From: Halobacillus shinanisalinarum
Lineage (GTDB): Bacteria > Bacillota > Bacilli > Bacillales > Halobacillaceae
DNA: 64,000 nucleotides
NCBI RefSeq assembly: GCF_022919835.1
Contig: NZ_CP095074.1
Location: forward strand, 2,108,001-2,172,000
Reading direction: 5' to 3'
Made by a program: the position numbers and the translations under genes. Under the pieces are notes generated by a model, which was not told where the DNA came from, made no database searches, and saw only the letters and a program-made list of their open reading frames with translations. This document shows, one piece after another, positions 1 to 64,000 of the stretch (position 1 is the first letter of the stretch; every line of letters begins with the position of its first letter).

Positions 1-604
1 GATAGGCAAGTCTACCTTGCTGAACAGGATTCGGGCCACCGTTTGACATTGCCGTAAAAGCATCAATGGTATTATCAGCTGCTTTATACTCCAGTCCTGC
101 TCCGACTCCAACCCCGGAAAAAATATTTGGATAAGTGGCACCCATAATCACACTCATTGCTGCCCCAGCTGATAAACCAGCTACATAAATTTGATCTTGC
201 TTAATAGAATAGTCTCCTTTAATTGAATTTACCATTTCAGCGATGACAGCTGGTTCACCGTTGCCACGAGATTGATGGCTCGGTTCAAACCAATTCCAAC
301 ATTTGTTTGAGTTTGCGCTTGTGGTTTGCTCCGGATAAAGAACTAAAAATCCTTTTTCTTCAGCCAATTTGTTTAGTTGAGTCCCAGTTGCAAATTGGGC
401 AGCATCCTGTGTACAACCATGGAGCATAACATATAAAGGATAATGACTACTCGAATTATAATTATCCGGAATATATAATTTATACGTCTTCCCTCCATAG
501 GAACCATTAATGAATTCACCAGCAGCGTTAGATACCGGTGGGTTGTAATTAAACGTAAACATCAGAACTGCCACTAGACCAAGCAATAGCTTTAACACTT
601 TCAA
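1..604 (-). CDS. Secreted PHB-depolymerase-type esterase, 3' end outside window
   Basis: This minus-strand reading frame is open from a TTG start to the window edge (201 codons), so its C-terminus is missing. The TTG lies about 7 nt after GGAGGAG and is followed by a signal peptide (Lys-containing start, hydrophobic LLLGLVAVLMF, cleavage near SNAAG). The mature part reads as an alpha/beta hydrolase of the PHB depolymerase/feruloyl-esterase-like family: YVMLHGCTQDAAQF supplies the HGC oxyanion region and GLSAGAAMS is the G-x-S-x-G nucleophile box. Such enzymes cleave short-chain polyhydroxyalkanoates or related esters outside the cell; the true substrate cannot be told. The Asp and His of the triad would lie beyond the window. 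Confidence 0.87.
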   Translation of the reverse strand, partial: MKVLKLLLGLVAVLMFTFNYNPPVSNAAGEFINGSYGGKTYKLYIPDNYNSSSHYPLYVMLHGCTQDAAQFATGTQLNKLAEEKGFLVLYPEQTTSANSNKCWNWFEPSHQSRGNGEPAVIAEMVNSIKGDYSIKQDQIYVAGLSAGAAMSVIMGATYPNIFSGVGVGAGLEYKAADNTIDAFTAMSNGGPNPVQQGRLAY

Positions 605-762
605 AGTAAACTCCTCCTCATATTTGTTCCTTTCTATCATTTTAGTAAAAGTAGTTACAGGGCAGTTACATATAGGCTACTTCATAACATTAGTGGAAGT
701 TCTGGGAATATGGGGTGATTGGCTAGCCTTTCGTGTCCAGGTTTTGGATCTTCTATCACTTA

Positions 763-807
763 TTGAACTACCCACCACTTAACAACTTTACAGTCTGTTT
801 GAAGTGG
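763..807 (-). other. Putative right end and omega-RNA 3' hairpin of an IS605-type element
   Basis: Downstream of the tnpB remnant on the minus strand there is a hairpin whose arms are CCACTT and AAGTGG, directly followed by GTGGGTAGTTCAA. IS200/IS605 elements typically end with a subterminal hairpin and a short TTCA-type cleavage site, and the tnpB-associated omega RNA ends at the same point. The match is by pattern only. The rest of 605-846 holds no gene that I can see apart from the RBS of the esterase. Confidence 0.4.
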
Positions 808-846
808 ACCATTCCTAAGAATACCGACCTAACAGTCCGTTATAGA

Positions 847-978
847 TTAGGTGTAACCCGCTGTTCCTACGGTTAGAAGTCTTATCGCTTCTTGTTTTAT
901 ATTTTTGCTTGCATTCACATCTCGATCATGATAGATGCCACATTGGGGACAATCCCATTCCCTTATACCGAACAACAC
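847..978 (-). pseudogene. tnpB: IS605-family TnpB, C-terminal remnant
   Basis: The minus strand encodes REWDCPQCGIYHDRDVNAS followed by KNIKQEAIRLLTVGTAG and a stop at 847. This is the end of TnpB (OrfB): the second CxxC of the zinc ribbon, the DRDxNAxxN motif holding the last RuvC aspartate, and the TVGTAG tail. Roughly the first 90% of the gene is absent; upstream the frame runs into the terminator of the neighbouring peptidase gene. It is therefore a decayed transposon end rather than a working nuclease, although the omega-RNA-like 3' end next to it may survive. Confidence 0.82.
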
Positions 979-981
979 TGC

Positions 982-1016
982 AAAAATGCCCCCTAGTCAA
1001 GACCTAAGGGGCATTA
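982..1016 (-). terminator. Intrinsic terminator of the S15 peptidase gene
   Basis: AATGCCCCTTAGGTC and CTAGGGGGCATT form a stem on the minus strand followed by TTTTT. It lies 29 bp after the stop codon of the upstream minus-strand gene. Confidence 0.8.
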
Positions 1017-1044
1017 GTATGCTGTCCATGAAATTGCGAGAAAA

Positions 1045-2928
1045 CTATTCTTTAGAAAAGCTTATGGCTTTCTTACCGTCCACAATAGGCAAAATGACCT
1101 TACTCCGTTTGGGATCAACAGTAATCTTGGTTCCTGCTTCCGGGCGAATCGTATAGTTATGGTCTGAAGAAAGCAGAACCACACCTATTTGGTGACCTTC
1201 TTCAAAGATATAATCCTCAGGCTGCATCCCCCAAGTAAACTTATACTCTTTACCTGGTACAAGAGAGTGGGATTTGGAGATGGAGTGGCGGTTTTGCGGA
1301 TCCATCCATCCTCTCGTGACGATTTCAAATGATTCTTTTTCTGGATCATAATCCACTAAAAGTGCCGTTAAATTGGCAGCACGTGCATCAATGCTGGCCC
1401 GAATAGAGACTTCAGGAGTCCCACTTATTCGAAGTTCTGATTCAAGCTTTGGTGTTTGGTAAACTAATCGATTCTCGTGAGCATTGTTTGGATTCTCAGC
1501 GAGCGTTTCAGCTGTTATTGCCGGATTATCTACAAAGGTCGCTGTCGTTTTATTTTTACCTGACATTGGCTTAAGTTCAAGACTTGCACCCTCTGCTTGG
1601 AAGTTTAGGGGAACACCTTTTGCATCCTTCGCAGGCCAAGATTCATACGTTTTCCAATTGCCATTCTCACGCTGAATATCTACCATTAGCTCTTCCATTA
1701 CATTGTTATCAATGTCGTACAACCAATAATCAAACCACTTATTTAGCGTATCAAGCCATTCTTCATTACGGAGGTAATAAGGATTGGCATGTCCGCTTTG
1801 GTGAAGCCAAAGTTTACGTTCTACATTATTTTCGCCAAGTGCGTCCCACCATTGGGATAGATGTTTCGTCTTTACGTTCCAATCGTTTAGACCATGGACG
1901 GCAAAAACACTTGCTTCAACTTTATTAGCATCTTTTACATAGTTACGTTCATCCCAATATTGATTGTAGTCACCTGTTTTACGGTCTTGTAATCTCTCAA
2001 GTTTCTTGAGGACATTGTTACATTCTTCTGCATTCGCACGTGTCGTAACAGCATCTGCTAAAACATCTGTATCTTCCCCCTGGTACCCTCCTGGTGCTAC
2101 AACAGCGCCGTTCGCACGGTAGTAATCGTACCAGCTGCTAATTGCTGCAATCGGAACAATCGTTTCTAACCCTTCTACACCTGTCGTCGATACAGCATTT
2201 GGCAATGTACCATTATAGGAAATCCCCATCATACCTGTACTTCCCGTTGACCAATCTGCCTCAACAAGATCCCCTTCACTGTCATAAGCCTGTGTCCTGC
2301 CATTTAACCAATCAATGACAGCTTTTGTACCAAGCGTTTCGTTCTCACCGCCTGACGTGGCACATCCATTTGAAAGACCGCTTCCTAGACTCTCAGCAAG
2401 GACTACGGCATATCCACGAGGAACAAAATAATCATCATAATATCCTGGGAAGGAAGGTTCAGCTGGACCGGCCGCTGCAGCTGTACTGGTTGTACCTTGG
2501 GCTTGCGCAAGACTTACTTCACCTTGCTCACCCTTCCCTTTTTTCACAGGTTTCCTATGATCTACTGGATTTAATGGGACATCTACATCATGAAAATTGA
2601 TCGGATTGAGTCCAGCACGATATGGGCTCATTTCATAGATGACCGGAACTTTTAACCCCTGTTCCGTTTCTTTCGGTCGAATAATATCTGCGCGGACGCG
2701 ATCAAGCTCCCCGTCCCCATCACTATCAACGGAGGTTTCGATAAACACGGTTTCCCGAATCGCTTCTTCATGGGAATAAACCGGCTGTGTCTTTCCATCT
2801 TCAACTTCAATTTGTTGAACACCCGAGGACTTAGAGTTACCGTCTTCAGCGGCAGCTGGCTGAACGGTAAGCACGGTTGATAATATCAATAATAAAAACG
2901 TGGTATGTAAGAATACCTTTTTCTTCAC
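1045..2928 (-). CDS. Secreted X-Pro dipeptidyl-peptidase (S15/CocE-type) hydrolase
   Basis: This 627-aa protein starts at GTG behind GGAGGGG. It has a signal peptide (residues 1-27, ending AAA). The S15 catalytic set is visible: nucleophile Ser237 in GISYNG, Asp349 in HGLNDW, His380 in HQSGH. A C-terminal jelly-roll domain typical of X-Pro dipeptidyl-peptidases covers roughly residues 440-620. An Ala/Gly-rich low-complexity insert (about 140-160) and an acidic DSDGDGELD segment near 68-76 are unusual additions. It probably removes Xaa-Pro dipeptides from external peptides, which fits the two M14 carboxypeptidases nearby. Cocaine-esterase-like activity is the alternative. It is monocistronic with its own terminator. 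Confidence 0.9.
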   Translation of the reverse strand: MKKKVFLHTTFLLLILSTVLTVQPAAAEDGNSKSSGVQQIEVEDGKTQPVYSHEEAIRETVFIETSVDSDGDGELDRVRADIIRPKETEQGLKVPVIYEMSPYRAGLNPINFHDVDVPLNPVDHRKPVKKGKGEQGEVSLAQAQGTTSTAAAAGPAEPSFPGYYDDYFVPRGYAVVLAESLGSGLSNGCATSGGENETLGTKAVIDWLNGRTQAYDSEGDLVEADWSTGSTGMMGISYNGTLPNAVSTTGVEGLETIVPIAAISSWYDYYRANGAVVAPGGYQGEDTDVLADAVTTRANAEECNNVLKKLERLQDRKTGDYNQYWDERNYVKDANKVEASVFAVHGLNDWNVKTKHLSQWWDALGENNVERKLWLHQSGHANPYYLRNEEWLDTLNKWFDYWLYDIDNNVMEELMVDIQRENGNWKTYESWPAKDAKGVPLNFQAEGASLELKPMSGKNKTTATFVDNPAITAETLAENPNNAHENRLVYQTPKLESELRISGTPEVSIRASIDARAANLTALLVDYDPEKESFEIVTRGWMDPQNRHSISKSHSLVPGKEYKFTWGMQPEDYIFEEGHQIGVVLLSSDHNYTIRPEAGTKITVDPKRSKVILPIVDGKKAISFSKE

Positions 2929-3144
2929 AAATTACCCCTCCAAACTAGAATTTCATCTTCTTTACATATTCGCTGAAATTCTAGGCACTCCTTCAATATT
3001 TTGAGAAAACCAAAAAGATACTAGAATGGATGCGGGGCTAATGCACCATGAATGATTAATCAAACGAATAGTGGGACATAGACCTATTTAATTATACAAA
3101 ATTCGATATAAATCTGAGTCAATGTGGTAGACATTAGTAACTAA

Positions 3145-3179
3145 AGAAGCTGATGTTAGATCCCTCTAACATCAGCTTC
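3145..3179 (-). terminator. Terminator of the NTF2-like gene
   Basis: A 16-bp near-perfect stem (AGAAGCTGATGTTAGA and its complement) with a TCCC loop sits 8 bp beyond the stop at 3187. The T tract on the minus strand is weak (TTCTTTAG). The rest of 2929-3186 is non-coding 5' region of the S15 gene. Confidence 0.65.
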
Positions 3180-3186
3180 CTCGGGT

Positions 3187-3642
3187 TTATTGATTTGAGA
3201 TATATTTTAATTCCTCTGTCATTTCCTCGACTAAATCCGGTCTGCCGTGATATTGAGCAGGCGTGTTTTGGAAAAGTTCAACTTTCCATTCTTGCTCTTT
3301 TTTCACCGCCGTAAGTGTTTGATGTGCGTTAAGTTCTGGATCGAGTTCTGTCTTACCTGGCGGGATCATTCCTACGATTGCTCGTAACACGGCACTTTCC
3401 CCTCCTAATATTCGAACATTCTTTACCTTACTAATAAATGGCGGGGTAGAATGCTGGCCAAATATTTCACTAAGCTCTGAAATCATTTCTTCTGGCCCCT
3501 CCATCAAACTCCCATCAAATCCAATTTGCTCGCCTGTTTCGGTATATAGTTCAGCCATGGCCTTTGCATTTCGATGGTTCCAAGCCTCTATTAACTTTTG
3601 ATAAAGCACCGTCACTTCTCCTTTTGTTCGAGTATGATCCAT
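3187..3642 (-). CDS. SgcJ/EcaC-type NTF2-like protein
   Basis: This 151-aa protein is a single NTF2/SnoaL-like domain of the SgcJ/EcaC (DUF4440-like) group. It shows the N-terminal helix with NHRNAKAMAELYTETGEQIGFDG, the FISKVKNVRILGGESAVLRAIVGM strand region and the closing VELFQNTPAQYHGRPDL, typical of this group. The fold binds small ligands or acts as an isomerase-like pocket, but no function can be assigned. I chose the ATG at 3642 because it is 8 nt from AGGAGG; a GTG one codon upstream is also possible. It is transcribed alone, away from the carboxypeptidase genes. Confidence 0.75.
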   Translation of the reverse strand: MDHTRTKGEVTVLYQKLIEAWNHRNAKAMAELYTETGEQIGFDGSLMEGPEEMISELSEIFGQHSTPPFISKVKNVRILGGESAVLRAIVGMIPPGKTELDPELNAHQTLTAVKKEQEWKVELFQNTPAQYHGRPDLVEEMTEELKYISNQ

Positions 3643-3896
3643 CACACATACCTCCTACAAATTGAATGCCCCACTAATTGTCTTCGTCTGAGCTATTACA
3701 TCACAGTATATAACTCAAATGTGATCACTTCAATTCCTGTCAAACAGGCACAAGGTAAATATATCCATATCAAAAGGCCTTTAAAAGATCAACAACCTAC
3801 ACAACCGTAGGTATACGGAATTATTTTCCTTTTCAAGAAAGGTATCCATCTGTTGCTAACCGAAATAGTTTGTAAATAATCTTTAGGAGGATATTT

Positions 3897-4949
3897 ATGA
3901 AAAGCAAAGTCTTAACAGCAGTATTCAGTGGAGCCTTACTGATATCAGGGACATTTCTAACAGGGGGCAGTACAGTTCTAGCAGAAGGGAATGGACCCAA
4001 TGGACCGAACTATGGCGGAAATGAAACGATTAAGAATGAACGCCTTCACTCCTACGAGGAAATGGTAGATTTCTTAGAAAAGGCTGATAAGCGTTCTGAA
4101 GCATTGGAACTCGAGGTCTATGGCCAGTCTGTAAAAGGCAGGGATTTATACTTAGCCAATTTTGGCATAGATGAGAACAATCCAACCATCTTGTTCCTAA
4201 CCCAGCAGCACGGGAATGAAACACTGACAACGGAAGGTGCTCTTAAAGTGATTAAAAACTTAACTTCTAATGGAAAACAAGTACAGGAAATTCTCAATAA
4301 TGTGAATGTGCTTATCGCTCCCCGATTAAACGTGGATGGGGCTGCAGGGGATGTCAATTTTTCTTTAGAAGATTATGTCGCCGGTACCCATACCAGGTAC
4401 AATGCCAACGGAGTTGACCTTAACCGCGATCACGTCGAACGTAATCAGCCCGAGACGCAAGCACTACATGAAAATATTTTGCAAAAATATCAGCCAGATT
4501 ACATGATCGACCTGCATCACCAGGGAACTCAAACCACCTTAGGGAATACAGGTGAGCTTGTCTCTGGTTCGATTCTCTATCCAACGAATGAAAACGTAAG
4601 TCCAGAAGTTCTGGAGCAATCAAAGGAACTAGGCTCTGTTGTATATCATGCCGTTGATTCAAAGGGGTACGGCCTGCTTTCCAAATATCCTGGCGGCAAC
4701 GCGCCAACGATTAGTAGAAACGGATTAGCTTTAGAGTACGGGATCTCCACGCTATTACTTGAAGTCCGGGGAATGGCTGATCATTATTACGAGGACTATG
4801 TGTTAGGGCAAAAGAGCAATGGCTACTTAATCCAGCAGGTTGTTACGGCTATGGAAGCGAGCCTAAACGCACTGGCCGACGATTCTATTCATTCAGCAGA
4901 CACCTCCTTCTGGGAAACCCTGCCTGAAAGTAACTACTCTGCTGAGTAA
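3897..4949 (+). CDS. Secreted M14 zinc carboxypeptidase
   Basis: This 350-aa protein has a signal peptide (about residues 1-29) and one M14 domain. Zinc ligands are His105 and Glu108 in QQHGNE and His207 in DLHHQG. The substrate-binding NRD (Arg176) and the catalytic Glu289 in LLLEVRG are present, so it should be active. It would release C-terminal residues from peptides outside the cell. The start ATG is 8 nt from AGGAGG. A second M14 paralogue follows after 44 bp with no terminator between, so both are probably one operon. In 3646-3896 I see only the non-coding leader and no clear operator. Confidence 0.9.
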   Translation: MKSKVLTAVFSGALLISGTFLTGGSTVLAEGNGPNGPNYGGNETIKNERLHSYEEMVDFLEKADKRSEALELEVYGQSVKGRDLYLANFGIDENNPTILFLTQQHGNETLTTEGALKVIKNLTSNGKQVQEILNNVNVLIAPRLNVDGAAGDVNFSLEDYVAGTHTRYNANGVDLNRDHVERNQPETQALHENILQKYQPDYMIDLHHQGTQTTLGNTGELVSGSILYPTNENVSPEVLEQSKELGSVVYHAVDSKGYGLLSKYPGGNAPTISRNGLALEYGISTLLLEVRGMADHYYEDYVLGQKSNGYLIQQVVTAMEASLNALADDSIHSADTSFWETLPESNYSAE

Positions 4950-4993
4950 GCCTCAATTTAATTTAGTAAAAACCCTGGAGGAGTTGATGAATT

Positions 4994-6196
4994 TTGAATA
5001 AGAAAAAGCTTCTGACTGTGTTAAGCACGATTGTCCTTTCGACAAGTATAGTGATGCCAGCATCCGCAGCTGGAAACCACCCAGGGACCCCAGATCAGCA
5101 AACCTATAATAGTTCTGGTTTCACAGATTATGCCCAATTAGGGAAGAAACTTGAGAAGATCGAGCAAACTAGCAAAGGCAAAGTTGAAGTTCGTGTGGCT
5201 GGCTACTCGAATAGTGGAAGGAATATCTATCAAGCAAGGGTTGGTACGGGAGACCGAGTGATTATGATCGAAAGTGAAATTCACGGCAATGAAAAAACCG
5301 GCACTGAAGCTTTGCTGAATATTTTACAGTACTTAGGATCGAGCAACTCTCCCCAGGCTCAAAAAATTAGAGAAGAAATTACATTAGTATCGTTGCCGAA
5401 AATGAACCCAGATGCTTCTGAGCTAGACCGTAGAGGGAACGATATGTCCTGGGAGGAAGCCGTGGAAGATTTTCCACAGCTGGCAAACGCGAATGGGCCT
5501 ACATGGAACCACTATTATACAGGCACCTTACAGGGAGATGATTATGCTTCTAGACCTGGGTTTGATGTAAACCGTGATTTCAATCCTGATCTTAATTATG
5601 TGCCTAAAGCTGAAGATATTCCAGGTGCATCAGACCAACCGGGATGGTATATCACTCCGGAAGCACAAACTGTTCGTGACGTGTACAAAGGTTTAAAAGG
5701 AGAATTCGGTACGGTTGATGTGTTTGTGGATCTGCATCATCAAGGACTGTACTACGTTGATGGAACGGACGACCCTGTCACCCTTTCCATCTCCGGAGAA
5801 TTTGTTCCACACCCTAAAAGTGAAGAGGGGCAGGAATACTCAGAATATGCGGGCATCTACAACTATGAATTCTCACAACAACTGAATCTAGCGGCCTATG
5901 ATGCTCTTCAATCAATGGGGAACTCACCATTTGATAATATTACTTTATACAGACAAGGACTGGATCTTCCGGGGACAGCGCTAGGTTCTTTTGCCTTAAA
6001 TGGCAGTGGTACCGTACTTTTTGAAGTAACCGGTCAGACCCAGAGCATGGGACAGAAGAAAAAAGGCATGCTCGTTAAAGCAGTCGAAACAGGACTGAAT
6101 GGTATTATTAAAGGTGTAGCTGAAGGAACAGTTAAGAATCTCGATGCTGATCGGTATAATGATATTCCGACAACATCTTATTCGCCAGGTTTATAA
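4994..6196 (+). CDS. Secreted M14 zinc carboxypeptidase, second copy
   Basis: This 400-aa secreted M14 protein has a signal peptide ending MPASA (residues 1-25), zinc ligands His97/Glu100 (EIHGNE) and His248 (DLHHQG), DVNRDF near 193 and the catalytic Glu344 in VLFEVTG. It is divergent from its neighbour and has an extra segment around 140-225 (SELDRRGNDMSWEEAVEDF and following), so the two probably prefer different substrates. TTG is the first usable in-frame start because a stop lies two codons upstream. The ATG nearer to GGAGGAG only opens a four-codon ORF in another frame that overlaps this start. Confidence 0.88.
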   Translation: MNKKKLLTVLSTIVLSTSIVMPASAAGNHPGTPDQQTYNSSGFTDYAQLGKKLEKIEQTSKGKVEVRVAGYSNSGRNIYQARVGTGDRVIMIESEIHGNEKTGTEALLNILQYLGSSNSPQAQKIREEITLVSLPKMNPDASELDRRGNDMSWEEAVEDFPQLANANGPTWNHYYTGTLQGDDYASRPGFDVNRDFNPDLNYVPKAEDIPGASDQPGWYITPEAQTVRDVYKGLKGEFGTVDVFVDLHHQGLYYVDGTDDPVTLSISGEFVPHPKSEEGQEYSEYAGIYNYEFSQQLNLAAYDALQSMGNSPFDNITLYRQGLDLPGTALGSFALNGSGTVLFEVTGQTQSMGQKKKGMLVKAVETGLNGIIKGVAEGTVKNLDADRYNDIPTTSYSPGL

Positions 6197-6212
6197 CAAT
6201 TAAATCGCAGGA

Positions 6213-6250
6213 AAAGAGGAGACGAGTCATTTTTTCGTCTCTTCTTTTTT
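6213..6250 (+). terminator. Terminator of the M14 carboxypeptidase operon
   Basis: AAGAGGAGACGA and TCGTCTCTTCT form a stem followed by TTTTTT, 17 bp after the stop codon. Confidence 0.85.
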
Positions 6251-6355
6251 ACATAATTTTTAAAACAGACGACCTTTAGACCTCAATTCTGGCTTTTACC
6301 CTAATGGATAAGGAGCCATAATTCCCGATGATTCAATTAAATAGAGATTCTATGA

Positions 6356-6548
6356 TATAATAGCATGATAAATGACTCATTAAAGGGTTTTGAGCGTCAC
6401 TATTAATCTCCTGTTCTGTCTCTATTTTAGTAGACACCCCAAGACGCGACTACAGAGTCTCTACCATAACTCACCAGATGTATCTTTTTGGTTGATCTAT
6501 TAAACATACCCCCTCAAGTGCTTTGTTTGGCACTGAGGGGTCTTTTTC
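6356..6548 (+). ncRNA. Candidate short transcript or attenuated leader upstream of mnmH
   Basis: A perfect extended -10 (TGATATAAT, -10 hexamer at 6356-6361) with a weak -35-like TTCAAT 18 bp upstream begins a non-coding stretch. It ends at a strong intrinsic terminator (CCCCTCAAGTGC / GGCACTGAGGGG then TCTTTTTC, 6508-6548). That would give an RNA of about 180 nt. No known riboswitch motif or T-box sequence was recognised. It may be a free small RNA or an attenuated leader of mnmH, which starts 133 bp later. The remaining bases of 6197-6681 show nothing else. Confidence 0.35.
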
Positions 6549-6681
6549 ATAGTAGTGTAACCGGACCTGTGTTGAGATTCGACTTACTATGTCCTGTTAT
6601 CTCCAATAAATGGCATTTGCAGCTAAGGAATAATTCACTAGTAAACAGCGCTAAGGTTTTTTTGCGAAAGGCGGATTAAAA

Positions 6682-7722
6682 ATGTATCAAGATATCACGC
6701 TAAATAAATTGTTCACTTTACAAAATAGTGAGGAGATCACCTTTGTCGATGTCCGCTCCCCGTCGGAGTATAACGATGCTACGATCCCCGGCAGCCTGAA
6801 CATACCTGTATTTAATGATGAGGAAAGGGCTGAGGTGGGTACGCTTTATAAACAAGTCAACTCACAAGCTGCAAAAGAACGGGGACTTGAAATTTTCTCA
6901 GCTAAGCTCCCACAATTCATCAAGAAATTCAGTCAAATTGATACGCGGAAAGCTGTTTTTTGTTGGCGGGGCGGGATGCGTAGTAATACTGCTGCTACTG
7001 TCCTTGATTTAATGGGAATTCACGTTTATCGCTTAGAAGGTGGGATTCGAAGTTATCGGCAATGGGTCGTTCATACACTGGAACAGCTGGAATTCGAACC
7101 AAGAGTTTACACCCTGAACGGATATACAGGATCCGGCAAAACCACCATTTTACGTCATCTACAGAAAGAAGGATACCCTGTTCTTAATCTAGAAAAAATG
7201 GCGAATCATAGGGGCTCCATCTTCGGCCAAATTGGACTAGATCCAAATAACCAAAAGAAATTTGAATCACTTCTCGTGCAAGATCTATTTCGTTTCCAAA
7301 AATCACCATATGTCTTGTTAGAGGGAGAAAGCAAGCGAATCGGAAAAGCAGTTCTCCCAGATTTTCTATATAATAAAAAGGAACAAGGAACACAACTTTT
7401 TATCGACTTGCCTATAAATGAGCGGATTATGAACATTTTGGATGACTATCAACCTTGGAATCATCAAGAGGAATGTATCGAAGCCTTTCGAATCATCAAA
7501 AAAAGAATCCACACGCCGATTGCCAATGAGATTGAAAGCCATTTAGAAAATGGAGAATTTTATTCAGCTGTTCAATTGCTTCTTGAATATTATTATGACC
7601 CTCTTTACGATCACAATGCCAAACAATATCCAGATAACAGTAAAATCATCGTTCAAGCGAATAATATCACTGAAGCGATAAAGAGCGTTCAAAATATCGT
7701 AGATGAATTACAAGTGAAATAA
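6682..7722 (+). CDS. mnmH: tRNA 2-selenouridine/geranyl-2-thiouridine synthase
   Basis: This 346-aa protein has the two-part layout of MnmH (SelU/YbbB): an N-terminal rhodanese domain with catalytic Cys94 in FCWRGGMRS, then a P-loop domain with GYTGSGKTT (147-155). MnmH replaces sulfur with selenium in 2-thiouridine at the wobble position of Lys, Glu and Gln tRNAs, using selenophosphate. Its presence implies a selD gene elsewhere in the genome; none is in this window. The gene stands alone with GAAAGGCGG upstream. Length and motif order match the family. Confidence 0.93.
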   Translation: MYQDITLNKLFTLQNSEEITFVDVRSPSEYNDATIPGSLNIPVFNDEERAEVGTLYKQVNSQAAKERGLEIFSAKLPQFIKKFSQIDTRKAVFCWRGGMRSNTAATVLDLMGIHVYRLEGGIRSYRQWVVHTLEQLEFEPRVYTLNGYTGSGKTTILRHLQKEGYPVLNLEKMANHRGSIFGQIGLDPNNQKKFESLLVQDLFRFQKSPYVLLEGESKRIGKAVLPDFLYNKKEQGTQLFIDLPINERIMNILDDYQPWNHQEECIEAFRIIKKRIHTPIANEIESHLENGEFYSAVQLLLEYYYDPLYDHNAKQYPDNSKIIVQANNITEAIKSVQNIVDELQVK

Positions 7723-7735
7723 GGATAACTTCAAT

Positions 7736-7776
7736 TTGACAGTCCTCTCCCCCATGGCAGGGTGAGGACTGTCAAA
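7736..7776. terminator. Hairpin terminator after mnmH
   Basis: TTGACAGTCCTC and GAGGACTGTCAA form a 12-bp perfect stem 13 bp after the mnmH stop. The T tract is weak. Confidence 0.65.
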
Positions 7777-7830
7777 CCATTTTAAATCGAAACGATGCGG
7801 GTGACCCTGGATCCCTCCATATTTTCCTTA

Positions 7831-7869
7831 TTAACAATAATTTCACAATAACCAAACATCTAGTTAAAA
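7831..7869 (+). promoter_or_regulatory. Pho box (PhoP operator) of phoX
   Basis: Four hexamers recur at exactly 11-nt intervals: TTAACA (7831), TTCACA (7842), CAAACA (7853) and TTAAAA (7864). This matches the B. subtilis PhoP box, TT(A/C/T)ACA direct repeats separated by about 5 nt. It lies about 60 bp upstream of the phosphatase start, so the gene probably belongs to the phosphate-starvation regulon. Confidence 0.7.
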
Positions 7870-7927
7870 CAAATTTGCTAGCTTATTAATAGATTCACCT
7901 CAACACTATCAAAGGAGGCATCTTTTA

Positions 7928-9361
7928 ATGAGCGGCAATTCTAATATGAATAGACGTGATTTTCTAAAAGTAAGCGGAATGAGTACAGCAGCCATGGCAC
8001 TAGGTACATCAGGAATCCTTTCCCTCGGTGGTAATAGCGCATTAGCATCACCAAAGAAGTCTAAGGCGTTAGGTGGCTATGGTCCTTTGGTAAAAGACCC
8101 TGGTGGAATTCTCGATCTCCCGCGGGGATTTCAATACCGTATTATCTCAGAGGAGGGCGGTAAGCTTTCAGACGGCCGTCCTATACCAGAGAACTTTGAT
8201 GGCATGGCCGCTTTCGATGGTCCACACCATTCAACTATTTTAGTACGTAATCATGAATTGAGTGGAAATCCAAAGTACCCTGTCATTGGTAAAAATCCAT
8301 ATCATAAAGATAACACTGGCGGAACTACAGCCCTAGTTGTAGGTGCTAACCGCAAAATAAGTAGTGAGTATGTATCGTCTGCAGGGACGATTCGAAATTG
8401 TGCTGGAGGCACGACACCATGGGGGACTTGGCTAACCTGTGAAGAGACACTTGAGGAAGGTCATGGCTATGTTTTCGAAGTCGATCCCCATGATCCAGAA
8501 AATAAGACCTCAAAAACTCCTATCAGAGAAATGGGTGCTTTTTCACACGAGGCAACAGCCATAGATCCTGCTACAGGAATTGTTTATTTAACAGAGGATG
8601 GCGGTCCAAGTTATCTATATCGTTTCCTTCCAAATGATCGCAGCCAAAAGGTGGGTGCCCTACAAAAAGGTGGTACCTTACAGGCAGCCGCTATGGAAGA
8701 AATGAGCTCAACTAGTACAAGCAACTTTTATACCGGACAAAAATTCGGAATCGTCTGGAAGGATGTTGATCCCGAAAAGCCTACCCTTGAGGCAGGTCGT
8801 AAAGGATGTATCCCTTTCAGCCGCTTAGAAGGTGCCTATTTTGAAGGTGGTGTATTCTGGTTTGACGATACATCAGCAGGTGAAAAAAATTTAGGGCGCG
8901 TTTATCGCTATATACCAGCAACCAATACATTAGAACTTTTTTATGAATCAACAGCAGCTAATGATTTAGAGATGCCCGATAATATCTGCATCACTCCATG
9001 GGGAGATCTATGGATTTCTGAAGATGGCGGTGGGGTTGACCGCATTATTGGGGTTACACCTGAGGGCGAAACTTACGTCTTTGCTGAAAATAAAATCAAT
9101 GGCTCTGAGCTTGCTGGTCCTACCTTCTCCACAAAAGGCAATACATTTTTCGTGAATATTCAAAACCCTGGCTTAACTTTCGCAATTTGGGGGCCATTCG
9201 CACGTAAGAATGCCGGCCGCAGAAGACAAATGGGACATGCCGCTCCACCGGCACAGTATGCACCAGAAGTTTCGGACAAACTTTCGGCATTTGCTGAGGT
9301 TCAAGGAATGTCTGATTTAGAAGCAGTTGCATTTCAGCGCCATGGCATGCCAATTTTGTAG
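7928..9361 (+). CDS. phoX: Tat-exported PhoX-family alkaline phosphatase
   Basis: This 477-aa protein belongs to the PhoX (DUF839) family. The N-terminus has a twin-arginine motif (NRRDFLK, Arg9-Arg10), a hydrophobic stretch and an Ala-rich cleavage region, so it should fold and load cofactors in the cytoplasm before export. Family hallmarks include VRNHELSGN, the conserved cysteine stretch NCAGGTTPWGTWLTCEE and FSHEATAIDP. PhoX enzymes hydrolyse phosphomonoesters and use Ca/Fe rather than Zn. A four-repeat Pho box upstream supports induction by phosphate limitation. The start ATG follows AAAGGAGG. Confidence 0.9.
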   Translation: MSGNSNMNRRDFLKVSGMSTAAMALGTSGILSLGGNSALASPKKSKALGGYGPLVKDPGGILDLPRGFQYRIISEEGGKLSDGRPIPENFDGMAAFDGPHHSTILVRNHELSGNPKYPVIGKNPYHKDNTGGTTALVVGANRKISSEYVSSAGTIRNCAGGTTPWGTWLTCEETLEEGHGYVFEVDPHDPENKTSKTPIREMGAFSHEATAIDPATGIVYLTEDGGPSYLYRFLPNDRSQKVGALQKGGTLQAAAMEEMSSTSTSNFYTGQKFGIVWKDVDPEKPTLEAGRKGCIPFSRLEGAYFEGGVFWFDDTSAGEKNLGRVYRYIPATNTLELFYESTAANDLEMPDNICITPWGDLWISEDGGGVDRIIGVTPEGETYVFAENKINGSELAGPTFSTKGNTFFVNIQNPGLTFAIWGPFARKNAGRRRQMGHAAPPAQYAPEVSDKLSAFAEVQGMSDLEAVAFQRHGMPIL

Positions 9362-9423
9362 TAAGAGGTGAAAGGAACCAGCTACAGGCTATTGAAGAGA
9401 AAAAACAGGAGATAGAAGATATG

Positions 9424-9460
9424 AAAAGGCTGTAGCAGGTACGCCTGCCACAGCTTTTTT
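9424..9460 (+). terminator. Terminator of phoX
   Basis: AAAAGGCTGTAGCAGG and CCTGCCACAGC form a stem followed by TTTTTT, 62 bp after the phoX stop. Confidence 0.85.
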
Positions 9461-9472
9461 CACACTCTTTAA

Positions 9473-9622
9473 GTGTGTGTTCAAAAAGTTGCCGAATGAG
9501 AACAAGAAGTTCGAGGCGCCAAGTTTTGAGGACCACAGCGTATGCCTTTCATATGTGAGGACTGGAAAAAACCGAGCAACAAAGAAATTCGCCGTTTATC
9601 ATTTGATTACTTTTTGAACATC
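9473..9622. mobile_element. MITE-like repeat, copy 1 (short form)
   Basis: This 150-bp element has imperfect terminal inverted repeats of about 26 bp (left GTGTTCAAAAAGTTGCCGAA, right complement ATGTTCAAAAAGTAATCAAA). It is flanked by an exact 8-bp direct repeat, CTCTTTAA, at 9465-9472 and 9623-9630, which looks like a target-site duplication. It has no coding capacity. Related copies lie at 15148-15562 and 63560-63732 and share the right-end block ACCGAGCAACAAAGAAATTC with copy 3. Confidence 0.75.
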
Positions 9623-9660
9623 CTCTTTAAAGACACCCGGTCCAATCCACAAGACTCTGT

Positions 9661-9792
9661 TTACTTATTCCGTTTACGTGCTTGTTCCGCATTTTCCATT
9701 TGAGTAGCACCAGGATAATCTAAGCTTTGATCACGGTCAGACTCAACCCTGTTTGATTTCTTTAATTTTTTCTCTTGTCGATCTTTTCCCAT
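9661..9792 (-). CDS. ypzI: YpzI-family small protein
   Basis: This is a 43-aa, highly charged protein (MGKDRQEKKLKKSNRVESDR at its start, then DQSLDYPGATQMENAEQARK). It matches what I know of the YpzI family of Bacillales, conserved in spore formers, with no known function. The start is the ATG 8 nt after GGGAGG; a longer upstream reading has no ribosome binding site. It has no membrane segment. Confidence 0.8.
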   Translation of the reverse strand: MGKDRQEKKLKKSNRVESDRDQSLDYPGATQMENAEQARKRNK

Positions 9793-10016
9793 TTTATAAC
9801 CTCCCTTCATAGTTATTATGAAGAGAGATCGACATTGCCATACTTTAAAAAATATAAGATGCATTAGTTCCAAAATTTTATTACAGTAACAAGGCCTTTT
9901 AGGATCATTCTAATCATATAGACCAAGATGGAAATTAGAAGGTCAGCTACCCAGCTCCATTTACTCTCCTACTTCATTCGAGCACTCGACTAGGCGTTCC
10001 AATAACAGCTGCTACT

Positions 10017-10484
10017 TTATTCTCCAATGCTCCTTGCTTTATAATTAATTAGCTCCATTATAAAACGAACACTGAGCATAAATAAGAACACGCTTATAAA
10101 GGTATAATACCAGTCCCATTGTAGGTACTTAATTAGCTCTGTATATCTTTCTAAGCAGAATTCAACGATGGTCAAGACACCACTATATACGCCAGCCTGC
10201 CAAACCATACCAAAAACCCCAGTAAAATAGGATGTTTGATAATAATAGGTACATAATACTGGGAACAACAAAAATTCAAAAAGAACACTCGATTGAAAGT
10301 GTTTATAGAGCGAAACGGGATATGTAATGAGATGTCCTTCTACAACCAGAACTCCCAATATAATGGCAAGGTAAGCGCTAATAAAGAACATTATCAACCA
10401 ATCTTTTCGCGGTGGTTTTCTTAAAGAGAATATGAAAACCACCACACCCAATATGTGTAAAAACCATAGGATGATTATTTCCAT
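10017..10484 (-). CDS. CBO0543-type integral membrane protein
   Basis: This 155-aa hydrophobic protein has about five transmembrane segments (residues 3-20, 28-50, 64-80, 86-106, 124-146). The pattern (FQSSVLFEFLLFPVLCTYYY, then YLQWDWYYTFISVFLF) resembles the CBO0543 family of Bacillales and Clostridia, whose function is unknown and which is often found in spore formers. The ribosome binding site is weak (GGGACG). It stands alone between two tiny charged proteins on the same strand. Confidence 0.65.
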   Translation of the reverse strand: MEIIILWFLHILGVVVFIFSLRKPPRKDWLIMFFISAYLAIILGVLVVEGHLITYPVSLYKHFQSSVLFEFLLFPVLCTYYYQTSYFTGVFGMVWQAGVYSGVLTIVEFCLERYTELIKYLQWDWYYTFISVFLFMLSVRFIMELINYKARSIGE

Positions 10485-10603
10485 AATAACGTCCCATCAA
10501 CCTTTCATATCCATATTGGCACCTGCCTCCGACAAGGTAAACGTGGGGGCAGATGCCATAATTTGGTTATTGGAGAAGTGTCTCTTCTGACCTTATGCTG
10601 TCA

Positions 10604-10702
10604 TTAGGGATGACTATTTGTCCCATTTTCTTTCTTTTCACCTTTCTCTCTCTTTAAGGCGTTTATATCTTCTTTACTTTTGTTCTTAGCCTTCTTTCCC
10701 AT
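10604..10702 (-). CDS. 32-aa lysine-rich protein
   Basis: An ATG behind a strong site (GAAGGAGGTTATTAT) opens 33 codons encoding a very hydrophilic peptide beginning MGKKAKNKSKEDINALKREK. The upstream region (AAGGAGGTTAT, then MGK) resembles that of the ypzI gene, so the two may be distantly related spore-former micro-proteins. No family is recognised. The strong SD and exact spacing are the main support for calling it a gene. Confidence 0.55.
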   Translation of the reverse strand: MGKKAKNKSKEDINALKREKGEKKENGTNSHP

Positions 10703-10913
10703 ATAATAACCTCCTTCATCTCTAGTTTGTCTCACTTTCAAAAAATGATGAAGAATGGGCAGATTTAAATTAAACTGGCCACTAGTTATTTCCATACCAC
10801 TCATCTTACTCCACTGGTCATTTTTCTTTATTTCTCTTGGAATCCTGTAAAACTAACGAATGATTGATTGTGATAAAATGGGGCTGGCAGATGAAAGAGG
10901 AGAGTAGAACTAA

Positions 10914-11333
10914 ATGAATAAAAAATTTGACCATATTGGAGTAGCTGTCCGGCAGCTTCAGCAGAGTATCGACTTTTATGAGAATATATTGGGGGCGACG
11001 ATGATTGACCGTTATCGCAGTGAAGCACAAGGAGTCGAAAGTGAGATCGCGATCATGGACATTGATGGAAACCGAACTGAGCTGTTATGCCCTACGAACA
11101 ATACCACATCCCCCATTGCTCGTTTTATTAAGCAAAAAGGAAAAGGTGTTCACCACATTGCCTACCGAGTTGATAACCTTGATGAGGCTATTGCGTCGCT
11201 GAAAGATAAAAATGTACGAGTAATGGAAGACACGAGGAGAACAAACAAACATGGCCGACGCCTGATTTATTTAAATCCGGCAGATACAGCTGGAACGATT
11301 ATCGAGTTCTGTGACTATCCTAATGAGCATTAA
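10914..11333 (+). CDS. VOC-family epimerase, methylmalonyl-CoA epimerase-like
   Basis: This 139-aa protein comprises two betaalphabetabetabeta modules of the vicinal oxygen chelate superfamily. FDHIGVAVRQLQQSIDFYENILG, VHHIAYRVDNLDEAIASL and the terminal GTIIEF supply the metal ligands of methylmalonyl/ethylmalonyl-CoA epimerases (His in DHIG, His in HHIA, Glu in IIEF). It would interconvert (R)- and (S)-methylmalonyl-CoA in propionate-type metabolism. No mutase or carboxylase is nearby, so the substrate is an inference from family only. It starts behind AGAGGAGA and ends with a terminator. Confidence 0.75.
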   Translation: MNKKFDHIGVAVRQLQQSIDFYENILGATMIDRYRSEAQGVESEIAIMDIDGNRTELLCPTNNTTSPIARFIKQKGKGVHHIAYRVDNLDEAIASLKDKNVRVMEDTRRTNKHGRRLIYLNPADTAGTIIEFCDYPNEH

Positions 11334-11340
11334 GATTCCG

Positions 11341-11388
11341 GCTGAGGCGGTTACTATTGACCTGAACCGCTTTCAGCTTTTTATTTTC
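11341..11388 (+). terminator. Terminator of the VOC gene
   Basis: GGCTGAGGCGGTT and AACCGCTTTCAGC form a stem followed by TTTTTATTTT. Confidence 0.8.
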
Positions 11389-11519
11389 CTGAAGAGCCTG
11401 CCAGAACTATAATAATGTCCCCTTCTTAGATAATGACCTCATTAGATGTTGACGGATAATTTTCTAGATGAATATCTTCTAACTAATGTCAACACCTAGG
11501 GGTGGAGAGGCATCATTGA

Positions 11520-13370
11520 CTAGCTGGTTGCTTTTTCAGAGATTTCGTTTGCGAACTGACTGTGATAAAGCTCGGCATAGAAACCGTCTTTCACTAACAG
11601 TTCATCATGCGTGCCTTGCTCGATCACGCTGCCTTTATCCATAACGAGAATTGTATCTGCGTCCTTAATCGTGGAAAGTCTGTGAGCAATGATGAAGCTT
11701 GTTCTTCCTTCCATTAATTCACTCATGGCCTGTTGAATATGGCTTTCTGTTCTTGTATCCACACTGCTGGTTGCTTCATCTAACACAAGGATTGCAGGAT
11801 CCGTAATGATCGCACGAGCAATAGTGATAAGCTGCTTTTGGCCTTGTGATATATTGGACGCTTCTTCATTCAGAACCGTATCGTAACCTTCAGGAAGTGT
11901 TCGAATAAAATAATCAGCATGCGCGGCTTCAGCTGCTTGTATAACCTCGCCTTCAGTGGCATTTTCACGACCGTAGGCTATATTATCTCGTATCGTCCCA
12001 TTGAAGAGCCACGTATCCTGGAGCACCATGCCGAATAAGCTACGCAATTCTCCACGTTTTACATCACGAATGTTAACACCATCAATTGTGATTTTTCCGT
12101 TGTCTATCTCATAGAAACGCATCAATAGATTGATCAGTGTTGTCTTCCCAGCTCCAGTCGGTCCTACAATCGCTACTTTTTGACCTTGCTCTACATTTAC
12201 TGTCATATCGCTAATCAAAGTGACATCTTTTTGATAGCCAAAATCGACACCCTGAAAACTCACGGATCCCTTTGCAGATTGAATCGTCTTCGCACTCCCA
12301 GATACCCATTCTTCCTCTTCATCAAGAACTTCAAAGACGCGTTCAGCTGATGCAACCGTAGATTGAATGACATTTGCTATGCTTGATACTTGGGTAATCG
12401 GTTGAGAAAATTGTCTGATATATTGGATAAATGCTTGGATACCACCGACTCCGATCGTTCCTCTCGTGACAAGCAGCGCACCAATTACACAAATTAGTAC
12501 ATAAACAATATTATTAACAAATTTCAGGATTGGCTTAATCATTCCGGAAATAAATTGTGCTTTCCAGCCTGATTGATAGAGATTCTCATTTATTTTTTTA
12601 AATCGGTCAATAGACTGGTCCTCACGCCCGAACGCCTTGATAACCTGATGGCCTGAATACATTTCCTCTACGTGGCCATTCAATTGCCCGAGAGCTTTTC
12701 GCTGGCCTATGAAATAGTTCTGTGAGCGAGCAGCCACTTTCTTCGTTATGATAAAGCTTAACGGTAAGGTTATAAAAACAATCACAGTCATTAACGGGCT
12801 AATGGTAAGCATCATCACCACAACGCCAACCAGTGTCACGATGGCTGTAATGAATTGTGTAAGACTTTTCTGTAGTGTACTACTGATATTCTCTAGATCG
12901 TTAACGGCACGACTTAATAAGTCACCATGTGTACGTGAATCAAAATATTGGAGCGGGAGACGAGAAAGTTTTTCGTTCACTTCTTTACGGATGGTATAGA
13001 CGGTTTTTTGCGCAACCCCCGCCATAATATATTGTTGAATGTAACTGAATGCGACACTCAAAAGATAAAGTACACCTAAAATTATTAAGGCTGCCTGGAT
13101 AAAGTCAAAGTCAACCCTAGCATTTGGAATGGTATTCATTTTCATCACCATGGATTGAAATAACCCTGTTGTAATCATTCCAATGATTTTTGGACTCAGA
13201 ATGGCGAAGAATGTGCTGAGGATAGCCGTTAAAAGTACCTTTAGCAATGAAACTCTATGAGGTTTTAGATAGCCGATCAGTCTTTTTAGTGTTCCTTTAA
13301 AATCCCTGACCTTTTGCTCTGGTTTTCCTTTACGACGGTTTCTTTGCTGTTTTTGACGTTTCTCGCTCAT
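11520..13370 (-). CDS. Heterodimeric ABC multidrug exporter, catalytic-site half (YfiC-like)
   Basis: This 616-aa half-transporter has a basic N-terminus, six membrane helices (about 40-330) and an ATPase domain with Walker A GPTGAGKT, signature NISQGQ, Walker B ILVLDEATSSVD with the catalytic Glu, and the H-loop HRLS. The partner subunit upstream lacks the catalytic Glu, which is typical of heterodimeric type IV exporters (LmrCD, BmrCD, YfiBC). The 4-bp overlap with that gene (ATGA) implies translational coupling. The likely role is efflux of drugs, lipids or peptides; the substrate is not predictable. Confidence 0.9.
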   Translation of the reverse strand: MSEKRQKQQRNRRKGKPEQKVRDFKGTLKRLIGYLKPHRVSLLKVLLTAILSTFFAILSPKIIGMITTGLFQSMVMKMNTIPNARVDFDFIQAALIILGVLYLLSVAFSYIQQYIMAGVAQKTVYTIRKEVNEKLSRLPLQYFDSRTHGDLLSRAVNDLENISSTLQKSLTQFITAIVTLVGVVVMMLTISPLMTVIVFITLPLSFIITKKVAARSQNYFIGQRKALGQLNGHVEEMYSGHQVIKAFGREDQSIDRFKKINENLYQSGWKAQFISGMIKPILKFVNNIVYVLICVIGALLVTRGTIGVGGIQAFIQYIRQFSQPITQVSSIANVIQSTVASAERVFEVLDEEEEWVSGSAKTIQSAKGSVSFQGVDFGYQKDVTLISDMTVNVEQGQKVAIVGPTGAGKTTLINLLMRFYEIDNGKITIDGVNIRDVKRGELRSLFGMVLQDTWLFNGTIRDNIAYGRENATEGEVIQAAEAAHADYFIRTLPEGYDTVLNEEASNISQGQKQLITIARAIITDPAILVLDEATSSVDTRTESHIQQAMSELMEGRTSFIIAHRLSTIKDADTILVMDKGSVIEQGTHDELLVKDGFYAELYHSQFANEISEKATS

Positions 13371-15094
13371 GCCGTTTCCTCCTCTGAAAGCTGTGATGAT
13401 ACAATTTCTTGGTAAATCTCACAGCTTTCCATTAGCTCTTGGTGTGTTCCAACACCTGCCATTTCCCCATGATCTAAAACGATAATCTGGTCCGCATCCA
13501 TAACCGTACTGATCCTTTGGGCAACGATGAACACAGTGGAATCAGATGTCTCCTCTTGAAGGGACGCACGCAGCTTGGCATCGGTTTTAAAGTCAAGGGC
13601 TGAGAAACTATCATCAAAAATATAAATACTAGCTTTCCTTATTAGGGCACGGGCAATGGAAAGGCGCTGTTTCTGTCCACCCGAGACGTTTGCGCCTTTT
13701 TGAGCGATAACAGAGTCGAAGCCATTCTTCGTCTCTAAAATAAAGTCTGATACTTGAGCAACATCCGCTGCCTTCCTTACCTCTTTATCTGTCGCCATTT
13801 TCTTTCCATAGCGAATATTATCTGCAATTGTCCCAGAAAATAGAACCGATTTTTGAGGAGCAAAACTGATGTTATTTCTCAAATTACTCTGTGACATGTC
13901 ACGTGTATCGATACCATCTATCGTAATGGTGCCATGATCAACATCATAGAATCTTGGGAGGAGATTAATAAGTGTCGACTTTCCTGCCCCAGTGCCACCT
14001 ACAATAGCTGTCACCTCCCCGGGTTTGGTAGAAAATGAAATGTTTGAAAGCACAGGTTCCTCCGCTCCCGGATAGCTGAACGTTACATGATCAAACTCCA
14101 CAAACCCCTCTAGTCTGCGTCCGTGCTTATCTTCAACTGGATCCTTAGCTTCAGAAACTGTATCGAGCACCTCATTAATCCTGCTAGCTGAGACCGAGGC
14201 GCGGGGAATCATGATGAGCATCATCGATGACATAATTAAGGAAAACATAATTTGCATGGCATATTGAATGAAGGCCATTAATTCACCGACTTGAAGATTT
14301 CCATTGCTAATCCGAATACTCCCAAACCATATAATGGCAATGATTGAAAAGTTAAGGACAAACATCATAATCGGTGTCAACGTTGCCATAATCTTGTTAA
14401 CCTTAATTGCCGTGTTGGCAAAATCCAAGTTTGCTTCATTAAACCGATTCCGTTCATGAGTAGTACGGTTAAAAGACCGAATAACCCGAATGCCGTTCAG
14501 CCCTTCCCGAAGAACGAGATTTAGCCGATCCAACTTCTTCTGCAACGCTTTAAAAAGCGGGAGTCCTTTTTTGGCCACAACGATGATTGCAGCAACGATG
14601 ATAGGAACAACTGCGATAATAATCAATGACATGGCTGCGTCTGTAGCTACGGCTATGAAGATTCCCCCGATAAACATCATTGGGGCCATAATCAATACCT
14701 TCAGCATCATTGTCAGCACCTGCTGAACCTGCATAATGTCATTCGTCGTTCTGGTAATAAGAGAGGAGGCACCGACTTTATCAAACCCTTGCAGTGAAAA
14801 ATTTTCAATATGTGTGAACATTTTTTCACGAATAATTTTTCCAAAGCCCATGGACACTTTCGAGGAATAGAAGCCTGCTAGGATCGAAAACACCACACCG
14901 CCTGCAGCTACTAACAACATGAAGCCACCTATTTTTACAATATAGGAAATATCACCATTCACGATTCCTTTATCCACAACATTCGCCATTAGGGCAGGAA
15001 GAAACAGCTGAGATAGGGATTGCAAAAGTGTTAGCACTAAAATAACTATGATAGGAATGCGATAGGGCTTTAAAAATTTGAACAATTTCATCAT
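13367..15094 (-). CDS. Heterodimeric ABC multidrug exporter, degenerate-site half (YfiB-like)
   Basis: This 575-aa half-transporter has six membrane helices (about 12-310) and an ATPase domain with Walker A GGTGAGKS and signature VSGGQKQR. The Walker B reads IYIFDDSFSALD, with Asp where the catalytic Glu should be, and the H-loop is QRIS rather than HR. Both changes mark the non-catalytic ATP site of asymmetric exporters. It is the first gene of the two-gene operon, with a good GGAGGTGAT site. The six-peptide array lies upstream on the same strand, separated by a terminator and a MITE copy, so a functional link is possible but unproven. Confidence 0.9.
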   Translation of the reverse strand: MMKLFKFLKPYRIPIIVILVLTLLQSLSQLFLPALMANVVDKGIVNGDISYIVKIGGFMLLVAAGGVVFSILAGFYSSKVSMGFGKIIREKMFTHIENFSLQGFDKVGASSLITRTTNDIMQVQQVLTMMLKVLIMAPMMFIGGIFIAVATDAAMSLIIIAVVPIIVAAIIVVAKKGLPLFKALQKKLDRLNLVLREGLNGIRVIRSFNRTTHERNRFNEANLDFANTAIKVNKIMATLTPIMMFVLNFSIIAIIWFGSIRISNGNLQVGELMAFIQYAMQIMFSLIMSSMMLIMIPRASVSASRINEVLDTVSEAKDPVEDKHGRRLEGFVEFDHVTFSYPGAEEPVLSNISFSTKPGEVTAIVGGTGAGKSTLINLLPRFYDVDHGTITIDGIDTRDMSQSNLRNNISFAPQKSVLFSGTIADNIRYGKKMATDKEVRKAADVAQVSDFILETKNGFDSVIAQKGANVSGGQKQRLSIARALIRKASIYIFDDSFSALDFKTDAKLRASLQEETSDSTVFIVAQRISTVMDADQIIVLDHGEMAGVGTHQELMESCEIYQEIVSSQLSEEETA

Positions 15095-15147
15095 GTTTCA
15101 TCACCTCCACTCATTTCGAATTGATCCAAGTTTAACTTATCATTAAA

Positions 15148-15562
15148 GTGAGTGTTCAAAAAGTAGCCAAATGAGAAGGTCGGCAAAGTCGCCATGATAC
15201 GCGAGCAATGTCGACACTAGCACGTCCTGTTTGGTGGCGGCGTAGCTCCTGAGCATCAAGGAAACCTTCTCCGAAACGACCTCGCACAAAGGAAAAGTAT
15301 CCTTCTTTTCCAAGGAATGAACTTGCACACGACGTGCTAACTTCTACGTTGTGCACAGGGACGTGCACGGTTTTAATAGAAGTTCCACTGTTGCTTATTG
15401 ATAAGTGAGTAGCGAGGCATCTTCAGAGAATATCCTTCTTCGCTGCCTTGCACCGAGGAATTTACTTCTTTGAATAGGCTTGTACACACAGGTGCTCACG
15501 CTCTTCAAAAGCAAGTCAACGAAGAGACTCGCCTCTTATCATTTGGTGACTTTTTGAACATC
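15148..15562. mobile_element. MITE-like repeat, copy 2 (long form)
   Basis: This 415-bp element carries the same terminal inverted repeats (left GTGTTCAAAAAGTAGCCAAA, right complement ATGTTCAAAAAGTCACCAAA) but a longer interior than the other copies. No convincing coding frame lies inside; two short frames there are not supported by ribosome binding sites. It lies between the ABC exporter genes and the peptide array. The flanks (TCATTAAA and CCCTCAAA) are not a clean duplication. Confidence 0.72.
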
Positions 15563-15634
15563 CCCTCAAAGTTTAAATTATAATGTGAATAATATAAATT
15601 ATAAATCCTGTTTTGTTTTGGCTTCATCTATACG

Positions 15635-15664
15635 AAAAAAACCGGGGTGAATGATTCACCCCGG
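15635..15664 (-). terminator. Terminator of the six-peptide array
   Basis: CCGGGGTGAA and TTCACCCCGG form a perfect 10-bp stem with a TCAT-type loop, followed on the minus strand by TTTTTTT. It lies about 50 bp after the last peptide ORF and is the only clear terminator in the array, so the six ORFs probably share transcripts. Confidence 0.9.
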
Positions 15665-15714
15665 AGTGTTAACAAAGTAACGTCTACACTGCCTTACTAT
15701 TTCATAGGCAAGTA

Positions 15715-15807
15715 TTAAAGTAAGCTATCAAGGTCCAAGTCAACATTGCCAGAGTCGTTGACACTGCCGTTACCAATGTCGCTCAAAATTTGTGTTACGT
15801 CTAACAT
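15715..15807 (-). CDS. Acidic 30-aa peptide, array copy 6 (distal)
   Basis: This 30-aa peptide begins MLDVTQILSDIGNGSVNDSG and ends NVDLDLDSLL. It is the last of six tandem ORFs. An ATG sits 4 nt after GGAGGTGA. It has no Lys, Arg, His, Cys or aromatic residue and seven Asp. It is the most divergent at the C-terminus (LDLDSLL instead of xDISDLL). No signal peptide or known family is recognised. Its neighbours encode the same peptide with different synonymous codons, which argues that it is translated. Confidence 0.8.
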   Translation of the reverse strand: MLDVTQILSDIGNGSVNDSGNVDLDLDSLL

Positions 15808-15853
15808 AATGTCACCTCCAAGGCTTTTATTTCTTATTCATTACAACTAAGTC

Positions 15854-15946
15854 TTATAGCAAATCGCTGATGTCTGCATCTACATTGCCAGAGTCGTTGA
15901 CACTGCCGTTTAGAATGTCGCTCAAAATTTGTGTTGAGTCTAACAT
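15854..15946 (-). CDS. Acidic 30-aa peptide, array copy 5
   Basis: The peptide begins MLDSTQILSDILNGSVNDSG and ends NVDADISDLL. Together with copy 2 it defines the Ser4/Leu12 subtype, in contrast to the Val4/Gly12 subtype of copies 3, 4 and 6. ATG follows GGAGGTGACATC. Residues 3-13 could form an amphipathic helix (Ile, Leu, Ile, Leu on one face), and the C-terminal half is rich in Asn, Ser, Gly and Asp. Confidence 0.82.
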   Translation of the reverse strand: MLDSTQILSDILNGSVNDSGNVDADISDLL

Positions 15947-15992
15947 GATGTCACCTCCAAGGCTTTTATTTCTTATTCATTACAACTAAGTC

Positions 15993-16085
15993 TTATAGCA
16001 AGTCGCTGATGTCTAAATCAACATTACCAGAGTCGTTGACACTACCGTTACCAATGTCGCTCAAAATTTGTGTTACGTCTAACAT
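15993..16085 (-). CDS. Acidic 30-aa peptide, array copy 4
   Basis: The peptide begins MLDVTQILSDIGNGSVNDSG and ends NVDLDISDLL, intermediate between copies 6 and 3. ATG follows GGAGGTGACATC. Several codons differ synonymously from copy 3 (for example GGT for GGC and GTT for GTA in the core), while the core peptide is unchanged. Confidence 0.82.
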   Translation of the reverse strand: MLDVTQILSDIGNGSVNDSGNVDLDISDLL

Positions 16086-16132
16086 GATGTCACCTCCCAT
16101 AGTTTTTATTTCTTCATCGTTACAAGTAAGCC

Positions 16133-16225
16133 TTATAGCAAGTCGCTGATGTCTGCATCTACATTGCCAGAGTCGTTGACACTACCGTTACCAATGTCGC
16201 TCAAAATTTGTGTTACGTCTAACAT
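16133..16225 (-). CDS. Acidic 30-aa peptide, array copy 3
   Basis: The peptide begins MLDVTQILSDIGNGSVNDSG and ends NVDADISDLL. The SD is GGAGGTGA, 4 nt from ATG. The leaders of copies 3 and 4 are nearly identical in sequence, suggesting the most recent duplication was between these two. Confidence 0.82.
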   Translation of the reverse strand: MLDVTQILSDIGNGSVNDSGNVDADISDLL

Positions 16226-16272
16226 GATGTCACCTCCCATAGTTTTTATTTCTTCATCGTTACAAGTAAGCC

Positions 16273-16365
16273 TTATAGTAAATCGCTGATATCTGCATCT
16301 ACATTGCCAGAGTCATTGACACTGCCGTTTAGAATATCGCTTAGAATTTGTGTTGAATCAAACAT
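16273..16365 (-). CDS. Acidic 30-aa peptide, array copy 2
   Basis: The peptide begins MFDSTQILSDILNGSVNDSG and ends NVDADISDLL; Phe2 is the only aromatic residue in the whole family. It is preceded by a longer AT-rich spacer (16366-16486), which could carry a second promoter, though I see no convincing hexamers there. SD and spacing are as in the other copies. Confidence 0.82.
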   Translation of the reverse strand: MFDSTQILSDILNGSVNDSGNVDADISDLL

Positions 16366-16486
16366 GATGTCACCTCCAATGGCATAAGATTTTTGTTCTC
16401 AAAAGGAGCAATAGAATACTCGCCTTAAGGTAGAGTTAAATTTAAATAATTTAAAACATATTCTTTTTCATAGTTTCAGCTAAGTG

Positions 16487-16579
16487 TTATAGCAAGTCGC
16501 TGATATCCACACCAATATTTCCGGAATCGTTGACACTGCCGTTTAGAATGTCGCTTAAAATTTGCGTAATATCTTGCAC
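16487..16579 (-). CDS. Acidic 30-aa peptide, array copy 1 (promoter-proximal)
   Basis: This copy starts with GTG behind GGGAGGTGAGACT and encodes a peptide beginning MQDITQILSDILNGSVNDSG and ending NIGVDISDLL. It differs from copy 5 by many synonymous changes (ACG/ACA, TTA/TTG, GAT/GAC, TCC/TCT, GGA/GGC) yet keeps the core peptide, the clearest sign in the array of purifying selection on protein. It lies about 40 bp downstream of a sigma-D-like promoter. Confidence 0.8.
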   Translation of the reverse strand: MQDITQILSDILNGSVNDSGNIGVDISDLL

Positions 16580-16620
16580 AGTCTCACCTCCCTTATCTTT
16601 CTGCATATAGCTATCGAATC

Positions 16621-16647
16621 AAATAGGCAATTGGATCACTTTTTTTA
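16621..16647 (-). promoter_or_regulatory. Sigma-D-like promoter in front of the peptide array
   Basis: On the minus strand TAAA (16647-16644) is separated by exactly 15 nt from GCCTATTT (16628-16621). The B. subtilis sigma-D consensus is TAAA-N15-GCCGATAT, so 10 of 12 positions match. Initiation would give a leader of about 35 nt before the first GTG. A perfect 7-bp inverted repeat (TTTATAG/CTATAAA) lies just upstream. No equally good sigma-A promoter was found. Confidence 0.4.
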
Positions 16648-16834
16648 TAGTTTTTTTTAAAACAATCTATAAATTGATCTAAACCCACTTTTATAACAAA
16701 GCCTGAATTCCTTTTATGACAGGAAAAATTGCACCTTTAAAAGGTTAAGAATAACTAAAGAAATCTTATCAAAAATTTTTTTGATTCTACCTCCGTGACA
16801 ATAAAGTTGTTCTCTTTATTAAGCAATCGCCCTC

Positions 16835-17226
16835 TTATCCTGAAGACTCGGCTTCAAGACACTTGTGTCCGTTTCTGAAAGCCCCTCTACCTTTGATGAG
16901 ACTAAGTAAATTTTCCCTATTGTTTGGATTCTGTAGAGTTAGGCAAAAGTTTTCGATCATTTCGTATTCATGAATTTCATATTTGATGGTAGTTGTTTGT
17001 ATTTCATTGGATGATCAACAATATCATAGGCCAATTTTAAATCATCCTTCTGCCAATCAGGTAAACCGTCCATTACATCCATAGGTTCTTCCTCTTCTGC
17101 TGTATGTAAATCTAGTTCAGGCAAGGACACAATTCGTCCAGTATTTACATTTAAAAAGGCAAGATATTCCTTCATTTGCCTGTCCATTCCTTCTACAATA
17201 CCTTTAATAATTACGGAAGTTGACAT
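16835..17226 (-). pseudogene. UPF0158-family protein, frameshifted
   Basis: The first frame encodes 89 aa with the UPF0158 pattern (IIKGIVEGMDRQMKEYLAFLN at the start, then acidic EEEEPMDVMDGLPDWQKDDL and LAYDIVD), stopping at 16957. The expected continuation is present in the next frame: HEYEMIENFCLTLQNP then NRENLLSLIKGRGAFR, to a stop at 16835. The breakpoint is near 16968 (KFMN read in place of the expected KFxIHEY), consistent with a small deletion. After GRGAFR the usual family C-terminus (RFKD...) is replaced by unrelated residues, so the gene is doubly damaged. Function of UPF0158 is unknown. Confidence 0.7.
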
Positions 17227-17441
17227 CTAAATCCCACCAGTGATTTTCTAATCCAAACGCTAGAAAATACGATTTATTATGGCTTGTCAATAAGTGTGAC
17301 CTCTCTTAACTGACAAAACACCATTATGGCTTAGCTTGAATCAGCCTTACTTTTTCCTGCATTCACTCAATTATTATGCATATAAACCACCTTCTACACC
17401 CATGCTAAAAAAATGATCTATCAACGGAAAGAGGTGCCACA

Positions 17442-18869
17442 ATGGGTTGGTTATCAATTATTCCTTTCGTTGTCGTAATTATTGCGGCAATTTGGACAAA
17501 GCAGGTGGTTCCGAGCTTACTATTTGCCGTGATTGTTGCCGGTTATTTAGCAGAGCCTCACTGGTTAAATGGTATGCTTACTGCTGTGCAATTCATTATC
17601 CAAGGGCTTCAAGATGAAAATAATTTAAAAATCATCATTTTCCTATACGCTTTTTCCGCCATGATTGGTCTTGTACGTATGTCAGGGGGAATTAAAGGAT
17701 TTGTTAAGGCAGCTACAGAAAAGATAGAGAATAAGCGAGGAGCATTTATATTATCATGGTTGTCTGCCGTAGGAACGTTTAGTACACCGAGTTTTCGTAT
17801 TGTGACGATCGGTCCAGTAATGAAGGCGATGCGCAAGAAAATTCCGATGTCAAAACAGGAGATCGGTTTCGTTATTGAAACGACGGCCTCGCCACTCGTG
17901 GCTGTTATACCTGTTGCGACAGCGTTTGTGGGTTACATGACATCGGTTGTAGAGCTATCCATTCATCAGGCTGGGACATCTGGAGACCCCTATACCCTTT
18001 TTTTACAAAGTATTCCGTTTAACTTCTTTGCCTTTGCGATGCTGCTTCTCGGATTTTATTTAAGTTTCTTTCATCGTTCGAAAAAAAAGGCAACAGATGC
18101 GGAGAAAAAAAGTAATCAAGGAGACAATGTGCAGGACAATCAGGACGATGATGACAAGTGGGAGGATTGTCACCCCTCCCTGAAAAAAGATCTCCCTGCA
18201 AAGCCATGGAATTTGATAATGCCACTTGCGAGCGTCATTATACTTACGTTTGGATTTATGTATGCGATCGGCGTCGAAAAAGGAAAGTCGGGATTTCAGG
18301 CGTTAATTAATGATAATGTGCTAGGTGCCATGGTATTAGCGGTTGTCTTAACACTAATTTGGTTTGTCGTGTACTTGAAATTTTCTAAGGAACCGCTTCG
18401 CAAACAGATGAATGAGTTGATTGAGGGCGGCAACGAGATGATGGGGGTTATCTTGTTGCTTGCGATGGTGTGGGGACTGAGTAAAGGAACTGAGGCACTT
18501 GGCTTTGCGGAAACGATCTCCAGTTGGTTCAATTGGATTCCATCTGGATATGTAGCTGTTGTTATTTTTGTTTTAGGTTGTGGACTTGCCTATTTCATTG
18601 GTTCAGCATGGGGCGCATGGGGAATTCTGATGCCTGTTGCGCTTTCTATCGCGGTAACGGCGGGCAGTTTTCTCCCCATTGTGATAGGTGCCGTGTTTGC
18701 AAGTGGAACGTTTGGTGCCTTTGCTTCCCCCCTTAGTGATGATACGAATACGACGGCCGGAATTTTGAACTTAAATACGATTGAGTACGCTAAATTCAAA
18801 CTGAAGCCGGGGTTGATGGCGGCAGGTGTGGCAGCTTTAGGTTATTTAGCACTAGCGCTCTTCATGTAG
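17442..18869 (+). CDS. nhaC: NhaC-family Na+/H+ antiporter
   Basis: This 475-aa, roughly 11-helix membrane protein has the NhaC family landmarks: SAVGTFSTPSFRIVTIGPVM near 110, ETTASPLVAVIPVATAF near 148, GSAWGAWGILMPVA near 390 and FASPLSDDTNTTAGILN near 425. A strongly acidic cytoplasmic loop (about 215-245, rich in Asp/Glu/Asn) separates two membrane halves. It would exchange cytoplasmic Na+ for H+, important for salt and alkali tolerance; some family members exchange malate/lactate instead. The start ATG follows AGAGGTG. It is monocistronic with a strong terminator. Confidence 0.9.
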   Translation: MGWLSIIPFVVVIIAAIWTKQVVPSLLFAVIVAGYLAEPHWLNGMLTAVQFIIQGLQDENNLKIIIFLYAFSAMIGLVRMSGGIKGFVKAATEKIENKRGAFILSWLSAVGTFSTPSFRIVTIGPVMKAMRKKIPMSKQEIGFVIETTASPLVAVIPVATAFVGYMTSVVELSIHQAGTSGDPYTLFLQSIPFNFFAFAMLLLGFYLSFFHRSKKKATDAEKKSNQGDNVQDNQDDDDKWEDCHPSLKKDLPAKPWNLIMPLASVIILTFGFMYAIGVEKGKSGFQALINDNVLGAMVLAVVLTLIWFVVYLKFSKEPLRKQMNELIEGGNEMMGVILLLAMVWGLSKGTEALGFAETISSWFNWIPSGYVAVVIFVLGCGLAYFIGSAWGAWGILMPVALSIAVTAGSFLPIVIGAVFASGTFGAFASPLSDDTNTTAGILNLNTIEYAKFKLKPGLMAAGVAALGYLALALFM

Positions 18870-18903
18870 AAAAATCCTCACCAACGGTGGTGAGGATTTT
18901 TCT
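18869..18903. terminator. Terminator of the NhaC gene
   Basis: AAAAATCCTCACC and GGTGAGGATTTTT form a symmetrical stem immediately after the stop; it could also work on the minus strand, though argF ends 110 bp away. Confidence 0.88.
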
Positions 18904-19013
18904 ACATAATGAGAGCGTTTGTCTTGGAAAATGGAGCGTTCAGGATGAAAAGGGAGCGCTTGACTTGAAAAATAAAGTGCTCACGCTCACCAGGGAGAGA
19001 ACGCAATCTATCC

Positions 19014-19964
19014 TTAACCAATCACAGATTGGAGGACTGCTTTTTGTACATGCAAGCGGTTTTCAGCTTGCTGGAAGACAGCAGATCGCGTTCCGTCAAT
19101 GACACTTGCGGTAACCTCCTCTTCACGGTGTGCTGGAAGACAGTGTAAAAAGTGTACATCAGCTTTAGCTTCTTTTAATAACTCATCATTGACTTGAAAT
19201 CCTTGGAATGCTTGCATGCGTTCTTCTGCTTCTTTCTCCTGCCCCATGCTCGCCCAGACGTCTGTATACACAACATCTGCACCCTCAACAGCCTTCATAG
19301 GATCATCTTCTACAACAACAGACCCACTATTTTCTACTGCCACTTGCTTCGCTTTTGCTAAAATGTCAGTATCTGGTCCATATCCTTTTGGTGAAGCAAT
19401 AACGATGTCCATGCCCATCTTCGCTCCAAGAATCATAAATGAATGAGCCACATTATTTCCGTCGCCAACATAAACGGCTTTAACCCCAGCCAATCTCCCT
19501 TTTAATTCTAGAATTGTAAAAATGTCTGACAGCGCCTGACAGGGATGGTATTGATCACAGAGTCCATTAATGACAGGGATAGTGGCATGCTTGGCAAGCT
19601 CCTGAAGCTTTTCATGTGATGTCGTTCGATACATGATAGCGTCGACATAGCCTGATAAGACTTTTGCTGTATCTGAAATTGTTTCGCCACGCCCGATTTG
19701 GATGTCCCGGGAATTCAAGTAAAGTGCATGGCCGCCCATTTGAAACATACCCACTTCAAAAGAGACACGGGTACGCGTTGACGACTTTTCAAAAATCATG
19801 CCTAGTGTCTTTCCCGCTAAGATGTTGTTATGAGGATTTTCTTTTAAATGTTGCGCTTGCGCGAGCAGCCCGGATATGTCTGTTTGGGAAAAGTCGAGCC
19901 ATGTATTTACATTTTTCCCCTTCAATGAATAAGTGTGGTTCATCATTTCATACATTAAATTCAT
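19014..19964 (-). CDS. argF: Ornithine carbamoyltransferase
   Basis: This 316-aa enzyme carries STRTRVSFEV (carbamoyl phosphate binding), HPCQALSD and HCLPAHR, the OTCase signatures. It joins ornithine and carbamoyl phosphate to citrulline. The start overlaps the carB stop by 4 bp (ATGA), with GGAG inside the end of carB. It is the last gene of argC-J-B-D-carA-B-argF, the same order as in B. subtilis. No argG or argH follows, so the last two steps must be encoded elsewhere. Confidence 0.96.
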   Translation of the reverse strand: MNLMYEMMNHTYSLKGKNVNTWLDFSQTDISGLLAQAQHLKENPHNNILAGKTLGMIFEKSSTRTRVSFEVGMFQMGGHALYLNSRDIQIGRGETISDTAKVLSGYVDAIMYRTTSHEKLQELAKHATIPVINGLCDQYHPCQALSDIFTILELKGRLAGVKAVYVGDGNNVAHSFMILGAKMGMDIVIASPKGYGPDTDILAKAKQVAVENSGSVVVEDDPMKAVEGADVVYTDVWASMGQEKEAEERMQAFQGFQVNDELLKEAKADVHFLHCLPAHREEEVTASVIDGTRSAVFQQAENRLHVQKAVLQSVIG

Positions 19965-22900
19965 CCTAATTGCACTCCTTCTCTTGGACTCCCAGGCAAC
20001 GGGGTCGGTCTGTACGGGTTTGAATGCAATGAAGTTATATAAGCTTCAAAGGTTTCCTTTTGACTGAAAACGGTAATTCCGTATTTCAATGCCTGGATTC
20101 TTCTTTCCTTCGCTTCCGCTGTTTGCTGATCATTTACATATATACTCGCTTCCTTTGTCTGAACCCATTCTGAAAATGGAAGTTTATTCGGTGACTTCTC
20201 ATGTGCGAAAGTAGTTTCCGCAAAACATACGTTTTCCTCATAAAAGTGCGGCAGATGTTCAAATACTTTGGCCAGTGCTTCCTGGACAGTCTGCCCGAGG
20301 CACATGCCTTCACCGGTTGATTTCATATTAGCATTCAGTTTGTGATCAAGCTCTGGTAAAGCATGGTCGGAAAACAGCGGGTACTTAATGGCCACATGCT
20401 GAAATTCCGGTTGTGGTAATTTGCTTATTTGAAGAGAATCATCACCAGCAAGAATACGTGTCGCAAGATCAATCAATGAAGTGTTTGATACTTTACTGAC
20501 GATCGGCACCGTACGGCTGGCACGCGGATTTACTTCAAGCACATATGCCGTGTCCTCAGTTAAGAGGAATTGAATGTTCATAATGCCTTTATAAGAGACA
20601 TGCTGTACTATTTTTAAAGCGTATTCCTTGATCGTTTCCTTCACGCTTTCATTGATGGTTGATGGAAAAATGGCCATACTATCGCCAGAATGAATCCCTG
20701 ATGGCTCAATGTGCTCCATAACTTCCGGGATGAAAGTGTCCTCTCCATCAGCCGCCAGGTCCACCTCTACTTCCTGACCTGTTAAAAATTGATCAAGCAC
20801 GATTGGATAGTGACGGGCTTCTGTTTCCGCAAGGGCCGCCTTGAGTTCGTGTTCGCTATTCACTTTCACCATGCCTTGTCCGCCGATGACATAGGATGGG
20901 CGGCACAGGAGTGGATACGTATAGGAGCTTGCTGCGTCCAAGGCTTCCTCCATCGTGTGGCACATCGCCCCGGGAATGTGCGGAATATCTAGACTTTTTA
21001 ACAAGGAATAAAATTGATCACGGTCTTCAAGTTGGGCGATCGTATCAACTGTGACTCCGGTAAGTGGTAGCCCTGCTTCTTCAAGTTGGGCCGCAATGTT
21101 GATCGCGGTTTGGCCGCCGAATTGGGTGTAGATGTGGTCGATATGTTCGTGTGCGACGATTGCTTCAATGACTTCTTTGTTGATTGGTTCAAAATATAGG
21201 CGGTCAGCGGTTTCGTAATCGGTGCTGACGGTTTCTGGATTGTTGTTAATCATGATCGTCGTCCAACCAAGCTCCCGCAATGTTTCGATGGCTTTGACGG
21301 CACTATAATCGAATTCGACGCCTTGGCCGATCCGGATCGGTCCAGCCCCGATGATGAGCGCTTTTTTATCGGATTTGAGCGGCTCGATTTCGTTGTTGCC
21401 TGAATAAGTAGCATAGGCGTAGTTGGTGGCCGCTTCAAATTCAGCGGCACAGGTGTCGACCATCTTGTAGCTCGGATAAAGATTATAATTTTTCCTTAGT
21501 TGTGTGATGGTTTCCTCGTTCGCCTTGATCAGCTTGGCGATCGAGTGATCTGTAAATCCATAAGTTTTTGCCTGTTGCAAAAGTTCCGTTGGCAAGGTTT
21601 CACTCGTGTACGTTTGAATCGATTGCTCCATTTGCACAAGGTTTTTCAGAATGTTTAAGAAAAATAGATCAATCGCTGTTTCGTTGTGGATATGTTCCAT
21701 CGTATTCCCTTGACGAAGCAGTTCTAAAATGGCGAAATAGCGCAGATCTGTTGGGTGTTTCAAGTGTGTCATCAGGTTACTTGGATCAAGTGCTGGAATC
21801 GTCTGATCAAGGGACTCGATGGCTTTTTGAAAAGCGCCTTCTAGTGTGCGGTCAATCGCCATCACTTCACCAGTTGCCTTCATTTTCGTACCAAGCTTAC
21901 GGTCAGCTTGAGGAAATTTATCGAACGGCCATCTTGGGAATTTAACGACAACGTAATCGAGTGCTGGCTCAAAGCTTGCGTATGTTGTTCCAGTCAGTGG
22001 GTTTTTCAACTCATCAAGGGTATAACCAAGAGCTATTTTTGTTGCCATTTTAGCGATCGGGTAGCCGGTCGCTTTGGATGCAAGTGCAGAGGAACGACTT
22101 ACCCTTGGATTGACTTCGATAACATAATATTGCTGACTGTTTGGATCAAGAGCGAACTGTACGTTGCAGCCGCCAATCACCTCTAGTTCAGAAATAATTT
22201 CAAACGCCGCTGTTCTGAGCATTTGATATTCTTGATCTGTTAGTGTTTGTGATGGGGCCACTACGATGGAATCACCTGTATGGACACCAACGGGATCGAA
22301 GTTTTCCATGTTACAAACGGAAATACATGTGCCATTCTTATCGCGCATCACTTCATATTCCACTTCTTTAAATCCAGCGATGCTTTTCTCAATGATAATC
22401 TGACCGATTGGGCTCGCTTTCAGACCATTTTGAATCAGGTCTTTTAACTCTACTTCGTTATCGGTAATCCCGCCCCCGCGTCCGCCAAGGGTATAAGCAG
22501 GGCGACTAATGACGGGATACCCTACACGTTTGGCAAAAGCTACAGCCTGATCCACGCTTACGATTACTTCACTTTCGGGAACAGGCTGGTTGAGTTCGCT
22601 CATCAGCCCACGAAACAATTCGCGGTCTTCTCCTTGCTGGATCGAGGATACACTCGTACCTAAGAGCTCTACTTGATAGGTTGCTAAAATACCATGCTTA
22701 TCAAGCTCGACCGCCAAGTTCAACGCTGTTTGCCCTCCGAGTCCAGCAAGTAATGCGTCTGGTTTTTCTTCTTTTATAATCGCTTCGATACTGTTCACCG
22801 AAAGCGGTTCACAGTAGACAGCATCTGCCATCTTGGTATCCGTCATAATCGTTGCAGGATTATTGTTAACGAGCACAACTTCGTACCCTTCTTCTTTGAG

Positions 22901-22993
22901 AGCGAGACAACCTTGGGTTCCAGAGTAATCAAACTCTGCCGCCTGCCCGATCACAATTGGCCCTGATCCGATCACGAGAATCTTCTTAGACAT
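19961..22993 (-). CDS. carB: Carbamoyl-phosphate synthase, arginine-specific large subunit
   Basis: This 1010-aa protein has two homologous ATP-grasp halves (KKILVIGSGPIVIGQAAEFDYS at the start, KALIIGAGPIRIGQGVEFDYS near 550) and a short C-terminal regulatory region. At about 1010 residues it is shorter than the pyrimidine paralogue (about 1070), consistent with reduced allosteric control in arginine-specific forms. It makes carbamoyl phosphate from glutamine-derived ammonia, bicarbonate and 2 ATP for argF. It overlaps carA by 8 bp and argF by 4 bp. Confidence 0.96.
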   Translation of the reverse strand: MSKKILVIGSGPIVIGQAAEFDYSGTQGCLALKEEGYEVVLVNNNPATIMTDTKMADAVYCEPLSVNSIEAIIKEEKPDALLAGLGGQTALNLAVELDKHGILATYQVELLGTSVSSIQQGEDRELFRGLMSELNQPVPESEVIVSVDQAVAFAKRVGYPVISRPAYTLGGRGGGITDNEVELKDLIQNGLKASPIGQIIIEKSIAGFKEVEYEVMRDKNGTCISVCNMENFDPVGVHTGDSIVVAPSQTLTDQEYQMLRTAAFEIISELEVIGGCNVQFALDPNSQQYYVIEVNPRVSRSSALASKATGYPIAKMATKIALGYTLDELKNPLTGTTYASFEPALDYVVVKFPRWPFDKFPQADRKLGTKMKATGEVMAIDRTLEGAFQKAIESLDQTIPALDPSNLMTHLKHPTDLRYFAILELLRQGNTMEHIHNETAIDLFFLNILKNLVQMEQSIQTYTSETLPTELLQQAKTYGFTDHSIAKLIKANEETITQLRKNYNLYPSYKMVDTCAAEFEAATNYAYATYSGNNEIEPLKSDKKALIIGAGPIRIGQGVEFDYSAVKAIETLRELGWTTIMINNNPETVSTDYETADRLYFEPINKEVIEAIVAHEHIDHIYTQFGGQTAINIAAQLEEAGLPLTGVTVDTIAQLEDRDQFYSLLKSLDIPHIPGAMCHTMEEALDAASSYTYPLLCRPSYVIGGQGMVKVNSEHELKAALAETEARHYPIVLDQFLTGQEVEVDLAADGEDTFIPEVMEHIEPSGIHSGDSMAIFPSTINESVKETIKEYALKIVQHVSYKGIMNIQFLLTEDTAYVLEVNPRASRTVPIVSKVSNTSLIDLATRILAGDDSLQISKLPQPEFQHVAIKYPLFSDHALPELDHKLNANMKSTGEGMCLGQTVQEALAKVFEHLPHFYEENVCFAETTFAHEKSPNKLPFSEWVQTKEASIYVNDQQTAEAKERRIQALKYGITVFSQKETFEAYITSLHSNPYRPTPLPGSPREGVQLG

Positions 22994-24053
22994 AGGCTTT
23001 CTCCCCTTTCGTTGTTGTCACTAGCTCGAAGAAGTTATCGAATAACCATAGTGCATCCTCAGGTCCTGGCTTCGCTTCCGGGTGAAACTGTGCAGAGAAA
23101 ATCGGTAAGCTATCATGCTTCAGCCCTTCAACCGACTGATCATTCACATGCGTAAAACAGATGTGGAGTGCTGTATTTTCCAGGCTATCTTCATCTACAA
23201 CGTAATTATGGTTTTGTGAGGTTAGAAACACTCTCCCTGTTTTGAGATCTTTCACCGGATGATTAGCTCCACGATGACCGAAAGAAAGCTTCTTCGTATC
23301 CGCTCCAAATGTGAGAGCAATCACTTGATGACCGAGGCAAATGCCTAGTGTCGGGTAAGATTCAAGTACGATCTTCAACTTTGGCAAAAAAGATGCGGTG
23401 TCCTTTGGGTCTCCTGGACCGTTTGAGAGAACGACACCATCTGGGCTGAGTTCATCTATGGCATGGAGTTCAGTGAAGGGGACAACCGTCACGCGAACAC
23501 CTTTTTCTAAAAGACGGGTTAAAATCGACTGTTTGAAGCCAAAATCGATTAACGCGATGTGTTTGGTGCCTTGGCCGTAAGTGGTTGGTTCTTCACCTTT
23601 TGCCTGGAAAATTTGTTCTTTGGCAGGGAGACCTTTAGGCTTGGTTGGTGTCGTTGCCAGTGCGGCCTGGCGGGTTCCTCCTGTGCGGATCGCTTTTGTA
23701 ACTTCTCGAGTATCGACGGCTGTTAGAAAAGGGATCCTTGCTTTTTGCAGATAGTCTTTAAGAGAAGTTGTAGCTTTGTAATGTGACGCTGTATCGGCGC
23801 ACTGAAGCATGACAACACCTTTCACCTGTGGTTTGCTGCTTTCGAAATCATCTTCATTGATGCCGTAATTCCCGATGAGCGGGTAGGTGAAGACGACGAT
23901 TTGGTCCTGATAGGATGGGTCTGTCAACACCTCTTGATATCCAGTCATACCGGTGAAAAAGACGATTTCTCCTTCGACGGGGTCAGCCCAATCTTCAGAT
24001 GCTTCGCCTTGAAATTGTTGACCGTCTTGTAAGGTAAGATATCCTTTTTGCAT
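22986..24053 (-). CDS. carA: Carbamoyl-phosphate synthase, arginine-specific small subunit
   Basis: This 355-aa glutamine amidotransferase subunit has the N-terminal CPSase domain (GEIVFFTGMTGYQEVLTDPS) and a class I GATase domain with nucleophile Cys in LGICLGHQ and His-Glu in FHPEAKPG. It hydrolyses glutamine and channels ammonia to CarB. The start follows GAGGTG; the stop overlaps carB (ATGTCTAA). Confidence 0.95.
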   Translation of the reverse strand: MQKGYLTLQDGQQFQGEASEDWADPVEGEIVFFTGMTGYQEVLTDPSYQDQIVVFTYPLIGNYGINEDDFESSKPQVKGVVMLQCADTASHYKATTSLKDYLQKARIPFLTAVDTREVTKAIRTGGTRQAALATTPTKPKGLPAKEQIFQAKGEEPTTYGQGTKHIALIDFGFKQSILTRLLEKGVRVTVVPFTELHAIDELSPDGVVLSNGPGDPKDTASFLPKLKIVLESYPTLGICLGHQVIALTFGADTKKLSFGHRGANHPVKDLKTGRVFLTSQNHNYVVDEDSLENTALHICFTHVNDQSVEGLKHDSLPIFSAQFHPEAKPGPEDALWLFDNFFELVTTTKGEKAYV

Positions 24054-24117
24054 AGCTAAACACCTCGCTGTACGTTGTTATTTATAGGTTGCGGGCTCAC
24101 CGCTCTGTTTTGTTAAA

Positions 24118-25302
24118 TTAAAGGGTTGTATTTTCAACATTGGCTTCCGCTCGGGTTGTGTATTTGCTTTGTTGTAGTACGGATTCAATTCGTTGAGCTG
24201 CTATTTGTAGTTCCTCATAGGATACATTTAAAGGTGGCAGCAAGCGTAAGACTTGTGCTCCTGCAGGGACGGCAAGTAAACCTTTTTCTCTCAGCTCTTC
24301 GATGATCGCCGGAACTGGTGTATTCACTTCAATGCCAATCATTAGTCCCTGGCCGCGTATTTCGTGGACAGGTGCCAAGGGAAGCAGACGCGCTTGCAAT
24401 TCCTTTTGAAAAAAAGCTCCTCGTTCCTCGACTTCCTTTAAAAAATGATAATTAAATACCGTCCCAAGTGTAGCTTTCACAGCAGTCATACCTAATGGGT
24501 TTCCTCCAAATGTTGAGCCATGTGAACCTGGATTGAAGGAAGCTGCTAGTGGTTCCTTACCGATCATCGCCCCAACTGGGAAGCCACTCCCAAGGCCTTT
24601 TGCGGAGGTTACAATGTCAGGATCGAGCTCCACATGCTGATACGCAAAAGGGGCACCTGTGCGTCCGATTCCTGTTTGTACTTCATCGATAATGAGCAAA
24701 GCACCAATCTCCTGACATTTCTGCTGAACGGCTTCAAGAAACTTAGGGGTTCCAGCTACAACGCCGCCTTCTCCTTGGATCACTTCAACCATAATGGCTG
24801 CTGCATCATCATTTTGGAGTTGTTGTAGTGCTTCCACATCATTAAATGGCAAGTATTCAAACGTCGGCAGCAATGTTCCGAAGCCTTCGTGAACTTTATC
24901 TTGCCCTGTTGCACTCATCGTTGCGAAGGTTCGCCCATGAAAGGATTGCTTAAAGGTGATAATCTTCTCTTTGCCTGTATGTTTTCGTGCCAGTTTGATT
25001 GCTGCTTCATTGGCCTCTGCCCCACTATTACAAAAGAATACATAATCTAGATTCGTCACGTTTGTTAGAAGCTCTGCTGCTTCCTGCTGTATAGGGATCT
25101 CATACAAATTCGACACGTGCCACAGTTTATTAAGCTGCTCCTCCATCGCTTGTTGGACAGCTGGAGGACGATGGCCTAAATTGCACACCGCAATGCCTGA
25201 TACAAAATCCAAGTATTCTTTTCCTTGATCATCCACAACCGTCGTTCCGTTCCCCGATACAAGTGTCAGTGGAAATCGATTGTATGTTGGAAATAAACTC
25301 AT
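24118..25302 (-). CDS. argD: Acetylornithine aminotransferase
   Basis: This 394-aa class III PLP aminotransferase shows [45 protein letters not shown] and the PLP lysine in [14 protein letters not shown]. It converts N-acetylglutamate semialdehyde to N-acetylornithine. The start overlaps the argB stop by 4 bp, with GGAGGAGG inside the 3' end of argB. Confidence 0.95.
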
Positions 25303-26114
25303 TCAACCTCCTCCTTTCGCTTTGATCGAATTTTTGTCCCGACCATTTGGTCCTGCTGAATCAGTGGCTGTTCTCCGCTTACTATCCTCACTTCCTGAAG
25401 TTGATCAGACAGCGCCTCGACAGCTGACTTCACCTTCGGAATCATCCCTCCGTATATCCCACCATTTTCTATCAGTGAGGTTATCTCGCTTGGCGTAGTT
25501 TCCTTCACGACAGCACCTTGACGCATGATTCCGGGTACATCTGTCACAAATAACAATTTCTCAGCATTCATAGCCTTGGCTACTGCTGCCGCTGCAAGAT
25601 CCGCATTAATATTGAGGGTTTGCCCGCCTTGCGTTTTTCCAAGTGGGGCAAGGACAGGCAGATAATCCGCCTCCAGAAACCGGAGCAGCAGATCGGTTTC
25701 TACCTGTTCAATCTTTCCGACATAGCCCCATTTTTGCTGATCAACATAGCTTGCAGTTAATATCGATGCATCAGACCCCTTTATACCAACCGCCCGAATC
25801 GATTGCCTCCCAAGATTTGAGGTGATTTGCGCGTTCACCTTCCCGCTCATCACCATTTCAACCACTTCAAGACTCTCTGTTGTGGTTTTTCTAGAGCCCT
25901 CATGGAACTCGGATTCAATTTTCAGACGGTCCAGCATCGACGTAATCGCCGGACCTCCACCATGAACAATGATGCAATGGTAATGCTTGCGCAGCACCGT
26001 AAAGCTTTGGTAAAACTCTTCTGATAACCGATCAAGCATGCTCCCTCCAAGCTTCACAACAACAAAAGGCTTCTCGTTACGTTCGGTAGCTAGCGTTAAT
26101 TTTGACATAGTCAT
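25299..26114 (-). CDS. argB: Acetylglutamate kinase
   Basis: The protein has the amino-acid kinase fold: [23 protein letters not shown] and [15 protein letters not shown]. It phosphorylates N-acetylglutamate. As drawn (271 aa) it begins with an ATG 38 bp inside argJ and has about 14 extra N-terminal residues compared with known ArgB proteins, which usually begin directly with the KxGGS strand. A later start such as the next ATG or the GTG just before KLGGSM is possible, and no strong SD settles this. Confidence 0.92.
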
Positions 26115-27300
26115 ACGTCAAATCGCACCCCCAAGCCGTTCCCACTCCATCACCCTCATGGAGGCCTATCGTAATCGTCACCTTTTCCTTACTCATGTCT
26201 TCCTTCGCCTGCTCTTCTGAAAAAGGACACGGGGTGCCTTGACTGAAAACAAGCTGATCTTCAATGGAAATGCTGCACATGTCTGCGTTGACCTTTGCCT
26301 CGCTATAGCCAACGGCACCGACGATCCTTCCCCAGTTGGCATCCATTCCGTACACGGCTGTCTTCACTAAGTTCGAGCCGACAACATTCTTCGCAATGAT
26401 TCTTGCTTCCTGATTTGAAGCGGCACCTGTTACGTTTACTTCAATTAATTTCGTTGCCCCTTCGCCATCCCTTGCGATTTGCTTTGCCAAATCCTCGCAG
26501 ACAATCTGAAGTGTTTGTTGAAAAGCTGGCCAATCCGGGTGCTGTGGTGTTAAAGGCTCATGGGTAATGCCACCATTCGCAAGAGCAAGCACCATATCGT
26601 TCGTGGATGTTTCCCCATCGACCGTAATTTGGTTAAAAGATTTTTCAATTGACTGACTTAGGGCCGTTTGTAAGTATTCAGATTCAACCGTTGCATCCGT
26701 CGTAATAAAGCCGAGCATTGTCGCCATATTAGGGTGAATCATTCCAGATCCTTTCGCTGCACCTGCGATGGTCACTGTTTTACCATCAATATTCAGTTGA
26801 TAACATGATTTCTTCTCTTTCGTATCTGTTGTCAAAATCGCTTGTTGAAAATCTTTGGCTCCGTTTTTATTTGGCTGTACTTTCTGGGCTCCATAAGTGA
26901 TTTTATCCATCGGAAGCTGTTCCCCTATTACACCCGTTGAGGTAACAGCCACATATGATTTCGGAATAGAGAAGCGATCAGCGATCAGTTCTCTCATTTC
27001 ATAAGCATTTGCAAGCCCCTGTTCACCTGTACAGGCATTCGCTATGGCACTATTAATGGCTACCGCCTGCAGTTTACTTGAAGCGGCGATGCTCTCTTGC
27101 GTTACTTTAAGGGGAGGAGCCTGAAAATGACTTTGCGTATAAACAGCTGCGACGGAGGCAGGCTGATCGCTCATAAGTAAGCCGAAATCCTTTTTCACAC
27201 GCCTGAGGCCACTATGCAGGCCACCCGCCGTAAAGCCTACAGGCGTTACAATCGTTCCTTCTTCCACTTTTTCAATCGTGTATGCCTCCGTTGCTTGCAT
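26077..27300 (-). CDS. argJ: Bifunctional ornithine acetyltransferase/N-acetylglutamate synthase
   Basis: This 407-aa Ntn-type enzyme contains the autocleavage site in HPNMATMLGFITTDA, where the Thr after MA becomes the N-terminal nucleophile of the beta chain. The C-terminal [19 protein letters not shown] is typical. It recycles the acetyl group from N-acetylornithine to glutamate, and in Bacillus also uses acetyl-CoA; no separate argA is needed. The start is the ATG 6 nt after GGAGAGGT. Confidence 0.95.
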   Translation of the reverse strand: MQATEAYTIEKVEEGTIVTPVGFTAGGLHSGLRRVKKDFGLLMSDQPASVAAVYTQSHFQAPPLKVTQESIAASSKLQAVAINSAIANACTGEQGLANAYEMRELIADRFSIPKSYVAVTSTGVIGEQLPMDKITYGAQKVQPNKNGAKDFQQAILTTDTKEKKSCYQLNIDGKTVTIAGAAKGSGMIHPNMATMLGFITTDATVESEYLQTALSQSIEKSFNQITVDGETSTNDMVLALANGGITHEPLTPQHPDWPAFQQTLQIVCEDLAKQIARDGEGATKLIEVNVTGAASNQEARIIAKNVVGSNLVKTAVYGMDANWGRIVGAVGYSEAKVNADMCSISIEDQLVFSQGTPCPFSEEQAKEDMSKEKVTITIGLHEGDGVGTAWGCDLTYDYVKINASYRT

Positions 27301-27324
27301 CAATTGACCTCTCCTTTTCGATAA

Positions 27325-28359
27325 TCATGGATAAACAGGCACATGAAGAAGGCCCGTCGTTTCTTCTATCCCCATTACTAGATTCATATTTTGTACAGCC
27401 TGGCTCGCTGCCCCTTTCATTAAATTGTCAATCACAGAAACAATCGTTACTCGCTGTGTACGCTCATCAATGCTTGCAGCCATATCACAATAATTCGATG
27501 CATAAACATCCTTTGTGGAAGGATATTGCCCTTGTTTTCTAACCCTAATAAAAGGATGTTCGCCATAATAGGCTTGGTAACAATCATGCATTTGTTGAGC
27601 GGATACATCCTTTGTCAGCTCTCCGTACATCGTTGCCATAATCCCTCTCGTCATCGGGATCAGATGAGTGGAAAAGGTAACTGGTGATACTGCCTCATTC
27701 CAAATCGTAAGCTGTTGCTCGATTTCTGGAATATGCTGATGCTGATTAACCTTGTAAATTTGCAGATTTTCCTGTGTATGAGCAAAATGAGTGATCGCAC
27801 TTGGATTTTTCCCCGCACCAGACACTCCCGTCTTCGCATCAATGATGATTCGGTTTGGATCTAAAAGCCTTTCATTCACCAAAGGGCCTAGTCCAAGCAG
27901 GGCGGCAGTTGGAAAGCATCCAGGATTTGCAATGATTTTCGCAGCTTTGATCGCTTCCTTGTTCCATTCCGGCAAACCGTAAATCGCCCGTTGAAGCACT
28001 GATTCAGGTGCTGCCTCTTTCTTGTACCATTGTGTGTAAACTTCCTGGCTGGGGAGGCGAAGGTCCCCGGATAAGTCGATCACTTTCGCTTTTTTGCCTA
28101 TAAGGTTTGGGGTTAGCTCGCTTGACACGCCAGCAGGTGTAGCTAGAAAAATGACATCAAGTTCTTCTTTCATATGTTCTGGCTCTAATGGCTGCAGTTG
28201 ATCTTGCATCGTATTCAAATGGCTGTATGTTTCGTTCACATTCTCCCCTGCTTGTGAGGAAGAATATAAGCTAATGGACTGAATAGAAGGGTGTGAGGAT
28301 AACAATCTAAAAAGCTCTACTCCGCCATATCCAGTCGCTCCAACGATTCCTATTTTCAA
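27325..28359 (-). CDS. argC: N-acetyl-gamma-glutamyl-phosphate reductase
   Basis: This 344-aa protein has the NAD-binding GATGYGGVELFRLL at the N-terminus and the active-site Cys in NPGCFPTAALLGLGPL, with HQHIPEIEQ and FSTHLIPMTRGIM later. It makes N-acetylglutamate semialdehyde. The start is TTG, 8 nt from AAAGGAG. It is the first gene of the arginine operon, directly behind the promoter and ARG-box-like site. Confidence 0.95.
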   Translation of the reverse strand: MKIGIVGATGYGGVELFRLLSSHPSIQSISLYSSSQAGENVNETYSHLNTMQDQLQPLEPEHMKEELDVIFLATPAGVSSELTPNLIGKKAKVIDLSGDLRLPSQEVYTQWYKKEAAPESVLQRAIYGLPEWNKEAIKAAKIIANPGCFPTAALLGLGPLVNERLLDPNRIIIDAKTGVSGAGKNPSAITHFAHTQENLQIYKVNQHQHIPEIEQQLTIWNEAVSPVTFSTHLIPMTRGIMATMYGELTKDVSAQQMHDCYQAYYGEHPFIRVRKQGQYPSTKDVYASNYCDMAASIDERTQRVTIVSVIDNLMKGAASQAVQNMNLVMGIEETTGLLHVPVYP

Positions 28360-28379
28360 GCTGCCGGCTCCTTTCGTAT

Positions 28380-28395
28380 ATAAATGTATATTTAT
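28380..28395 (-). promoter_or_regulatory. ARG-box-like operator of the arginine operon
   Basis: ATAAAT-GTAT-ATTTAT is a perfect 6-4-6 palindrome, the geometry of AhrC/ArgR boxes (ATGAAT-N4-ATTCAT), lying between the promoter and the argC ribosome binding site. Arginine-dependent repression is expected. The central TGAAT is degenerate (TAAAT), so this is a prediction. Confidence 0.5.
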
Positions 28396-28418
28396 TAATA
28401 ATACCGTATAATTATGCT

Positions 28419-28447
28419 ATTATTCCTTTTTAAGTGCAAATTGTCAA
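28419..28447 (-). promoter_or_regulatory. Sigma-A promoter of the arginine operon
   Basis: On the minus strand TTGACA (28447-28442) and AATAAT (28424-28419) are separated by 17 bp. It is a near-consensus sigma-A promoter about 60 bp upstream of argC. Confidence 0.75.
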
Positions 28448-28549
28448 TAGGTTATGAGAAAGTTTCTGAATTTTTTCGGCTTTAAGGGTAGAAAGACCGA
28501 GCATGAAATCCGGATTAGGTACAAATTGGCTTTCCTTTTTTTGGATATA

Positions 28550-28654
28550 TGCAATTATCGCTCTATTTCCTGCAATTATTGTTTTTTTATGTGCAATTAT
28601 CACCCAGTTCCATGCAATTCCCAGCGAATTTCGTGCAATTGTATTGCTCTTTTT
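28550..28654. repeat. Five TGCAATT motifs phased at exactly 21 bp
   Basis: TGCAATT begins at 28550, 28571, 28592, 28613 and 28634, always 21 bp apart (two helical turns). The intervening 14 bp are pyrimidine-rich and only loosely conserved, with TTTCC, TTCCA or TTTCG before the next unit in three of the four. The stretch between the argC promoter and the hydroxylase gene (28448-28728) has no gene. Similar 21-nt repeats exist in other Bacillaceae as far as I recall, with no accepted function. Confidence 0.8.
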
Positions 28655-28688
28655 ATAACCTCAAACGCATCATAAGCACTTATTAACG

Positions 28689-28719
28689 CAAAAAAAGGCC
28701 AGCCGAAGCTGACCTTTTT
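28689..28719 (-). terminator. Terminator of the N-hydroxylase gene
   Basis: AAAAGGTCAGC-TTCG-GCTGGCCTTTTTTT on the minus strand is a strong UUCG-loop hairpin with a long T tract, 10 bp after the stop. Confidence 0.9.
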
Positions 28720-28728
28720 CTGCATCAT

Positions 28729-30042
28729 TTATAATCCAAAATTTTGGAATATGTTTTTTTGTGGGATCGAATACACTTCGCGGCCCATCAAATGGTTAAT
28801 GATCACCTTATTCCGATGCACCGACAGACCAAGGTTTGTTGAGCCAACACCATGCGTATGTGAAATCCCGCTGTGAACATAGATTTCATTGGTTGAGTCA
28901 TCTGTTTTCTTCAGTCGATAGTCCGCTTCAACCTTATAACGTCCTTCTTCATCCCATTCAAGAAAATCGCCTAAATAATGAACAAAGTCTGGCACGTTAG
29001 GCTTATAGCCGGTTGCCGTAATCACAACATCACTTTCATGTGTGAATTCTTGCTTTTTTTGCGTGTGATAACAGGTGATTTCGTAACCATTGCTGTCTTG
29101 CCTTGGCTTAATGTCCTTCACTTCACTGAGTACCTGAAGTCCGACATCAAGCTCGTCACCGCCTACCGAGTACTCATATAAGAGATTGTAGATGTCATTA
29201 ATGGTATGATTACTGATTCCCTTATAATATAACCCTTGCGTTGCAAAGATCTCGTCTTTTTGCTTTTGTGGCAATTGGTAAAAGTAATTCACATAATCGG
29301 GTGAAAAGTGCTCGAGGCTCAGCTTGGATTCTTCCATCGAAGCGAAGCCTGATGAACGGGTAATCCAGTCGAGCCTGTAAGCGTAGTCCTGTTGTTCTTT
29401 CAACAGCTCGCGGAAGGTTTCGGCGGCACTCTGTCCGGAGCCAACGACGGTGATTGACTTAGCGTTTCGGCAACGTTCTCGGTTAGGGAGGAAATCTGCG
29501 GTGTGGAACACATCTTCAGCAGGGAGATCCTTAAACGACTTTGGCATAACAGGTACGGAGCCTGTGCCCATAACGAGGTGCCTTGATTTAAATTCGCTCG
29601 TTTGGTTGGTAGCGAGATTGAGCACTTCTACTTTGAAGTAGTCCTCGTTGTCATTGATGTGATGTATGCCGGTGACGCGTTGGCCGAACTTGCAGCTTGG
29701 GAGCCTGCGCGTGACCCATTGGCAATATTCATTATATTCACGTCGTGGGATGTCGAGTCGTTGCAGGAAATAGAATTGGTACATGCGTTCGTTTTCGTTA
29801 ATGTAGTTAAGAAAGCTGTGTTTATTGGTTGGATCGGCCATGGTTACGAGGTCTGCGATGAAGGGGACTTGCATTTTAGTACCTTCTATAAGCATGCCTG
29901 GGTGCCAGTCGAAGTTGCCTTTTTGTTCGAAAAAGAGACTGTCGACACTGTCTATGTCGTCTAAGAGTGCGGCCAGGCTCAAGTTAAAGGGGCCTACTCC
30001 CACCCCGATTAAGTCGTACATTTTGTCTTGTTGTTGTTCCAT
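28729..30042 (-). CDS. Lysine/ornithine N-hydroxylase (IucD/SidA/PvdA family)
   Basis: This 437-aa flavin monooxygenase has the FAD-binding GVGVGPFNLSLAALL at the N-terminus, the NADPH-binding VVGSGQSAAETFREL near 200 and ITATGYKPNVP near 340. The family hydroxylates the side-chain amine of lysine or ornithine as the first step to hydroxamate siderophores. No IucA/IucC synthetase or NRPS is adjacent, and no Fur box is evident in the promoter region, so either the pathway is split or the product is used differently. Its start is ATG behind AAAGGAG. Substrate choice (Lys or Orn) cannot be settled here. Confidence 0.87.
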   Translation of the reverse strand: MEQQQDKMYDLIGVGVGPFNLSLAALLDDIDSVDSLFFEQKGNFDWHPGMLIEGTKMQVPFIADLVTMADPTNKHSFLNYINENERMYQFYFLQRLDIPRREYNEYCQWVTRRLPSCKFGQRVTGIHHINDNEDYFKVEVLNLATNQTSEFKSRHLVMGTGSVPVMPKSFKDLPAEDVFHTADFLPNRERCRNAKSITVVGSGQSAAETFRELLKEQQDYAYRLDWITRSSGFASMEESKLSLEHFSPDYVNYFYQLPQKQKDEIFATQGLYYKGISNHTINDIYNLLYEYSVGGDELDVGLQVLSEVKDIKPRQDSNGYEITCYHTQKKQEFTHESDVVITATGYKPNVPDFVHYLGDFLEWDEEGRYKVEADYRLKKTDDSTNEIYVHSGISHTHGVGSTNLGLSVHRNKVIINHLMGREVYSIPQKNIFQNFGL

Positions 30043-30158
30043 AATTACACTACTCCTTTTTCTGAAAAGGTCCCATTCCAGAACACTACTCCAATGTTAA
30101 CATATTCCTAAGTAAACGGTGACATAGGGTTGGGAGGAGCCTTGTTTAAGAGCCAGGC

Positions 30159-30524
30159 TTATATTTTCTCTTCCATTTCTCTAATTATAAGCCACTGTTT
30201 GTTCACTTTACGCCAGTTTTCTATAGTAAGCAGGCGGCTCATTTCTTCTCGCTCTCTGTTAAGTAGTACTTGTTCATAAAATACGACAACATTGTCATTG
30301 TTCCTTAATCGGGTGATTCGGTTATTAAGTCTTTTTGTAAAACTACGAGCGGATTCTACAGAAGCCCGCATTCCTTCTACCGCTTCCTTACGATCAAAAT
30401 ACATAGGATGCTGGTTTTCAGAGAAGAAGGTAACATAGTAATCCGTATGCATTCTTCTTTCGATGGTAGAAGTATCTCCGTTTTTCAAAGCTTTAGACCA
30501 CTCTGTCAAAAATTGATCATGCAT
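30159..30524 (-). CDS. NTF2-like hypothetical protein
   Basis: This protein of 121 aa (from the ATG 9 nt after GAAAGGAG; a GTG overlapping the previous stop would add 10 residues) resembles small NTF2/DUF4440-like proteins: N-terminal helix with FLTEWSKALKNGDTSTIERRM, YYVTFF and a closing LTIENWRKVNKQWLIIREME. No catalytic motif is visible. It overlaps or abuts the GNAT gene upstream, so the two are probably co-transcribed. Function is unknown. Confidence 0.65.
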   Translation of the reverse strand: MHDQFLTEWSKALKNGDTSTIERRMHTDYYVTFFSENQHPMYFDRKEAVEGMRASVESARSFTKRLNNRITRLRNNDNVVVFYEQVLLNREREEMSRLLTIENWRKVNKQWLIIREMEEKI

Positions 30525-30550
30525 AACCGTGAACTCCTTTCTTGCATCAT

Positions 30551-31078
30551 TCACTTAACTTCCTCCTTCGTCAGTTCTTTTCCCATGATCACTAAGGGTG
30601 GGAGGTTTGGAATGACAGCTGCTCGGGCTTTCACAACCTGCCAGGCGTTCTTTTTATAGAATTGGATAGCAGGGAGATTATCAGTAGATGTAGTCAAAAT
30701 GGAGGTAGCGTGGCTTGTGGTCTTTAATAATTCATCAAGGAGCACACGCCCAATACCCCTCTTTCTGCTCTCAGGGGCCACAGCTAGTTCTACAAATTCA
30801 AAACAGTTGTCCAGCCATTGAATTCGTTCCTCTGCATTCAACTGCAATTGTAATTTCCCTTGGTAAAATTGACCTGGCAGAGAGGAATACCCATAAGCAA
30901 AACCTAATACTTTTCCACTCTCCCTCACATATTTTATCCCTGAAAACCCTTCATATGTAGAATGCTTGATTATTGTTTGGAGGACTTTTTCTGCGTTTTC
31001 CTTTTTAAAGGACTGGCAGTAAATTTCCACAATTGCTTCTAGATCCTTATCCGTGTTAGTAAACGGTTTTATCTTCAT
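30551..31078 (-). CDS. GNAT-family N-acetyltransferase
   Basis: This 175-aa protein contains the GNAT acetyl-CoA motif ELAVAPESRKRGIGRVLLDELL and the following TDNLPAIQFYKKNAWQVV. The acceptor is unknown. I chose the ATG 9 nt after AAAAGGA; two upstream candidate codons (ATG, TTG) lie too close to that site. It leads a two-gene unit with the NTF2-like gene. Confidence 0.8.
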   Translation of the reverse strand: MKIKPFTNTDKDLEAIVEIYCQSFKKENAEKVLQTIIKHSTYEGFSGIKYVRESGKVLGFAYGYSSLPGQFYQGKLQLQLNAEERIQWLDNCFEFVELAVAPESRKRGIGRVLLDELLKTTSHATSILTTSTDNLPAIQFYKKNAWQVVKARAAVIPNLPPLVIMGKELTKEEVK

Positions 31079-31652
31079 GTGCATCAATCCTTTTTGTATT
31101 GCCTCATTAGTTTAGACTTTCTTCTTAAAAATCTATTTTCCTTCCTGAAACCTGTATTTGATTATAAGTGTGTGTTCAAAACCCCCATGCCTTACCAGAC
31201 ACCTCGATGTATGAAAATGGATATAGTGGGGGTTGTAGCGTTTATTCCTGAGAGTATGTTAAGAAGAAAAAAAAAGAGTGGTTCGTATATTTCAAATTGG
31301 CAGAGTTTTTATTCCGTAACGACTTGGAACGATCGAAGAAGTGGTACGAAGTGAATTTGCGTGTAGAAAAAGTGGATGAATGGGCAACTCTTTTAGTATA
31401 GTTAGTGAAAAGCCTCGCTCTCCATTTCATCCTGAGGAGATTAAAAAAACTGCAGGAGCAGAACGGTACCCCTAGTTGAACGTATTGTTAACCGAAATGT
31501 GGTATTTAAATGGGTAAGAACAGGATTTTTCATTAGGAAAATGGACTACTTTTAAGCTTGTCCATGTAGCGGTTGATCGGGGTGTTAGTTGGTGTGTGAA
31601 ACAGTGCTATCCAGTAAATACACATGGGGCATATGGAGTAATTGAGAAAGTG
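31079..31652. other. Gene-poor stretch with decayed sequence and a truncated MITE end
   Basis: ATAAGTGTGTGTTCAAAA at 31164-31181 is the left end of the MITE family, without a right end. The following 450 bp contain short frames broken by stops on both strands (for example PFHPEEIKKTAGAERYP on the plus strand near 31424-31475), which suggests a decayed gene. I could not identify a parent. Confidence 0.4.
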
Positions 31653-31826
31653 TTATTCATTTTGTTGGCCCTTTATCTTCATAACACCAGAAATAAGCAG
31701 CAATACAGCTCCAATGCCTACAAACACGGAGTCTATATCAAATAATGGTGTTTGTGCATCAGAAACCCAAAAGCCGACACCAATCACGAACAACAGCCAT
31801 CCTGCAATCGAAATTTTCCTTTGCAT
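31653..31826 (-). CDS. 57-aa two-helix membrane protein
   Basis: An ATG behind GAGAGGTG opens 58 codons. The peptide begins MQRKISIAGWLLFVIGVGFW, continues VSDAQTPLFDIDSVFVGIGA and ends VLLLISGVMKIKGQQNE. It has two hydrophobic segments (7-21 and 34-48) joined by a short acidic loop and a basic/polar tail, a hairpin membrane-protein layout. No family is recognised with certainty. It stands alone, divergent from the GNAT gene at 32001. Confidence 0.65.
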   Translation of the reverse strand: MQRKISIAGWLLFVIGVGFWVSDAQTPLFDIDSVFVGIGAVLLLISGVMKIKGQQNE

Positions 31827-32000
31827 GACTCATACACCTCTCTTTGCTTATTTGCTGTGCTAATTTTATCAAATACTTACCCCATTTCTCTTATCTTAAC
31901 ACGTTTGAAACAAATTTTTCCTTATTCGCACCCTTAATAAAGACTAATAATGACCAAGATTTATTCGAAAAGAGGAACTATCTAGTTAGGAGTATGCTAT

Positions 32001-32462
32001 GTGGAGGATTCAATTAAACTAACCACTATACGGAAAAGAAACAATTATTTACCATATATTCTTCTGGCAGACGAAACGGAAGACATCATTAAAGAATACA
32101 TCAATGAAGGAGAGATGTTCTCTATTGAATATAATGGCAGAATCGTAGGGGTTTGCCTGTTTATATTTCCTTCTCTTCTTAGTGTTGAGTTGAAGAACTT
32201 TGCTATCGATTCGGATTATCAGGGAAAGGGCTTAGGAAAACTTGTAGTAAAAAAAGCTTTCAAGCTATATAAAGATAAAGGGCTTCATGACATGGTTGTC
32301 GGAACTGCAAACTCTAGTATAGCCAACTTAGCCTTTTATCAAAAAGCTGGCTTCCGTATCGATGATATATACAAAGACTTTTTCGCTCGCTATCCTGAAC
32401 CTATTTACGAGGACGGAATTCAAGCACTGGATATGATTCGCTTTAGAAAAAAGCTCACATAA
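32001..32462 (+). CDS. GNAT-family N-acetyltransferase
   Basis: This 153-aa protein contains LKNFAIDSDYQGKGLGKLVVKKAF (acetyl-CoA pyrophosphate loop QGKGLG) and NLAFYQKAGFRI, the standard GNAT motifs. The start is GTG, 8 nt after TTAGGAG. The fold is clear but the acceptor is unknown; the C-terminal FFARYPEPIYEDGIQALDMI is often seen in a YhbS-like subgroup. It is monocistronic. Confidence 0.8.
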   Translation: MEDSIKLTTIRKRNNYLPYILLADETEDIIKEYINEGEMFSIEYNGRIVGVCLFIFPSLLSVELKNFAIDSDYQGKGLGKLVVKKAFKLYKDKGLHDMVVGTANSSIANLAFYQKAGFRIDDIYKDFFARYPEPIYEDGIQALDMIRFRKKLT

Positions 32463-32477
32463 AACTGTGAGCTTTTC
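32447..32477 (+). terminator. Terminator of the GNAT gene
   Basis: AAAAAGCTCACA and TGTGAGCTTTT form a 10-bp stem overlapping the stop codon. Confidence 0.78.
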
Positions 32478-32495
32478 GTTCTAAGTTGGTATTCC

Positions 32496-32540
32496 ATTCC
32501 ACCTCAGGTCATCCATAATATGGATGACCTGAGGTGGAAT
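32496..32540. terminator. Perfect 20-bp inverted repeat between convergent genes
   Basis: ATTCCACCTCAGGTCATCCA at 32496-32515 is exactly complementary to 32521-32540 with a 5-nt TAATA loop. It lies 11 bp after the PTS gene and likely ends that operon, although there is no long T tract; an unusually long, perfect stem for a terminator. Confidence 0.65.
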
Positions 32541-32551
32541 AATTAAACATA

Positions 32552-33949
32552 TTAATCTAGAAACTTATCGAGCTCTTTCTTGACGGTAGTAGCTTCGGAG
32601 CCGATTACAATTTGAATGCTTTGTTTATCGATTTTAATTACTCCATGAGCACCGGTTTGCTTGATGCGATCTTCATCAACAACCTCTACATCTTTTAATT
32701 CTAAACGAAGTCGTGTCATGCAGTGGTCATTGGAGAGGACATTTTCTTTCCCACCAATAGACTCAAGGATCTTCTTAGCCATATATTCATGGTTCGAGTG
32801 GGTCAATTCTAATTCTTTTTCTTTGTCGGCAGCTACCTCATCAAATTCGAGATCTTCTCCCCTGCCGATCACTGGAATATCTTTTTTCACGATTAGTGTA
32901 TAGAAGGTGAAGTAATACAATCCAAAGAAGACAAATCCTATTGGGATGATCCATAATCCTCCATCTGATAAATTGAGGTTTAAGAAATAATCAATCGCCC
33001 CTGCTCCCCATGAAAATCCGTGCCTAATATGGAGAATATAAAGGACAGCTCCTGCTAATCCAGTGTAAACCGAATGCAAAAAGTATAATAATGGCGAAGT
33101 GAATAGAAATGTAAATTCAATTGGTTCCGTAATCCCCGTTACAACTGAGGTGGCGGCCCCCGAGGACATAAGTGATTTCGTTTCTTGTTTTCTCTTTTTC
33201 GCTGCCTTCGTAATTGCTAATGCAATTGCGGGAATTCCAAACATCATTGTAATGAAGAATCCACCTATGAAGTAACCGGCTGTTGGATCACCACTTAAGA
33301 ATCGGGTAATCTCACCTGCCACAACTTCTCCGGAAGCGGTTTCATATTCACCCAAACCAAAGTAAACATAGGTATTTAACACGTGATGCAAACCAAATGG
33401 TAATAAGAAACGATTCAGGAATCCAAATATAAAGATTCCCAGGGCTCCTAGACCCATTAATGTTTTACTGAATGTGTCAATTCCTGCTTGAGCATAGGGC
33501 CAGACGACGGACATGATTCCGGCTACGGGAATCATAGTGAAAATAATCATCGTAATCGGAAATTTTTCTCCACTGAAGAAGGCAAACATACTTGGCAGTT
33601 TTGTATCTTTAAATTTGTTGTAAATATAAGCAGCCATCAGACCCGCCAGGACTCCCCCGAAGACACTCATATTTAACTCGGGATCCATAACCTTGAGTCC
33701 TTCTTTCAATACGATAATAGCAAGGAAACCTGTCAGTGCTGGTATCCCTTTGTCCTTTGTTTTCGCAAGACCCATGGCAATACCGATGGCGATTAACGCA
33801 TCCATTTGGGCTAAAATAACTCCCGAAGCCTGAAATAATGGAATATCAAGCATATCCTCAGCTGTTATTCGAAGCAGTAACCCAGCAATAGGCAAGGCCA
33901 CAATAGGAACCAGTAACGACTTTCCAAATTTTTGAAGAAAGCTTTTCAT
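32552..33949 (-). CDS. PTS transporter, glucose-superfamily EIICB
   Basis: This 465-aa protein has an EIIC membrane domain (residues 1-350, with LLPFGLHHVLNTYVYFGLGE and TGITEPIEFTFLF) and a C-terminal EIIB domain with the phosphorylated Cys410 in NDHCMTRLRLELKD. It imports and phosphorylates a sugar; no EIIA is fused or adjacent, so a shared EIIA must donate phosphate. The glucose/maltose/N-acetylglucosamine group fits the sequence. Downstream position in an operon with a GH4 6-phosphoglycosidase and a ChbG-type deacetylase points to a disaccharide. Start ATG follows AGGGGG. Confidence 0.88.
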   Translation of the reverse strand: MKSFLQKFGKSLLVPIVALPIAGLLLRITAEDMLDIPLFQASGVILAQMDALIAIGIAMGLAKTKDKGIPALTGFLAIIVLKEGLKVMDPELNMSVFGGVLAGLMAAYIYNKFKDTKLPSMFAFFSGEKFPITMIIFTMIPVAGIMSVVWPYAQAGIDTFSKTLMGLGALGIFIFGFLNRFLLPFGLHHVLNTYVYFGLGEYETASGEVVAGEITRFLSGDPTAGYFIGGFFITMMFGIPAIALAITKAAKKRKQETKSLMSSGAATSVVTGITEPIEFTFLFTSPLLYFLHSVYTGLAGAVLYILHIRHGFSWGAGAIDYFLNLNLSDGGLWIIPIGFVFFGLYYFTFYTLIVKKDIPVIGRGEDLEFDEVAADKEKELELTHSNHEYMAKKILESIGGKENVLSNDHCMTRLRLELKDVEVVDEDRIKQTGAHGVIKIDKQSIQIVIGSEATTVKKELDKFLD

Positions 33950-33979
33950 TGTTTGTTCCCCCTCATAAATAATTGTTCC

Positions 33980-34702
33980 TTAAAGCGCTTTAAACGTCGT
34001 TAATTGAATATCTGACCGTGCTTCAATCAATCGGGCGATCCTTGAATCTGTCAAAAACTCCAGCTCGTCTACCCGTGGATAGGTGAAGGAAGATGTCGAT
34101 AACAGCTGCTTATCTAAATAAGCCGGATGTGTCATCACTTCTACTGAGTTATGTTCGGTGAATAGCTCATCGAGAGAATGATCATCCTTTAAAGCAGTCT
34201 CAATTAAATAGGAAAAATAATCTGTTGTTTGTACCTCTTGTTGATCCAAATTATTACGTACAGGTAACCCATACTCTTTAGCAAGCTTCATGAATACTTG
34301 AGGCATCTCACCAAAGGAATTGATATGGTGGTGACTATCTAGGTGAGTAGGCTGCAATCCATAGGATAGGAACTTTTCGATTTGCGCCTTCCACTCGGCA
34401 TACACCTCGCCATAATCAATTGTGAAAGCTCCCTTATAGAAGTTCAATTTTCGAAAATCACCCTCGGCATCAACGATAGTTCTATGATTTCCCAGTAATG
34501 GTCTTCCATAAGTTAATACGAGATGTACACCGACCCCAAGCTCGGGGTTCTGTCTGGCCAATGAAGCTGCGTGATCTGCACCTGGCATGTTTGACATAAA
34601 GGTTGTAGAGGTTAACACACCATACTGATAAGCGTCGATTATGCCATAGTTCACCCCTCTTGAATAACCAAAATCATCCGCATTAATAATCAGCTTTTTC
34701 AT
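33980..34702 (-). CDS. ChbG/YdjC-type carbohydrate deacetylase
   Basis: This 240-aa protein starts at the ATG 7 nt after GAGGAGGG; an upstream extension has no support. MKKLIINADDFGYSRGVNYG gives the metal-binding Asp-Asp, LDSHHHINSF supplies the His ligands and VEVMTHPAYLD a further His. The family removes acetyl groups from N-acetylated disaccharides such as chitobiose-6-phosphate. Its place between a PTS gene and a phosphoglycosidase matches the E. coli chb logic, in which deacetylation precedes cleavage. Confidence 0.88.
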   Translation of the reverse strand: MKKLIINADDFGYSRGVNYGIIDAYQYGVLTSTTFMSNMPGADHAASLARQNPELGVGVHLVLTYGRPLLGNHRTIVDAEGDFRKLNFYKGAFTIDYGEVYAEWKAQIEKFLSYGLQPTHLDSHHHINSFGEMPQVFMKLAKEYGLPVRNNLDQQEVQTTDYFSYLIETALKDDHSLDELFTEHNSVEVMTHPAYLDKQLLSTSSFTYPRVDELEFLTDSRIARLIEARSDIQLTTFKAL

Positions 34703-34727
34703 AAAGCATCCCTCCTCGTAGCTTGAA

Positions 34728-36056
34728 TCACTTCTTAAATCTTGGCCAATACTTCTCATTAGCAACGATCAAGTCATCTACAATTTCTTTAGCCTTCGTT
34801 GCGCTGATTACTGTACGATTTAGCGTAAGTGCTTGAACGAGCTTCTGATAACTTGTTTCAAAATAGGCGTCAACAACTTGTTGTTCATAGGCTAACTGCC
34901 CCTCAATTAATCCTTTGTAGAAAGTAGGGATTTCTCCAACGGAAAAAGGCTTTGGGCCGCTGCTAGTTAAAAGGGCTGGTACTTCTACCATTGCATTCGC
35001 TGGTAGATTTGGGATGACCCCATTGTTTTCTACCAATACTATGAATCTCTCACCTAGATTGTATGCAAGTGATTCAGCTGCCTTAACCATAAACACACCG
35101 TGAACATCAACGTGTAACTCTTCCTCTCTGGCTGTCCCCTTGTCGATGATACGCTCACAGAGATCGTGTACATGCTTCTGACGGCCTTCAATGACTTGTC
35201 TAGCCCGTGTGTGATTAGGATCCTCCTTTTCTACCATTGCTTCTGGATAAAGGTAATATTGTAAATACGTATTTGGTAGAAATTCAGGAAAATCAATCAG
35301 CATTTGGCGAGCCTGATCGAACGTCTTTTGCCAGGAGATATCATTGGCAATTGCTTCATCTTCTGGAGAGAAACCCGTATCAATAATCCGTTCTTTCAAG
35401 CGTTCAGTAAGATCATTCCCTTCTTTATCATAAATTTTTGTAAACCACCCAAAATGATTCAGTCCGAAGTATTCCGGCACAATATCCCATACATCAATTC
35501 CGAGAATTTTTGCGTAACTAATCATGATGGCAATCGGCATATCGCAGATGTTGAGTAAACGATCATCTTTCGGAAATTCCCTGTTGAGTGCCTCCGCAAC
35601 AATTGCTGCTGGATTTGTATAATTAAGAATCCAAGCATTCGGCGAGAAGCGGCGAACATCATTTACAAGCTCGATCATATCCTTAATGGAGCGCAATCCA
35701 TAAGCCATCCCTCCAGGGCCGCACGTCTCCTGGCCAACGACTCCATGTCTTAAAGCAATCTGTTCATCTTGCTCTCGCATTGCTAAACCGCCAGTACGGA
35801 TTTGGACAAAAACAAAATCTACATTTTCAAAGGCTTCTTTTTTATCAGTAGTATAAGAGAACGATTCTAATTCTGAGTAACGTTCTTTAAATAGGATTTC
35901 TGTTGCTTTAGCATTTCGCTCCTGGCGTTGCTCATCAGTATCATAGAACACGACTTCCTTTAAGGGAAAACGGTCTTTCTCAGCTATCAAACTCATCATC
36001 ATACCCATTGTGTACGTGCTTCCACTACCGACAACAACTAAGCGCTGTTTCCTCAT
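34728..36056 (-). CDS. GH4 6-phospho-alpha-glucosidase-type glycosidase
   Basis: This 442-aa NAD- and metal-dependent GH4 enzyme starts at the third ATG, 7 nt from GGAAGGGG. VVVGSGSTYT is the dinucleotide site. The metal-binding Cys motif reads CDMP (171-174), as I recall the hallmark of alpha-specific members such as GlvA/MalA, whereas beta-specific ones have CN(V/I)P. NYTNPAA near 145 and GLNHFGW near 200 are also conserved. It probably hydrolyses a phosphorylated alpha-disaccharide delivered by the PTS. It heads the operon and is controlled by the divergent GntR gene. Confidence 0.87.
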   Translation of the reverse strand: MRKQRLVVVGSGSTYTMGMMMSLIAEKDRFPLKEVVFYDTDEQRQERNAKATEILFKERYSELESFSYTTDKKEAFENVDFVFVQIRTGGLAMREQDEQIALRHGVVGQETCGPGGMAYGLRSIKDMIELVNDVRRFSPNAWILNYTNPAAIVAEALNREFPKDDRLLNICDMPIAIMISYAKILGIDVWDIVPEYFGLNHFGWFTKIYDKEGNDLTERLKERIIDTGFSPEDEAIANDISWQKTFDQARQMLIDFPEFLPNTYLQYYLYPEAMVEKEDPNHTRARQVIEGRQKHVHDLCERIIDKGTAREEELHVDVHGVFMVKAAESLAYNLGERFIVLVENNGVIPNLPANAMVEVPALLTSSGPKPFSVGEIPTFYKGLIEGQLAYEQQVVDAYFETSYQKLVQALTLNRTVISATKAKEIVDDLIVANEKYWPRFKK

Positions 36057-36100
36057 GTACATGCCCCTTCCATTCATCTCTTACATCATTTATAACACTA

Positions 36101-36147
36101 TTATAATACATATTCAATACCAATTATGCATTATATTTGTATTATAA
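36101..36147. promoter_or_regulatory. Inverted repeat between the sugar operon and its GntR regulator
   Basis: TTATAATACA at 36101-36110 is the exact complement of TGTATTATAA at 36138-36147, 27 bp apart. Each half also contains a TATAAT-like -10. It sits between divergent transcription units, so it may be the GntR operator, the two promoters, or both. Confidence 0.45.
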
Positions 36148-36272
36148 AATAAGAAATTAAGTCATAAAAATAATTTTTCGGCATATGGAGGATGAAATAA
36201 ACTGCAGAATCCGTTATAGTTGTGTTAACGATCAATACAAATCCAATACATAATTCCATGGTGGTGATCAAC

Positions 36273-36986
36273 TTGAATGCAAATACACCTTTATATAAAC
36301 AAGTCGCCAAAAAAATTAAGAACGATATCATTACAGCAAAGCTTAATAAGGATGAGGCCATCCCTTCAGAGAACAAGCTTTCTACAAAATATCAAGTCAG
36401 CCGAGTAACAATTAGGCAATCCATAAAGTTGTTAGTTGAAGAAGACATTCTCTATCGGGTTCGTGGCAGTGGCACATATGTAAAGAATCAAAAAATTGAA
36501 CATGATATTTACCGTTTACAAAGTTTTACAGAGGAAATGACACACTTAAACCAGACACCTACAAACCAAGTCCTTGATTTTAATATGCTGGATCCTGAAG
36601 ATCAGTTGAAAGAAACACTGCAGCTTGAAAGTGGGGAGAAGGTCTTCTTTATTCGAAGATTACGATGCGTGGACAACGAACCTATGATTCTAGAGGAAAC
36701 GTATATGCCTGTTTCCTTGTTCCCTGATCTATCCGTGGATGTCATGACTCGCTCAAAATACAAATATGTAGAAAATAAAGGCTATGTCATTAAAGAGCGG
36801 CAAGGGGAGATTCTACCGTTATCCCCTAATGAGGAGTTGAAGAGGATCCTTCAGTTAGAAGGGGATGCATCCATTCTATCCATGAATTTATGGGCTTATT
36901 TTAATGATGATACGATCTTTGAGTACACACGACTGTATTTCAGAAGTGAGAAATATACGTTTAAATTCACATCTAAACGTTTCTAA
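36273..36986 (+). CDS. GntR/HutC-family transcriptional regulator
   Basis: This 237-aa protein has a winged-helix DNA-binding domain (PLYKQVAKKIKNDIITAKL, then AIPSENKLSTKYQVSRVTIR) and a UTRA effector domain (VFFIRRLRCVDNEPMILEET, SILSMNLWAYFNDDTIFEY). I chose the TTG behind GGTGGTGATC because family members begin just before the PLYKQ helix; an upstream GTG would add 17 residues. It most likely represses the divergent GH4-ChbG-PTS operon and is induced by a sugar phosphate. Confidence 0.85.
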   Translation: MNANTPLYKQVAKKIKNDIITAKLNKDEAIPSENKLSTKYQVSRVTIRQSIKLLVEEDILYRVRGSGTYVKNQKIEHDIYRLQSFTEEMTHLNQTPTNQVLDFNMLDPEDQLKETLQLESGEKVFFIRRLRCVDNEPMILEETYMPVSLFPDLSVDVMTRSKYKYVENKGYVIKERQGEILPLSPNEELKRILQLEGDASILSMNLWAYFNDDTIFEYTRLYFRSEKYTFKFTSKRF

Positions 36987-37151
36987 CTTAAAGATAGGAT
37001 TTATCTAAAAAAGCTCACGAATATTGAAGCATTGAAAAACTACTTTTCAATGACAAGGCATTTAATGAGATAGTTGCGGTTTTGGGAGATTTTTTGTTTA
37101 TTTCACTCGTTTTATATACGATTTGACGTGATATATATGCACGATTTAAAG

Positions 37152-37430
37152 TCATGTATGCGTATGTACAAATTCACCCATTCTATTTATGCCTACTTCT
37201 TGAAGCTCATGGGGTGTCATACTCTGAATTAACTCGATTTGGATGATATCTAAAATCGGAAGCTCTTTTACGTGTCCCATCGGCATAATAACCGCGTCAC
37301 AGAGAAATTTTTGCTCTCTGATAAGAATTTCTTCTGTCGTTTTGGGTGACTTGTGAACCTGGAGTGTTTCCGTTCTTCTCACAAACACAAGGAGGCCCGG
37401 GAAATGGCGAGACTCCTGTAGGATGAACAT
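37152..37430 (-). CDS. Hypothetical ORF, possibly a gene fragment
   Basis: An open frame of up to 92 codons runs from inside the palindromic repeat into unique DNA. The part outside the repeat (TTEEILIREQKFLCDAVIMP, then GHVKELPILDIIQIELIQSM) reads like real protein, but no family is recognised and no ribosome binding site supports the upstream start. It could be the 3' end of a gene cut by the repeat insertion. Confidence 0.3.
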   Translation of the reverse strand: MFILQESRHFPGLLVFVRRTETLQVHKSPKTTEEILIREQKFLCDAVIMPMGHVKELPILDIIQIELIQSMTPHELQEVGINRMGEFVHTHT

Positions 37431-37510
37431 GACAGGTGAGACCCCGGAGGACGGAGTCCGAGGAGACTCAGCGGATGCCTACGGAAAGCGAGTGATTTCC
37501 CGGACCTCCT
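37390..37510. repeat. Bacillaceae palindromic repeat element
   Basis: Ends AGGAGGCCCGGGAA and TTCCCGGACCTCCT are complementary at 13 of 14 positions. The interior (GCGAGACTCCTGTAGGATGA, GACAGGTGAGACCCCGGAGG, GCGGATGCCTACGGAAAGCG) matches the GC-rich dispersed repeat that I know from many Bacillus genomes (typically GCGAGACTCCTGCGGGA... GGTGAGACCCCGCAG... ACGGAAAGCGAAG). It is markedly richer in G and C than the flanks. No coding role is known. Confidence 0.75.
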
Positions 37511-38324
37511 TCTCCATCCAAGGAAACGGAAACATATCTCGAGATAGAGTCTTCCAGATTACTGCCTTTAACCTAATAAAAATGATTTCAAATTTCCTAC
37601 TTGACTAGGTTTAGGGAGGTACTTCCTTTTTTGCGTTTTGAATCCCTTGGGGCAGAAGGGGCTTAAATTATGAAATTGATTCAACTATAGTATAATTAAC
37701 TGTTCAAAAAAGTGAAGCCCCTTTCAACATAATAAAAGAACCCATGATAGACTCCTTCTATTGTACACAATAGTAACTCATAGGCCTTGGATTAAGCTGC
37801 TTTACACTGTGGACTAACTACTGCTAAATCAGTGAGTTATAATTCTACAGCAAAAGTTGAAGAGAATTCCGCTACCTACCGGATACTTTTGTTGATTTAG
37901 CAAACAGGTTTTTATAATTCTCTATTTTTAAGATAAAAGAAGATAGTTAGAAGGTGTAAGCAGAAGTTACCTTAGGAGGAGGCCTTACTGCAAGTTGCAT
38001 TGGGGTCAATCCGAAACCGTAGCAGAAGAAGAATTCGTCTGTACCTACCAAACCTTTATTTTAAAGTATCCATTAATGAGCTTATTTCTTGAGCAAGGAG
38101 TCTCTTTTGTGGGAATTCATGAGGTTTAAAACAAGACTAAGTATAATAGTTCTCAGCTCTCATTATCCGTAGTGTTGGGTAGCATTATCCAACAAATAGA
38201 TAGAGGTGTGATGATAAAATTAAGCTTAAGTATTTTAGGTTTTACCAATGATATGTCTGGCAATTTTTCTAATTATGGTCTTTACTATTCTCCCATTTTC
38301 AGCTACTCAATAAAAGTCTCTATA
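37511..38324. other. Gene-free stretch
   Basis: About 800 bp without a convincing gene. GAAGGGGCTT near 37657-37666 and its complement AAGCCCCTTT near 37715-37724 enclose a 50-bp loop, perhaps a remnant insertion-sequence end, since TGTTCAAAAAAGTG adjoins it. A 43-codon frame behind GAGGTG (ATG at 38212, MIKLSLSILGFTNDMSGNFS) has no recognisable relative and is not called. Confidence 0.4.
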
Positions 38325-38513
38325 TTAAATAATTTCATATGATTGATGTTTTACACTTGTATATCTATTTAAAAGCTCATCAAGTTGTTGACTGCATTTT
38401 ATTGTTCTCTTATCAGCCAATCCATACTTCATACCTAGTTCAACCATCTTCTTCTTTTTAACTGAAATAGCTGTTGATAAATCATACCGAACCGGTTCTA
38501 TCACTTGTGTCAT
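38325..38513 (-). CDS. Spo0E-like aspartyl-phosphate phosphatase
   Basis: This 62-aa protein has the Spo0E-family two-helix layout: KKKKMVELGMKYGLADKRTI followed by the signature SQQLDELLNRY. Such proteins dephosphorylate Spo0A~P and delay sporulation. The signature SQ-x-LD-x-LLN is intact, so it is probably active. The start follows GAGAGGAAG. It stands alone in a gene-poor stretch. Together with ypzI it supports an endospore former. Confidence 0.85.
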   Translation of the reverse strand: MTQVIEPVRYDLSTAISVKKKKMVELGMKYGLADKRTIKCSQQLDELLNRYTSVKHQSYEII

Positions 38514-38817
38514 CTATTTTCTTCCTCTCGTGAATGTCATTAGTTAATATAGATCATTAGTCTCAAAACACAACGGTATCATTATGATTACTTATTTAAA
38601 ATAAATCAACTGATTCTACAAACAAAGTCAATACCTCTCAAAATCAGACATTATTGTTTTTTGGTGTTTAATAAAGTATGTCTGGTACGGGATACTACGT
38701 TTATATCATTTTGAGCGTTAAAAGAACCGGTTCTGCCGATATCCAAAAGGAAGGTTAGCTTTTTCTTATATATAACTGCCCATCAAAATCTGACACTCCA
38801 TGAGAAAAAAATTAGTT
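38514..38817. other. Gene-free stretch between spo0E-like gene and carnitine operon
   Basis: The stretch contains only the upstream region of the Spo0E-like gene. I see no ORF with a ribosome binding site and no clear regulatory palindrome. Confidence 0.4.
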
Positions 38818-38852
38818 AAAAGGCGCAACCTACTACCATAGGCCGCGCCTTT
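38818..38852 (-). terminator. Terminator of the carnitine-degradation operon
   Basis: AAAGGCGCGGCCTA and TAGGTTGCGCCTTTT form a stem on the minus strand 29 bp after the thioesterase stop. Confidence 0.75.
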
Positions 38853-38880
38853 ATCGGGTTTATCTAGAAGTCCTGAGACT

Positions 38881-39357
38881 TTATTTTTTCTTACGGATCC
38901 CTATTACGCGGCCAGCTTCCTTCGGCTTTGTTTCAACAGCATACTCATCCGCCAACTGTTTTAACTTCGAAGAAATTTCTTCTGGGAACGGGCCAGGACG
39001 TCCGGATTGTTGTTCAATTCCCATCATCATCTGTTCACTGGTAGCTGCCCGTTTACCTTCAGCACCATACAACTCAAGAAAGAGATGGACACGTTTTTCA
39101 TCATAGTCAAGTACATGTGCGTGGACTTCTAGTGGTTCATTGAATTTCATTTCGGCCAAGTAACAGATATGGTTTTCAAGTGTGAACATGGTATATTGCG
39201 CCTTTTCACGAAACGTTTCATTCAAGCCCATTTCACCCATGAATCCATCAACCGCCCAGCTGAAAGCTCGAACATAATCAGCATCATTCATATGGCCATT
39301 GTAGTCAATCCATTCTTTACGTACATGATCTTTCAAAACTACTAACGTATTCGTCAT
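38881..39357 (-). CDS. Hot-dog thioesterase, probable betainyl-CoA thioesterase
   Basis: This 158-aa hot-dog thioesterase has the 4-hydroxybenzoyl-CoA-thioesterase-like opening WIDYNGHMNDADYVRAFSWA, with the catalytic Asp in NGHMNDADY. In Pseudomonas carnitine catabolism a thioesterase of this kind releases glycine betaine from betainyl-CoA; in some rhizobia a similar domain is fused to the dehydrogenase. Here it directly follows the dehydrogenase (15 bp) and is the last gene. The start ATG follows AAAGGAG. Substrate is inferred from context. Confidence 0.85.
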   Translation of the reverse strand: MTNTLVVLKDHVRKEWIDYNGHMNDADYVRAFSWAVDGFMGEMGLNETFREKAQYTMFTLENHICYLAEMKFNEPLEVHAHVLDYDEKRVHLFLELYGAEGKRAATSEQMMMGIEQQSGRPGPFPEEISSKLKQLADEYAVETKPKEAGRVIGIRKKK

Positions 39358-39372
39358 TCGTACTCTTCTCCT

Positions 39373-40344
39373 TTACAATCTGCCGTTCAAATTGGCGGCC
39401 GGCCAGTATTTTTCCAACAATTCCTGCAATTCGATTAAAAATTGGTCACGGCGTTTTTCCAATTCTGCCATATCGCAGCCTTCCGTTTGCGCTTCACAAC
39501 CGGTGATCACCTTTTCAGCCAGTTCATCAGTTAACTCTGGAGCTTCCAGTTTCGTCCATGGAAGCTTCAGGGCTGGTCCGAATTGATGAAGTAAGTGCCT
39601 CATCCCTTGTTTTCCTCCGCCCATATGCAAGGTTAGAAATGGCCCCATAAGTGCCCAGCGTAATCCTGGACCGTAAACGATGGAGGCATCGACTTCCTCT
39701 GTCGTCGCGACGCCATCATTCACGATGTGCAACGCTTCTCTCCATATCGCCTCCATCAACCTATCTGCCACGTGACCTTCAACTTCTTTTTGAACGATAA
39801 GCGGCTTCATGTTGAGACTCTCATAGAATACCCTTGATTTTTCTATGAATATCTGATCTGTTTTCTCACCACCGACAACCTCGACTAGTGGAACTAGATA
39901 AACCGGATTAAATGGATGAGCGACCATCACACGCTCCGGGTGTAATGTGCAATCCTGTTGCAGAACACTCGGAACGATCCCCGAAGTGCTTGAGGCAATG
40001 ATTGCATCCATTTTGGCGTGCTCATCAATTTCTGCAATTACTTGACGTTTCAGCGCGTCTCGCTCCGGTACATTCTCCTGGATAAAATCTGCTTCAGCCA
40101 CAGCTTTCTTTAAATCCTTTTCAAAAGAAAGGTTAGCTATTGATGCGCCTTCGCTCAGCCCGTACCTTTCCATGGCAGGCCAGGCATTCCGTACTGCTTC
40201 GTGCATATTGGATTCCGCTTCTGGCGCAGGGTCTGTTGCCGTCACTGTATAACCGTTCGCCAAAAAACGAGTGATCCAACCAGTGCCTATTACCCCTGTT
40301 CCTACTACAGTAATGTGCTTAATCAATGTATTTTGTTGTGCCAT
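39373..40344 (-). CDS. lcdH: L-carnitine 3-dehydrogenase
   Basis: This 323-aa NAD-dependent enzyme resembles 3-hydroxyacyl-CoA dehydrogenases (VVGTGVIGTGWITRFLANGY as Rossmann loop, AHPFNPVYLVPLVEVVGG near 170, GPGLRWALMGPFLTLHMGGG near 228) in the subgroup that oxidises L-carnitine to 3-dehydrocarnitine. I chose the ATG 4 nt after the BKACE stop; the earlier ATG overlaps that gene. No thioesterase domain is fused. Its neighbours (BKACE, thioesterase, GbsR regulator, opuC importer) support the carnitine assignment strongly. Confidence 0.92.
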   Translation of the reverse strand: MAQQNTLIKHITVVGTGVIGTGWITRFLANGYTVTATDPAPEAESNMHEAVRNAWPAMERYGLSEGASIANLSFEKDLKKAVAEADFIQENVPERDALKRQVIAEIDEHAKMDAIIASSTSGIVPSVLQQDCTLHPERVMVAHPFNPVYLVPLVEVVGGEKTDQIFIEKSRVFYESLNMKPLIVQKEVEGHVADRLMEAIWREALHIVNDGVATTEEVDASIVYGPGLRWALMGPFLTLHMGGGKQGMRHLLHQFGPALKLPWTKLEAPELTDELAEKVITGCEAQTEGCDMAELEKRRDQFLIELQELLEKYWPAANLNGRL

Positions 40345-40348
40345 GATG

Positions 40349-41242
40349 TTATTTATCCTTTCCATGCGGATTTCGCAGATCCAGTGTTTCTCGCGCTTCT
40401 GCTGGAGTCATAATGTCAGAACCGAGATTCTGTACGATACCTACAGCCCTGTCGACCAATTGTTCATTAGAGGCCAGAACACCTTTTTTCAAGTAAATAT
40501 TATCCTCTAGGCCTACCCGAATATTTCCACCTTGTAAAGCTGATTGGGCTACGATCGGCATTTGCATTCTCCCGATACCAAAGGCTGCCCAGCGTGCATT
40601 CTCTGGAATGCGGCTCTTCATATAAGCGATCGTTTCAGCATCAGCTGCCGCTCCCCATGGAATACCGAGGCAAAATTGGAAAAGTGGATCGCCATCAATC
40701 AGCCCTTCGTCTACCAGTTGGTTGGCGAAGCGGATATGACCGGTATCAAAGCATTCAAGTTCTGCCCGTACACCACTTTGCTGGATCAGGCTTGCCTGCT
40801 TTCTCAACCAATCTGTTGGACTAATATATACCTGATTACCAAAGTTAACACTTCCGCAATCCAACGTGCAGATTTCCGGAAGTAGTTGACCGACCGGTTC
40901 ATGGCGTTCTTCAGGTGTTTGCATATCTGTCCCTGGACCACCACGTGTCGGATCTTCATCACTTGGTATCCAATCGCCGCCTCCACCAGCAGTGATATTC
41001 AATATAACGTCCGTGTCAGCTTCCCGAACCCGTTCTACGACCTCTCGGAATAGGTTCACATCGTGACTCAATTGCCCAGTCTCCGGATCACGAGCATGAA
41101 TGTGTGCAATGGTTGCTCCTGCTTTTGCAGCTTTAATGGAAGCATCTGCGATTTCTTTTGGTGTCACAGGCACATATGGATTTTTAGAAACCGTGTCTCC
41201 AGCCCCTGTCACGGCACAAGATAATATAATTTTTTTCTGCAT
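40349..41242 (-). CDS. BKACE-family 3-dehydrocarnitine cleavage enzyme
   Basis: This 297-aa TIM-barrel protein of the BKACE (DUF849) family begins MQKKIILSCAVTGAGDTVSK and has IAHIHARDPETG (metal-binding His pair), NITAGGGGDW and the conserved Glu of RAELECFDTGHI. BKACE enzymes condense a beta-keto acid with acetyl-CoA and cleave it; members next to carnitine dehydrogenase convert 3-dehydrocarnitine and acetyl-CoA to betainyl-CoA and acetoacetate. The start is the ATG 7 nt after AAGGAGG; a longer reading lacks a site. Confidence 0.9.
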   Translation of the reverse strand: MQKKIILSCAVTGAGDTVSKNPYVPVTPKEIADASIKAAKAGATIAHIHARDPETGQLSHDVNLFREVVERVREADTDVILNITAGGGGDWIPSDEDPTRGGPGTDMQTPEERHEPVGQLLPEICTLDCGSVNFGNQVYISPTDWLRKQASLIQQSGVRAELECFDTGHIRFANQLVDEGLIDGDPLFQFCLGIPWGAAADAETIAYMKSRIPENARWAAFGIGRMQMPIVAQSALQGGNIRVGLEDNIYLKKGVLASNEQLVDRAVGIVQNLGSDIMTPAEARETLDLRNPHGKDK

Positions 41243-41294
41243 GATAAATCCTCCTTGCGTATTTCTCATTAGTATAGGATGTGCTAATAGGGAA

Positions 41295-41852
41295 CTAATT
41301 ATTTGTTTCTTTGTCTTCACGAACAGGTACGTGTTTAAAAACCTCTCCGCTTTCAAAAAACTCGATCAGCCGGTTAATCCAATCGTAGTAGTCCAGCCAA
41401 ATCCTCGTTTCCTTTAGCAATTCATCAATTTTTTGTTCAGTTTCTTCATCTAGGTTTTCAGTTTTCTCTATCTCCGCTAGCTCTCGCTGAAGTTTTTGCT
41501 CGAACATTTTGCTTTTACTTATAGCTTTGCGCCAGTTAGATGTAAATAGAGATATAAAGGTTTGATAATAATCGCGCTCAACATTATACATGTCTTTGCG
41601 CACACCTTTTTTAAATGCCTTTTCCGCAATATTAAGATCTAACATTTCACGGACAACCTGGCTCATCCGGGTTTTGCTCATACCGAGACTCTCGGATAAT
41701 TCGTCAAGAGTCATCGGTTCCCTATTCATATAAATAGTCCCGAGAACGCGCCCTACGGTTGTCGATATCCCAAACGTATGCATATTGTCGGCGATCTTTT
41801 CTACAAACTGTTCTTCAACTTCTCTCGTTTTGTCGAACGGTTTTTCTTCCAC
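41295..41852 (-). CDS. GbsR/OpcR-type regulator
   Basis: This 185-aa MarR-superfamily protein has the GbsR layout: winged helix with PMTLDELSESLGMSKTRMSQ and VVREMLDLNIAEKAFKKGVR, then a long helical tail (FTSNWRKAISKSKMFEQKLQ, EETEQKIDELLKETRIWLDY) ending near an aromatic YYDWINRL. In B. subtilis GbsR and OpcR sense choline and repress gbsAB/opuB and opuC. Here it is first in the carnitine-degradation operon and divergent from opuC, so it probably controls both. The ligand (choline, carnitine or betaine) is unknown. Confidence 0.88.
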   Translation of the reverse strand: MEEKPFDKTREVEEQFVEKIADNMHTFGISTTVGRVLGTIYMNREPMTLDELSESLGMSKTRMSQVVREMLDLNIAEKAFKKGVRKDMYNVERDYYQTFISLFTSNWRKAISKSKMFEQKLQRELAEIEKTENLDEETEQKIDELLKETRIWLDYYDWINRLIEFFESGEVFKHVPVREDKETNN

Positions 41853-42142
41853 ATACCTTCATCCTCTCGACTTCCTGCTTTATATAAAACAATGTAACAC
41901 ACCTGGTTTAAAAATGGAAAACGAGTATTTTGAAGCATTTAAAAGTTAGTAAGGGTAATCTTAAGTAAATTCCCCGATATATTTTATGCAATTAAAATTT
42001 TATAAACTATATGTATTATATATACAATAAACGCACTTTATTTTTTATAAATTCTTCTTTATACTGAGGCTATTGCCGAATCATCCTCAGTGTTGCTGGA
42101 AAAAGAAATACGATATGAAAATTTTTTGGAGGTGGCTTTAAC
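41853..42142. promoter_or_regulatory. Divergent control region of the carnitine and opuC operons
   Basis: AT-rich stretch between the regulator and opuCA. TGTAT-TATAT-ATACA near 42013-42027 is a palindrome suited to a GbsR-type operator. TATACT near 42061 may be the -10 of opuC, without a clear -35. CTGAGG and CCTCAG near 42065-42091 could form a small leader hairpin. These are visual predictions. Confidence 0.45.
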
Positions 42143-43288
42143 TTGCTGAAATTCGATCACGTAACAAAAGTGTACGAGGGAGAAAATAAAGCGGTTGATA
42201 ATATGAACTTGGAGGTTGAGAAAGGGGAATTCGTTGTTTTTATCGGGCCAAGTGGTTGCGGAAAAACAACAACAATGAAAATGATTAACCGTCTGATAGA
42301 GCCTTCACAAGGGAGTATTCTTATTGAAGGGGAAAATATTTTGGAAAAAGATTTGGTGCAGCTCAGGCGTGAAATTGGCTACGTCATTCAACAAATTGGA
42401 TTGTTTCCACATATGACGATACAAGAGAACATTTCACTAGTTCCAAAGCTGTTGAAATGGCCTGAGGATAAACGCCGCAGCCGTGCAGAAGAATTACTAC
42501 AGCTTGTGGACATGGAGCAGGGCTATCTGGATCGCTTCCCGCATGAACTAAGTGGGGGTCAACAACAGCGTATTGGCGTATTACGTGCGCTTGCAGCAGA
42601 TCCTCCTCTCATCTTAATGGACGAACCGTTCGGTGCTCTTGATCCGATCACACGAGATTCATTACAGGAAGAATTTAAGAAACTGCAGCAATCACTAGGG
42701 AAAACGATCGTATTTGTCACACACGATATGGATGAAGCCCTTAAGCTGGCAGACCGAATTGTGATTATGCGTGACGGACAATTGGTACAAGTCGGAACTC
42801 CTGATGAAATTCTGCGAAATCCAGTCGACAACTTTGTAGAAGAGTTTATTGGCAAAGAACGGTTGGTACAAGCAAGACCGACCATACAAACCGTTGAACA
42901 GATTATGAGTCCCGACCCCGCAACAGTGACCGAAGACAAAACACTATCTGAAGCGATTCAAATCATGAAGCAGCGCAGAGTGGATTCATTGCTTGTTGTT
43001 GACGGTCAGGGAATTTTAAAAGGTTATATTGATATTGAAATTATTGATCAAAATCGTAAAAGAGCAACTCAAGTAGGGGATGTACTGAATACGGAATTGT
43101 ACACGGTAACAGAAGGAACATTGCTGCGGGATACGATCCACAAAATATTAAGAAGAGGCATGAAATATGTCCCAGTTATTGATGAGGAACAACACCTTCG
43201 TGGTCTCGTGACCAGAGCCAGCCTTGCTGATGTTGTATATGACTCCATTTGGGGCGAAGAGGATCAACTCGCCACGACGGATCTATAG
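42143..43288 (+). CDS. opuCA: Osmoprotectant ABC importer, ATPase with CBS domains
   Basis: This 381-aa protein has an ABC ATPase domain (Walker [10 protein letters not shown], signature LSGGQQQR, Walker [13 protein letters not shown]) and two C-terminal CBS motifs (about 250-365, starting [18 protein letters not shown]), the OpuCA/OpuBA layout. CBS domains may sense ionic strength or nucleotides. It powers uptake of glycine betaine, carnitine and choline. The TTG start follows GGAGGTGG. The neighbouring carnitine genes suggest the broad-specificity OpuC type rather than the choline-only OpuB type. Confidence 0.93.
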
Positions 43289-43299
43289 GAGGGGATGAG

Positions 43300-43953
43300 A
43301 TGGATCAAATGTTAGAGTTTTTAGCGAACAATGGAAATGAATTGTTAATGAAAACATGGGAACACTTTTACATTTCGCTGATCGCCGTTCTACTTGGCGT
43401 TATCGTTGCGATTCCTCTGGGAGTGGCGCTTACACGCGTTCCTAAACTTGCAGGATTTATAATCGGAACGGTCGGGGTCGTTCAAACATTTCCAAGCCTT
43501 GCGATCCTTGCCTTCTTTATCCCTATTCTCGGGGTTGGGAAGGTTCCTGCCATTGCCGCATTATTTTTCTATTCAATGTTACCAATGTTAAGAAACACCT
43601 ATATAGGGGTGAAAGACGTTAACAAAAGCTTGTTGGAAGCAGGACGTGGAATGGGTATGAGCGGCCTGCAGCGTATCCGTGATGTTGAATTACCGCTTGC
43701 CGTTCCGGTTATTATGGCAGGTGTTCGAGTATCAACGGTTTACCTGATTGGTTGGGCAACCCTTGCTTCGTTTATCGGTGCCGGCGGATTGGGTGATTAC
43801 ATTTTTAACGGATTAAACCTGTACCGTCCAGACCTTATCATCGCAGGGGCTATCCCTGTTACCTTAATGGCGATGTTAACGGACTTACTTCTTGGACGTC
43901 TTGAGAGAGGAGCGACACCGAAAGGCATCAGAGATTCACAGGAAGCCTTTTAG
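43300..43953 (+). CDS. opuCB: Osmoprotectant ABC importer, permease 1
   Basis: This 217-aa permease has about five or six helices and the cytoplasmic coupling loop [22 protein letters not shown]. The start is the ATG 5 nt after AGGAGGGG; at 217 aa it has the same length as B. subtilis OpuCB. It lies 11 bp after opuCA. Confidence 0.92.
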
Positions 43954-43972
43954 AAAGGGGGATCATTACAAG

Positions 43973-44893
43973 ATGGTTAAAACAAATAAGAAATCAATTG
44001 TCGCGTTGTTACTCACTTTAACTTTACTTGGCGGTTGTTCACTACCTGGATTAAGCGGACCTTCTGAGAAAACTGTCACCATTGGTACGCTCGGTACTGC
44101 TGAATCATCTATTATGGGAAATATGGTTCGACTCATGATCAATCATTACACGGATCTTGAAACAGAGATGATTTCAAATATGGGATCTTCCACTGTACAA
44201 CATGAAGCGATGATGTCAGGTGATGTGGATATCACTGCCACAAGATACACCGGTACAGATTTAGTTGGTGCATTAGGGAGGGAGCCGATCACCGATCCGG
44301 ACAAAGCCCTCAAAGTAGTAAAAAAGGAATTCCAACAACAATTCAACCAGACATGGTTTGACTCATACGGTTTTGCCAATTCATACGCTTTTACCGTAAC
44401 AAGTGAATTGGCGGAAAAAGAAAATCTAAAGACCGTATCAGATCTGGAGTCGATCGCTTCTGAACTAAGGCTGGGTGTGGACAGCTCCTGGATAGAGCGC
44501 CCGGGTGTCGGCTATGAATCGTTTGTTAAAAAATATGGATATGAATTCGGCCGTATCTTTCCAATGTCGATTGGCTTAGTTTATAAGGCGGTTGAAAGCG
44601 GAGAAATGGATGTCGTGCTGGCCTATACTACTGATGGTCGTCTCGAGTCATTCGATCTAGTTACTTTAGAGGACGATAAACATCTTTTCCCACCATACGA
44701 TAGTTCACCAGTAGCCCGCAACGAAGTGCTTAATAAGCATCCTGAACTCCGAGATATTCTCAAGAAGTTGTCCGGGACAATAAGCACACAAAAAATGCGT
44801 GAGATGAACTATATGGCTAACGTAAAAATGAAAGAACCTGCACTTGTAGCCAAAGACTTTTTGGAAAAACACAATTATTTCGAACAAAACTAA
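43973..44893 (+). CDS. opuCC: Osmoprotectant-binding lipoprotein
   Basis: This 306-aa lipoprotein has a signal peptide ending LLGGCS (lipidated Cys near residue 22) and an OpuAC/OpuCC-type binding domain (VTIGTLGTAESSIMGNMVRL, GDVDITATRYTGTDLVGALG, DVVLAYTTDGRLESFDLVTL). Tyr- and Asn/Thr-rich segments supply the quaternary-ammonium cage in this family. The start is the ATG 8 nt after AAAGGGGGATC; a longer in-frame reading overlaps opuCB and is not supported. Confidence 0.92.
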   Translation: MVKTNKKSIVALLLTLTLLGGCSLPGLSGPSEKTVTIGTLGTAESSIMGNMVRLMINHYTDLETEMISNMGSSTVQHEAMMSGDVDITATRYTGTDLVGALGREPITDPDKALKVVKKEFQQQFNQTWFDSYGFANSYAFTVTSELAEKENLKTVSDLESIASELRLGVDSSWIERPGVGYESFVKKYGYEFGRIFPMSIGLVYKAVESGEMDVVLAYTTDGRLESFDLVTLEDDKHLFPPYDSSPVARNEVLNKHPELRDILKKLSGTISTQKMREMNYMANVKMKEPALVAKDFLEKHNYFEQN

Positions 44894-44909
44894 CTGGGGG
44901 TGATCTCAC

Positions 44910-45584
44910 TTGAAAATACTTGAAGAACTGTGGTTCTATTATTCGCAAAATATGACGTATGTAGGGGAGGAATTTTTCCGCCATTTTCTAATGTCTGCCT
45001 ATGGTGTTTTATTTGCAGCGATTGTTGCCATCCCCATTGGCATCATTATTGCACGCCGGGCCAGATTAAGCGCTTGGGTGATTTCACTTACGAACATTAT
45101 TCAAACTATTCCAGCCCTGGCTATGCTGGCTGTTCTTATGCTGGCCATGGGGCTTGGGGCCAATACCGTTGTCTTTGCGTTGTTCCTATATTCCCTTTTG
45201 CCCATTCTAAGAAATACGTATACAGGAATTCGCAGTGTGGATAGTGCGCTGCTTGAATCTGGACGCGGCATGGGAATGACAAAATTCCAATTGCTGAGGA
45301 TGGTAGAATTGCCTTTAGCTTTGTCAGTTATTATGGCCGGGCTTAGGACTGCTCTGGTTATCGCGATCGGTATTGCCACTATTGGCACGTTTATCGGAGC
45401 AGGAGGTTTAGGGGATATTATCATTCGTGGTACAAACGCCACAAATGGTGCGGCTATTATTCTGGCCGGGGCCATCCCCACGGCAGTAATGGCAGTCGTT
45501 GCCGATGTAGTAATGGGCTGGCTTGAGCGATTGCTTTCACCTGTTAAGGTAAAAAGTGCGAGTAAAACAGAAGAAACGGTCTAG
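44910..45584 (+). CDS. opuCD: Osmoprotectant ABC importer, permease 2
   Basis: This 224-aa permease is paralogous to OpuCB (coupling loop LLESGRGMGMTKFQLLRMVELP) and pairs with it. Start TTG behind GGGGGTGATC. It is the last gene of the opuC operon, followed by a terminator. Confidence 0.92.
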   Translation: MKILEELWFYYSQNMTYVGEEFFRHFLMSAYGVLFAAIVAIPIGIIIARRARLSAWVISLTNIIQTIPALAMLAVLMLAMGLGANTVVFALFLYSLLPILRNTYTGIRSVDSALLESGRGMGMTKFQLLRMVELPLALSVIMAGLRTALVIAIGIATIGTFIGAGGLGDIIIRGTNATNGAAIILAGAIPTAVMAVVADVVMGWLERLLSPVKVKSASKTEETV

Positions 45585-45585
45585 C

Positions 45586-45617
45586 AGCAGCCGAGGGCTT
45601 CCCCCTCAGCTGCTTTA
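45586..45617 (+). terminator. Terminator of the opuC operon
   Basis: GCAGCCGAGGG and CCCTCAGCTGC form a stem ending in TTTAC just after the opuCD stop. Confidence 0.7.
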
Positions 45618-45665
45618 CTATATATACGAGATCAGGGACTGAGCCCAATTAAGGAGGCGTTCTAA

Positions 45666-47414
45666 ATGCAAATTTTGTTAGAAAAGAATGTTGCCTGTAC
45701 GATGCGAGACGGAACTATTCTTTATGCAGATATCTATCGTCCGCATGAAAAAGGAGAGTATCCGGTTTTACTGACCCGACTCCCCTACAGTAAAGATTCA
45801 CCTTATTATTCCCACCGTTATCTTGATACAAACCGGCTTGTCGAGAGCGGTTATGTTGTCATTATTCAAGATGTGAGAGGACGTTTTCAATCTGAAGGAG
45901 AATTTGAACCATTTATCTACGAAGCCGAAGACGGTTATGAGACGGTTGAATGGGCTGCAGAATTGCCATATTCTTCAGGAAAAGTAGGTATGTTCGGCCT
46001 TTCCTACTATGGCTTTACACAACTGTTGGCAGCCACTGAACGTCCACCGAGTCTACATGCAATTTTTCCGGCTCAGACATTAAGTGATCAAAGAAACGGA
46101 AACTTTTATTATAATGGTGCATATGGATTGGGATTATCAGAAACTTGGGTACTCGAATCCATTGTGCCAGACCTTATCAAAAGAAAATACAAGGATCCGG
46201 ATTCATATGATATGGCCATGAAAAAATTAGCTGAAAGTATCGATCATATAGAAGAATGGTATGTCCATGCACCAATTAAGGATTGGCCGCCTCTCAAAGA
46301 GCTCGGTGTCGCAGAGTATTTCTTTGAGCAATTAGAACGGGGATTGCAAGATGAAGATTGGCAGAAATCAAGCATCGCAAACAAGTACAGTCAAATAAAT
46401 GTTCCGGCATATCATCTGGGCGGATGGTACGATAGTCTACTAGGGTCCACGTTGGAAAATTACGTGGAAATGAAAGAGAAAGCGGACGAGCGAAAAATAA
46501 AGGAAGACCAGAAGTTAATCATCGGCCCTTGGGCCCACGGCGATTTCGGTTCTTTAATCGGAGACCGCAAATTTGGTTCACATGCCTCTGAAGATTGGAT
46601 CGACTATAAAGAAGACCTCACCCAACTTCACCTCCGCTGGTCTGATTATTGGCTGAAAGGCAAGGATACACAGATCATGGATGAAGCACCGGTTAAAATT
46701 TTTGTAATGGGGGTAAATCAGTGGCGTGATGAACAAGAATGGCCGCTAGCGCGTACAAACTATGTACCCTATTATTTGCACAGTCAAGGCGATGCAAACT
46801 CAAGCGACAGTGATGGGACATTGTCTACAGCAAAACCTGACCGTGAACCAGCAGACAATTATGTATACAATCCCAAAAAACCTGTCCCAACAAACGGCGG
46901 AGGCACATTGTACGATGGCGTTAACACAACAGGACCACGTGACCAAAGAAACATCGAGGAAAGAGATGATGTGCTAGTCTATACATCTGAACCGTTGGAG
47001 AAGCCACTTGAAGTGACAGGACCTGTTAAAGTTAAATTATGGGCGTCAACAGATGCAGAAGATACTGATTTTACTGCAAAATTGATCGACGTGCTGCCTG
47101 ATGGTACGGCTTACAATTTAGCTGATGGGATTGTACGTGCAAAGTATCGAAACGGCTACAAACCAGAAGCACAATTAAACGGTGAAGTCGTCGAATATGA
47201 GATTGATCTATGGGCGACGAGCAACGTATTTCTTACTGGTCATCAGATAAGAATTGAAGTTTCATCCAGTAACTTTCCGCGCTTTGACGCAAACTTGAAT
47301 ACTGGTCAAACCATGATGAACAGTACTGAATCCAAGCTTGCGAATCAAATGGTGTACCACAATAAGGAATGGCCTTCACATATCATTCTTCCCGTTATCA
47401 CTAAGGATGAATAG
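45666..47414 (+). CDS. CocE/NonD-family hydrolase (S15-like), cytoplasmic
   Basis: This 582-aa protein has the S15/CocE layout without a signal peptide: alpha/beta hydrolase core with nucleophile Ser113 in FGLSYYGF, candidate Asp in HLGGWYDS near 258, candidate His in GPWAHGDFG near 291, and a C-terminal jelly roll (VTGPVKVKLWASTDAEDTDF). It may cleave Xaa-Pro dipeptides or esters/amides of small molecules. Unlike the secreted relative at 1045-2928 it is intracellular. Position after opuC may be coincidental, as a terminator lies between them. Start ATG follows AAGGAGG. Confidence 0.87.
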   Translation: MQILLEKNVACTMRDGTILYADIYRPHEKGEYPVLLTRLPYSKDSPYYSHRYLDTNRLVESGYVVIIQDVRGRFQSEGEFEPFIYEAEDGYETVEWAAELPYSSGKVGMFGLSYYGFTQLLAATERPPSLHAIFPAQTLSDQRNGNFYYNGAYGLGLSETWVLESIVPDLIKRKYKDPDSYDMAMKKLAESIDHIEEWYVHAPIKDWPPLKELGVAEYFFEQLERGLQDEDWQKSSIANKYSQINVPAYHLGGWYDSLLGSTLENYVEMKEKADERKIKEDQKLIIGPWAHGDFGSLIGDRKFGSHASEDWIDYKEDLTQLHLRWSDYWLKGKDTQIMDEAPVKIFVMGVNQWRDEQEWPLARTNYVPYYLHSQGDANSSDSDGTLSTAKPDREPADNYVYNPKKPVPTNGGGTLYDGVNTTGPRDQRNIEERDDVLVYTSEPLEKPLEVTGPVKVKLWASTDAEDTDFTAKLIDVLPDGTAYNLADGIVRAKYRNGYKPEAQLNGEVVEYEIDLWATSNVFLTGHQIRIEVSSSNFPRFDANLNTGQTMMNSTESKLANQMVYHNKEWPSHIILPVITKDE

Positions 47415-47440
47415 CTGTGGCGCGAAAGTATGGCTAACGG

Positions 47441-47481
47441 AAGTCCCGATTTACCCTTTCTAGAGATAAATCGGGACTTTC
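47441..47481 (+). terminator. Terminator of the CocE-type gene
   Basis: AAGTCCCGATTTA and TAAATCGGGACTT form a 13-bp perfect stem ending TTTCGTT. The remaining 47482-47836 shows no gene on either strand. Confidence 0.82.
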
Positions 47482-47836
47482 GTTCATAGTTCGAAACACC
47501 CTTTTTTGTAATTCTAGTAACATGGATATTTACACTTTTCTTAAAAAGTCTGCCACAATAAATCCATGTACCTTTTATTAGTAGTTTACCCTTCTCCCAT
47601 GTTCTTAGTGAAAACACCCTAAAAAATCGGCTCTCAAAACTATAAACTGTCTCATAACATAACGCTTTGGAAATACACTACTCTTCCCACTTCGAGGGGG
47701 AAGAGCAACAAAATTCACGAAAAGAGCCTACATAAAAACCGTTAGTAAACCAACATGATAATAAGACCGGGTTTTATGATCTTGCCAGATGACCCACAAC
47801 GTTTAAGTATTCAAATTTCATCCCCCCTTGATTTCT

Positions 47837-48733
47837 TCATCCATATTGAGACCTCCACAAATAAAAGGCGGCATATGCTCGCCACTCCCCCCAGTTCCAT
47901 GATAGCTTTTCAACATAGTTCGTCGAAGGTTTTCGATCCAATCCGAATTGTTTTCTTAACGCGTGGTGGATACCAATATCCGCAGCTGGAAAGGCCGAGG
48001 TTTGATGGAGACATCGCATCATGACGTAGTCTGCCGTCCATTCCCCTACGCCTCTTAACTTCATTAACCTATTTTTCATATCAGAATAATCCAGTTGCAA
48101 AAGCCCTTGCTTCGTTATTTCCCGGGAAACTATTGCTTTGGCGATCCCAATTACATATTCTGCTTTTCTAGTTGTAAACTGCAACCCTTTTAGATCATTA
48201 ACTGTCAGGGCTGCGATAGTTTCACTGCGAGGATAAAGCCAAAACTCCTCGTCCTGATGCTCAAGTTTTTCACCAAAATGCTCTACAAACCTCTTCTTTA
48301 AAGTGTAGGCAAACGTTAGGTTGATTTGCTGTCCGATGACAGCCCAGGTCAGAGCTTCAAACAAATCTGGAATTCCTACAATGCGTAACCCTGAATGCTT
48401 GGGCACAATGTTTTGTAGAATAAGATCTTCGTTTGCCATTTTATAAAAGCCTTCCAAATTTCTTCCTAGATCAAACCAATCCCATATGTAAGAATATACG
48501 GCCACACCCTTCTCTTGACTTGGTGTGCCAAAAGGAAACTCAACGGTTAAAGCATTTTCTCCGCTTGTTATTTCAATTAAAAGAGGGGATTCATTTATTT
48601 TGAGGAGCTTAGTGAGCTTCTTCCCATTCACTTTATGAAGCACTTCTTGATTAGATCGGTTTAGGTACACTAAACATTGATCCAAGTTAAAATCTAACGG
48701 CGTAGGTACGATTATATAATCCTCACGATTCAT
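47837..48733 (-). CDS. alkA: DNA-3-methyladenine glycosylase II
   Basis: This 298-aa protein has an AlkA N-terminal domain and the helix-hairpin-helix-GPD motif LMKLRGVGEWTADYVMMRCL followed by the catalytic Asp in FPAADIGIHHALRKQFG. FEALTWAVIGQQINLTFAYTLKKR is the conserved helix of this family. It excises alkylated purines in base-excision repair. I chose the ATG 6 nt after GGAGG; a longer reading adds 16 unsupported residues. No ada-type regulator is adjacent. Confidence 0.92.
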   Translation of the reverse strand: MNREDYIIVPTPLDFNLDQCLVYLNRSNQEVLHKVNGKKLTKLLKINESPLLIEITSGENALTVEFPFGTPSQEKGVAVYSYIWDWFDLGRNLEGFYKMANEDLILQNIVPKHSGLRIVGIPDLFEALTWAVIGQQINLTFAYTLKKRFVEHFGEKLEHQDEEFWLYPRSETIAALTVNDLKGLQFTTRKAEYVIGIAKAIVSREITKQGLLQLDYSDMKNRLMKLRGVGEWTADYVMMRCLHQTSAFPAADIGIHHALRKQFGLDRKPSTNYVEKLSWNWGEWRAYAAFYLWRSQYG

Positions 48734-48800
48734 CATTGGCCTCCTAACCTTATTGCGTGCTACATGCCCTCGGCTACTCACCTTTTCCCAAAAAATGCAT

Positions 48801-48847
48801 AAAAAAAGACCTCCCTATTAACTTACTAAGTTGACTGGCGAGGTCTA
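48801..48847 (-). terminator. Terminator of the cupredoxin gene
   Basis: AGACCTCGCCAGTCAACTTA and its partner ending AGGGAGGTCT form an imperfect stem with TTTTTTT on the minus strand. Confidence 0.75.
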
Positions 48848-48928
48848 TCCTTTCCTTATCTTTCATTAACACGATCACAAAATAAGTTTCCCACTCTATT
48901 ATTAAGGTAGCGAGACTAAAAACCTACA

Positions 48929-49387
48929 TTAGTCAACAACGATATAAGCGATCATTGGACCATTCGACTCAATGCTGGAATGCGTATTACAAATGAGCCG
49001 ATAAACACCTTCTTCATCAAATTTTAGATCAACTATCGTCTCTTTCCCCTTCTTAACTATACCTTTCACGTCTGTTCCTTCAATTGTAAATGGATGTTCC
49101 TTGCCATTCACTCCATAGATACTGAGCCTAAACTGCTCCCCCTTCTCAACATAAATTGTCCCAGGGTCCCAGCGGTAGGCTTCCAGTTCTTTGCCATCAG
49201 CTGTCTCTGATTTGAACTCTCCTGTAACCAGGTTAATCACCCGTGTGTCAGCATTTACGGGCTCTGATACTGTAGGTACAGACTTATTCCACCATAATGA
49301 GCTTCCTACGAAATAAGCAGCAATACCTAACACCAAAATGCTGAGAAATAGACCAATTTTCCTTTTTGTAAGAAATAACACTTTCAA
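48929..49387 (-). CDS. Membrane-anchored cupredoxin-like protein
   Basis: This 152-aa protein begins with an N-terminal membrane anchor (IGLFLSILVLGIAAYFVGSSLWW) followed by a beta-rich domain carrying a possible type I copper set: His in GKEHPFTI and Cys-His in LICNTHSSIESNGPM with Met last. It probably sits on the outer face of the membrane as an electron carrier or copper-binding protein, but the spacing is longer than in classical plastocyanins. The TTG start follows GGGAGGGG. No oxidase gene is adjacent. Confidence 0.72.
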   Translation of the reverse strand: MKVLFLTKRKIGLFLSILVLGIAAYFVGSSLWWNKSVPTVSEPVNADTRVINLVTGEFKSETADGKELEAYRWDPGTIYVEKGEQFRLSIYGVNGKEHPFTIEGTDVKGIVKKGKETIVDLKFDEEGVYRLICNTHSSIESNGPMIAYIVVD

Positions 49388-49507
49388 TGTGACCCCTCCC
49401 ATGGCTTGTTTACTTATGCTTATGCAACCAAACCATAGGAACTTGTCTAATTTACATAAAAGTTAGACCCCTTTTTCTCAAAAAAGCAATGATTGCCCAG
49501 CATAATC

Positions 49508-49537
49508 AAAAAATAGCCGCGAATGCGACTATTTTTA
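49508..49537 (-). terminator. Terminator of the ATP-grasp gene
   Basis: AAAAATAGTCGC-ATTC-GCGGCTATTTTTT forms a stem-loop with T tract on the minus strand. Confidence 0.85.
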
Positions 49538-49617
49538 CAGGTGACCTTAAAATGTCGGAGAAAGTTCCACTGAACTCACAGTATTCCAATGTGGCGGGGT
49601 CCTCAGTGATAAGCAAG

Positions 49618-50562
49618 TCAGACCTTTTGTAGAGAATGAAGCTGTTCACCCAAATATTTAGCAAGCTCCAGCATGCCATAAACGTTCGCCTTAGCTTCCG
49701 CTTCCGAGTTGTAATTCGTGTTCGTATTCACATCATACGTATAAAGTTGTCCGTCTTGATTCTGAATTGCTTCGATGCCGGCAACTTGAATATTGTTTTC
49801 CTGTAAAAAATTCTCATATTGTTCAAGGATTTGAGGGTGGTAGTTATCTAATATCTCAAATTTAGCTCCACCTGTTTCTTCTCCACCTGTTGGGCAATAC
49901 ATGTCATCGATTGTGCATGCATCAGCCGGGCATAATTCGAAGCCTTCAGATGTATCTACTTTTACAGCATATAAAAATTTTCCGCCGACAAATTCATGAC
50001 GCACAATATACGGTTCTGGTGCTTCAATGTACTGCTGGACAAGTGTAACCCCGTCAACAGGATCGTCGAAGAATTCTCCATATACATACTCTTTCAGTGC
50101 TTCGATGGAATGGAACAACTGAACACCTTGCCCTTTTCCTGCACGATTGTGTTTAGTAATGAAAGGAACCAAGTCCAGCTCTTTGGCTGCATCAATAATC
50201 TGATCCTTACCGACAGATGCGATCGTCTTCGGTGTCGTAATTCCGGTCTCATTAAGAGCCATATACTGATTCACTTTACTTACTTCTAGTCGAAGCGCGC
50301 GACTTCCGTTTACAACTGTACGTCCGTATCGCTCAAGCCAAGCAAGCACAGCCTCGGTGAATTCTGGCGCAAAGCGGTGATCTCTTGTGTGTGAAGAAGC
50401 ACTTATCCGATTATAAAAAACGCCTTCTGGAGGCTCACTTGATAAGTCGAGGTTTCCTTGGTCCAAGTGCCATACTTCAAATGGCAATTTTAGTTCCTTG
50501 AGACGTTTTGTTAAATGATCTGTCCATTCGTCATTCTCGTGTAACACATAAATTTTACTCAT
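49618..50562 (-). CDS. ATP-grasp ligase, RimK/glutathione-synthase-like
   Basis: This 314-aa protein has an N-terminal pre-ATP-grasp domain (SKIYVLHENDEWTDHLTKRL) and an ATP-grasp domain with ITKHNRAGKGQGVQLF (glycine-rich loop) and YTYDVNTNTNYN (metal-binding Asp/Asn). It likely ligates an amino acid or peptide carboxylate to an amine, but the product is unknown. I chose the ATG 9 nt after AAAGGAG; a longer reading lacks a site. It is monocistronic. Confidence 0.78.
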   Translation of the reverse strand: MSKIYVLHENDEWTDHLTKRLKELKLPFEVWHLDQGNLDLSSEPPEGVFYNRISASSHTRDHRFAPEFTEAVLAWLERYGRTVVNGSRALRLEVSKVNQYMALNETGITTPKTIASVGKDQIIDAAKELDLVPFITKHNRAGKGQGVQLFHSIEALKEYVYGEFFDDPVDGVTLVQQYIEAPEPYIVRHEFVGGKFLYAVKVDTSEGFELCPADACTIDDMYCPTGGEETGGAKFEILDNYHPQILEQYENFLQENNIQVAGIEAIQNQDGQLYTYDVNTNTNYNSEAEAKANVYGMLELAKYLGEQLHSLQKV

Positions 50563-50861
50563 GAGATCAGACTCCTTTCTGATTGAGCTTCGAGCCATTC
50601 TATTTGGTGTTGAGAGTAAGAAATCATTTTATATTAGAATATCTATATTGAATATAACACATTAAACCGACCCTTTTACCCTGTTATGCTCATGCAACTT
50701 ATCCTATTCAAACAAAATGAAAACGCAACGCACCTTAAATTTCCCTCTTCAATCGCAAAGAATATAACTCTTGATTAGAATCGGTATCAGGATGAAGTGA
50801 AAGCGGGAAACTAATTTGTTGGAGAACCAACCACAACCCAAGAATGTTCGTTTACGACCCT

Positions 50862-51848
50862 CTAGTTCTGATCGGCAGGATAACTGATCCCCATCTGCCT
50901 GCGCGCTTCTTGCAGAATTTGGGAGGTAATCAACGTGTTCTTATAAGAATTAACAGCGGACTGAGTCTTGCCTTCTTTAGCAAGGCTGATAAATTCTTGC
51001 AGTTCATAATACATTGGAGGAAACTCATCCTGACGATCGAGAACATTAACGGCGCCATCATTAAATCGGATCTCAATATCTTTTGGCTCTGAAATGTTAG
51101 GGATGATGATAACCCCCTCTTCTCCTTGTATTTCAGAAAAGGCATAGGAGTGATTAATCTTCGAATGAGTAACCACAGCCTCCATTCCTTCGTATTCAGC
51201 AAGAATGCTGCCTTGTCCATCGACGCCTGATGCAAGTGCAACACCATTTGCTTTTAGTGACTTTGGATTACCGAAAAGTACAACCATTGGATATACCCCG
51301 TACACTCCTAGATCCATTAACGATCCATTGGAGAAAGCAGGATTAAATGCATTGAGTACTGTACCCTCTCGATATGTGTCATAACGGGAAGAATACTTAC
51401 AGAAGTTCCCCACATAGCGACGCACCTTGCCGATTTTATGCAAATGTTCTTGGATGCTTGCAAAGCCTGGCATCAATGTAGACTTAATAGCTTCCATTAG
51501 CAGAACGTTATTCTCTTTCGCTGTCTCCACCATCCTTGCAGCTTCACGCTGGTTGGATGCCATCGGTTTTTCACATAACACATGCTTGCCGTATTTCATC
51601 GCTGTAATAGCCTGTCCAGCATGAAAGGAATTAGGACTGGCGATATAAATGGCATCCACTTCTTCACACTGTGCCATTTCTTCAACCGATGTAAAGGTTA
51701 GGTCTGCCCCATATTCCTCAGCAAACTGTTGTGCCTTTGCTTTAGTTCTGGAATAGACGGCCTTCAACTCAAAGTCTGCTACTTCTTGTCCTGCTTCGAT
51801 CATTAATTTTGTTATGAAATTAGTTCCAATTACCCCGAATCGAATCAT
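50862..51848 (-). CDS. Gfo/Idh/MocA-family oxidoreductase
   Basis: This 328-aa protein has an N-terminal Rossmann domain (MIRFGVIGTNFITKLMIEAG) with YIASPNSFHAGQAITAMKYG and the catalytic KHVLCEKPMA motif containing EKP, followed by a C-terminal substrate domain (LMDLGVYGVYPMVVLFG). The family oxidises or reduces sugars and cyclitols. Start is the ATG 9 nt after AAAGGAGCG. No other sugar gene is near; substrate unknown. Confidence 0.88.
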   Translation of the reverse strand: MIRFGVIGTNFITKLMIEAGQEVADFELKAVYSRTKAKAQQFAEEYGADLTFTSVEEMAQCEEVDAIYIASPNSFHAGQAITAMKYGKHVLCEKPMASNQREAARMVETAKENNVLLMEAIKSTLMPGFASIQEHLHKIGKVRRYVGNFCKYSSRYDTYREGTVLNAFNPAFSNGSLMDLGVYGVYPMVVLFGNPKSLKANGVALASGVDGQGSILAEYEGMEAVVTHSKINHSYAFSEIQGEEGVIIIPNISEPKDIEIRFNDGAVNVLDRQDEFPPMYYELQEFISLAKEGKTQSAVNSYKNTLITSQILQEARRQMGISYPADQN

Positions 51849-52103
51849 ACATTCATTCGCTCCTTTTTCGTTTCTCATTATAGTTTACAGTATATAAGGG
51901 TTAGCTTTTTTGTTCTATCTCGCATGCTACTGTCCAATTAACTGCCAATAAACCCCGTTCAATTACAGGCGTCCCCCTATTATTCAAACACTCGCTGATT
52001 GTCTGATCTAGCAACTGATAATTAGCGGCAACGGTTAGTGATAAGGCTGTAAGGTTAGTAAGACAAAGGGGACGGATTTACTTTTAGTCATCATTACCCT
52101 CCT

Positions 52104-52631
52104 CTAGTCACGAATTGCCGTGTCGTACCACATAAGTGCTTTATGTTCGATCTCTTTCACGATCCCATTTTTCTTCACTATGTAAGATTTTATATCATAC
52201 GGAAAACGCCGGGCTAAATCTTCTTTAACACCGCCATATCGCGTAACTTCTTTAGGATGAGTTCTCAAATAATCACGAAAAGCTAAATGCCGGGCTACTT
52301 CAGAGTCTCCTTTTTGATAAACATGGACATGGTGTGTCCGCTGATAACCGCCCTTTTCAAAGAACCTTCGACCAGGAAGCCCATTTTCTCCTTTTGCTAC
52401 ATAACCAATTTCCGCCATGGCCTCATTGTAAGTATCAATACTATGAATATCCTTACAAACTGCCATGATATCAATGACGGGCTTGGCTTTTAGCCCTTCA
52501 ACAGCTGTGCTTCCAATATGGTCGATGTGGACAATTTCCTGATTAAAGATTTGGTTTAGGACGTTTGCTTCTTGTTTAAACTCGAGAGACCACTGCTTCT
52601 GATAAGAAATGACTTCAACTTTTCGCATCAT
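52104..52631 (-). CDS. GrpB/UPF0157-family protein, nucleotidyltransferase fold
   Basis: This 175-aa protein has the GrpB pattern: SYQKQWSLEFKQEANVLNQI, then VHIDHIGSTAVEGLKAKPVI with the HIGSTAV nucleotidyltransferase-like motif and DIMAVCKD, and HHVHVYQKGD. The family belongs to the nucleotidyltransferase superfamily and is often linked to dephospho-CoA kinase or found alone; function is unproven. It overlaps the upstream hydrolase by 17 bp and probably shares its transcript. Confidence 0.87.
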   Translation of the reverse strand: MMRKVEVISYQKQWSLEFKQEANVLNQIFNQEIVHIDHIGSTAVEGLKAKPVIDIMAVCKDIHSIDTYNEAMAEIGYVAKGENGLPGRRFFEKGGYQRTHHVHVYQKGDSEVARHLAFRDYLRTHPKEVTRYGGVKEDLARRFPYDIKSYIVKKNGIVKEIEHKALMWYDTAIRD

Positions 52632-53433
52632 CTGGCTCCCTTATTTCACTGACAAATTGTTGGACAGCTTGTTTAAATTTGGTCGGTTCCTCTAAAAATG
52701 GGTAGTGATTACTATCTTCAAACACGACAAGTTTACAACCTGATATGTGCTCATTCATTTCTAGAGAATATTCTAGTGGGCACTGGACATCATGTTTTCC
52801 ACACATAATTAAAACCGATGTATCAATCAATTGCAATTTGTGAGTGACGTCAAAAATAGGGAGTTCCCTTACAAAATAATTCATGCGGACGGCGGACATT
52901 GTCTTGTGGACACGATCATTAAATAGTTGTTCATATGCTTCAGGCTTATATAGTGATAACTTCGTTCGTTCAATGGTCAATTCTTTGCGTCTCGTCTCAG
53001 ATAAATCTTTCCGCTTTAATTTTTCGATAAGACTTTGCATGAAAGCGAAGTCTGGATGATTCTCATTATAAATGCATTGGTCCGAGAAAGTCATATATTC
53101 TCTTGCAGCCGCGCCTACAATTAATTGAAAATACAAGTGTTCGGAAAAGTAAATACTATATAGAACGCCAAGCATCCCCCCGGTAGAATGTCCGGCAAAC
53201 CCCCATTTTTTATAACCAAGCATGTCTCGAATTGCTTCTAAGTCTAAAACAGATTCAAACATACTTAATTGATGGGGTTCTGCTGCTTTTTCCGAGCGGC
53301 CTGTTTCTCGTAAATTCACCAAGTAAACACGATGCAAGTCGGTAAATGTTTCGGCAAAATAATCACCTGAATCATTAAATTCTGAGTATAGATGTGTAAC
53401 GCACAGAGGCTGCCCGCTTCCTTTCACAAACAC
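52615..53433 (-). CDS. Alpha/beta hydrolase, start uncertain
   Basis: This protein has an alpha/beta hydrolase core with nucleophile Ser in GFAGHSTGGMLG, Asp in LIMCGKHDVQCP and His in DSNHYPFLEEP. The only usable start codon in frame is the GTG at 53433 (272 aa), with no good SD. The frame stays open further upstream to about 53525 and encodes WKARLVETSRGIFEV directly before it, which looks like the natural N-terminus of this family. The normal start codon seems to be lost (GGG where ATG is expected before TGG), so it may be poorly expressed or a young pseudogene. Confidence 0.72.
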   Translation of the reverse strand: MFVKGSGQPLCVTHLYSEFNDSGDYFAETFTDLHRVYLVNLRETGRSEKAAEPHQLSMFESVLDLEAIRDMLGYKKWGFAGHSTGGMLGVLYSIYFSEHLYFQLIVGAAAREYMTFSDQCIYNENHPDFAFMQSLIEKLKRKDLSETRRKELTIERTKLSLYKPEAYEQLFNDRVHKTMSAVRMNYFVRELPIFDVTHKLQLIDTSVLIMCGKHDVQCPLEYSLEMNEHISGCKLVVFEDSNHYPFLEEPTKFKQAVQQFVSEIREPDDAKS

Positions 53434-53560
53434 TTCAAATATTCCACGGGATGTTTCAACTAGCCTTGCCTTCCACCCGTCCGTGTCAATTCCCCACTTT
53501 TTTAAAAAGGATCTGTACTTTACTTAACTTCGACCCCTTCGTTAAAAAACCCTCCCACAT

Positions 53561-53592
53561 TAAAAGCCTACACCTTCAGTGTAGACTTTTAA
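53561..53592 (-). terminator. Terminator of the SGNH esterase gene
   Basis: AAAAGTCTACAC-TGAAG-GTGTAGGCTTTT forms a stem overlapping the stop codon at 53589. Confidence 0.8.
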
Positions 53593-54299
53593 TCCCTTAT
53601 ATGCTTTAACCCTAATTTTGCTAATACGATTTGTCCTTCTCTGGTCGGGTGAACATCACCTTTAATAATATACTCAGGGTGATCCCTAAATGACTTATAA
53701 GCGTTGACCAGCTTTACATTAGTAAAGTGGCTTAAAAGTTCAATTAACGAGCTATATTGCGTGTTAATGTAACTCAACGGAGTGTCTAACTTGTCACCAG
53801 CTTCAGGATAAGGATTGTATATGTTATATACAAGTATTTCCCCCTGAGTTAACCGTTCGAGTTCGATGATAGTCGAATATACATTAAAGATTAGATCACG
53901 GACAACAAGAGCTACTTCTTCCATTTTGATGCCTTTAAGACCTTGGTTTTCTTTCAGGAGGTTCAGTAGATCATTGCCACCGATATTAACAACAACGTAA
54001 TTTGCATCTTTAATCGTACTGCGAAACTTGTCGTTGGAACGAACGGCCGTAAGCAGTTCAGAAGATGTCTGCCCCGGTACACCTAGGTTAGTCACCTCTA
54101 AATCAGCTTCATTGCCTATAATGTAAGGAAATGCTCCTCCTGAAGGAAGAGTGTTATCTTTTGTTAAGTTATAGCCATAAGGGATTGAATCTCCTATCGC
54201 TACAAGCTGTTCCGATTCACGAGCATGAATTGACTGTGGGATAAACAAACTTCCAATAAAAAGTAAGCCAACGCATAAAAGGGTAGTTACTTTTCTCAA
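53589..54299 (-). CDS. Secreted SGNH/GDSL esterase
   Basis: This 236-aa protein has a signal peptide (MRKVTTLLCVGLLFIGSLF, cleavage near HARE) and SGNH blocks: nucleophile Ser in VAIGDSIPYG, Gly in GVPGQTSSEL, Asn in NIGGNDLL, and Asp-His in GDVHPTREG. It probably hydrolyses external lipids or acyl esters. The TTG start follows AAAGGGTGACAGG. It is monocistronic. Confidence 0.87.
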   Translation of the reverse strand: MRKVTTLLCVGLLFIGSLFIPQSIHARESEQLVAIGDSIPYGYNLTKDNTLPSGGAFPYIIGNEADLEVTNLGVPGQTSSELLTAVRSNDKFRSTIKDANYVVVNIGGNDLLNLLKENQGLKGIKMEEVALVVRDLIFNVYSTIIELERLTQGEILVYNIYNPYPEAGDKLDTPLSYINTQYSSLIELLSHFTNVKLVNAYKSFRDHPEYIIKGDVHPTREGQIVLAKLGLKHIRD

Positions 54300-54420
54300 A
54301 AACCTGTCACCCTTTCTTCACGGGTGAGACCTTGTTATTGACCCGCTTACTGATCAGTATTCCAGAAAATCGGGAAATTCAATCATGTAAACGTCATCCT
54401 ATATTTTCTTTTATATCCGA

Positions 54421-54452
54421 AAAAAACAAGACGCCAACCTGCTGGCGCCTAT
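54421..54452 (-). terminator. Terminator of the CAP-domain gene
   Basis: GGCGCCAGCAGGTTGGCGTC with TTGTTTTTTTC on the minus strand, directly after the stop at 54456. Confidence 0.85.
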
Positions 54453-54455
54453 TGC

Positions 54456-55136
54456 TTATTTACCAATAAATAGTTGGGTCCAATATTGTCCATCTTCTGT
54501 GTATCCCACACCTATTTCAGTTACATTCTCATTCATAATATTTTTACGATGGCGAGGACTGTCCAACCAGCCTTTTACAACTTGATCTGGAGTTTGCTGA
54601 CCTTCGGCGATATTTTCAGCAGCCGTGTCGAATTCAATTCCGAATTGCTTCAGCATTTGAAGGGGACTGCCGTAAGTGGGCGAAATATGCGAGAAGTAAT
54701 TCTTCTTAGACATGTCCTTAGATTTGGTTTGAGCGACTCTGGCTAGCTCACCGTTAGTTTTAAGTGGCTCAAGCCCTTCCTTTTTGCGAGCTTGGTTCGT
54801 CAATTGGACAACCTGTTCTTGAAACGCTCCTGTCACTTCATCGACCCGTTGACGGTTTGTTCCTAAATGGTCCCCGTCTGCTTCAAAAAGGTCTTGATCT
54901 CGTGCTTCGGGATCTTCCATAGGAACGTGAGAATTTCCCCCTTCTGAAGGAATGTTGGCTTCAAACCGATCCTGTCCTGATCCCATCCCTATTTCCTCTC
55001 GTTGTTCAGGGCCGAAGTCTACACGATTGTAGTTATACGATTCTCGCTCAACAGCTTCTTTATTATTTCCCCCACATGCTGTCAGAACGATGGTCATAAT
55101 TAGTGCGGAAAATACTAATAATAAATCCTGCTTCAT
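54456..55136 (-). CDS. CAP-domain (YkwD-type) lipoprotein
   Basis: This 226-aa lipoprotein has the lipobox LTACGG near residue 21, an acidic linker (about 30-95) and a C-terminal CAP/SCP domain (VQLTNQARKKEGLEPLKTNG, MSKKNYFSHISPTYGSPLQM, AAENIAEGQQTPDQVVKGWL, SPRHRKNIMNENVTEIGVGY). The His/Glu pair of the CAP cleft is present. Bacillus relatives (YkwD) are secreted or spore-associated; function is unknown. Confidence 0.87.
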   Translation of the reverse strand: MKQDLLLVFSALIMTIVLTACGGNNKEAVERESYNYNRVDFGPEQREEIGMGSGQDRFEANIPSEGGNSHVPMEDPEARDQDLFEADGDHLGTNRQRVDEVTGAFQEQVVQLTNQARKKEGLEPLKTNGELARVAQTKSKDMSKKNYFSHISPTYGSPLQMLKQFGIEFDTAAENIAEGQQTPDQVVKGWLDSPRHRKNIMNENVTEIGVGYTEDGQYWTQLFIGK

Positions 55137-55266
55137 CTTATATCCTCCTCAAGGGATTAATCATCATTACTATTTGCAACGATGAAAAATTTATCCTTGA
55201 AAAATGTGGAGGAGCCCAGTGCTCTTAATTAACGCTAGTGATACTTTAAATGAACTTATCTAATAG

Positions 55267-55300
55267 AAGAAACCCTGATGCATAGAGTCACCAGGGTTTA
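55267..55300 (-). terminator. Terminator of the ectoine-like operon
   Basis: AAACCCTGGTGACTC and GCATCAGGGTTT form a stem, then CTTCT, just after the last gene of the operon. Confidence 0.75.
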
Positions 55301-55306
55301 CAAATA

Positions 55307-56755
55307 CTAAAGCATATTCTCTTGCAGCCGGAAGCAGACCACTTTAGATTCGGTCATCGACTCTATTGCATAACGAACCCCTTCACGACCAACTCCAGAG
55401 CCTTTGGTCCCGCCGAATGGCATAGCGTCAATTCGGTAATCACTGCTGTCATTAATCATAACGCCGCCAACATTCATATGTTTTATTGTGTAAAAAGCAT
55501 GATGAATGTTGCTTGTGAAAATACCCGCTTGCAAACCGTAGTCCACATTGTTTGCCTGCTCGATCGCTTGATTCAAATCCTCAACAGGTTGAATCAACAC
55601 AACAGGACCGAAAATTTCTTCTTTCGCGATTTTAGCTGTCGCGGGGACATTTGTTAATACAGTTGGATAGTAATAAACTCCTTCCCGTTTACCGCCTACC
55701 TCAATTTCAGCCCCGTCAGCAACTGCTTCGTTCACCCATGCTTCCACACGCTCAGCTTCACGTTGCTCGATCATTGGGCCGACATCTGTCAGTTCATCCA
55801 TTTTATCTCCAACTATTAGTTCAGCGGTTCGATTAACGAACGTGTCCAGAAATGTAGAATAGATCTCTCTTTCCACATAAATCCGCTGTACTCCAATACA
55901 ATTTTGGCCAACCGCTGAAAATGCCCCAGATACTGTAGACTGGACGGCATCGTGAAGATCAGCATCCTTCAAGACAATAACCGGGGAATTGGAACCAAGC
56001 TCCATGCTGATTTTTTTTGCACCAGCTCTTTGAGTGATTTTCTCTCCTGCATTTGGTCCGCCGGTAAAAGAAATCATTTTTACAGATGGATGTGTGACGA
56101 GTGTATCTCCAAGCTGACGTCCGGACCCTGTAACGACAGATAAAAACCCTTCCGGAAGCCCGGATTCTACAAAAGCCTCTGCTAATTTCAGTGCACTTAG
56201 CGGTGTAACGGAGGCCGGTTTGACTACAATGGCGTTACCCGAGGCAATTGCAGGTCCGATTTTGTGTGCCACGAGATTCAACGGGTCATTAAACGGTGTA
56301 ACTGCTCCAATCACCCCAACAGGGAAACGATATTGGTACCCAACGCGATTTTCACTTCCTTCATTTTGGTCAAAATTGATGGTTTCCCCATTCATTCTCC
56401 GTGCTTCCTCCGCACTGATTTGAATTGTTTGTGTGGCCCGCTTTACTTCACCTCGCGCTTCATTAATGGTTTTACTTCCTTCAGAAGCGATTAGGCGAGC
56501 AAATTCCTCAGCATGTTCCTTCATATAATTTGCGACCCGGTTTAAAATCGTGATCCGCTCATGCGTCGGCCAAACCTGGGTGTTCCTGTACGTTCGTTCA
56601 GCCTCTTCAATTGCGAGTGTCATATCTTGTTTTGATGCGAGAGGAACGCGAGCGATCAGTTCATTATCTTGAGGGTTGCGCACTTCGAACGTGTCTTTGG
56701 CACTAACCCATTTTCCGCCAATCAACATCTTCATCGCCTTTATTTTTGTATGCAT
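55307..56755 (-). CDS. Aldehyde dehydrogenase, DoeC-like candidate
   Basis: This 482-aa ALDH-superfamily enzyme has the catalytic Cys in GQNCIGVQ, the general-base Glu in SMELGSNSPV and the cofactor loop FTGGPNAGEKI. It is the last gene of the six-gene operon. In halophile ectoine catabolism DoeC oxidises aspartate semialdehyde to aspartate with NAD+, and this enzyme is placed to do the same. Specificity cannot be read from sequence alone. The start is the ATG 6 nt after GGAGGGG. Confidence 0.85.
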   Translation of the reverse strand: MHTKIKAMKMLIGGKWVSAKDTFEVRNPQDNELIARVPLASKQDMTLAIEEAERTYRNTQVWPTHERITILNRVANYMKEHAEEFARLIASEGSKTINEARGEVKRATQTIQISAEEARRMNGETINFDQNEGSENRVGYQYRFPVGVIGAVTPFNDPLNLVAHKIGPAIASGNAIVVKPASVTPLSALKLAEAFVESGLPEGFLSVVTGSGRQLGDTLVTHPSVKMISFTGGPNAGEKITQRAGAKKISMELGSNSPVIVLKDADLHDAVQSTVSGAFSAVGQNCIGVQRIYVEREIYSTFLDTFVNRTAELIVGDKMDELTDVGPMIEQREAERVEAWVNEAVADGAEIEVGGKREGVYYYPTVLTNVPATAKIAKEEIFGPVVLIQPVEDLNQAIEQANNVDYGLQAGIFTSNIHHAFYTIKHMNVGGVMINDSSDYRIDAMPFGGTKGSGVGREGVRYAIESMTESKVVCFRLQENML

Positions 56756-56769
56756 TGGCATCCCCTCCT

Positions 56770-57819
56770 TTATATTTTGGCCAGCTGCTTCTCCTTCTGA
56801 TAATGAATTAAGTCAATCAGCAGTGAAAAGCCTGTTTCTTTCAAGCCTGCACCTGCTCCAGTCAGCATAATTGGGCCGGCAAGGTCACATTCATAGACGA
56901 TCGCGTTTGTGGCTCCTGCTACTCCCGCAAGCGGGTCATCCGCATCAATACGTTCCGGCTTCACACTCGCCTTAATTTTCCCTTGTTCATTTTTAACACG
57001 AGCAAGCAAGCGCAATTTCTTTCCATCATGAAGGGCTTCCTGCACCTGTGCAGACGTCACGTTACTTATCCCTTCACACTCAACTTCCGCGTGAGAAAGA
57101 GATTCATCCATTAAATAATTGGCTAAAATTACTGCTTTATAACGAGCATCGTACCCCTCAACATCACTTGTAGGGTCCGCTTCAGCATAGCCCAGCTTCT
57201 GTGCTTTCTCTAGCGAATCTTGATAGGAATAGCCTTTTTCCATTTCTGTCAAAATATAATTCGTTGTTCCATTGAGAATCCCTTTTATCTCGGTAATTTG
57301 ATTACCGGCAAGTGTTTCAACAGGCATCCTTAAGGCAGGGGTTCCGCTCATTACCGTTCCTTCAAATCCAAAGAACACCTCTTGCCTTCTAGCTAATTTA
57401 GCTAATTCACGATAGGCTAAAGCGACAGGCCCTTTATTCGTTGTTATTACACTCTTTTTATTTTCAAAAGCAGTTCGGCAATGGGTAATAGCCGGCTCCC
57501 CCGTATTTACATCTGTAAAGGTTACCTCAACAATCACATCTGCGTTGGAATGGGCGATCGTATCCAAACTGCTCCATCCTCTTTTTACCCGTGGTCCACC
57601 TGCAAAGTTCTCAACCGATCCATCTTCACGGACCGCTTCAAGCAATTTCTCCACATCTAACCCGTCTGGATCATATACTGAACCTTTCACCATATCGGCA
57701 ACAGCTACAACTTTGGCATTAAGTCCGTACGAATCATCCAAGCTTTCTTTTCGCTGTAGTAAAATTTCAGCAAGGGCCTGCCCGACGCCACCGAATCCAA
57801 CAAAAGCTATATTTACCAT
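56770..57819 (-). CDS. Homoserine dehydrogenase, no ACT domain
   Basis: This 349-aa protein has the NAD(P)-binding AFVGFGGVGQALAEILLQRK and homoserine dehydrogenase core (TTNKGPVALAYRELAKLA, FEGTVMSGTPALRMPVETLA, ILNGTTNYILTEMEKG, GYAEADPTSDVEGYDARYKA). The regulatory ACT domain of biosynthetic HomA is missing, which suits a catabolic role free of threonine feedback. It interconverts aspartate semialdehyde and homoserine. Within this operon the semialdehyde would come from diaminobutyrate. Start ATG follows GGAGGGG. Confidence 0.86.
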   Translation of the reverse strand: MVNIAFVGFGGVGQALAEILLQRKESLDDSYGLNAKVVAVADMVKGSVYDPDGLDVEKLLEAVREDGSVENFAGGPRVKRGWSSLDTIAHSNADVIVEVTFTDVNTGEPAITHCRTAFENKKSVITTNKGPVALAYRELAKLARRQEVFFGFEGTVMSGTPALRMPVETLAGNQITEIKGILNGTTNYILTEMEKGYSYQDSLEKAQKLGYAEADPTSDVEGYDARYKAVILANYLMDESLSHAEVECEGISNVTSAQVQEALHDGKKLRLLARVKNEQGKIKASVKPERIDADDPLAGVAGATNAIVYECDLAGPIMLTGAGAGLKETGFSLLIDLIHYQKEKQLAKI

Positions 57820-57834
57820 TACACTTCCCCTCCT

Positions 57835-59013
57835 TTACGCTTCTAGAAGCTGATAGACACTTTTTACAATAATCGCTACCCCATCTGACAGTGCCTCTTC
57901 ATCAATATCAAAACGAGGATGGTGCAAGCTCCGTTCTTCCTCAAGCCCGCACCCGAGGAAAAACATTGCTCCGGAGATACGTGCTGTCATATGACTGAAG
58001 TCTTCACTGCCCATCCCAAATGGTTCATTAATAACCTTCATTCCGTCAGCCACTTTGCGAATCACGTTATTGATTGCTGGGTCGTTCACGAGAGCTGGTT
58101 CACCGTGGTGGACCGTTAACTCAAAGTCGCCGCCTAATGCTGTAACGACTCGGGCGGCTCCCTCAATCTCTTTTACCAGGAGTTCCCGAACTTCATTCTT
58201 GTAAGATCGAACAGTGCCTTGAATCTCAACTAAACTTGGAATCACATTATTCGCTTCCCCAGCATGGATTTGCCCAACACTTATCGTGCCAACCTCAAGC
58301 GGGTTTACCCTGCGTCCATTTAAGCTATACAGCGCCTGTAGTAAATACGTAGACATCCAGACCGGATCGTTCGTATGGTGTGGATAACCTCCATGTCCGC
58401 CATTGCCTTTTACAATTAAGTGAAAATCATCATTGTTAGCCATACTCGGCCCATCATGCACCTGAAGTTCGCCAGTCTTAAGCCATGGACACATATGAAG
58501 GGCAAGCACTGCCTCGACGTCGTCGAGAGTACCTGAACCAAGCATCTTTATTGCCCCCGTCTCCCCAAGCACATCACAATTTTCTTCAGCTGGCTGAAAG
58601 ATTAACTTCACTGTTCCTTTAAAGAGGCCATTTTTTGCATCTTCAGCCAGCAGCTTTGCTCCGCCTAACAAAATAGCGATGTGGGCGTCATGTCCGCAGG
58701 CGTGCATCACACCCGGATGTTTTGATCCGAACGAGAGTTCTGTCTGTTCATAAATCGGCAGAGCATCCATGTCCGCCCGCAGCCCAATCACAGGACCTTC
58801 CCCTGTCGTGAGGGTAGCCACAACACCATACCCTCCCACTTCAGTCTCAATAGTATAAACGTCAAACGAACGAAGGATCTGCACAATGGTCTCACTCGTT
58901 GCCTTTTCCTGAAAACTAAGTTCGGGAAATTGGTGGAAGTGCCGTCTCCATTTGGTGATTTCCGGGAGTATTGTTACAGATCGTTCAACTAAGTCCGTGG
59001 TTTTGGTTGTCAC
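57835..59013 (-). CDS. M20-family amidohydrolase, possible N-acetyl-diaminobutyrate deacetylase
   Basis: This 392-aa M20D metallohydrolase has WRRHFHQFPELSFQEKATSE, the metal-binding HACGHDAHIAILLG, QPAEENCDVLGETGA and GMGSEDFSHM. The family removes N-acyl groups from amino acids or their derivatives. Placed downstream of a DoeA-type ectoine hydrolase, it could deacetylate N-acetyl-diaminobutyrate, a step done by DoeB (a different family) in Halomonas. The GTG start follows GGGAGGGG. Confidence 0.85.
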   Translation of the reverse strand: MTTKTTDLVERSVTILPEITKWRRHFHQFPELSFQEKATSETIVQILRSFDVYTIETEVGGYGVVATLTTGEGPVIGLRADMDALPIYEQTELSFGSKHPGVMHACGHDAHIAILLGGAKLLAEDAKNGLFKGTVKLIFQPAEENCDVLGETGAIKMLGSGTLDDVEAVLALHMCPWLKTGELQVHDGPSMANNDDFHLIVKGNGGHGGYPHHTNDPVWMSTYLLQALYSLNGRRVNPLEVGTISVGQIHAGEANNVIPSLVEIQGTVRSYKNEVRELLVKEIEGAARVVTALGGDFELTVHHGEPALVNDPAINNVIRKVADGMKVINEPFGMGSEDFSHMTARISGAMFFLGCGLEEERSLHHPRFDIDEEALSDGVAIIVKSVYQLLEA

Positions 59014-59026
59014 ATGGACCCCTCCC

Positions 59027-60226
59027 TTAGTTCTTGATCATAATATCGACTGGCAGTGCTTTAAAAGCTTGCTCCAAATCCTGTATCAAATCATCAATAT
59101 CTTCGATTCCAGCTGAATAACGAATTAACCCTTCCGGAATTCCCATTGCCGCTCGTTCTTCAGGTGTACATTCCACATGACTCGTCGTTCTGGATGGCCC
59201 AACTACTGTTTCCACTGACCCAAGATTGGCCGCTCGATTGGCATACTGCAGTTTCGGCAGTAATTGACGAACGGTTTCCACACCGCCTTTAACAGAAAAG
59301 CTGAGCATGCCGCCAAAGCCCTTCATCTGTTCTTTAGCAATGTCGTGGTTGGGGTGACTTACAAGTCCAGGGTAAAATACGTCATCAACGAGCTCTATTC
59401 CTTGGAGAAACTCCGCAATTTCCTGAGCGTTTTTATTTTGCTGATCGATGCGCAGCTTCAATGTTTTCATGCCTCGAAGAAGCAAGTAAGCTGCCATAGG
59501 ATCAAGGGTGGCGCCATTAATTTCACGATAGTGATAGACCGCTTCAACAAGTTCTTTGCTTCCACAAACAGACCCGCCAAGTGCATCAGCATGACCACCA
59601 AGAAACTTCGTGGCACTATGAATCACTAAATCGGCACCAAGTTCAAGTGGATTCTGGTTGACAGGGGTAGCAAACGTATTATCAACGACTACAATAGCTC
59701 CCGCTGCTTTACCAGCTTGTGCCATCCGCTTAATATCTGTTATTTTCACGGTTGGGTTTGTCGGACTCTCCAAATAAAGTACTTTACAGCCTCTTTCAAT
59801 TTCTTGTTCAATCGCGTCATGGTCACCTGTATCGCAAAGCACGACATCTACTTTTTGTTTAGGAAGAAATTCTGTAAAAATTTTATTTGTTCCGCCATAC
59901 GTGTCTTTTATCGATACGATACGGTCGCCTGGAAATAACAAGGTGCCAAGGGTGTTACTGATTGCAGCCATGCCTGTTGAGAAACTTGTTGCTGCTTCTG
60001 CTCCTTCCAAGATGCGGATCTTCTCTTCAAAAGCTTGAACAGTTGGGTTTGTATTACGTCCATATATGTGACCAGGTTTGTTACCAATTGCCACTTCATA
60101 CCATTCATCCATATCGTCATAACCAAACGATACACTATGAACGACTGGAACTTGTGTGGCGCCAAAGGCAAGCGAGTCTTTCTCCCCAGCCCATATTGAT
60201 TTTGTACTAAATTTAGCTTCACTCAT
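59027..60226 (-). CDS. Cystathionine gamma-synthase/lyase-family PLP enzyme
   Basis: This 399-aa fold-type I PLP enzyme has the gamma-family signature: IYGRNTNPTVQAFEEKIRIL, VVDNTFATPVNQNPLELGAD and the PLP lysine in HSATKFLGGHADALGG. Members catalyse gamma-replacement or gamma-elimination (methionine, cystathionine, homoserine derivatives). No methionine gene is nearby; here it replaces the EutB/transaminase steps seen in other ectoine operons. I chose the ATG 9 nt after GGAGG, overlapping the previous stop by 8 bp. Confidence 0.87.
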   Translation of the reverse strand: MSEAKFSTKSIWAGEKDSLAFGATQVPVVHSVSFGYDDMDEWYEVAIGNKPGHIYGRNTNPTVQAFEEKIRILEGAEAATSFSTGMAAISNTLGTLLFPGDRIVSIKDTYGGTNKIFTEFLPKQKVDVVLCDTGDHDAIEQEIERGCKVLYLESPTNPTVKITDIKRMAQAGKAAGAIVVVDNTFATPVNQNPLELGADLVIHSATKFLGGHADALGGSVCGSKELVEAVYHYREINGATLDPMAAYLLLRGMKTLKLRIDQQNKNAQEIAEFLQGIELVDDVFYPGLVSHPNHDIAKEQMKGFGGMLSFSVKGGVETVRQLLPKLQYANRAANLGSVETVVGPSRTTSHVECTPEERAAMGIPEGLIRYSAGIEDIDDLIQDLEQAFKALPVDIMIKN

Positions 60227-61187
60227 TATAATCATCCTCCTTAAAGTTTAATTGCTGATAGGCGTAACGAGCGATTTGCGTGTCTTGCACCCCTGTTCCC
60301 GTCAGATCGCAAACGGTGATTTGGTTATACCCGGTTCTCCCAGGCTTTAGGCCGCTCGTAATTTCTCCTAATTCATGTACTTGATTAATTAACTTGCTGT
60401 TTGAACACGATCTAAGTTCGCCCAGTATGAGTGACTGTTCTTTTACATCACAGACGACTAAGTCCGCCTTTTCGAGCACATTAGTATCAAGCTCTTGCTT
60501 ATGCTCTGCATCTGAGCCCATGGCAGTAATATGCTGACCTTCGTTGAGCCACTCAGCCTTAAGGACCGGCTCTGTTGCCGGGGTGGTTGTAATAATAATA
60601 TCGCTGTTGTTGACGGCTTCGCTTGGCGTATTCTTAATATCCACTCGCATGTTCAACGACTTTTCAATAAATGATTTGTATTGTTCTGCCTTTTCACGAC
60701 TTCGTCCGTATACCTGGACTTGGTCTATCGGTCGAACATGTGTAAGGGCTTCTAATTGATATTTAGCTTGTGATCCTGTACCAATGATGCCGACTGTCCG
60801 GCTGTCTTCCCGACTGAGATGCTTAGTAGCTACGGCTCCTGCGGCAGCTGTGCGAATATCTGTGAGCAATCCATTGTCTGCAAGGATCGCTTGGGGTTCC
60901 CCGGTCGTTGTGCTAATGAGAATCATCATGCCGTTTGCACTGGGAAGACCCAGTTTTGGGTTGTTGAAAAATCCGGACGAAAGTTTAACGGCAAAACTGT
61001 CGTAACCTTCGATATAAGCAGATTTAATATCAACTTCGCCATTGTTAGCAGGGATATCAATTCGCATAATCGGCGGCATCGCAACTTTTTTTGTTTTAAG
61101 CGACGTGAATGCGCTTTCAATACCATCGATGACAGTTGTGTTTAATCGGACTGCGTGTTGAATTTCATCTTTTGTATAGAGACGCAT
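60219..61187 (-). CDS. Ornithine cyclodeaminase/EutC-like imine reductase
   Basis: This 322-aa protein of the ornithine cyclodeaminase/mu-crystallin family has the NAD-binding TVGIIGTGSQAKYQLEALTH, TDIRTAAAGAVATKHLS and ADLVVCDVKEQSLILGELRS. In ectoine and hydroxyectoine clusters the EutC member of this family is thought to reduce an imine intermediate. It is the second gene of the operon; its start follows GAGGTGAGG. Confidence 0.87.
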   Translation of the reverse strand: MRLYTKDEIQHAVRLNTTVIDGIESAFTSLKTKKVAMPPIMRIDIPANNGEVDIKSAYIEGYDSFAVKLSSGFFNNPKLGLPSANGMMILISTTTGEPQAILADNGLLTDIRTAAAGAVATKHLSREDSRTVGIIGTGSQAKYQLEALTHVRPIDQVQVYGRSREKAEQYKSFIEKSLNMRVDIKNTPSEAVNNSDIIITTTPATEPVLKAEWLNEGQHITAMGSDAEHKQELDTNVLEKADLVVCDVKEQSLILGELRSCSNSKLINQVHELGEITSGLKPGRTGYNQITVCDLTGTGVQDTQIARYAYQQLNFKEDDYNE

Positions 61188-61201
61188 GATTCCCTCACCT
61201 C

Positions 61202-62413
61202 CTAGCTGATTTGACCGTTTGAACTAATGTTGAATGGGTCGTTTCTGACAATCAATTCTTGCGGGTATGTGGTAAATCGTTCACTCCCTGTCTCTGTCAC
61301 GCGGAATGTTTCGCTTATCTCAATACCATCGGAATCGAACCAGAGTGCTGGTATGAGATGAAAGGTCATGTTTGGCTGCAGGACTGTGTTGTCACCCTTG
61401 CGAATGCTCGCGGTGTGCTCTCCCCAATCCGGTGGGTAATTCAGCCCGACTGAATAACCAAGACGAGATTCCTTTTCAAATCCGTACTTTTGAATACTTT
61501 TACCCCATACTTCTTCTAAATCACTGCAGGTCATACCCGGCTTTGCGGCTTGAAGCACATTTTGAATGCCTTCCGTGACTACAGATGACAAGTTGTTGAG
61601 CCTTTCACTCGGTTGACCAATTGAAACGGTTCGTGCAAGTGGAACATGATATCGTTTATAACAGCCTGCCAGTTCTACAATCACTGCACTGCCTTCAACG
61701 AATGGCCTATCTGTCCACGTGAGATGGGGGATCGATGTATTTTCCCCTGTAGGAAGTAGTGGAACAATGGCTGGATAATCACCACCGAATTCCGAGGTAC
61801 CGCGAACCATGTGGTAGTAGATCTCTGCAGCAGTATCGCACTCTCGCCCACCGGCCCGAATACTTTCGACTCCTTTAGTCATCGCCAAGTCTGCAATTGT
61901 AGCTGCCCGCTTCATATATTCAATTTCCTGGTCTGATTTAACAATCCGAACCCCATTCACTAGTAATGATGCGTCATGGAAATTCGCGTTAGGCATCCCT
62001 CGCTTTAGGCGATCAAGGGCCATTGCTGTGAAATAATAATGGTCCATCTCGACACCAACATTACGAGTGCCTTGACCAATTTGTGTCAAAATTTCGGAAA
62101 TAAAGTCCATTGGGTGATAGACACTTGAGTGCACATAGTAATCAGGGTAGGAAATAATGTTCTCATCATAGATCCACGTCTTCACCCTGGCACCATTTGC
62201 ATCCTGGAAGCGCCCAATCCATATCGGCTGCGGTTCATCGATCATAATCACAAGCATCTGATGCACGTAAAATGACCACGCATCATAGCCAGATAAATAA
62301 TTCATATTTGCAGGATCCGTAATTAATAACACTTCAATTCCTTTATCGGCCATACGTTCCTTTGTCTTCTTCAAACGACTTTGATACTCTAAAATATCAA
62401 ATGGAAGCACCAT
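61202..62413 (-). CDS. doeA: M24-family ectoine hydrolase-like (DoeA/EutD)
   Basis: This 403-aa creatinase-like M24 protein resembles DoeA/EutD: LITDPANMNYLSGYDAWSFY, QPIWIGRFQDANGARVKTWI, ETFRVTETGSERFTTYPQEL. DoeA opens the ectoine ring to N-acetyl-diaminobutyrate. The set of operon partners (EutC-like, deacylase, ALDH) supports this. M24 relatives include creatinase and Xaa-Pro peptidase, the main alternatives. It is the first gene; the ATG follows GGGAGGG. Confidence 0.8.
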   Translation of the reverse strand: MVLPFDILEYQSRLKKTKERMADKGIEVLLITDPANMNYLSGYDAWSFYVHQMLVIMIDEPQPIWIGRFQDANGARVKTWIYDENIISYPDYYVHSSVYHPMDFISEILTQIGQGTRNVGVEMDHYYFTAMALDRLKRGMPNANFHDASLLVNGVRIVKSDQEIEYMKRAATIADLAMTKGVESIRAGGRECDTAAEIYYHMVRGTSEFGGDYPAIVPLLPTGENTSIPHLTWTDRPFVEGSAVIVELAGCYKRYHVPLARTVSIGQPSERLNNLSSVVTEGIQNVLQAAKPGMTCSDLEEVWGKSIQKYGFEKESRLGYSVGLNYPPDWGEHTASIRKGDNTVLQPNMTFHLIPALWFDSDGIEISETFRVTETGSERFTTYPQELIVRNDPFNISSNGQIS

Positions 62414-62824
62414 GTTTTTTCCCTCCCTACCGTTATCTGAATAGTTTAATTACTATTACATTCATTGTATTCACTAGACTCTTTTAATGTAATGTAAAAA
62501 ATGTATGAAGTTATAAAGATAATTTTTGTACAATTTAGGAATCCGCTACTACGAGGGTTTGATTGCATAATTTTTGTAAAGAATATACGATTTGGTAAAA
62601 GGGAGATTATGAGAAGAGGGAAGTTGTAGAATGGTATGAGTTAATCGACAGAGGACTTAACCTTTTCCAGCTGCTCACGTGCTTTGCGGTTTGTGGACTG
62701 GAAGTAATTTTAAAAAAGAAAATGCTTCAGTAGCCTTCGATTGAGTTTTACAAGATTATGACCATTTCAGTGCACTTAGGTGGTATTCAGATTGATTCTT
62801 TGATATCAGAAAGGAGGAAATAAA
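62414..62824. other. Gene-free stretch upstream of the ectoine-like operon
   Basis: About 410 bp between two divergent units. It holds the operon promoter (none clear by eye), and no gene of an EnuR/MocR or AsnC-type regulator as seen next to ectoine genes elsewhere. AAAGGAGG near 62811 belongs to the DinB frame. Confidence 0.4.
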
Positions 62825-63286
62825 AAGAATGAAGAAACGCATGAAGTATTATTTAATCAACTTAAAGATTATCGCAGCTATCTGTTAGAAGTTGTAGAAA
62901 ACACAACTGTTGAAGAAGCAGAGATCATCCCAGCAGGATTCAACAATAATATCCAGTGGAACCTAGGTCATGTTTATTTAGACCAATATATGTGGATTCA
63001 AGCTATCACAAGAGAAAGCACCAACGTCCCAGAAGAATTTAACTCTTGGTTTGGATTTGGGACTAACCCAGCTGATTTTGACGACAATACCCCTTCATTT
63101 GAAAAGTTGAAGAAGCTACTTAGTGAGCAACCGCGGGAAATACAGAACACCTATAGCGATAAGTTAGAGTTGGAGTTCCCACCAACTGAAATGGGGATGC
63201 ATACTATCGAACAAGTATTAGTAAGGACCATTTTTCACGAGGGAATGCATATCCAGACACTGCTTGACCTTAAAAAGTGTATGTAG
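62825..63286 (+). pseudogene. DinB-family protein lacking a start codon
   Basis: The frame encodes a complete DinB-like four-helix protein of about 153 aa: HEVLFNQLKDYRSYLLEVVE, NNNIQWNLGHVYLDQYMWIQ (first metal His in LGH), TIFHEGMHIQTLLDL (later His pair). AAAGGAGG lies 7 nt before the codon where the start should be, but that codon is AAG (62825); the only ATG nearby is in another frame and stops after 19 codons. The first in-frame ATG is at 62990, after the first metal ligand, so it would give a broken protein. A single T-to-A change in the start codon explains this. Confidence 0.65.
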
Positions 63287-63516
63287 ATTGAATATAAGTT
63301 AGTAAATTGAGTAATGAACCGAACCACCCATATATGTAGGTTTTGAATTTATAGAGGGCAATGGTATAAAATAAGACTATTAAATAGGAAGTGGATCAAT
63401 AGGATGAGGGGAAATCTAACTTAGAAACCGTTTCATTAAGAATTAAAACTTATGAATGGATTAGAAAATGATATAACCTTAAAAAGCACATTGTACAAAG
63501 TGCTGACTTCATTAAT
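63287..63516. other. Gene-free stretch after the DinB frame
   Basis: No ORF with ribosome binding site is visible; ends at the terminator at 63517. Confidence 0.4.
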
Positions 63517-63556
63517 AGACACTCTTCTATTATAGGGGAAGTGTTTTTCTTTTTTA
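63517..63556 (+). terminator. Intrinsic terminator
   Basis: ACACTCTTCT and GGGGAAGTGT pair with G-U wobbles and are followed by TTTTTCTTTTTT. It probably ends the transcript containing the DinB frame. Confidence 0.65.
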
Positions 63557-63559
63557 TAA

Positions 63560-63732
63560 GTGTGTGTTCAGTTGCGAATGAGAACGTCGACAAAGATCGT
63601 CACGTCCTATGCGTAGCAAGAAGCTCGGAGGCGCGAAAGTTTTAGGACCACAGCATATGCCTTTCCTACGTGAGGACTGAACCGAGCAACAAAGAAATTC
63701 GCCGTTGATCATTTGGTGACTTTTTGAACATC
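63560..63732. mobile_element. MITE-like repeat, copy 3
   Basis: This 173-bp element resembles copy 1 inside (AGGACCACAGC, GAGGACTG, ACCGAGCAACAAAGAAATTC). The left terminal repeat has lost AAAAA (TGTTCAGTTGCGAATGAGAA), while the right one is intact. Flanks TTTTATAA and CTCTATAA are a weak duplication. Beyond it (63733-64000) I see no gene. Confidence 0.72.
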
Positions 63733-64000
63733 CTCTATAAATAATAGTCGGAGTCTATGTCTTCAAAGCACTTATAAATAAAACAGTGAAACGGATCTAA
63801 AAGTAAAAGCGGAGCGGAGCGGACGAACTGAATAACATAGTGCTTTACAGTCAATCCTTCAAGTAACCATTTAAATCAGTATAAACTGCCATCCTATGCC
63901 CAAAGTGTTACTAAAGTTTGAATAATTTGTGTCAAGATTTCATAAAAAAAGTGATCTTTATATGACAATTCATTTAAGACTATCTAGGCTTCAAGTTTAT

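Follow-up and report, generated by a model that had tools for sequence, protein, structure and literature searches.

Tandem genes for strongly acidic peptides of about 30 residues, with an ABC exporter pair and an ECF-type promoter element, in Halobacillus shinanisalinarum and other Bacillales

The window analyzed here is a stretch of 64,000 nt of DNA from Halobacillus shinanisalinarum. On its minus strand, between positions 16579 and 15715, we observed six consecutive open reading frames (ORFs) of exactly 30 codons each: gene 1 (16487..16579), gene 2 (16273..16365), gene 3 (16133..16225), gene 4 (15993..16085), gene 5 (15854..15946) and gene 6 (15715..15807). Gene 1 starts with GTG and the other five with ATG, and in all six copies a ribosome site, GGAGGTGA, is located 4 nt ahead of the start. 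The six peptides have the core TQILSDI-x-NGSVNDSGN in common, contain no Lys, Arg, His or Cys and together have a single Phe, which is found in ORF 2. Coordinates and sequences bear out what a first-pass annotation of this DNA had said about the tandem 30-codon ORFs with their own ribosome sites and shared core, and about the absence of basic residues and Cys and the one Phe; the number of Asp residues per peptide, given there as five to seven, has to be corrected to 5–6. Gene 6 encodes a variant C-terminus, DLDLDSLL, which recurs in the last copy of the array of Halobacillus hunanensis (L046), the closest named match by peptide. The host genome consists of one contig of 4.89 Mb, in which the six copies are the only matches at an E-value of 10 or better.

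A promoter-like element of the ECF sigma type, TGATCC-N16-CGATAGC, was found at 16610..16638 (minus strand); it recurs before arrays elsewhere and before sigma, surface-protein and sortase genes of the host. Behind the last copy we read one intrinsic terminator, CCGGGGTGAATCATTCACCCCGG-TTTTTTT (about 15634..15664, minus strand), so that the single strong terminator described earlier is present, and it lies between the array and two exporter genes. These follow directly downstream on the same strand: subunit 1 (13367..15094, 575 aa) and subunit 2 (11520..13370, 616 aa), which overlap by 4 nt. A Bacillaceae-1 RNA (RF01690) is located between the array terminator and the exporter genes (15324-15392, minus strand; element about 15131-15640), and because the array–exporter gap measures 620 nt here compared with 143 nt in H. 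hunanensis, this RNA looks like a later insertion. Short stretches similar to the Bacillaceae-1 element also occur at 9468-9626 and 63687-63736. On the minus strand at 16957-17226 there is, in addition, an ORF of 89 aa that looks shortened, as it matches only the first part of a 158-aa protein of H. hunanensis (L046:6575-7051). For 19 arrays the downstream gap was available, and a script detected a hairpin behind 11 of them; in the other eight it found none, two of which show one by eye. As six arrays (L048, L049, L050, L051, L042 and L057) are without a terminator by script, a differential dosage driven by the terminator is not general.

Next, we analyzed whether the repeated ORFs behave as coding sequences. 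Among the six window copies pN/pS is 0.19 in the coding frame and 1.3–2.1 in four other frames, and it is 0.43 in the codon-aligned antisense frame, in which the wobble positions of the coding frame are mirrored. The same holds for nine groupings of copies (eight of them independent, one being nested in another), in which the coding frame shows values of 0.13–0.37 with mainly synonymous changes, the codon-aligned antisense frame 0.21–0.55, again mirroring the wobble positions, and the remaining frames 0.68 to 4.0 (one undefined); copy pairs are not independent, hence no p-value is attached to these values. Judged by these substitutions, the array peptides are real and under purifying selection, as the first-pass annotation had argued from the synonymous differences, and its proposed dN/dS check thereby comes out in favor of a peptide. 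Related arrays in other genera keep the length, start, ribosome site and core. DNA searches yielded about 110 copies in 21 loci (95 after removing one false row, plus 15), a total in which copies at contig ends may count twice. For further counts we used 100 copies, leaving out, all from Geomicrobium, three first copies that lack a start codon in the expected position and seven copies that were mis-registered; 76 of the 100 are distinct, and a strong ribosome site was observed in 96. The ORF length claimed to be constant is indeed exactly 30 codons throughout the window, but in the family it is nearly, not strictly, so: 52 peptides have 30 residues, 45 have 29, two have 28 and one has 48.

Single copies that appear to have decayed were seen in two genomes: one in G337 with an internal TGA (E 4.5e-5) and a weak one in G394 (E 0.0015). 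Both (L043, L044) have a gamma-glutamyltransferase gene close by, and in neither neighborhood was an exporter pair recognised. A peptide-gene fragment in Lentibacillus jeotgali is another case of decay. Genome G233 (L042) has one more 30-codon copy just upstream of the first counted one; it is divergent, contains several basic residues and has a promoter site of its own.

The peptides of the window have no match in Pfam, NCBIfam, PHROGs or Rfam, which agrees with the earlier statement that no family is recognised; in particular, the Rfam search gave no RNA family that would explain the repeats of the peptide genes. The best explanation of the array is a peptide family not described before, whose members are leaderless, strongly acidic and about 30 residues long. 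In the 100 counted copies the net charge is negative throughout, −4 to −7 and −12 in the 48-mer; Cys, Trp and Pro are absent from all of them, five have one Lys each, and 30 contain an aromatic residue. From 74 distinct cores we observed that T5, Q6 and L8 are almost invariant and that the mean entropy rises from 0.46 bits at residues 5–12 to 0.86 at 13–21 and 1.58 at 22–28. Within residues 13–28 the constraint has a period of two, with 0.64 bits at the odd positions (N, S, N, S, N, D, D, S) versus 1.70 at the even ones. Only 4 of 12870 permuted arrangements were as low (2 after removal of the trend), for a stretch that was picked after the pattern had been seen, and three subfamilies show it again (13, 430 and 92 of 12870 permutations). 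An extended strand that keeps one polar face conserved would produce such a constraint, and a strand of this kind is what the pattern suggests for residues 13–28. An AlphaFold model shows two helices at low confidence (pLDDT 71, pTM 0.28) and counts against an extended C-terminal half. The peptide unit can be extended, since the 48-residue copy, a natural gene of L. jeotgali (L049:8153-8299), repeats the linker and the C-terminal segment.

Arrays of 2 to 12 copies are scattered through the Bacillales. We found them in 2 of 44 genomes of the host's family, in 6 of 397 genomes of the order (plus the single copies in G337 and G394), in 3 of 398 genomes of the class (plus one chance match) and in 7 of 159 genomes of the family of Lentibacillus sediminis. 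A scan of genome contigs gave 14 loci in Halobacillus, Peribacillus, Lentibacillus, Shouchella, Scopulibacillus, Geomicrobium, Alkalicoccobacillus and strain JMAK1, and no relative of the peptide was found in viral contigs, plasmids or phage records. In one search of 5.8 billion predicted proteins just 4 relatives came up, compared with about 110 copies by DNA searches, and gene callers seem to miss this family. One of the roles considered at first, an ion-binding micro-protein for a salty habitat, is not specific enough, because arrays are also present in Peribacillus cavernae and Scopulibacillus darangshiensis, which are not known to be halophiles.

We then turned to the exporter genes. Both subunits in the window are half-transporters with an ABC_membrane and an ABC_tran domain encoded by adjacent genes, as is expected of a heterodimeric ABC exporter, and the Pfam scan revealed no C39 peptidase domain in either of them. 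The exporter may resemble YfiB/YfiC of Bacillus subtilis. In each of the 18 array genomes that were read (the window, 13 others and the four held-out genomes G816, G849, G922 and G923) at least one array lies directly upstream of an ABC pair, the four held-out arrays included, and the outer neighbors of this array–exporter unit vary among genera. In a tree of the first subunit all 12 array-linked proteins fell into one clade (100/100). In an enlarged tree the clade comprised 16 of 16 array-linked proteins (100/100) and 0 of 33 unlinked relatives, these 33 being the nearest unlinked relatives with known loci plus four distant ones rather than all; L053 and L059 were omitted from the 16 as split, and G816 enters by one piece. 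The first subunit is indeed split over two frames in three loci (L053, L059 and G816), and the contig ends within the array in L055 and L056.

The exporter family as a whole is broad, with 88 of 394 genomes of the order matching at E 1e-160 or better. Among the matches listed for the 44 family genomes, relatives of the first subunit above 40% identity were those of the two array genomes (90–100%) and of G034 (57%), the latter falling outside the array-linked clade. When 30 exporter loci were inspected, an array within 1.5 kb upstream was present only in the two array genomes among them. A Scopulibacillus array of three copies (L052) has no adjacent exporter, its downstream neighbor being a thermolysin-type peptidase; elsewhere in this genome there are a two-copy array with a pair (L125) and a further exporter pair (L126) without an array in the 2.6 kb upstream. 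The best PDB matches of the exporter include the heterodimeric 8wcw and TM287/288 (3qf4), with YheI (8t1p) lower. The membrane domain shows no overall charge shift that would fit an acidic cargo, and since most relatives of solved structure go under the name of multidrug or lipid exporters, the array exporter might transport another substrate. Taken from gene linkage and tree, the exporter appears to be dedicated to the array peptide, and export of the peptide is likely.

The promoter element extends this picture beyond the locus. Before arrays its consensus is TGATCCA-N15-CGWTAGC. Variants were observed in Peribacillus (CGTTATC, three sites, one ahead of each of three copies), in L. sediminis and G922 (CGTAAGC, one nt longer in L. 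sediminis) and in G816 (CAATAGC); in Shouchella the second and third copies are preceded by sites and the first copy has no match in front. The held-out arrays have the exact element in two cases and deviate by 1 base in one and by 2 bases in one. In the host genome a looser pattern gave 9 matches against 1 for a reversed control. Six of the host matches have 16 nt between TGATCC and CGATAGC, and they precede an ECF sigma/anti-sigma operon, three surface-protein genes, a class F sortase-FN3 gene and the array (L143:3591-6465, L140:3470-4597, L141:4704-7323 and L142:5404-6753 for the loci with ECF sigma/anti-sigma, sortase-FN3 and surface proteins). The sigma gene is followed by that of a zf-HC2/RskA-type anti-sigma factor, the three surface proteins (445–449 aa) end in MPKTG-type sorting signals, and a second sortase-FN3 gene follows one of the surface-protein genes. 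Class F is here the best NCBIfam match of the sortase, below the curated cut-off, and the FN3 part, which Pfam does not name, takes its label from a relative recorded as ‘fibronectin type III domain-containing protein’. Relatives of the surface proteins are entered in public records as ‘copper amine oxidase’; the three host proteins gave no such match when scanned, and surface proteins under this label are widespread in Bacillales.

In 16 further genomes (10 with arrays and 6 without) a strict pattern matched 37 times, compared with once for the reversed control. Thirty of the 37 were fetched: 11 lie before arrays, 12 before surface proteins, 5 before the sigma gene, 1 before an FN3 protein and 1 before another secreted protein. 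As the strict pattern was derived from arrays, the array matches are no independent test and it is the non-array matches that carry weight. The other secreted protein (L185, G006) is unrelated and has about 124 aa. Sites are absent from G008 and G009, two Halobacillus genomes without a sigma orthologue at E 1e-50, and G247 has no strict match, its array having the CGTTATC variant. L. jeotgali has the array, the exporter, a sortase, a surface protein and both the sigma and anti-sigma genes within 16 kb, and an FN3-type protein is encoded upstream of the array in eight loci, once fused to a sortase. Viewed at the level of sequence, the array shares its element with the sigma factor's own gene and with putatively co-regulated genes, as members of an ECF regulon do, and we strongly infer that this sigma factor reads the array promoter. 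An orthologue of it (68% identity or more) is present in 19 of the 44 family genomes, and as arrays are so much rarer, the array is an accessory of a wider regulon.

Taken together, the reading that we favor, and hold to be better supported than not, is that of a leaderless acidic peptide which the cell would make in bulk as part of an envelope response and send out through a dedicated ABC pump, and which would be active at the surface, where it may self-assemble. A surface signal would free the ECF sigma factor, which would transcribe the sortase, the surface proteins and the array from a shared promoter type. The tandem copies, each with its own ribosome site, would provide a high peptide dosage, and the high dosage proposed in the first-pass annotation finds its counterpart in arrays of several copies and in a ribosome site for each window copy. 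With the window terminator in place, peptide mRNA should stay abundant, and the exporter genes would be supplied by read-through. The heterodimeric exporter probably recognises the near-invariant N-terminal segment, DxTQILSDIL, and the C-terminal half would be an extended strand with one fixed polar face. Once exported, the peptide would work on the outside of the cell, where stacking with other copies of itself or with the FN3 and surface proteins of the regulon is the most likely mode of action. Of the roles first considered, a secreted or surface function has become the likeliest, given the exporter genes, the ECF-type promoter, the surface-protein regulon and the period-2 constraint. That the peptide assembles is a guess. 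In a more specific and equally tentative form, the peptide would be a secreted building block: 30-residue acidic units from tandem genes, under an uncharacterised ECF sigma factor and with their own ABC heterodimer, might stack via the Asn/Ser/Asp face of the strand and so build a fibre or coat on the surface, which FN3 and sortase-anchored proteins would hold in place. A stackable unit fits the repeated linker and C-terminal segment of the natural 48-residue copy.

The known systems closest in layout are multi-peptide leaderless bacteriocins. Aureocin A70, garvicin KS and the cereucins likewise have neighboring leaderless genes for about 30 residues together with secretion genes, and aureocin A70 is described as four leaderless peptides of 30–31 residues and a charge of +4 to +5 with secretion and immunity genes (PMC6131525). 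The array might accordingly encode an anionic multi-peptide antagonist, with the ABC pair serving export and self-protection. We consider this rather unlikely: the array peptides carry −4 to −7 without Trp, Cys or Pro, their copies are often identical (five in L042) and not complementary components, their promoter is common to sortase and surface-protein genes, and no immunity-like gene was recognised at the loci. The likeness in organisation and the difference in charge were both anticipated by the first-pass annotation, and because its peptides are not cationic the array was not filed with leaderless bacteriocins. Peptides with a double-glycine leader and C39 transporters were a further candidate and were ruled out, as no GG-type leader was found on reading the peptides and no C39 match on the subunits.

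The gene dosage, strong negative charge and ECF-type promoter would also suit an extracellular decoy, released through the ABC pair to bind cationic antimicrobial peptides or metal ions during envelope stress. A mere charge sponge, however, needs neither the invariant Q6 and L8 nor an alternating N/S/N/S/N face, and this function seems unlikely to us. It is quite improbable that the exported peptide is an autocrine signal, to which the RskA-type anti-sigma factor or an FN3 protein would respond, with feedback on the ECF sigma factor; the promoter element is common to array and sigma gene, and both are found in the one 16-kb stretch of L. jeotgali, but the sigma factor is present in many array-free genomes and signals rarely need up to twelve near-identical genes. 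A cytosolic role, in which the peptides stay inside and act on the exporter genes or protein (by leader-peptide attenuation or as a small subunit) while the exporter pumps something else, would fit the array position just upstream of the exporter genes, the window terminator between them and the lack of a signal peptide by eye, yet it is highly improbable given 2–12 copies constrained at the amino-acid level where attenuators normally use one leader ORF, the L052 array without an exporter, and terminators that are not general.

The preferred reading, an exported surface peptide, also has to be set beside other families. In the case of the phenol-soluble modulins of Staphylococcus, too, multi-copy genes encode short amphipathic peptides that have no leader, and an ABC exporter, Pmt, goes with them. 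Pmt has separate ATPase and permease subunits; the array is found in other genera and has another promoter. No match to the modulins was found in Pfam or NCBIfam or among the 4 relatives retrieved, searches in which such short queries are insensitive. TM287/288, YheI/YheH and the mycobacterial Rv1273c/72c consist, like the array exporter, of two half-transporters with membrane and ATPase domains. These known exporters are described as multidrug or lipid exporters, whereas the array-linked clade is a branch of its own that goes with a peptide array. Among functional amyloids, subunits like curli CsgA also have Asn/Ser/Gly-rich extended segments and repeatable units; we saw no sequence match to CsgA, and the array encodes free 30-residue peptides from separate genes, the period-2 constraint being the one observation that bears on cross-beta fibrils.

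Our findings describe a peptide family that is absent from the searched libraries and tied to one exporter clade and one promoter element. They open an envelope regulon composed of an ECF sigma factor, an RskA-type anti-sigma factor, a class F sortase-FN3 protein and surface proteins labeled ‘copper amine oxidase’, for which our literature search found no paper. Should the peptide travel through this exporter, one branch of a transporter family associated more with drugs and lipids would have a ribosomal cargo. The system is known in its layout, tandem leaderless peptides with an exporter, and holds the chance of a new kind of surface-building peptide.
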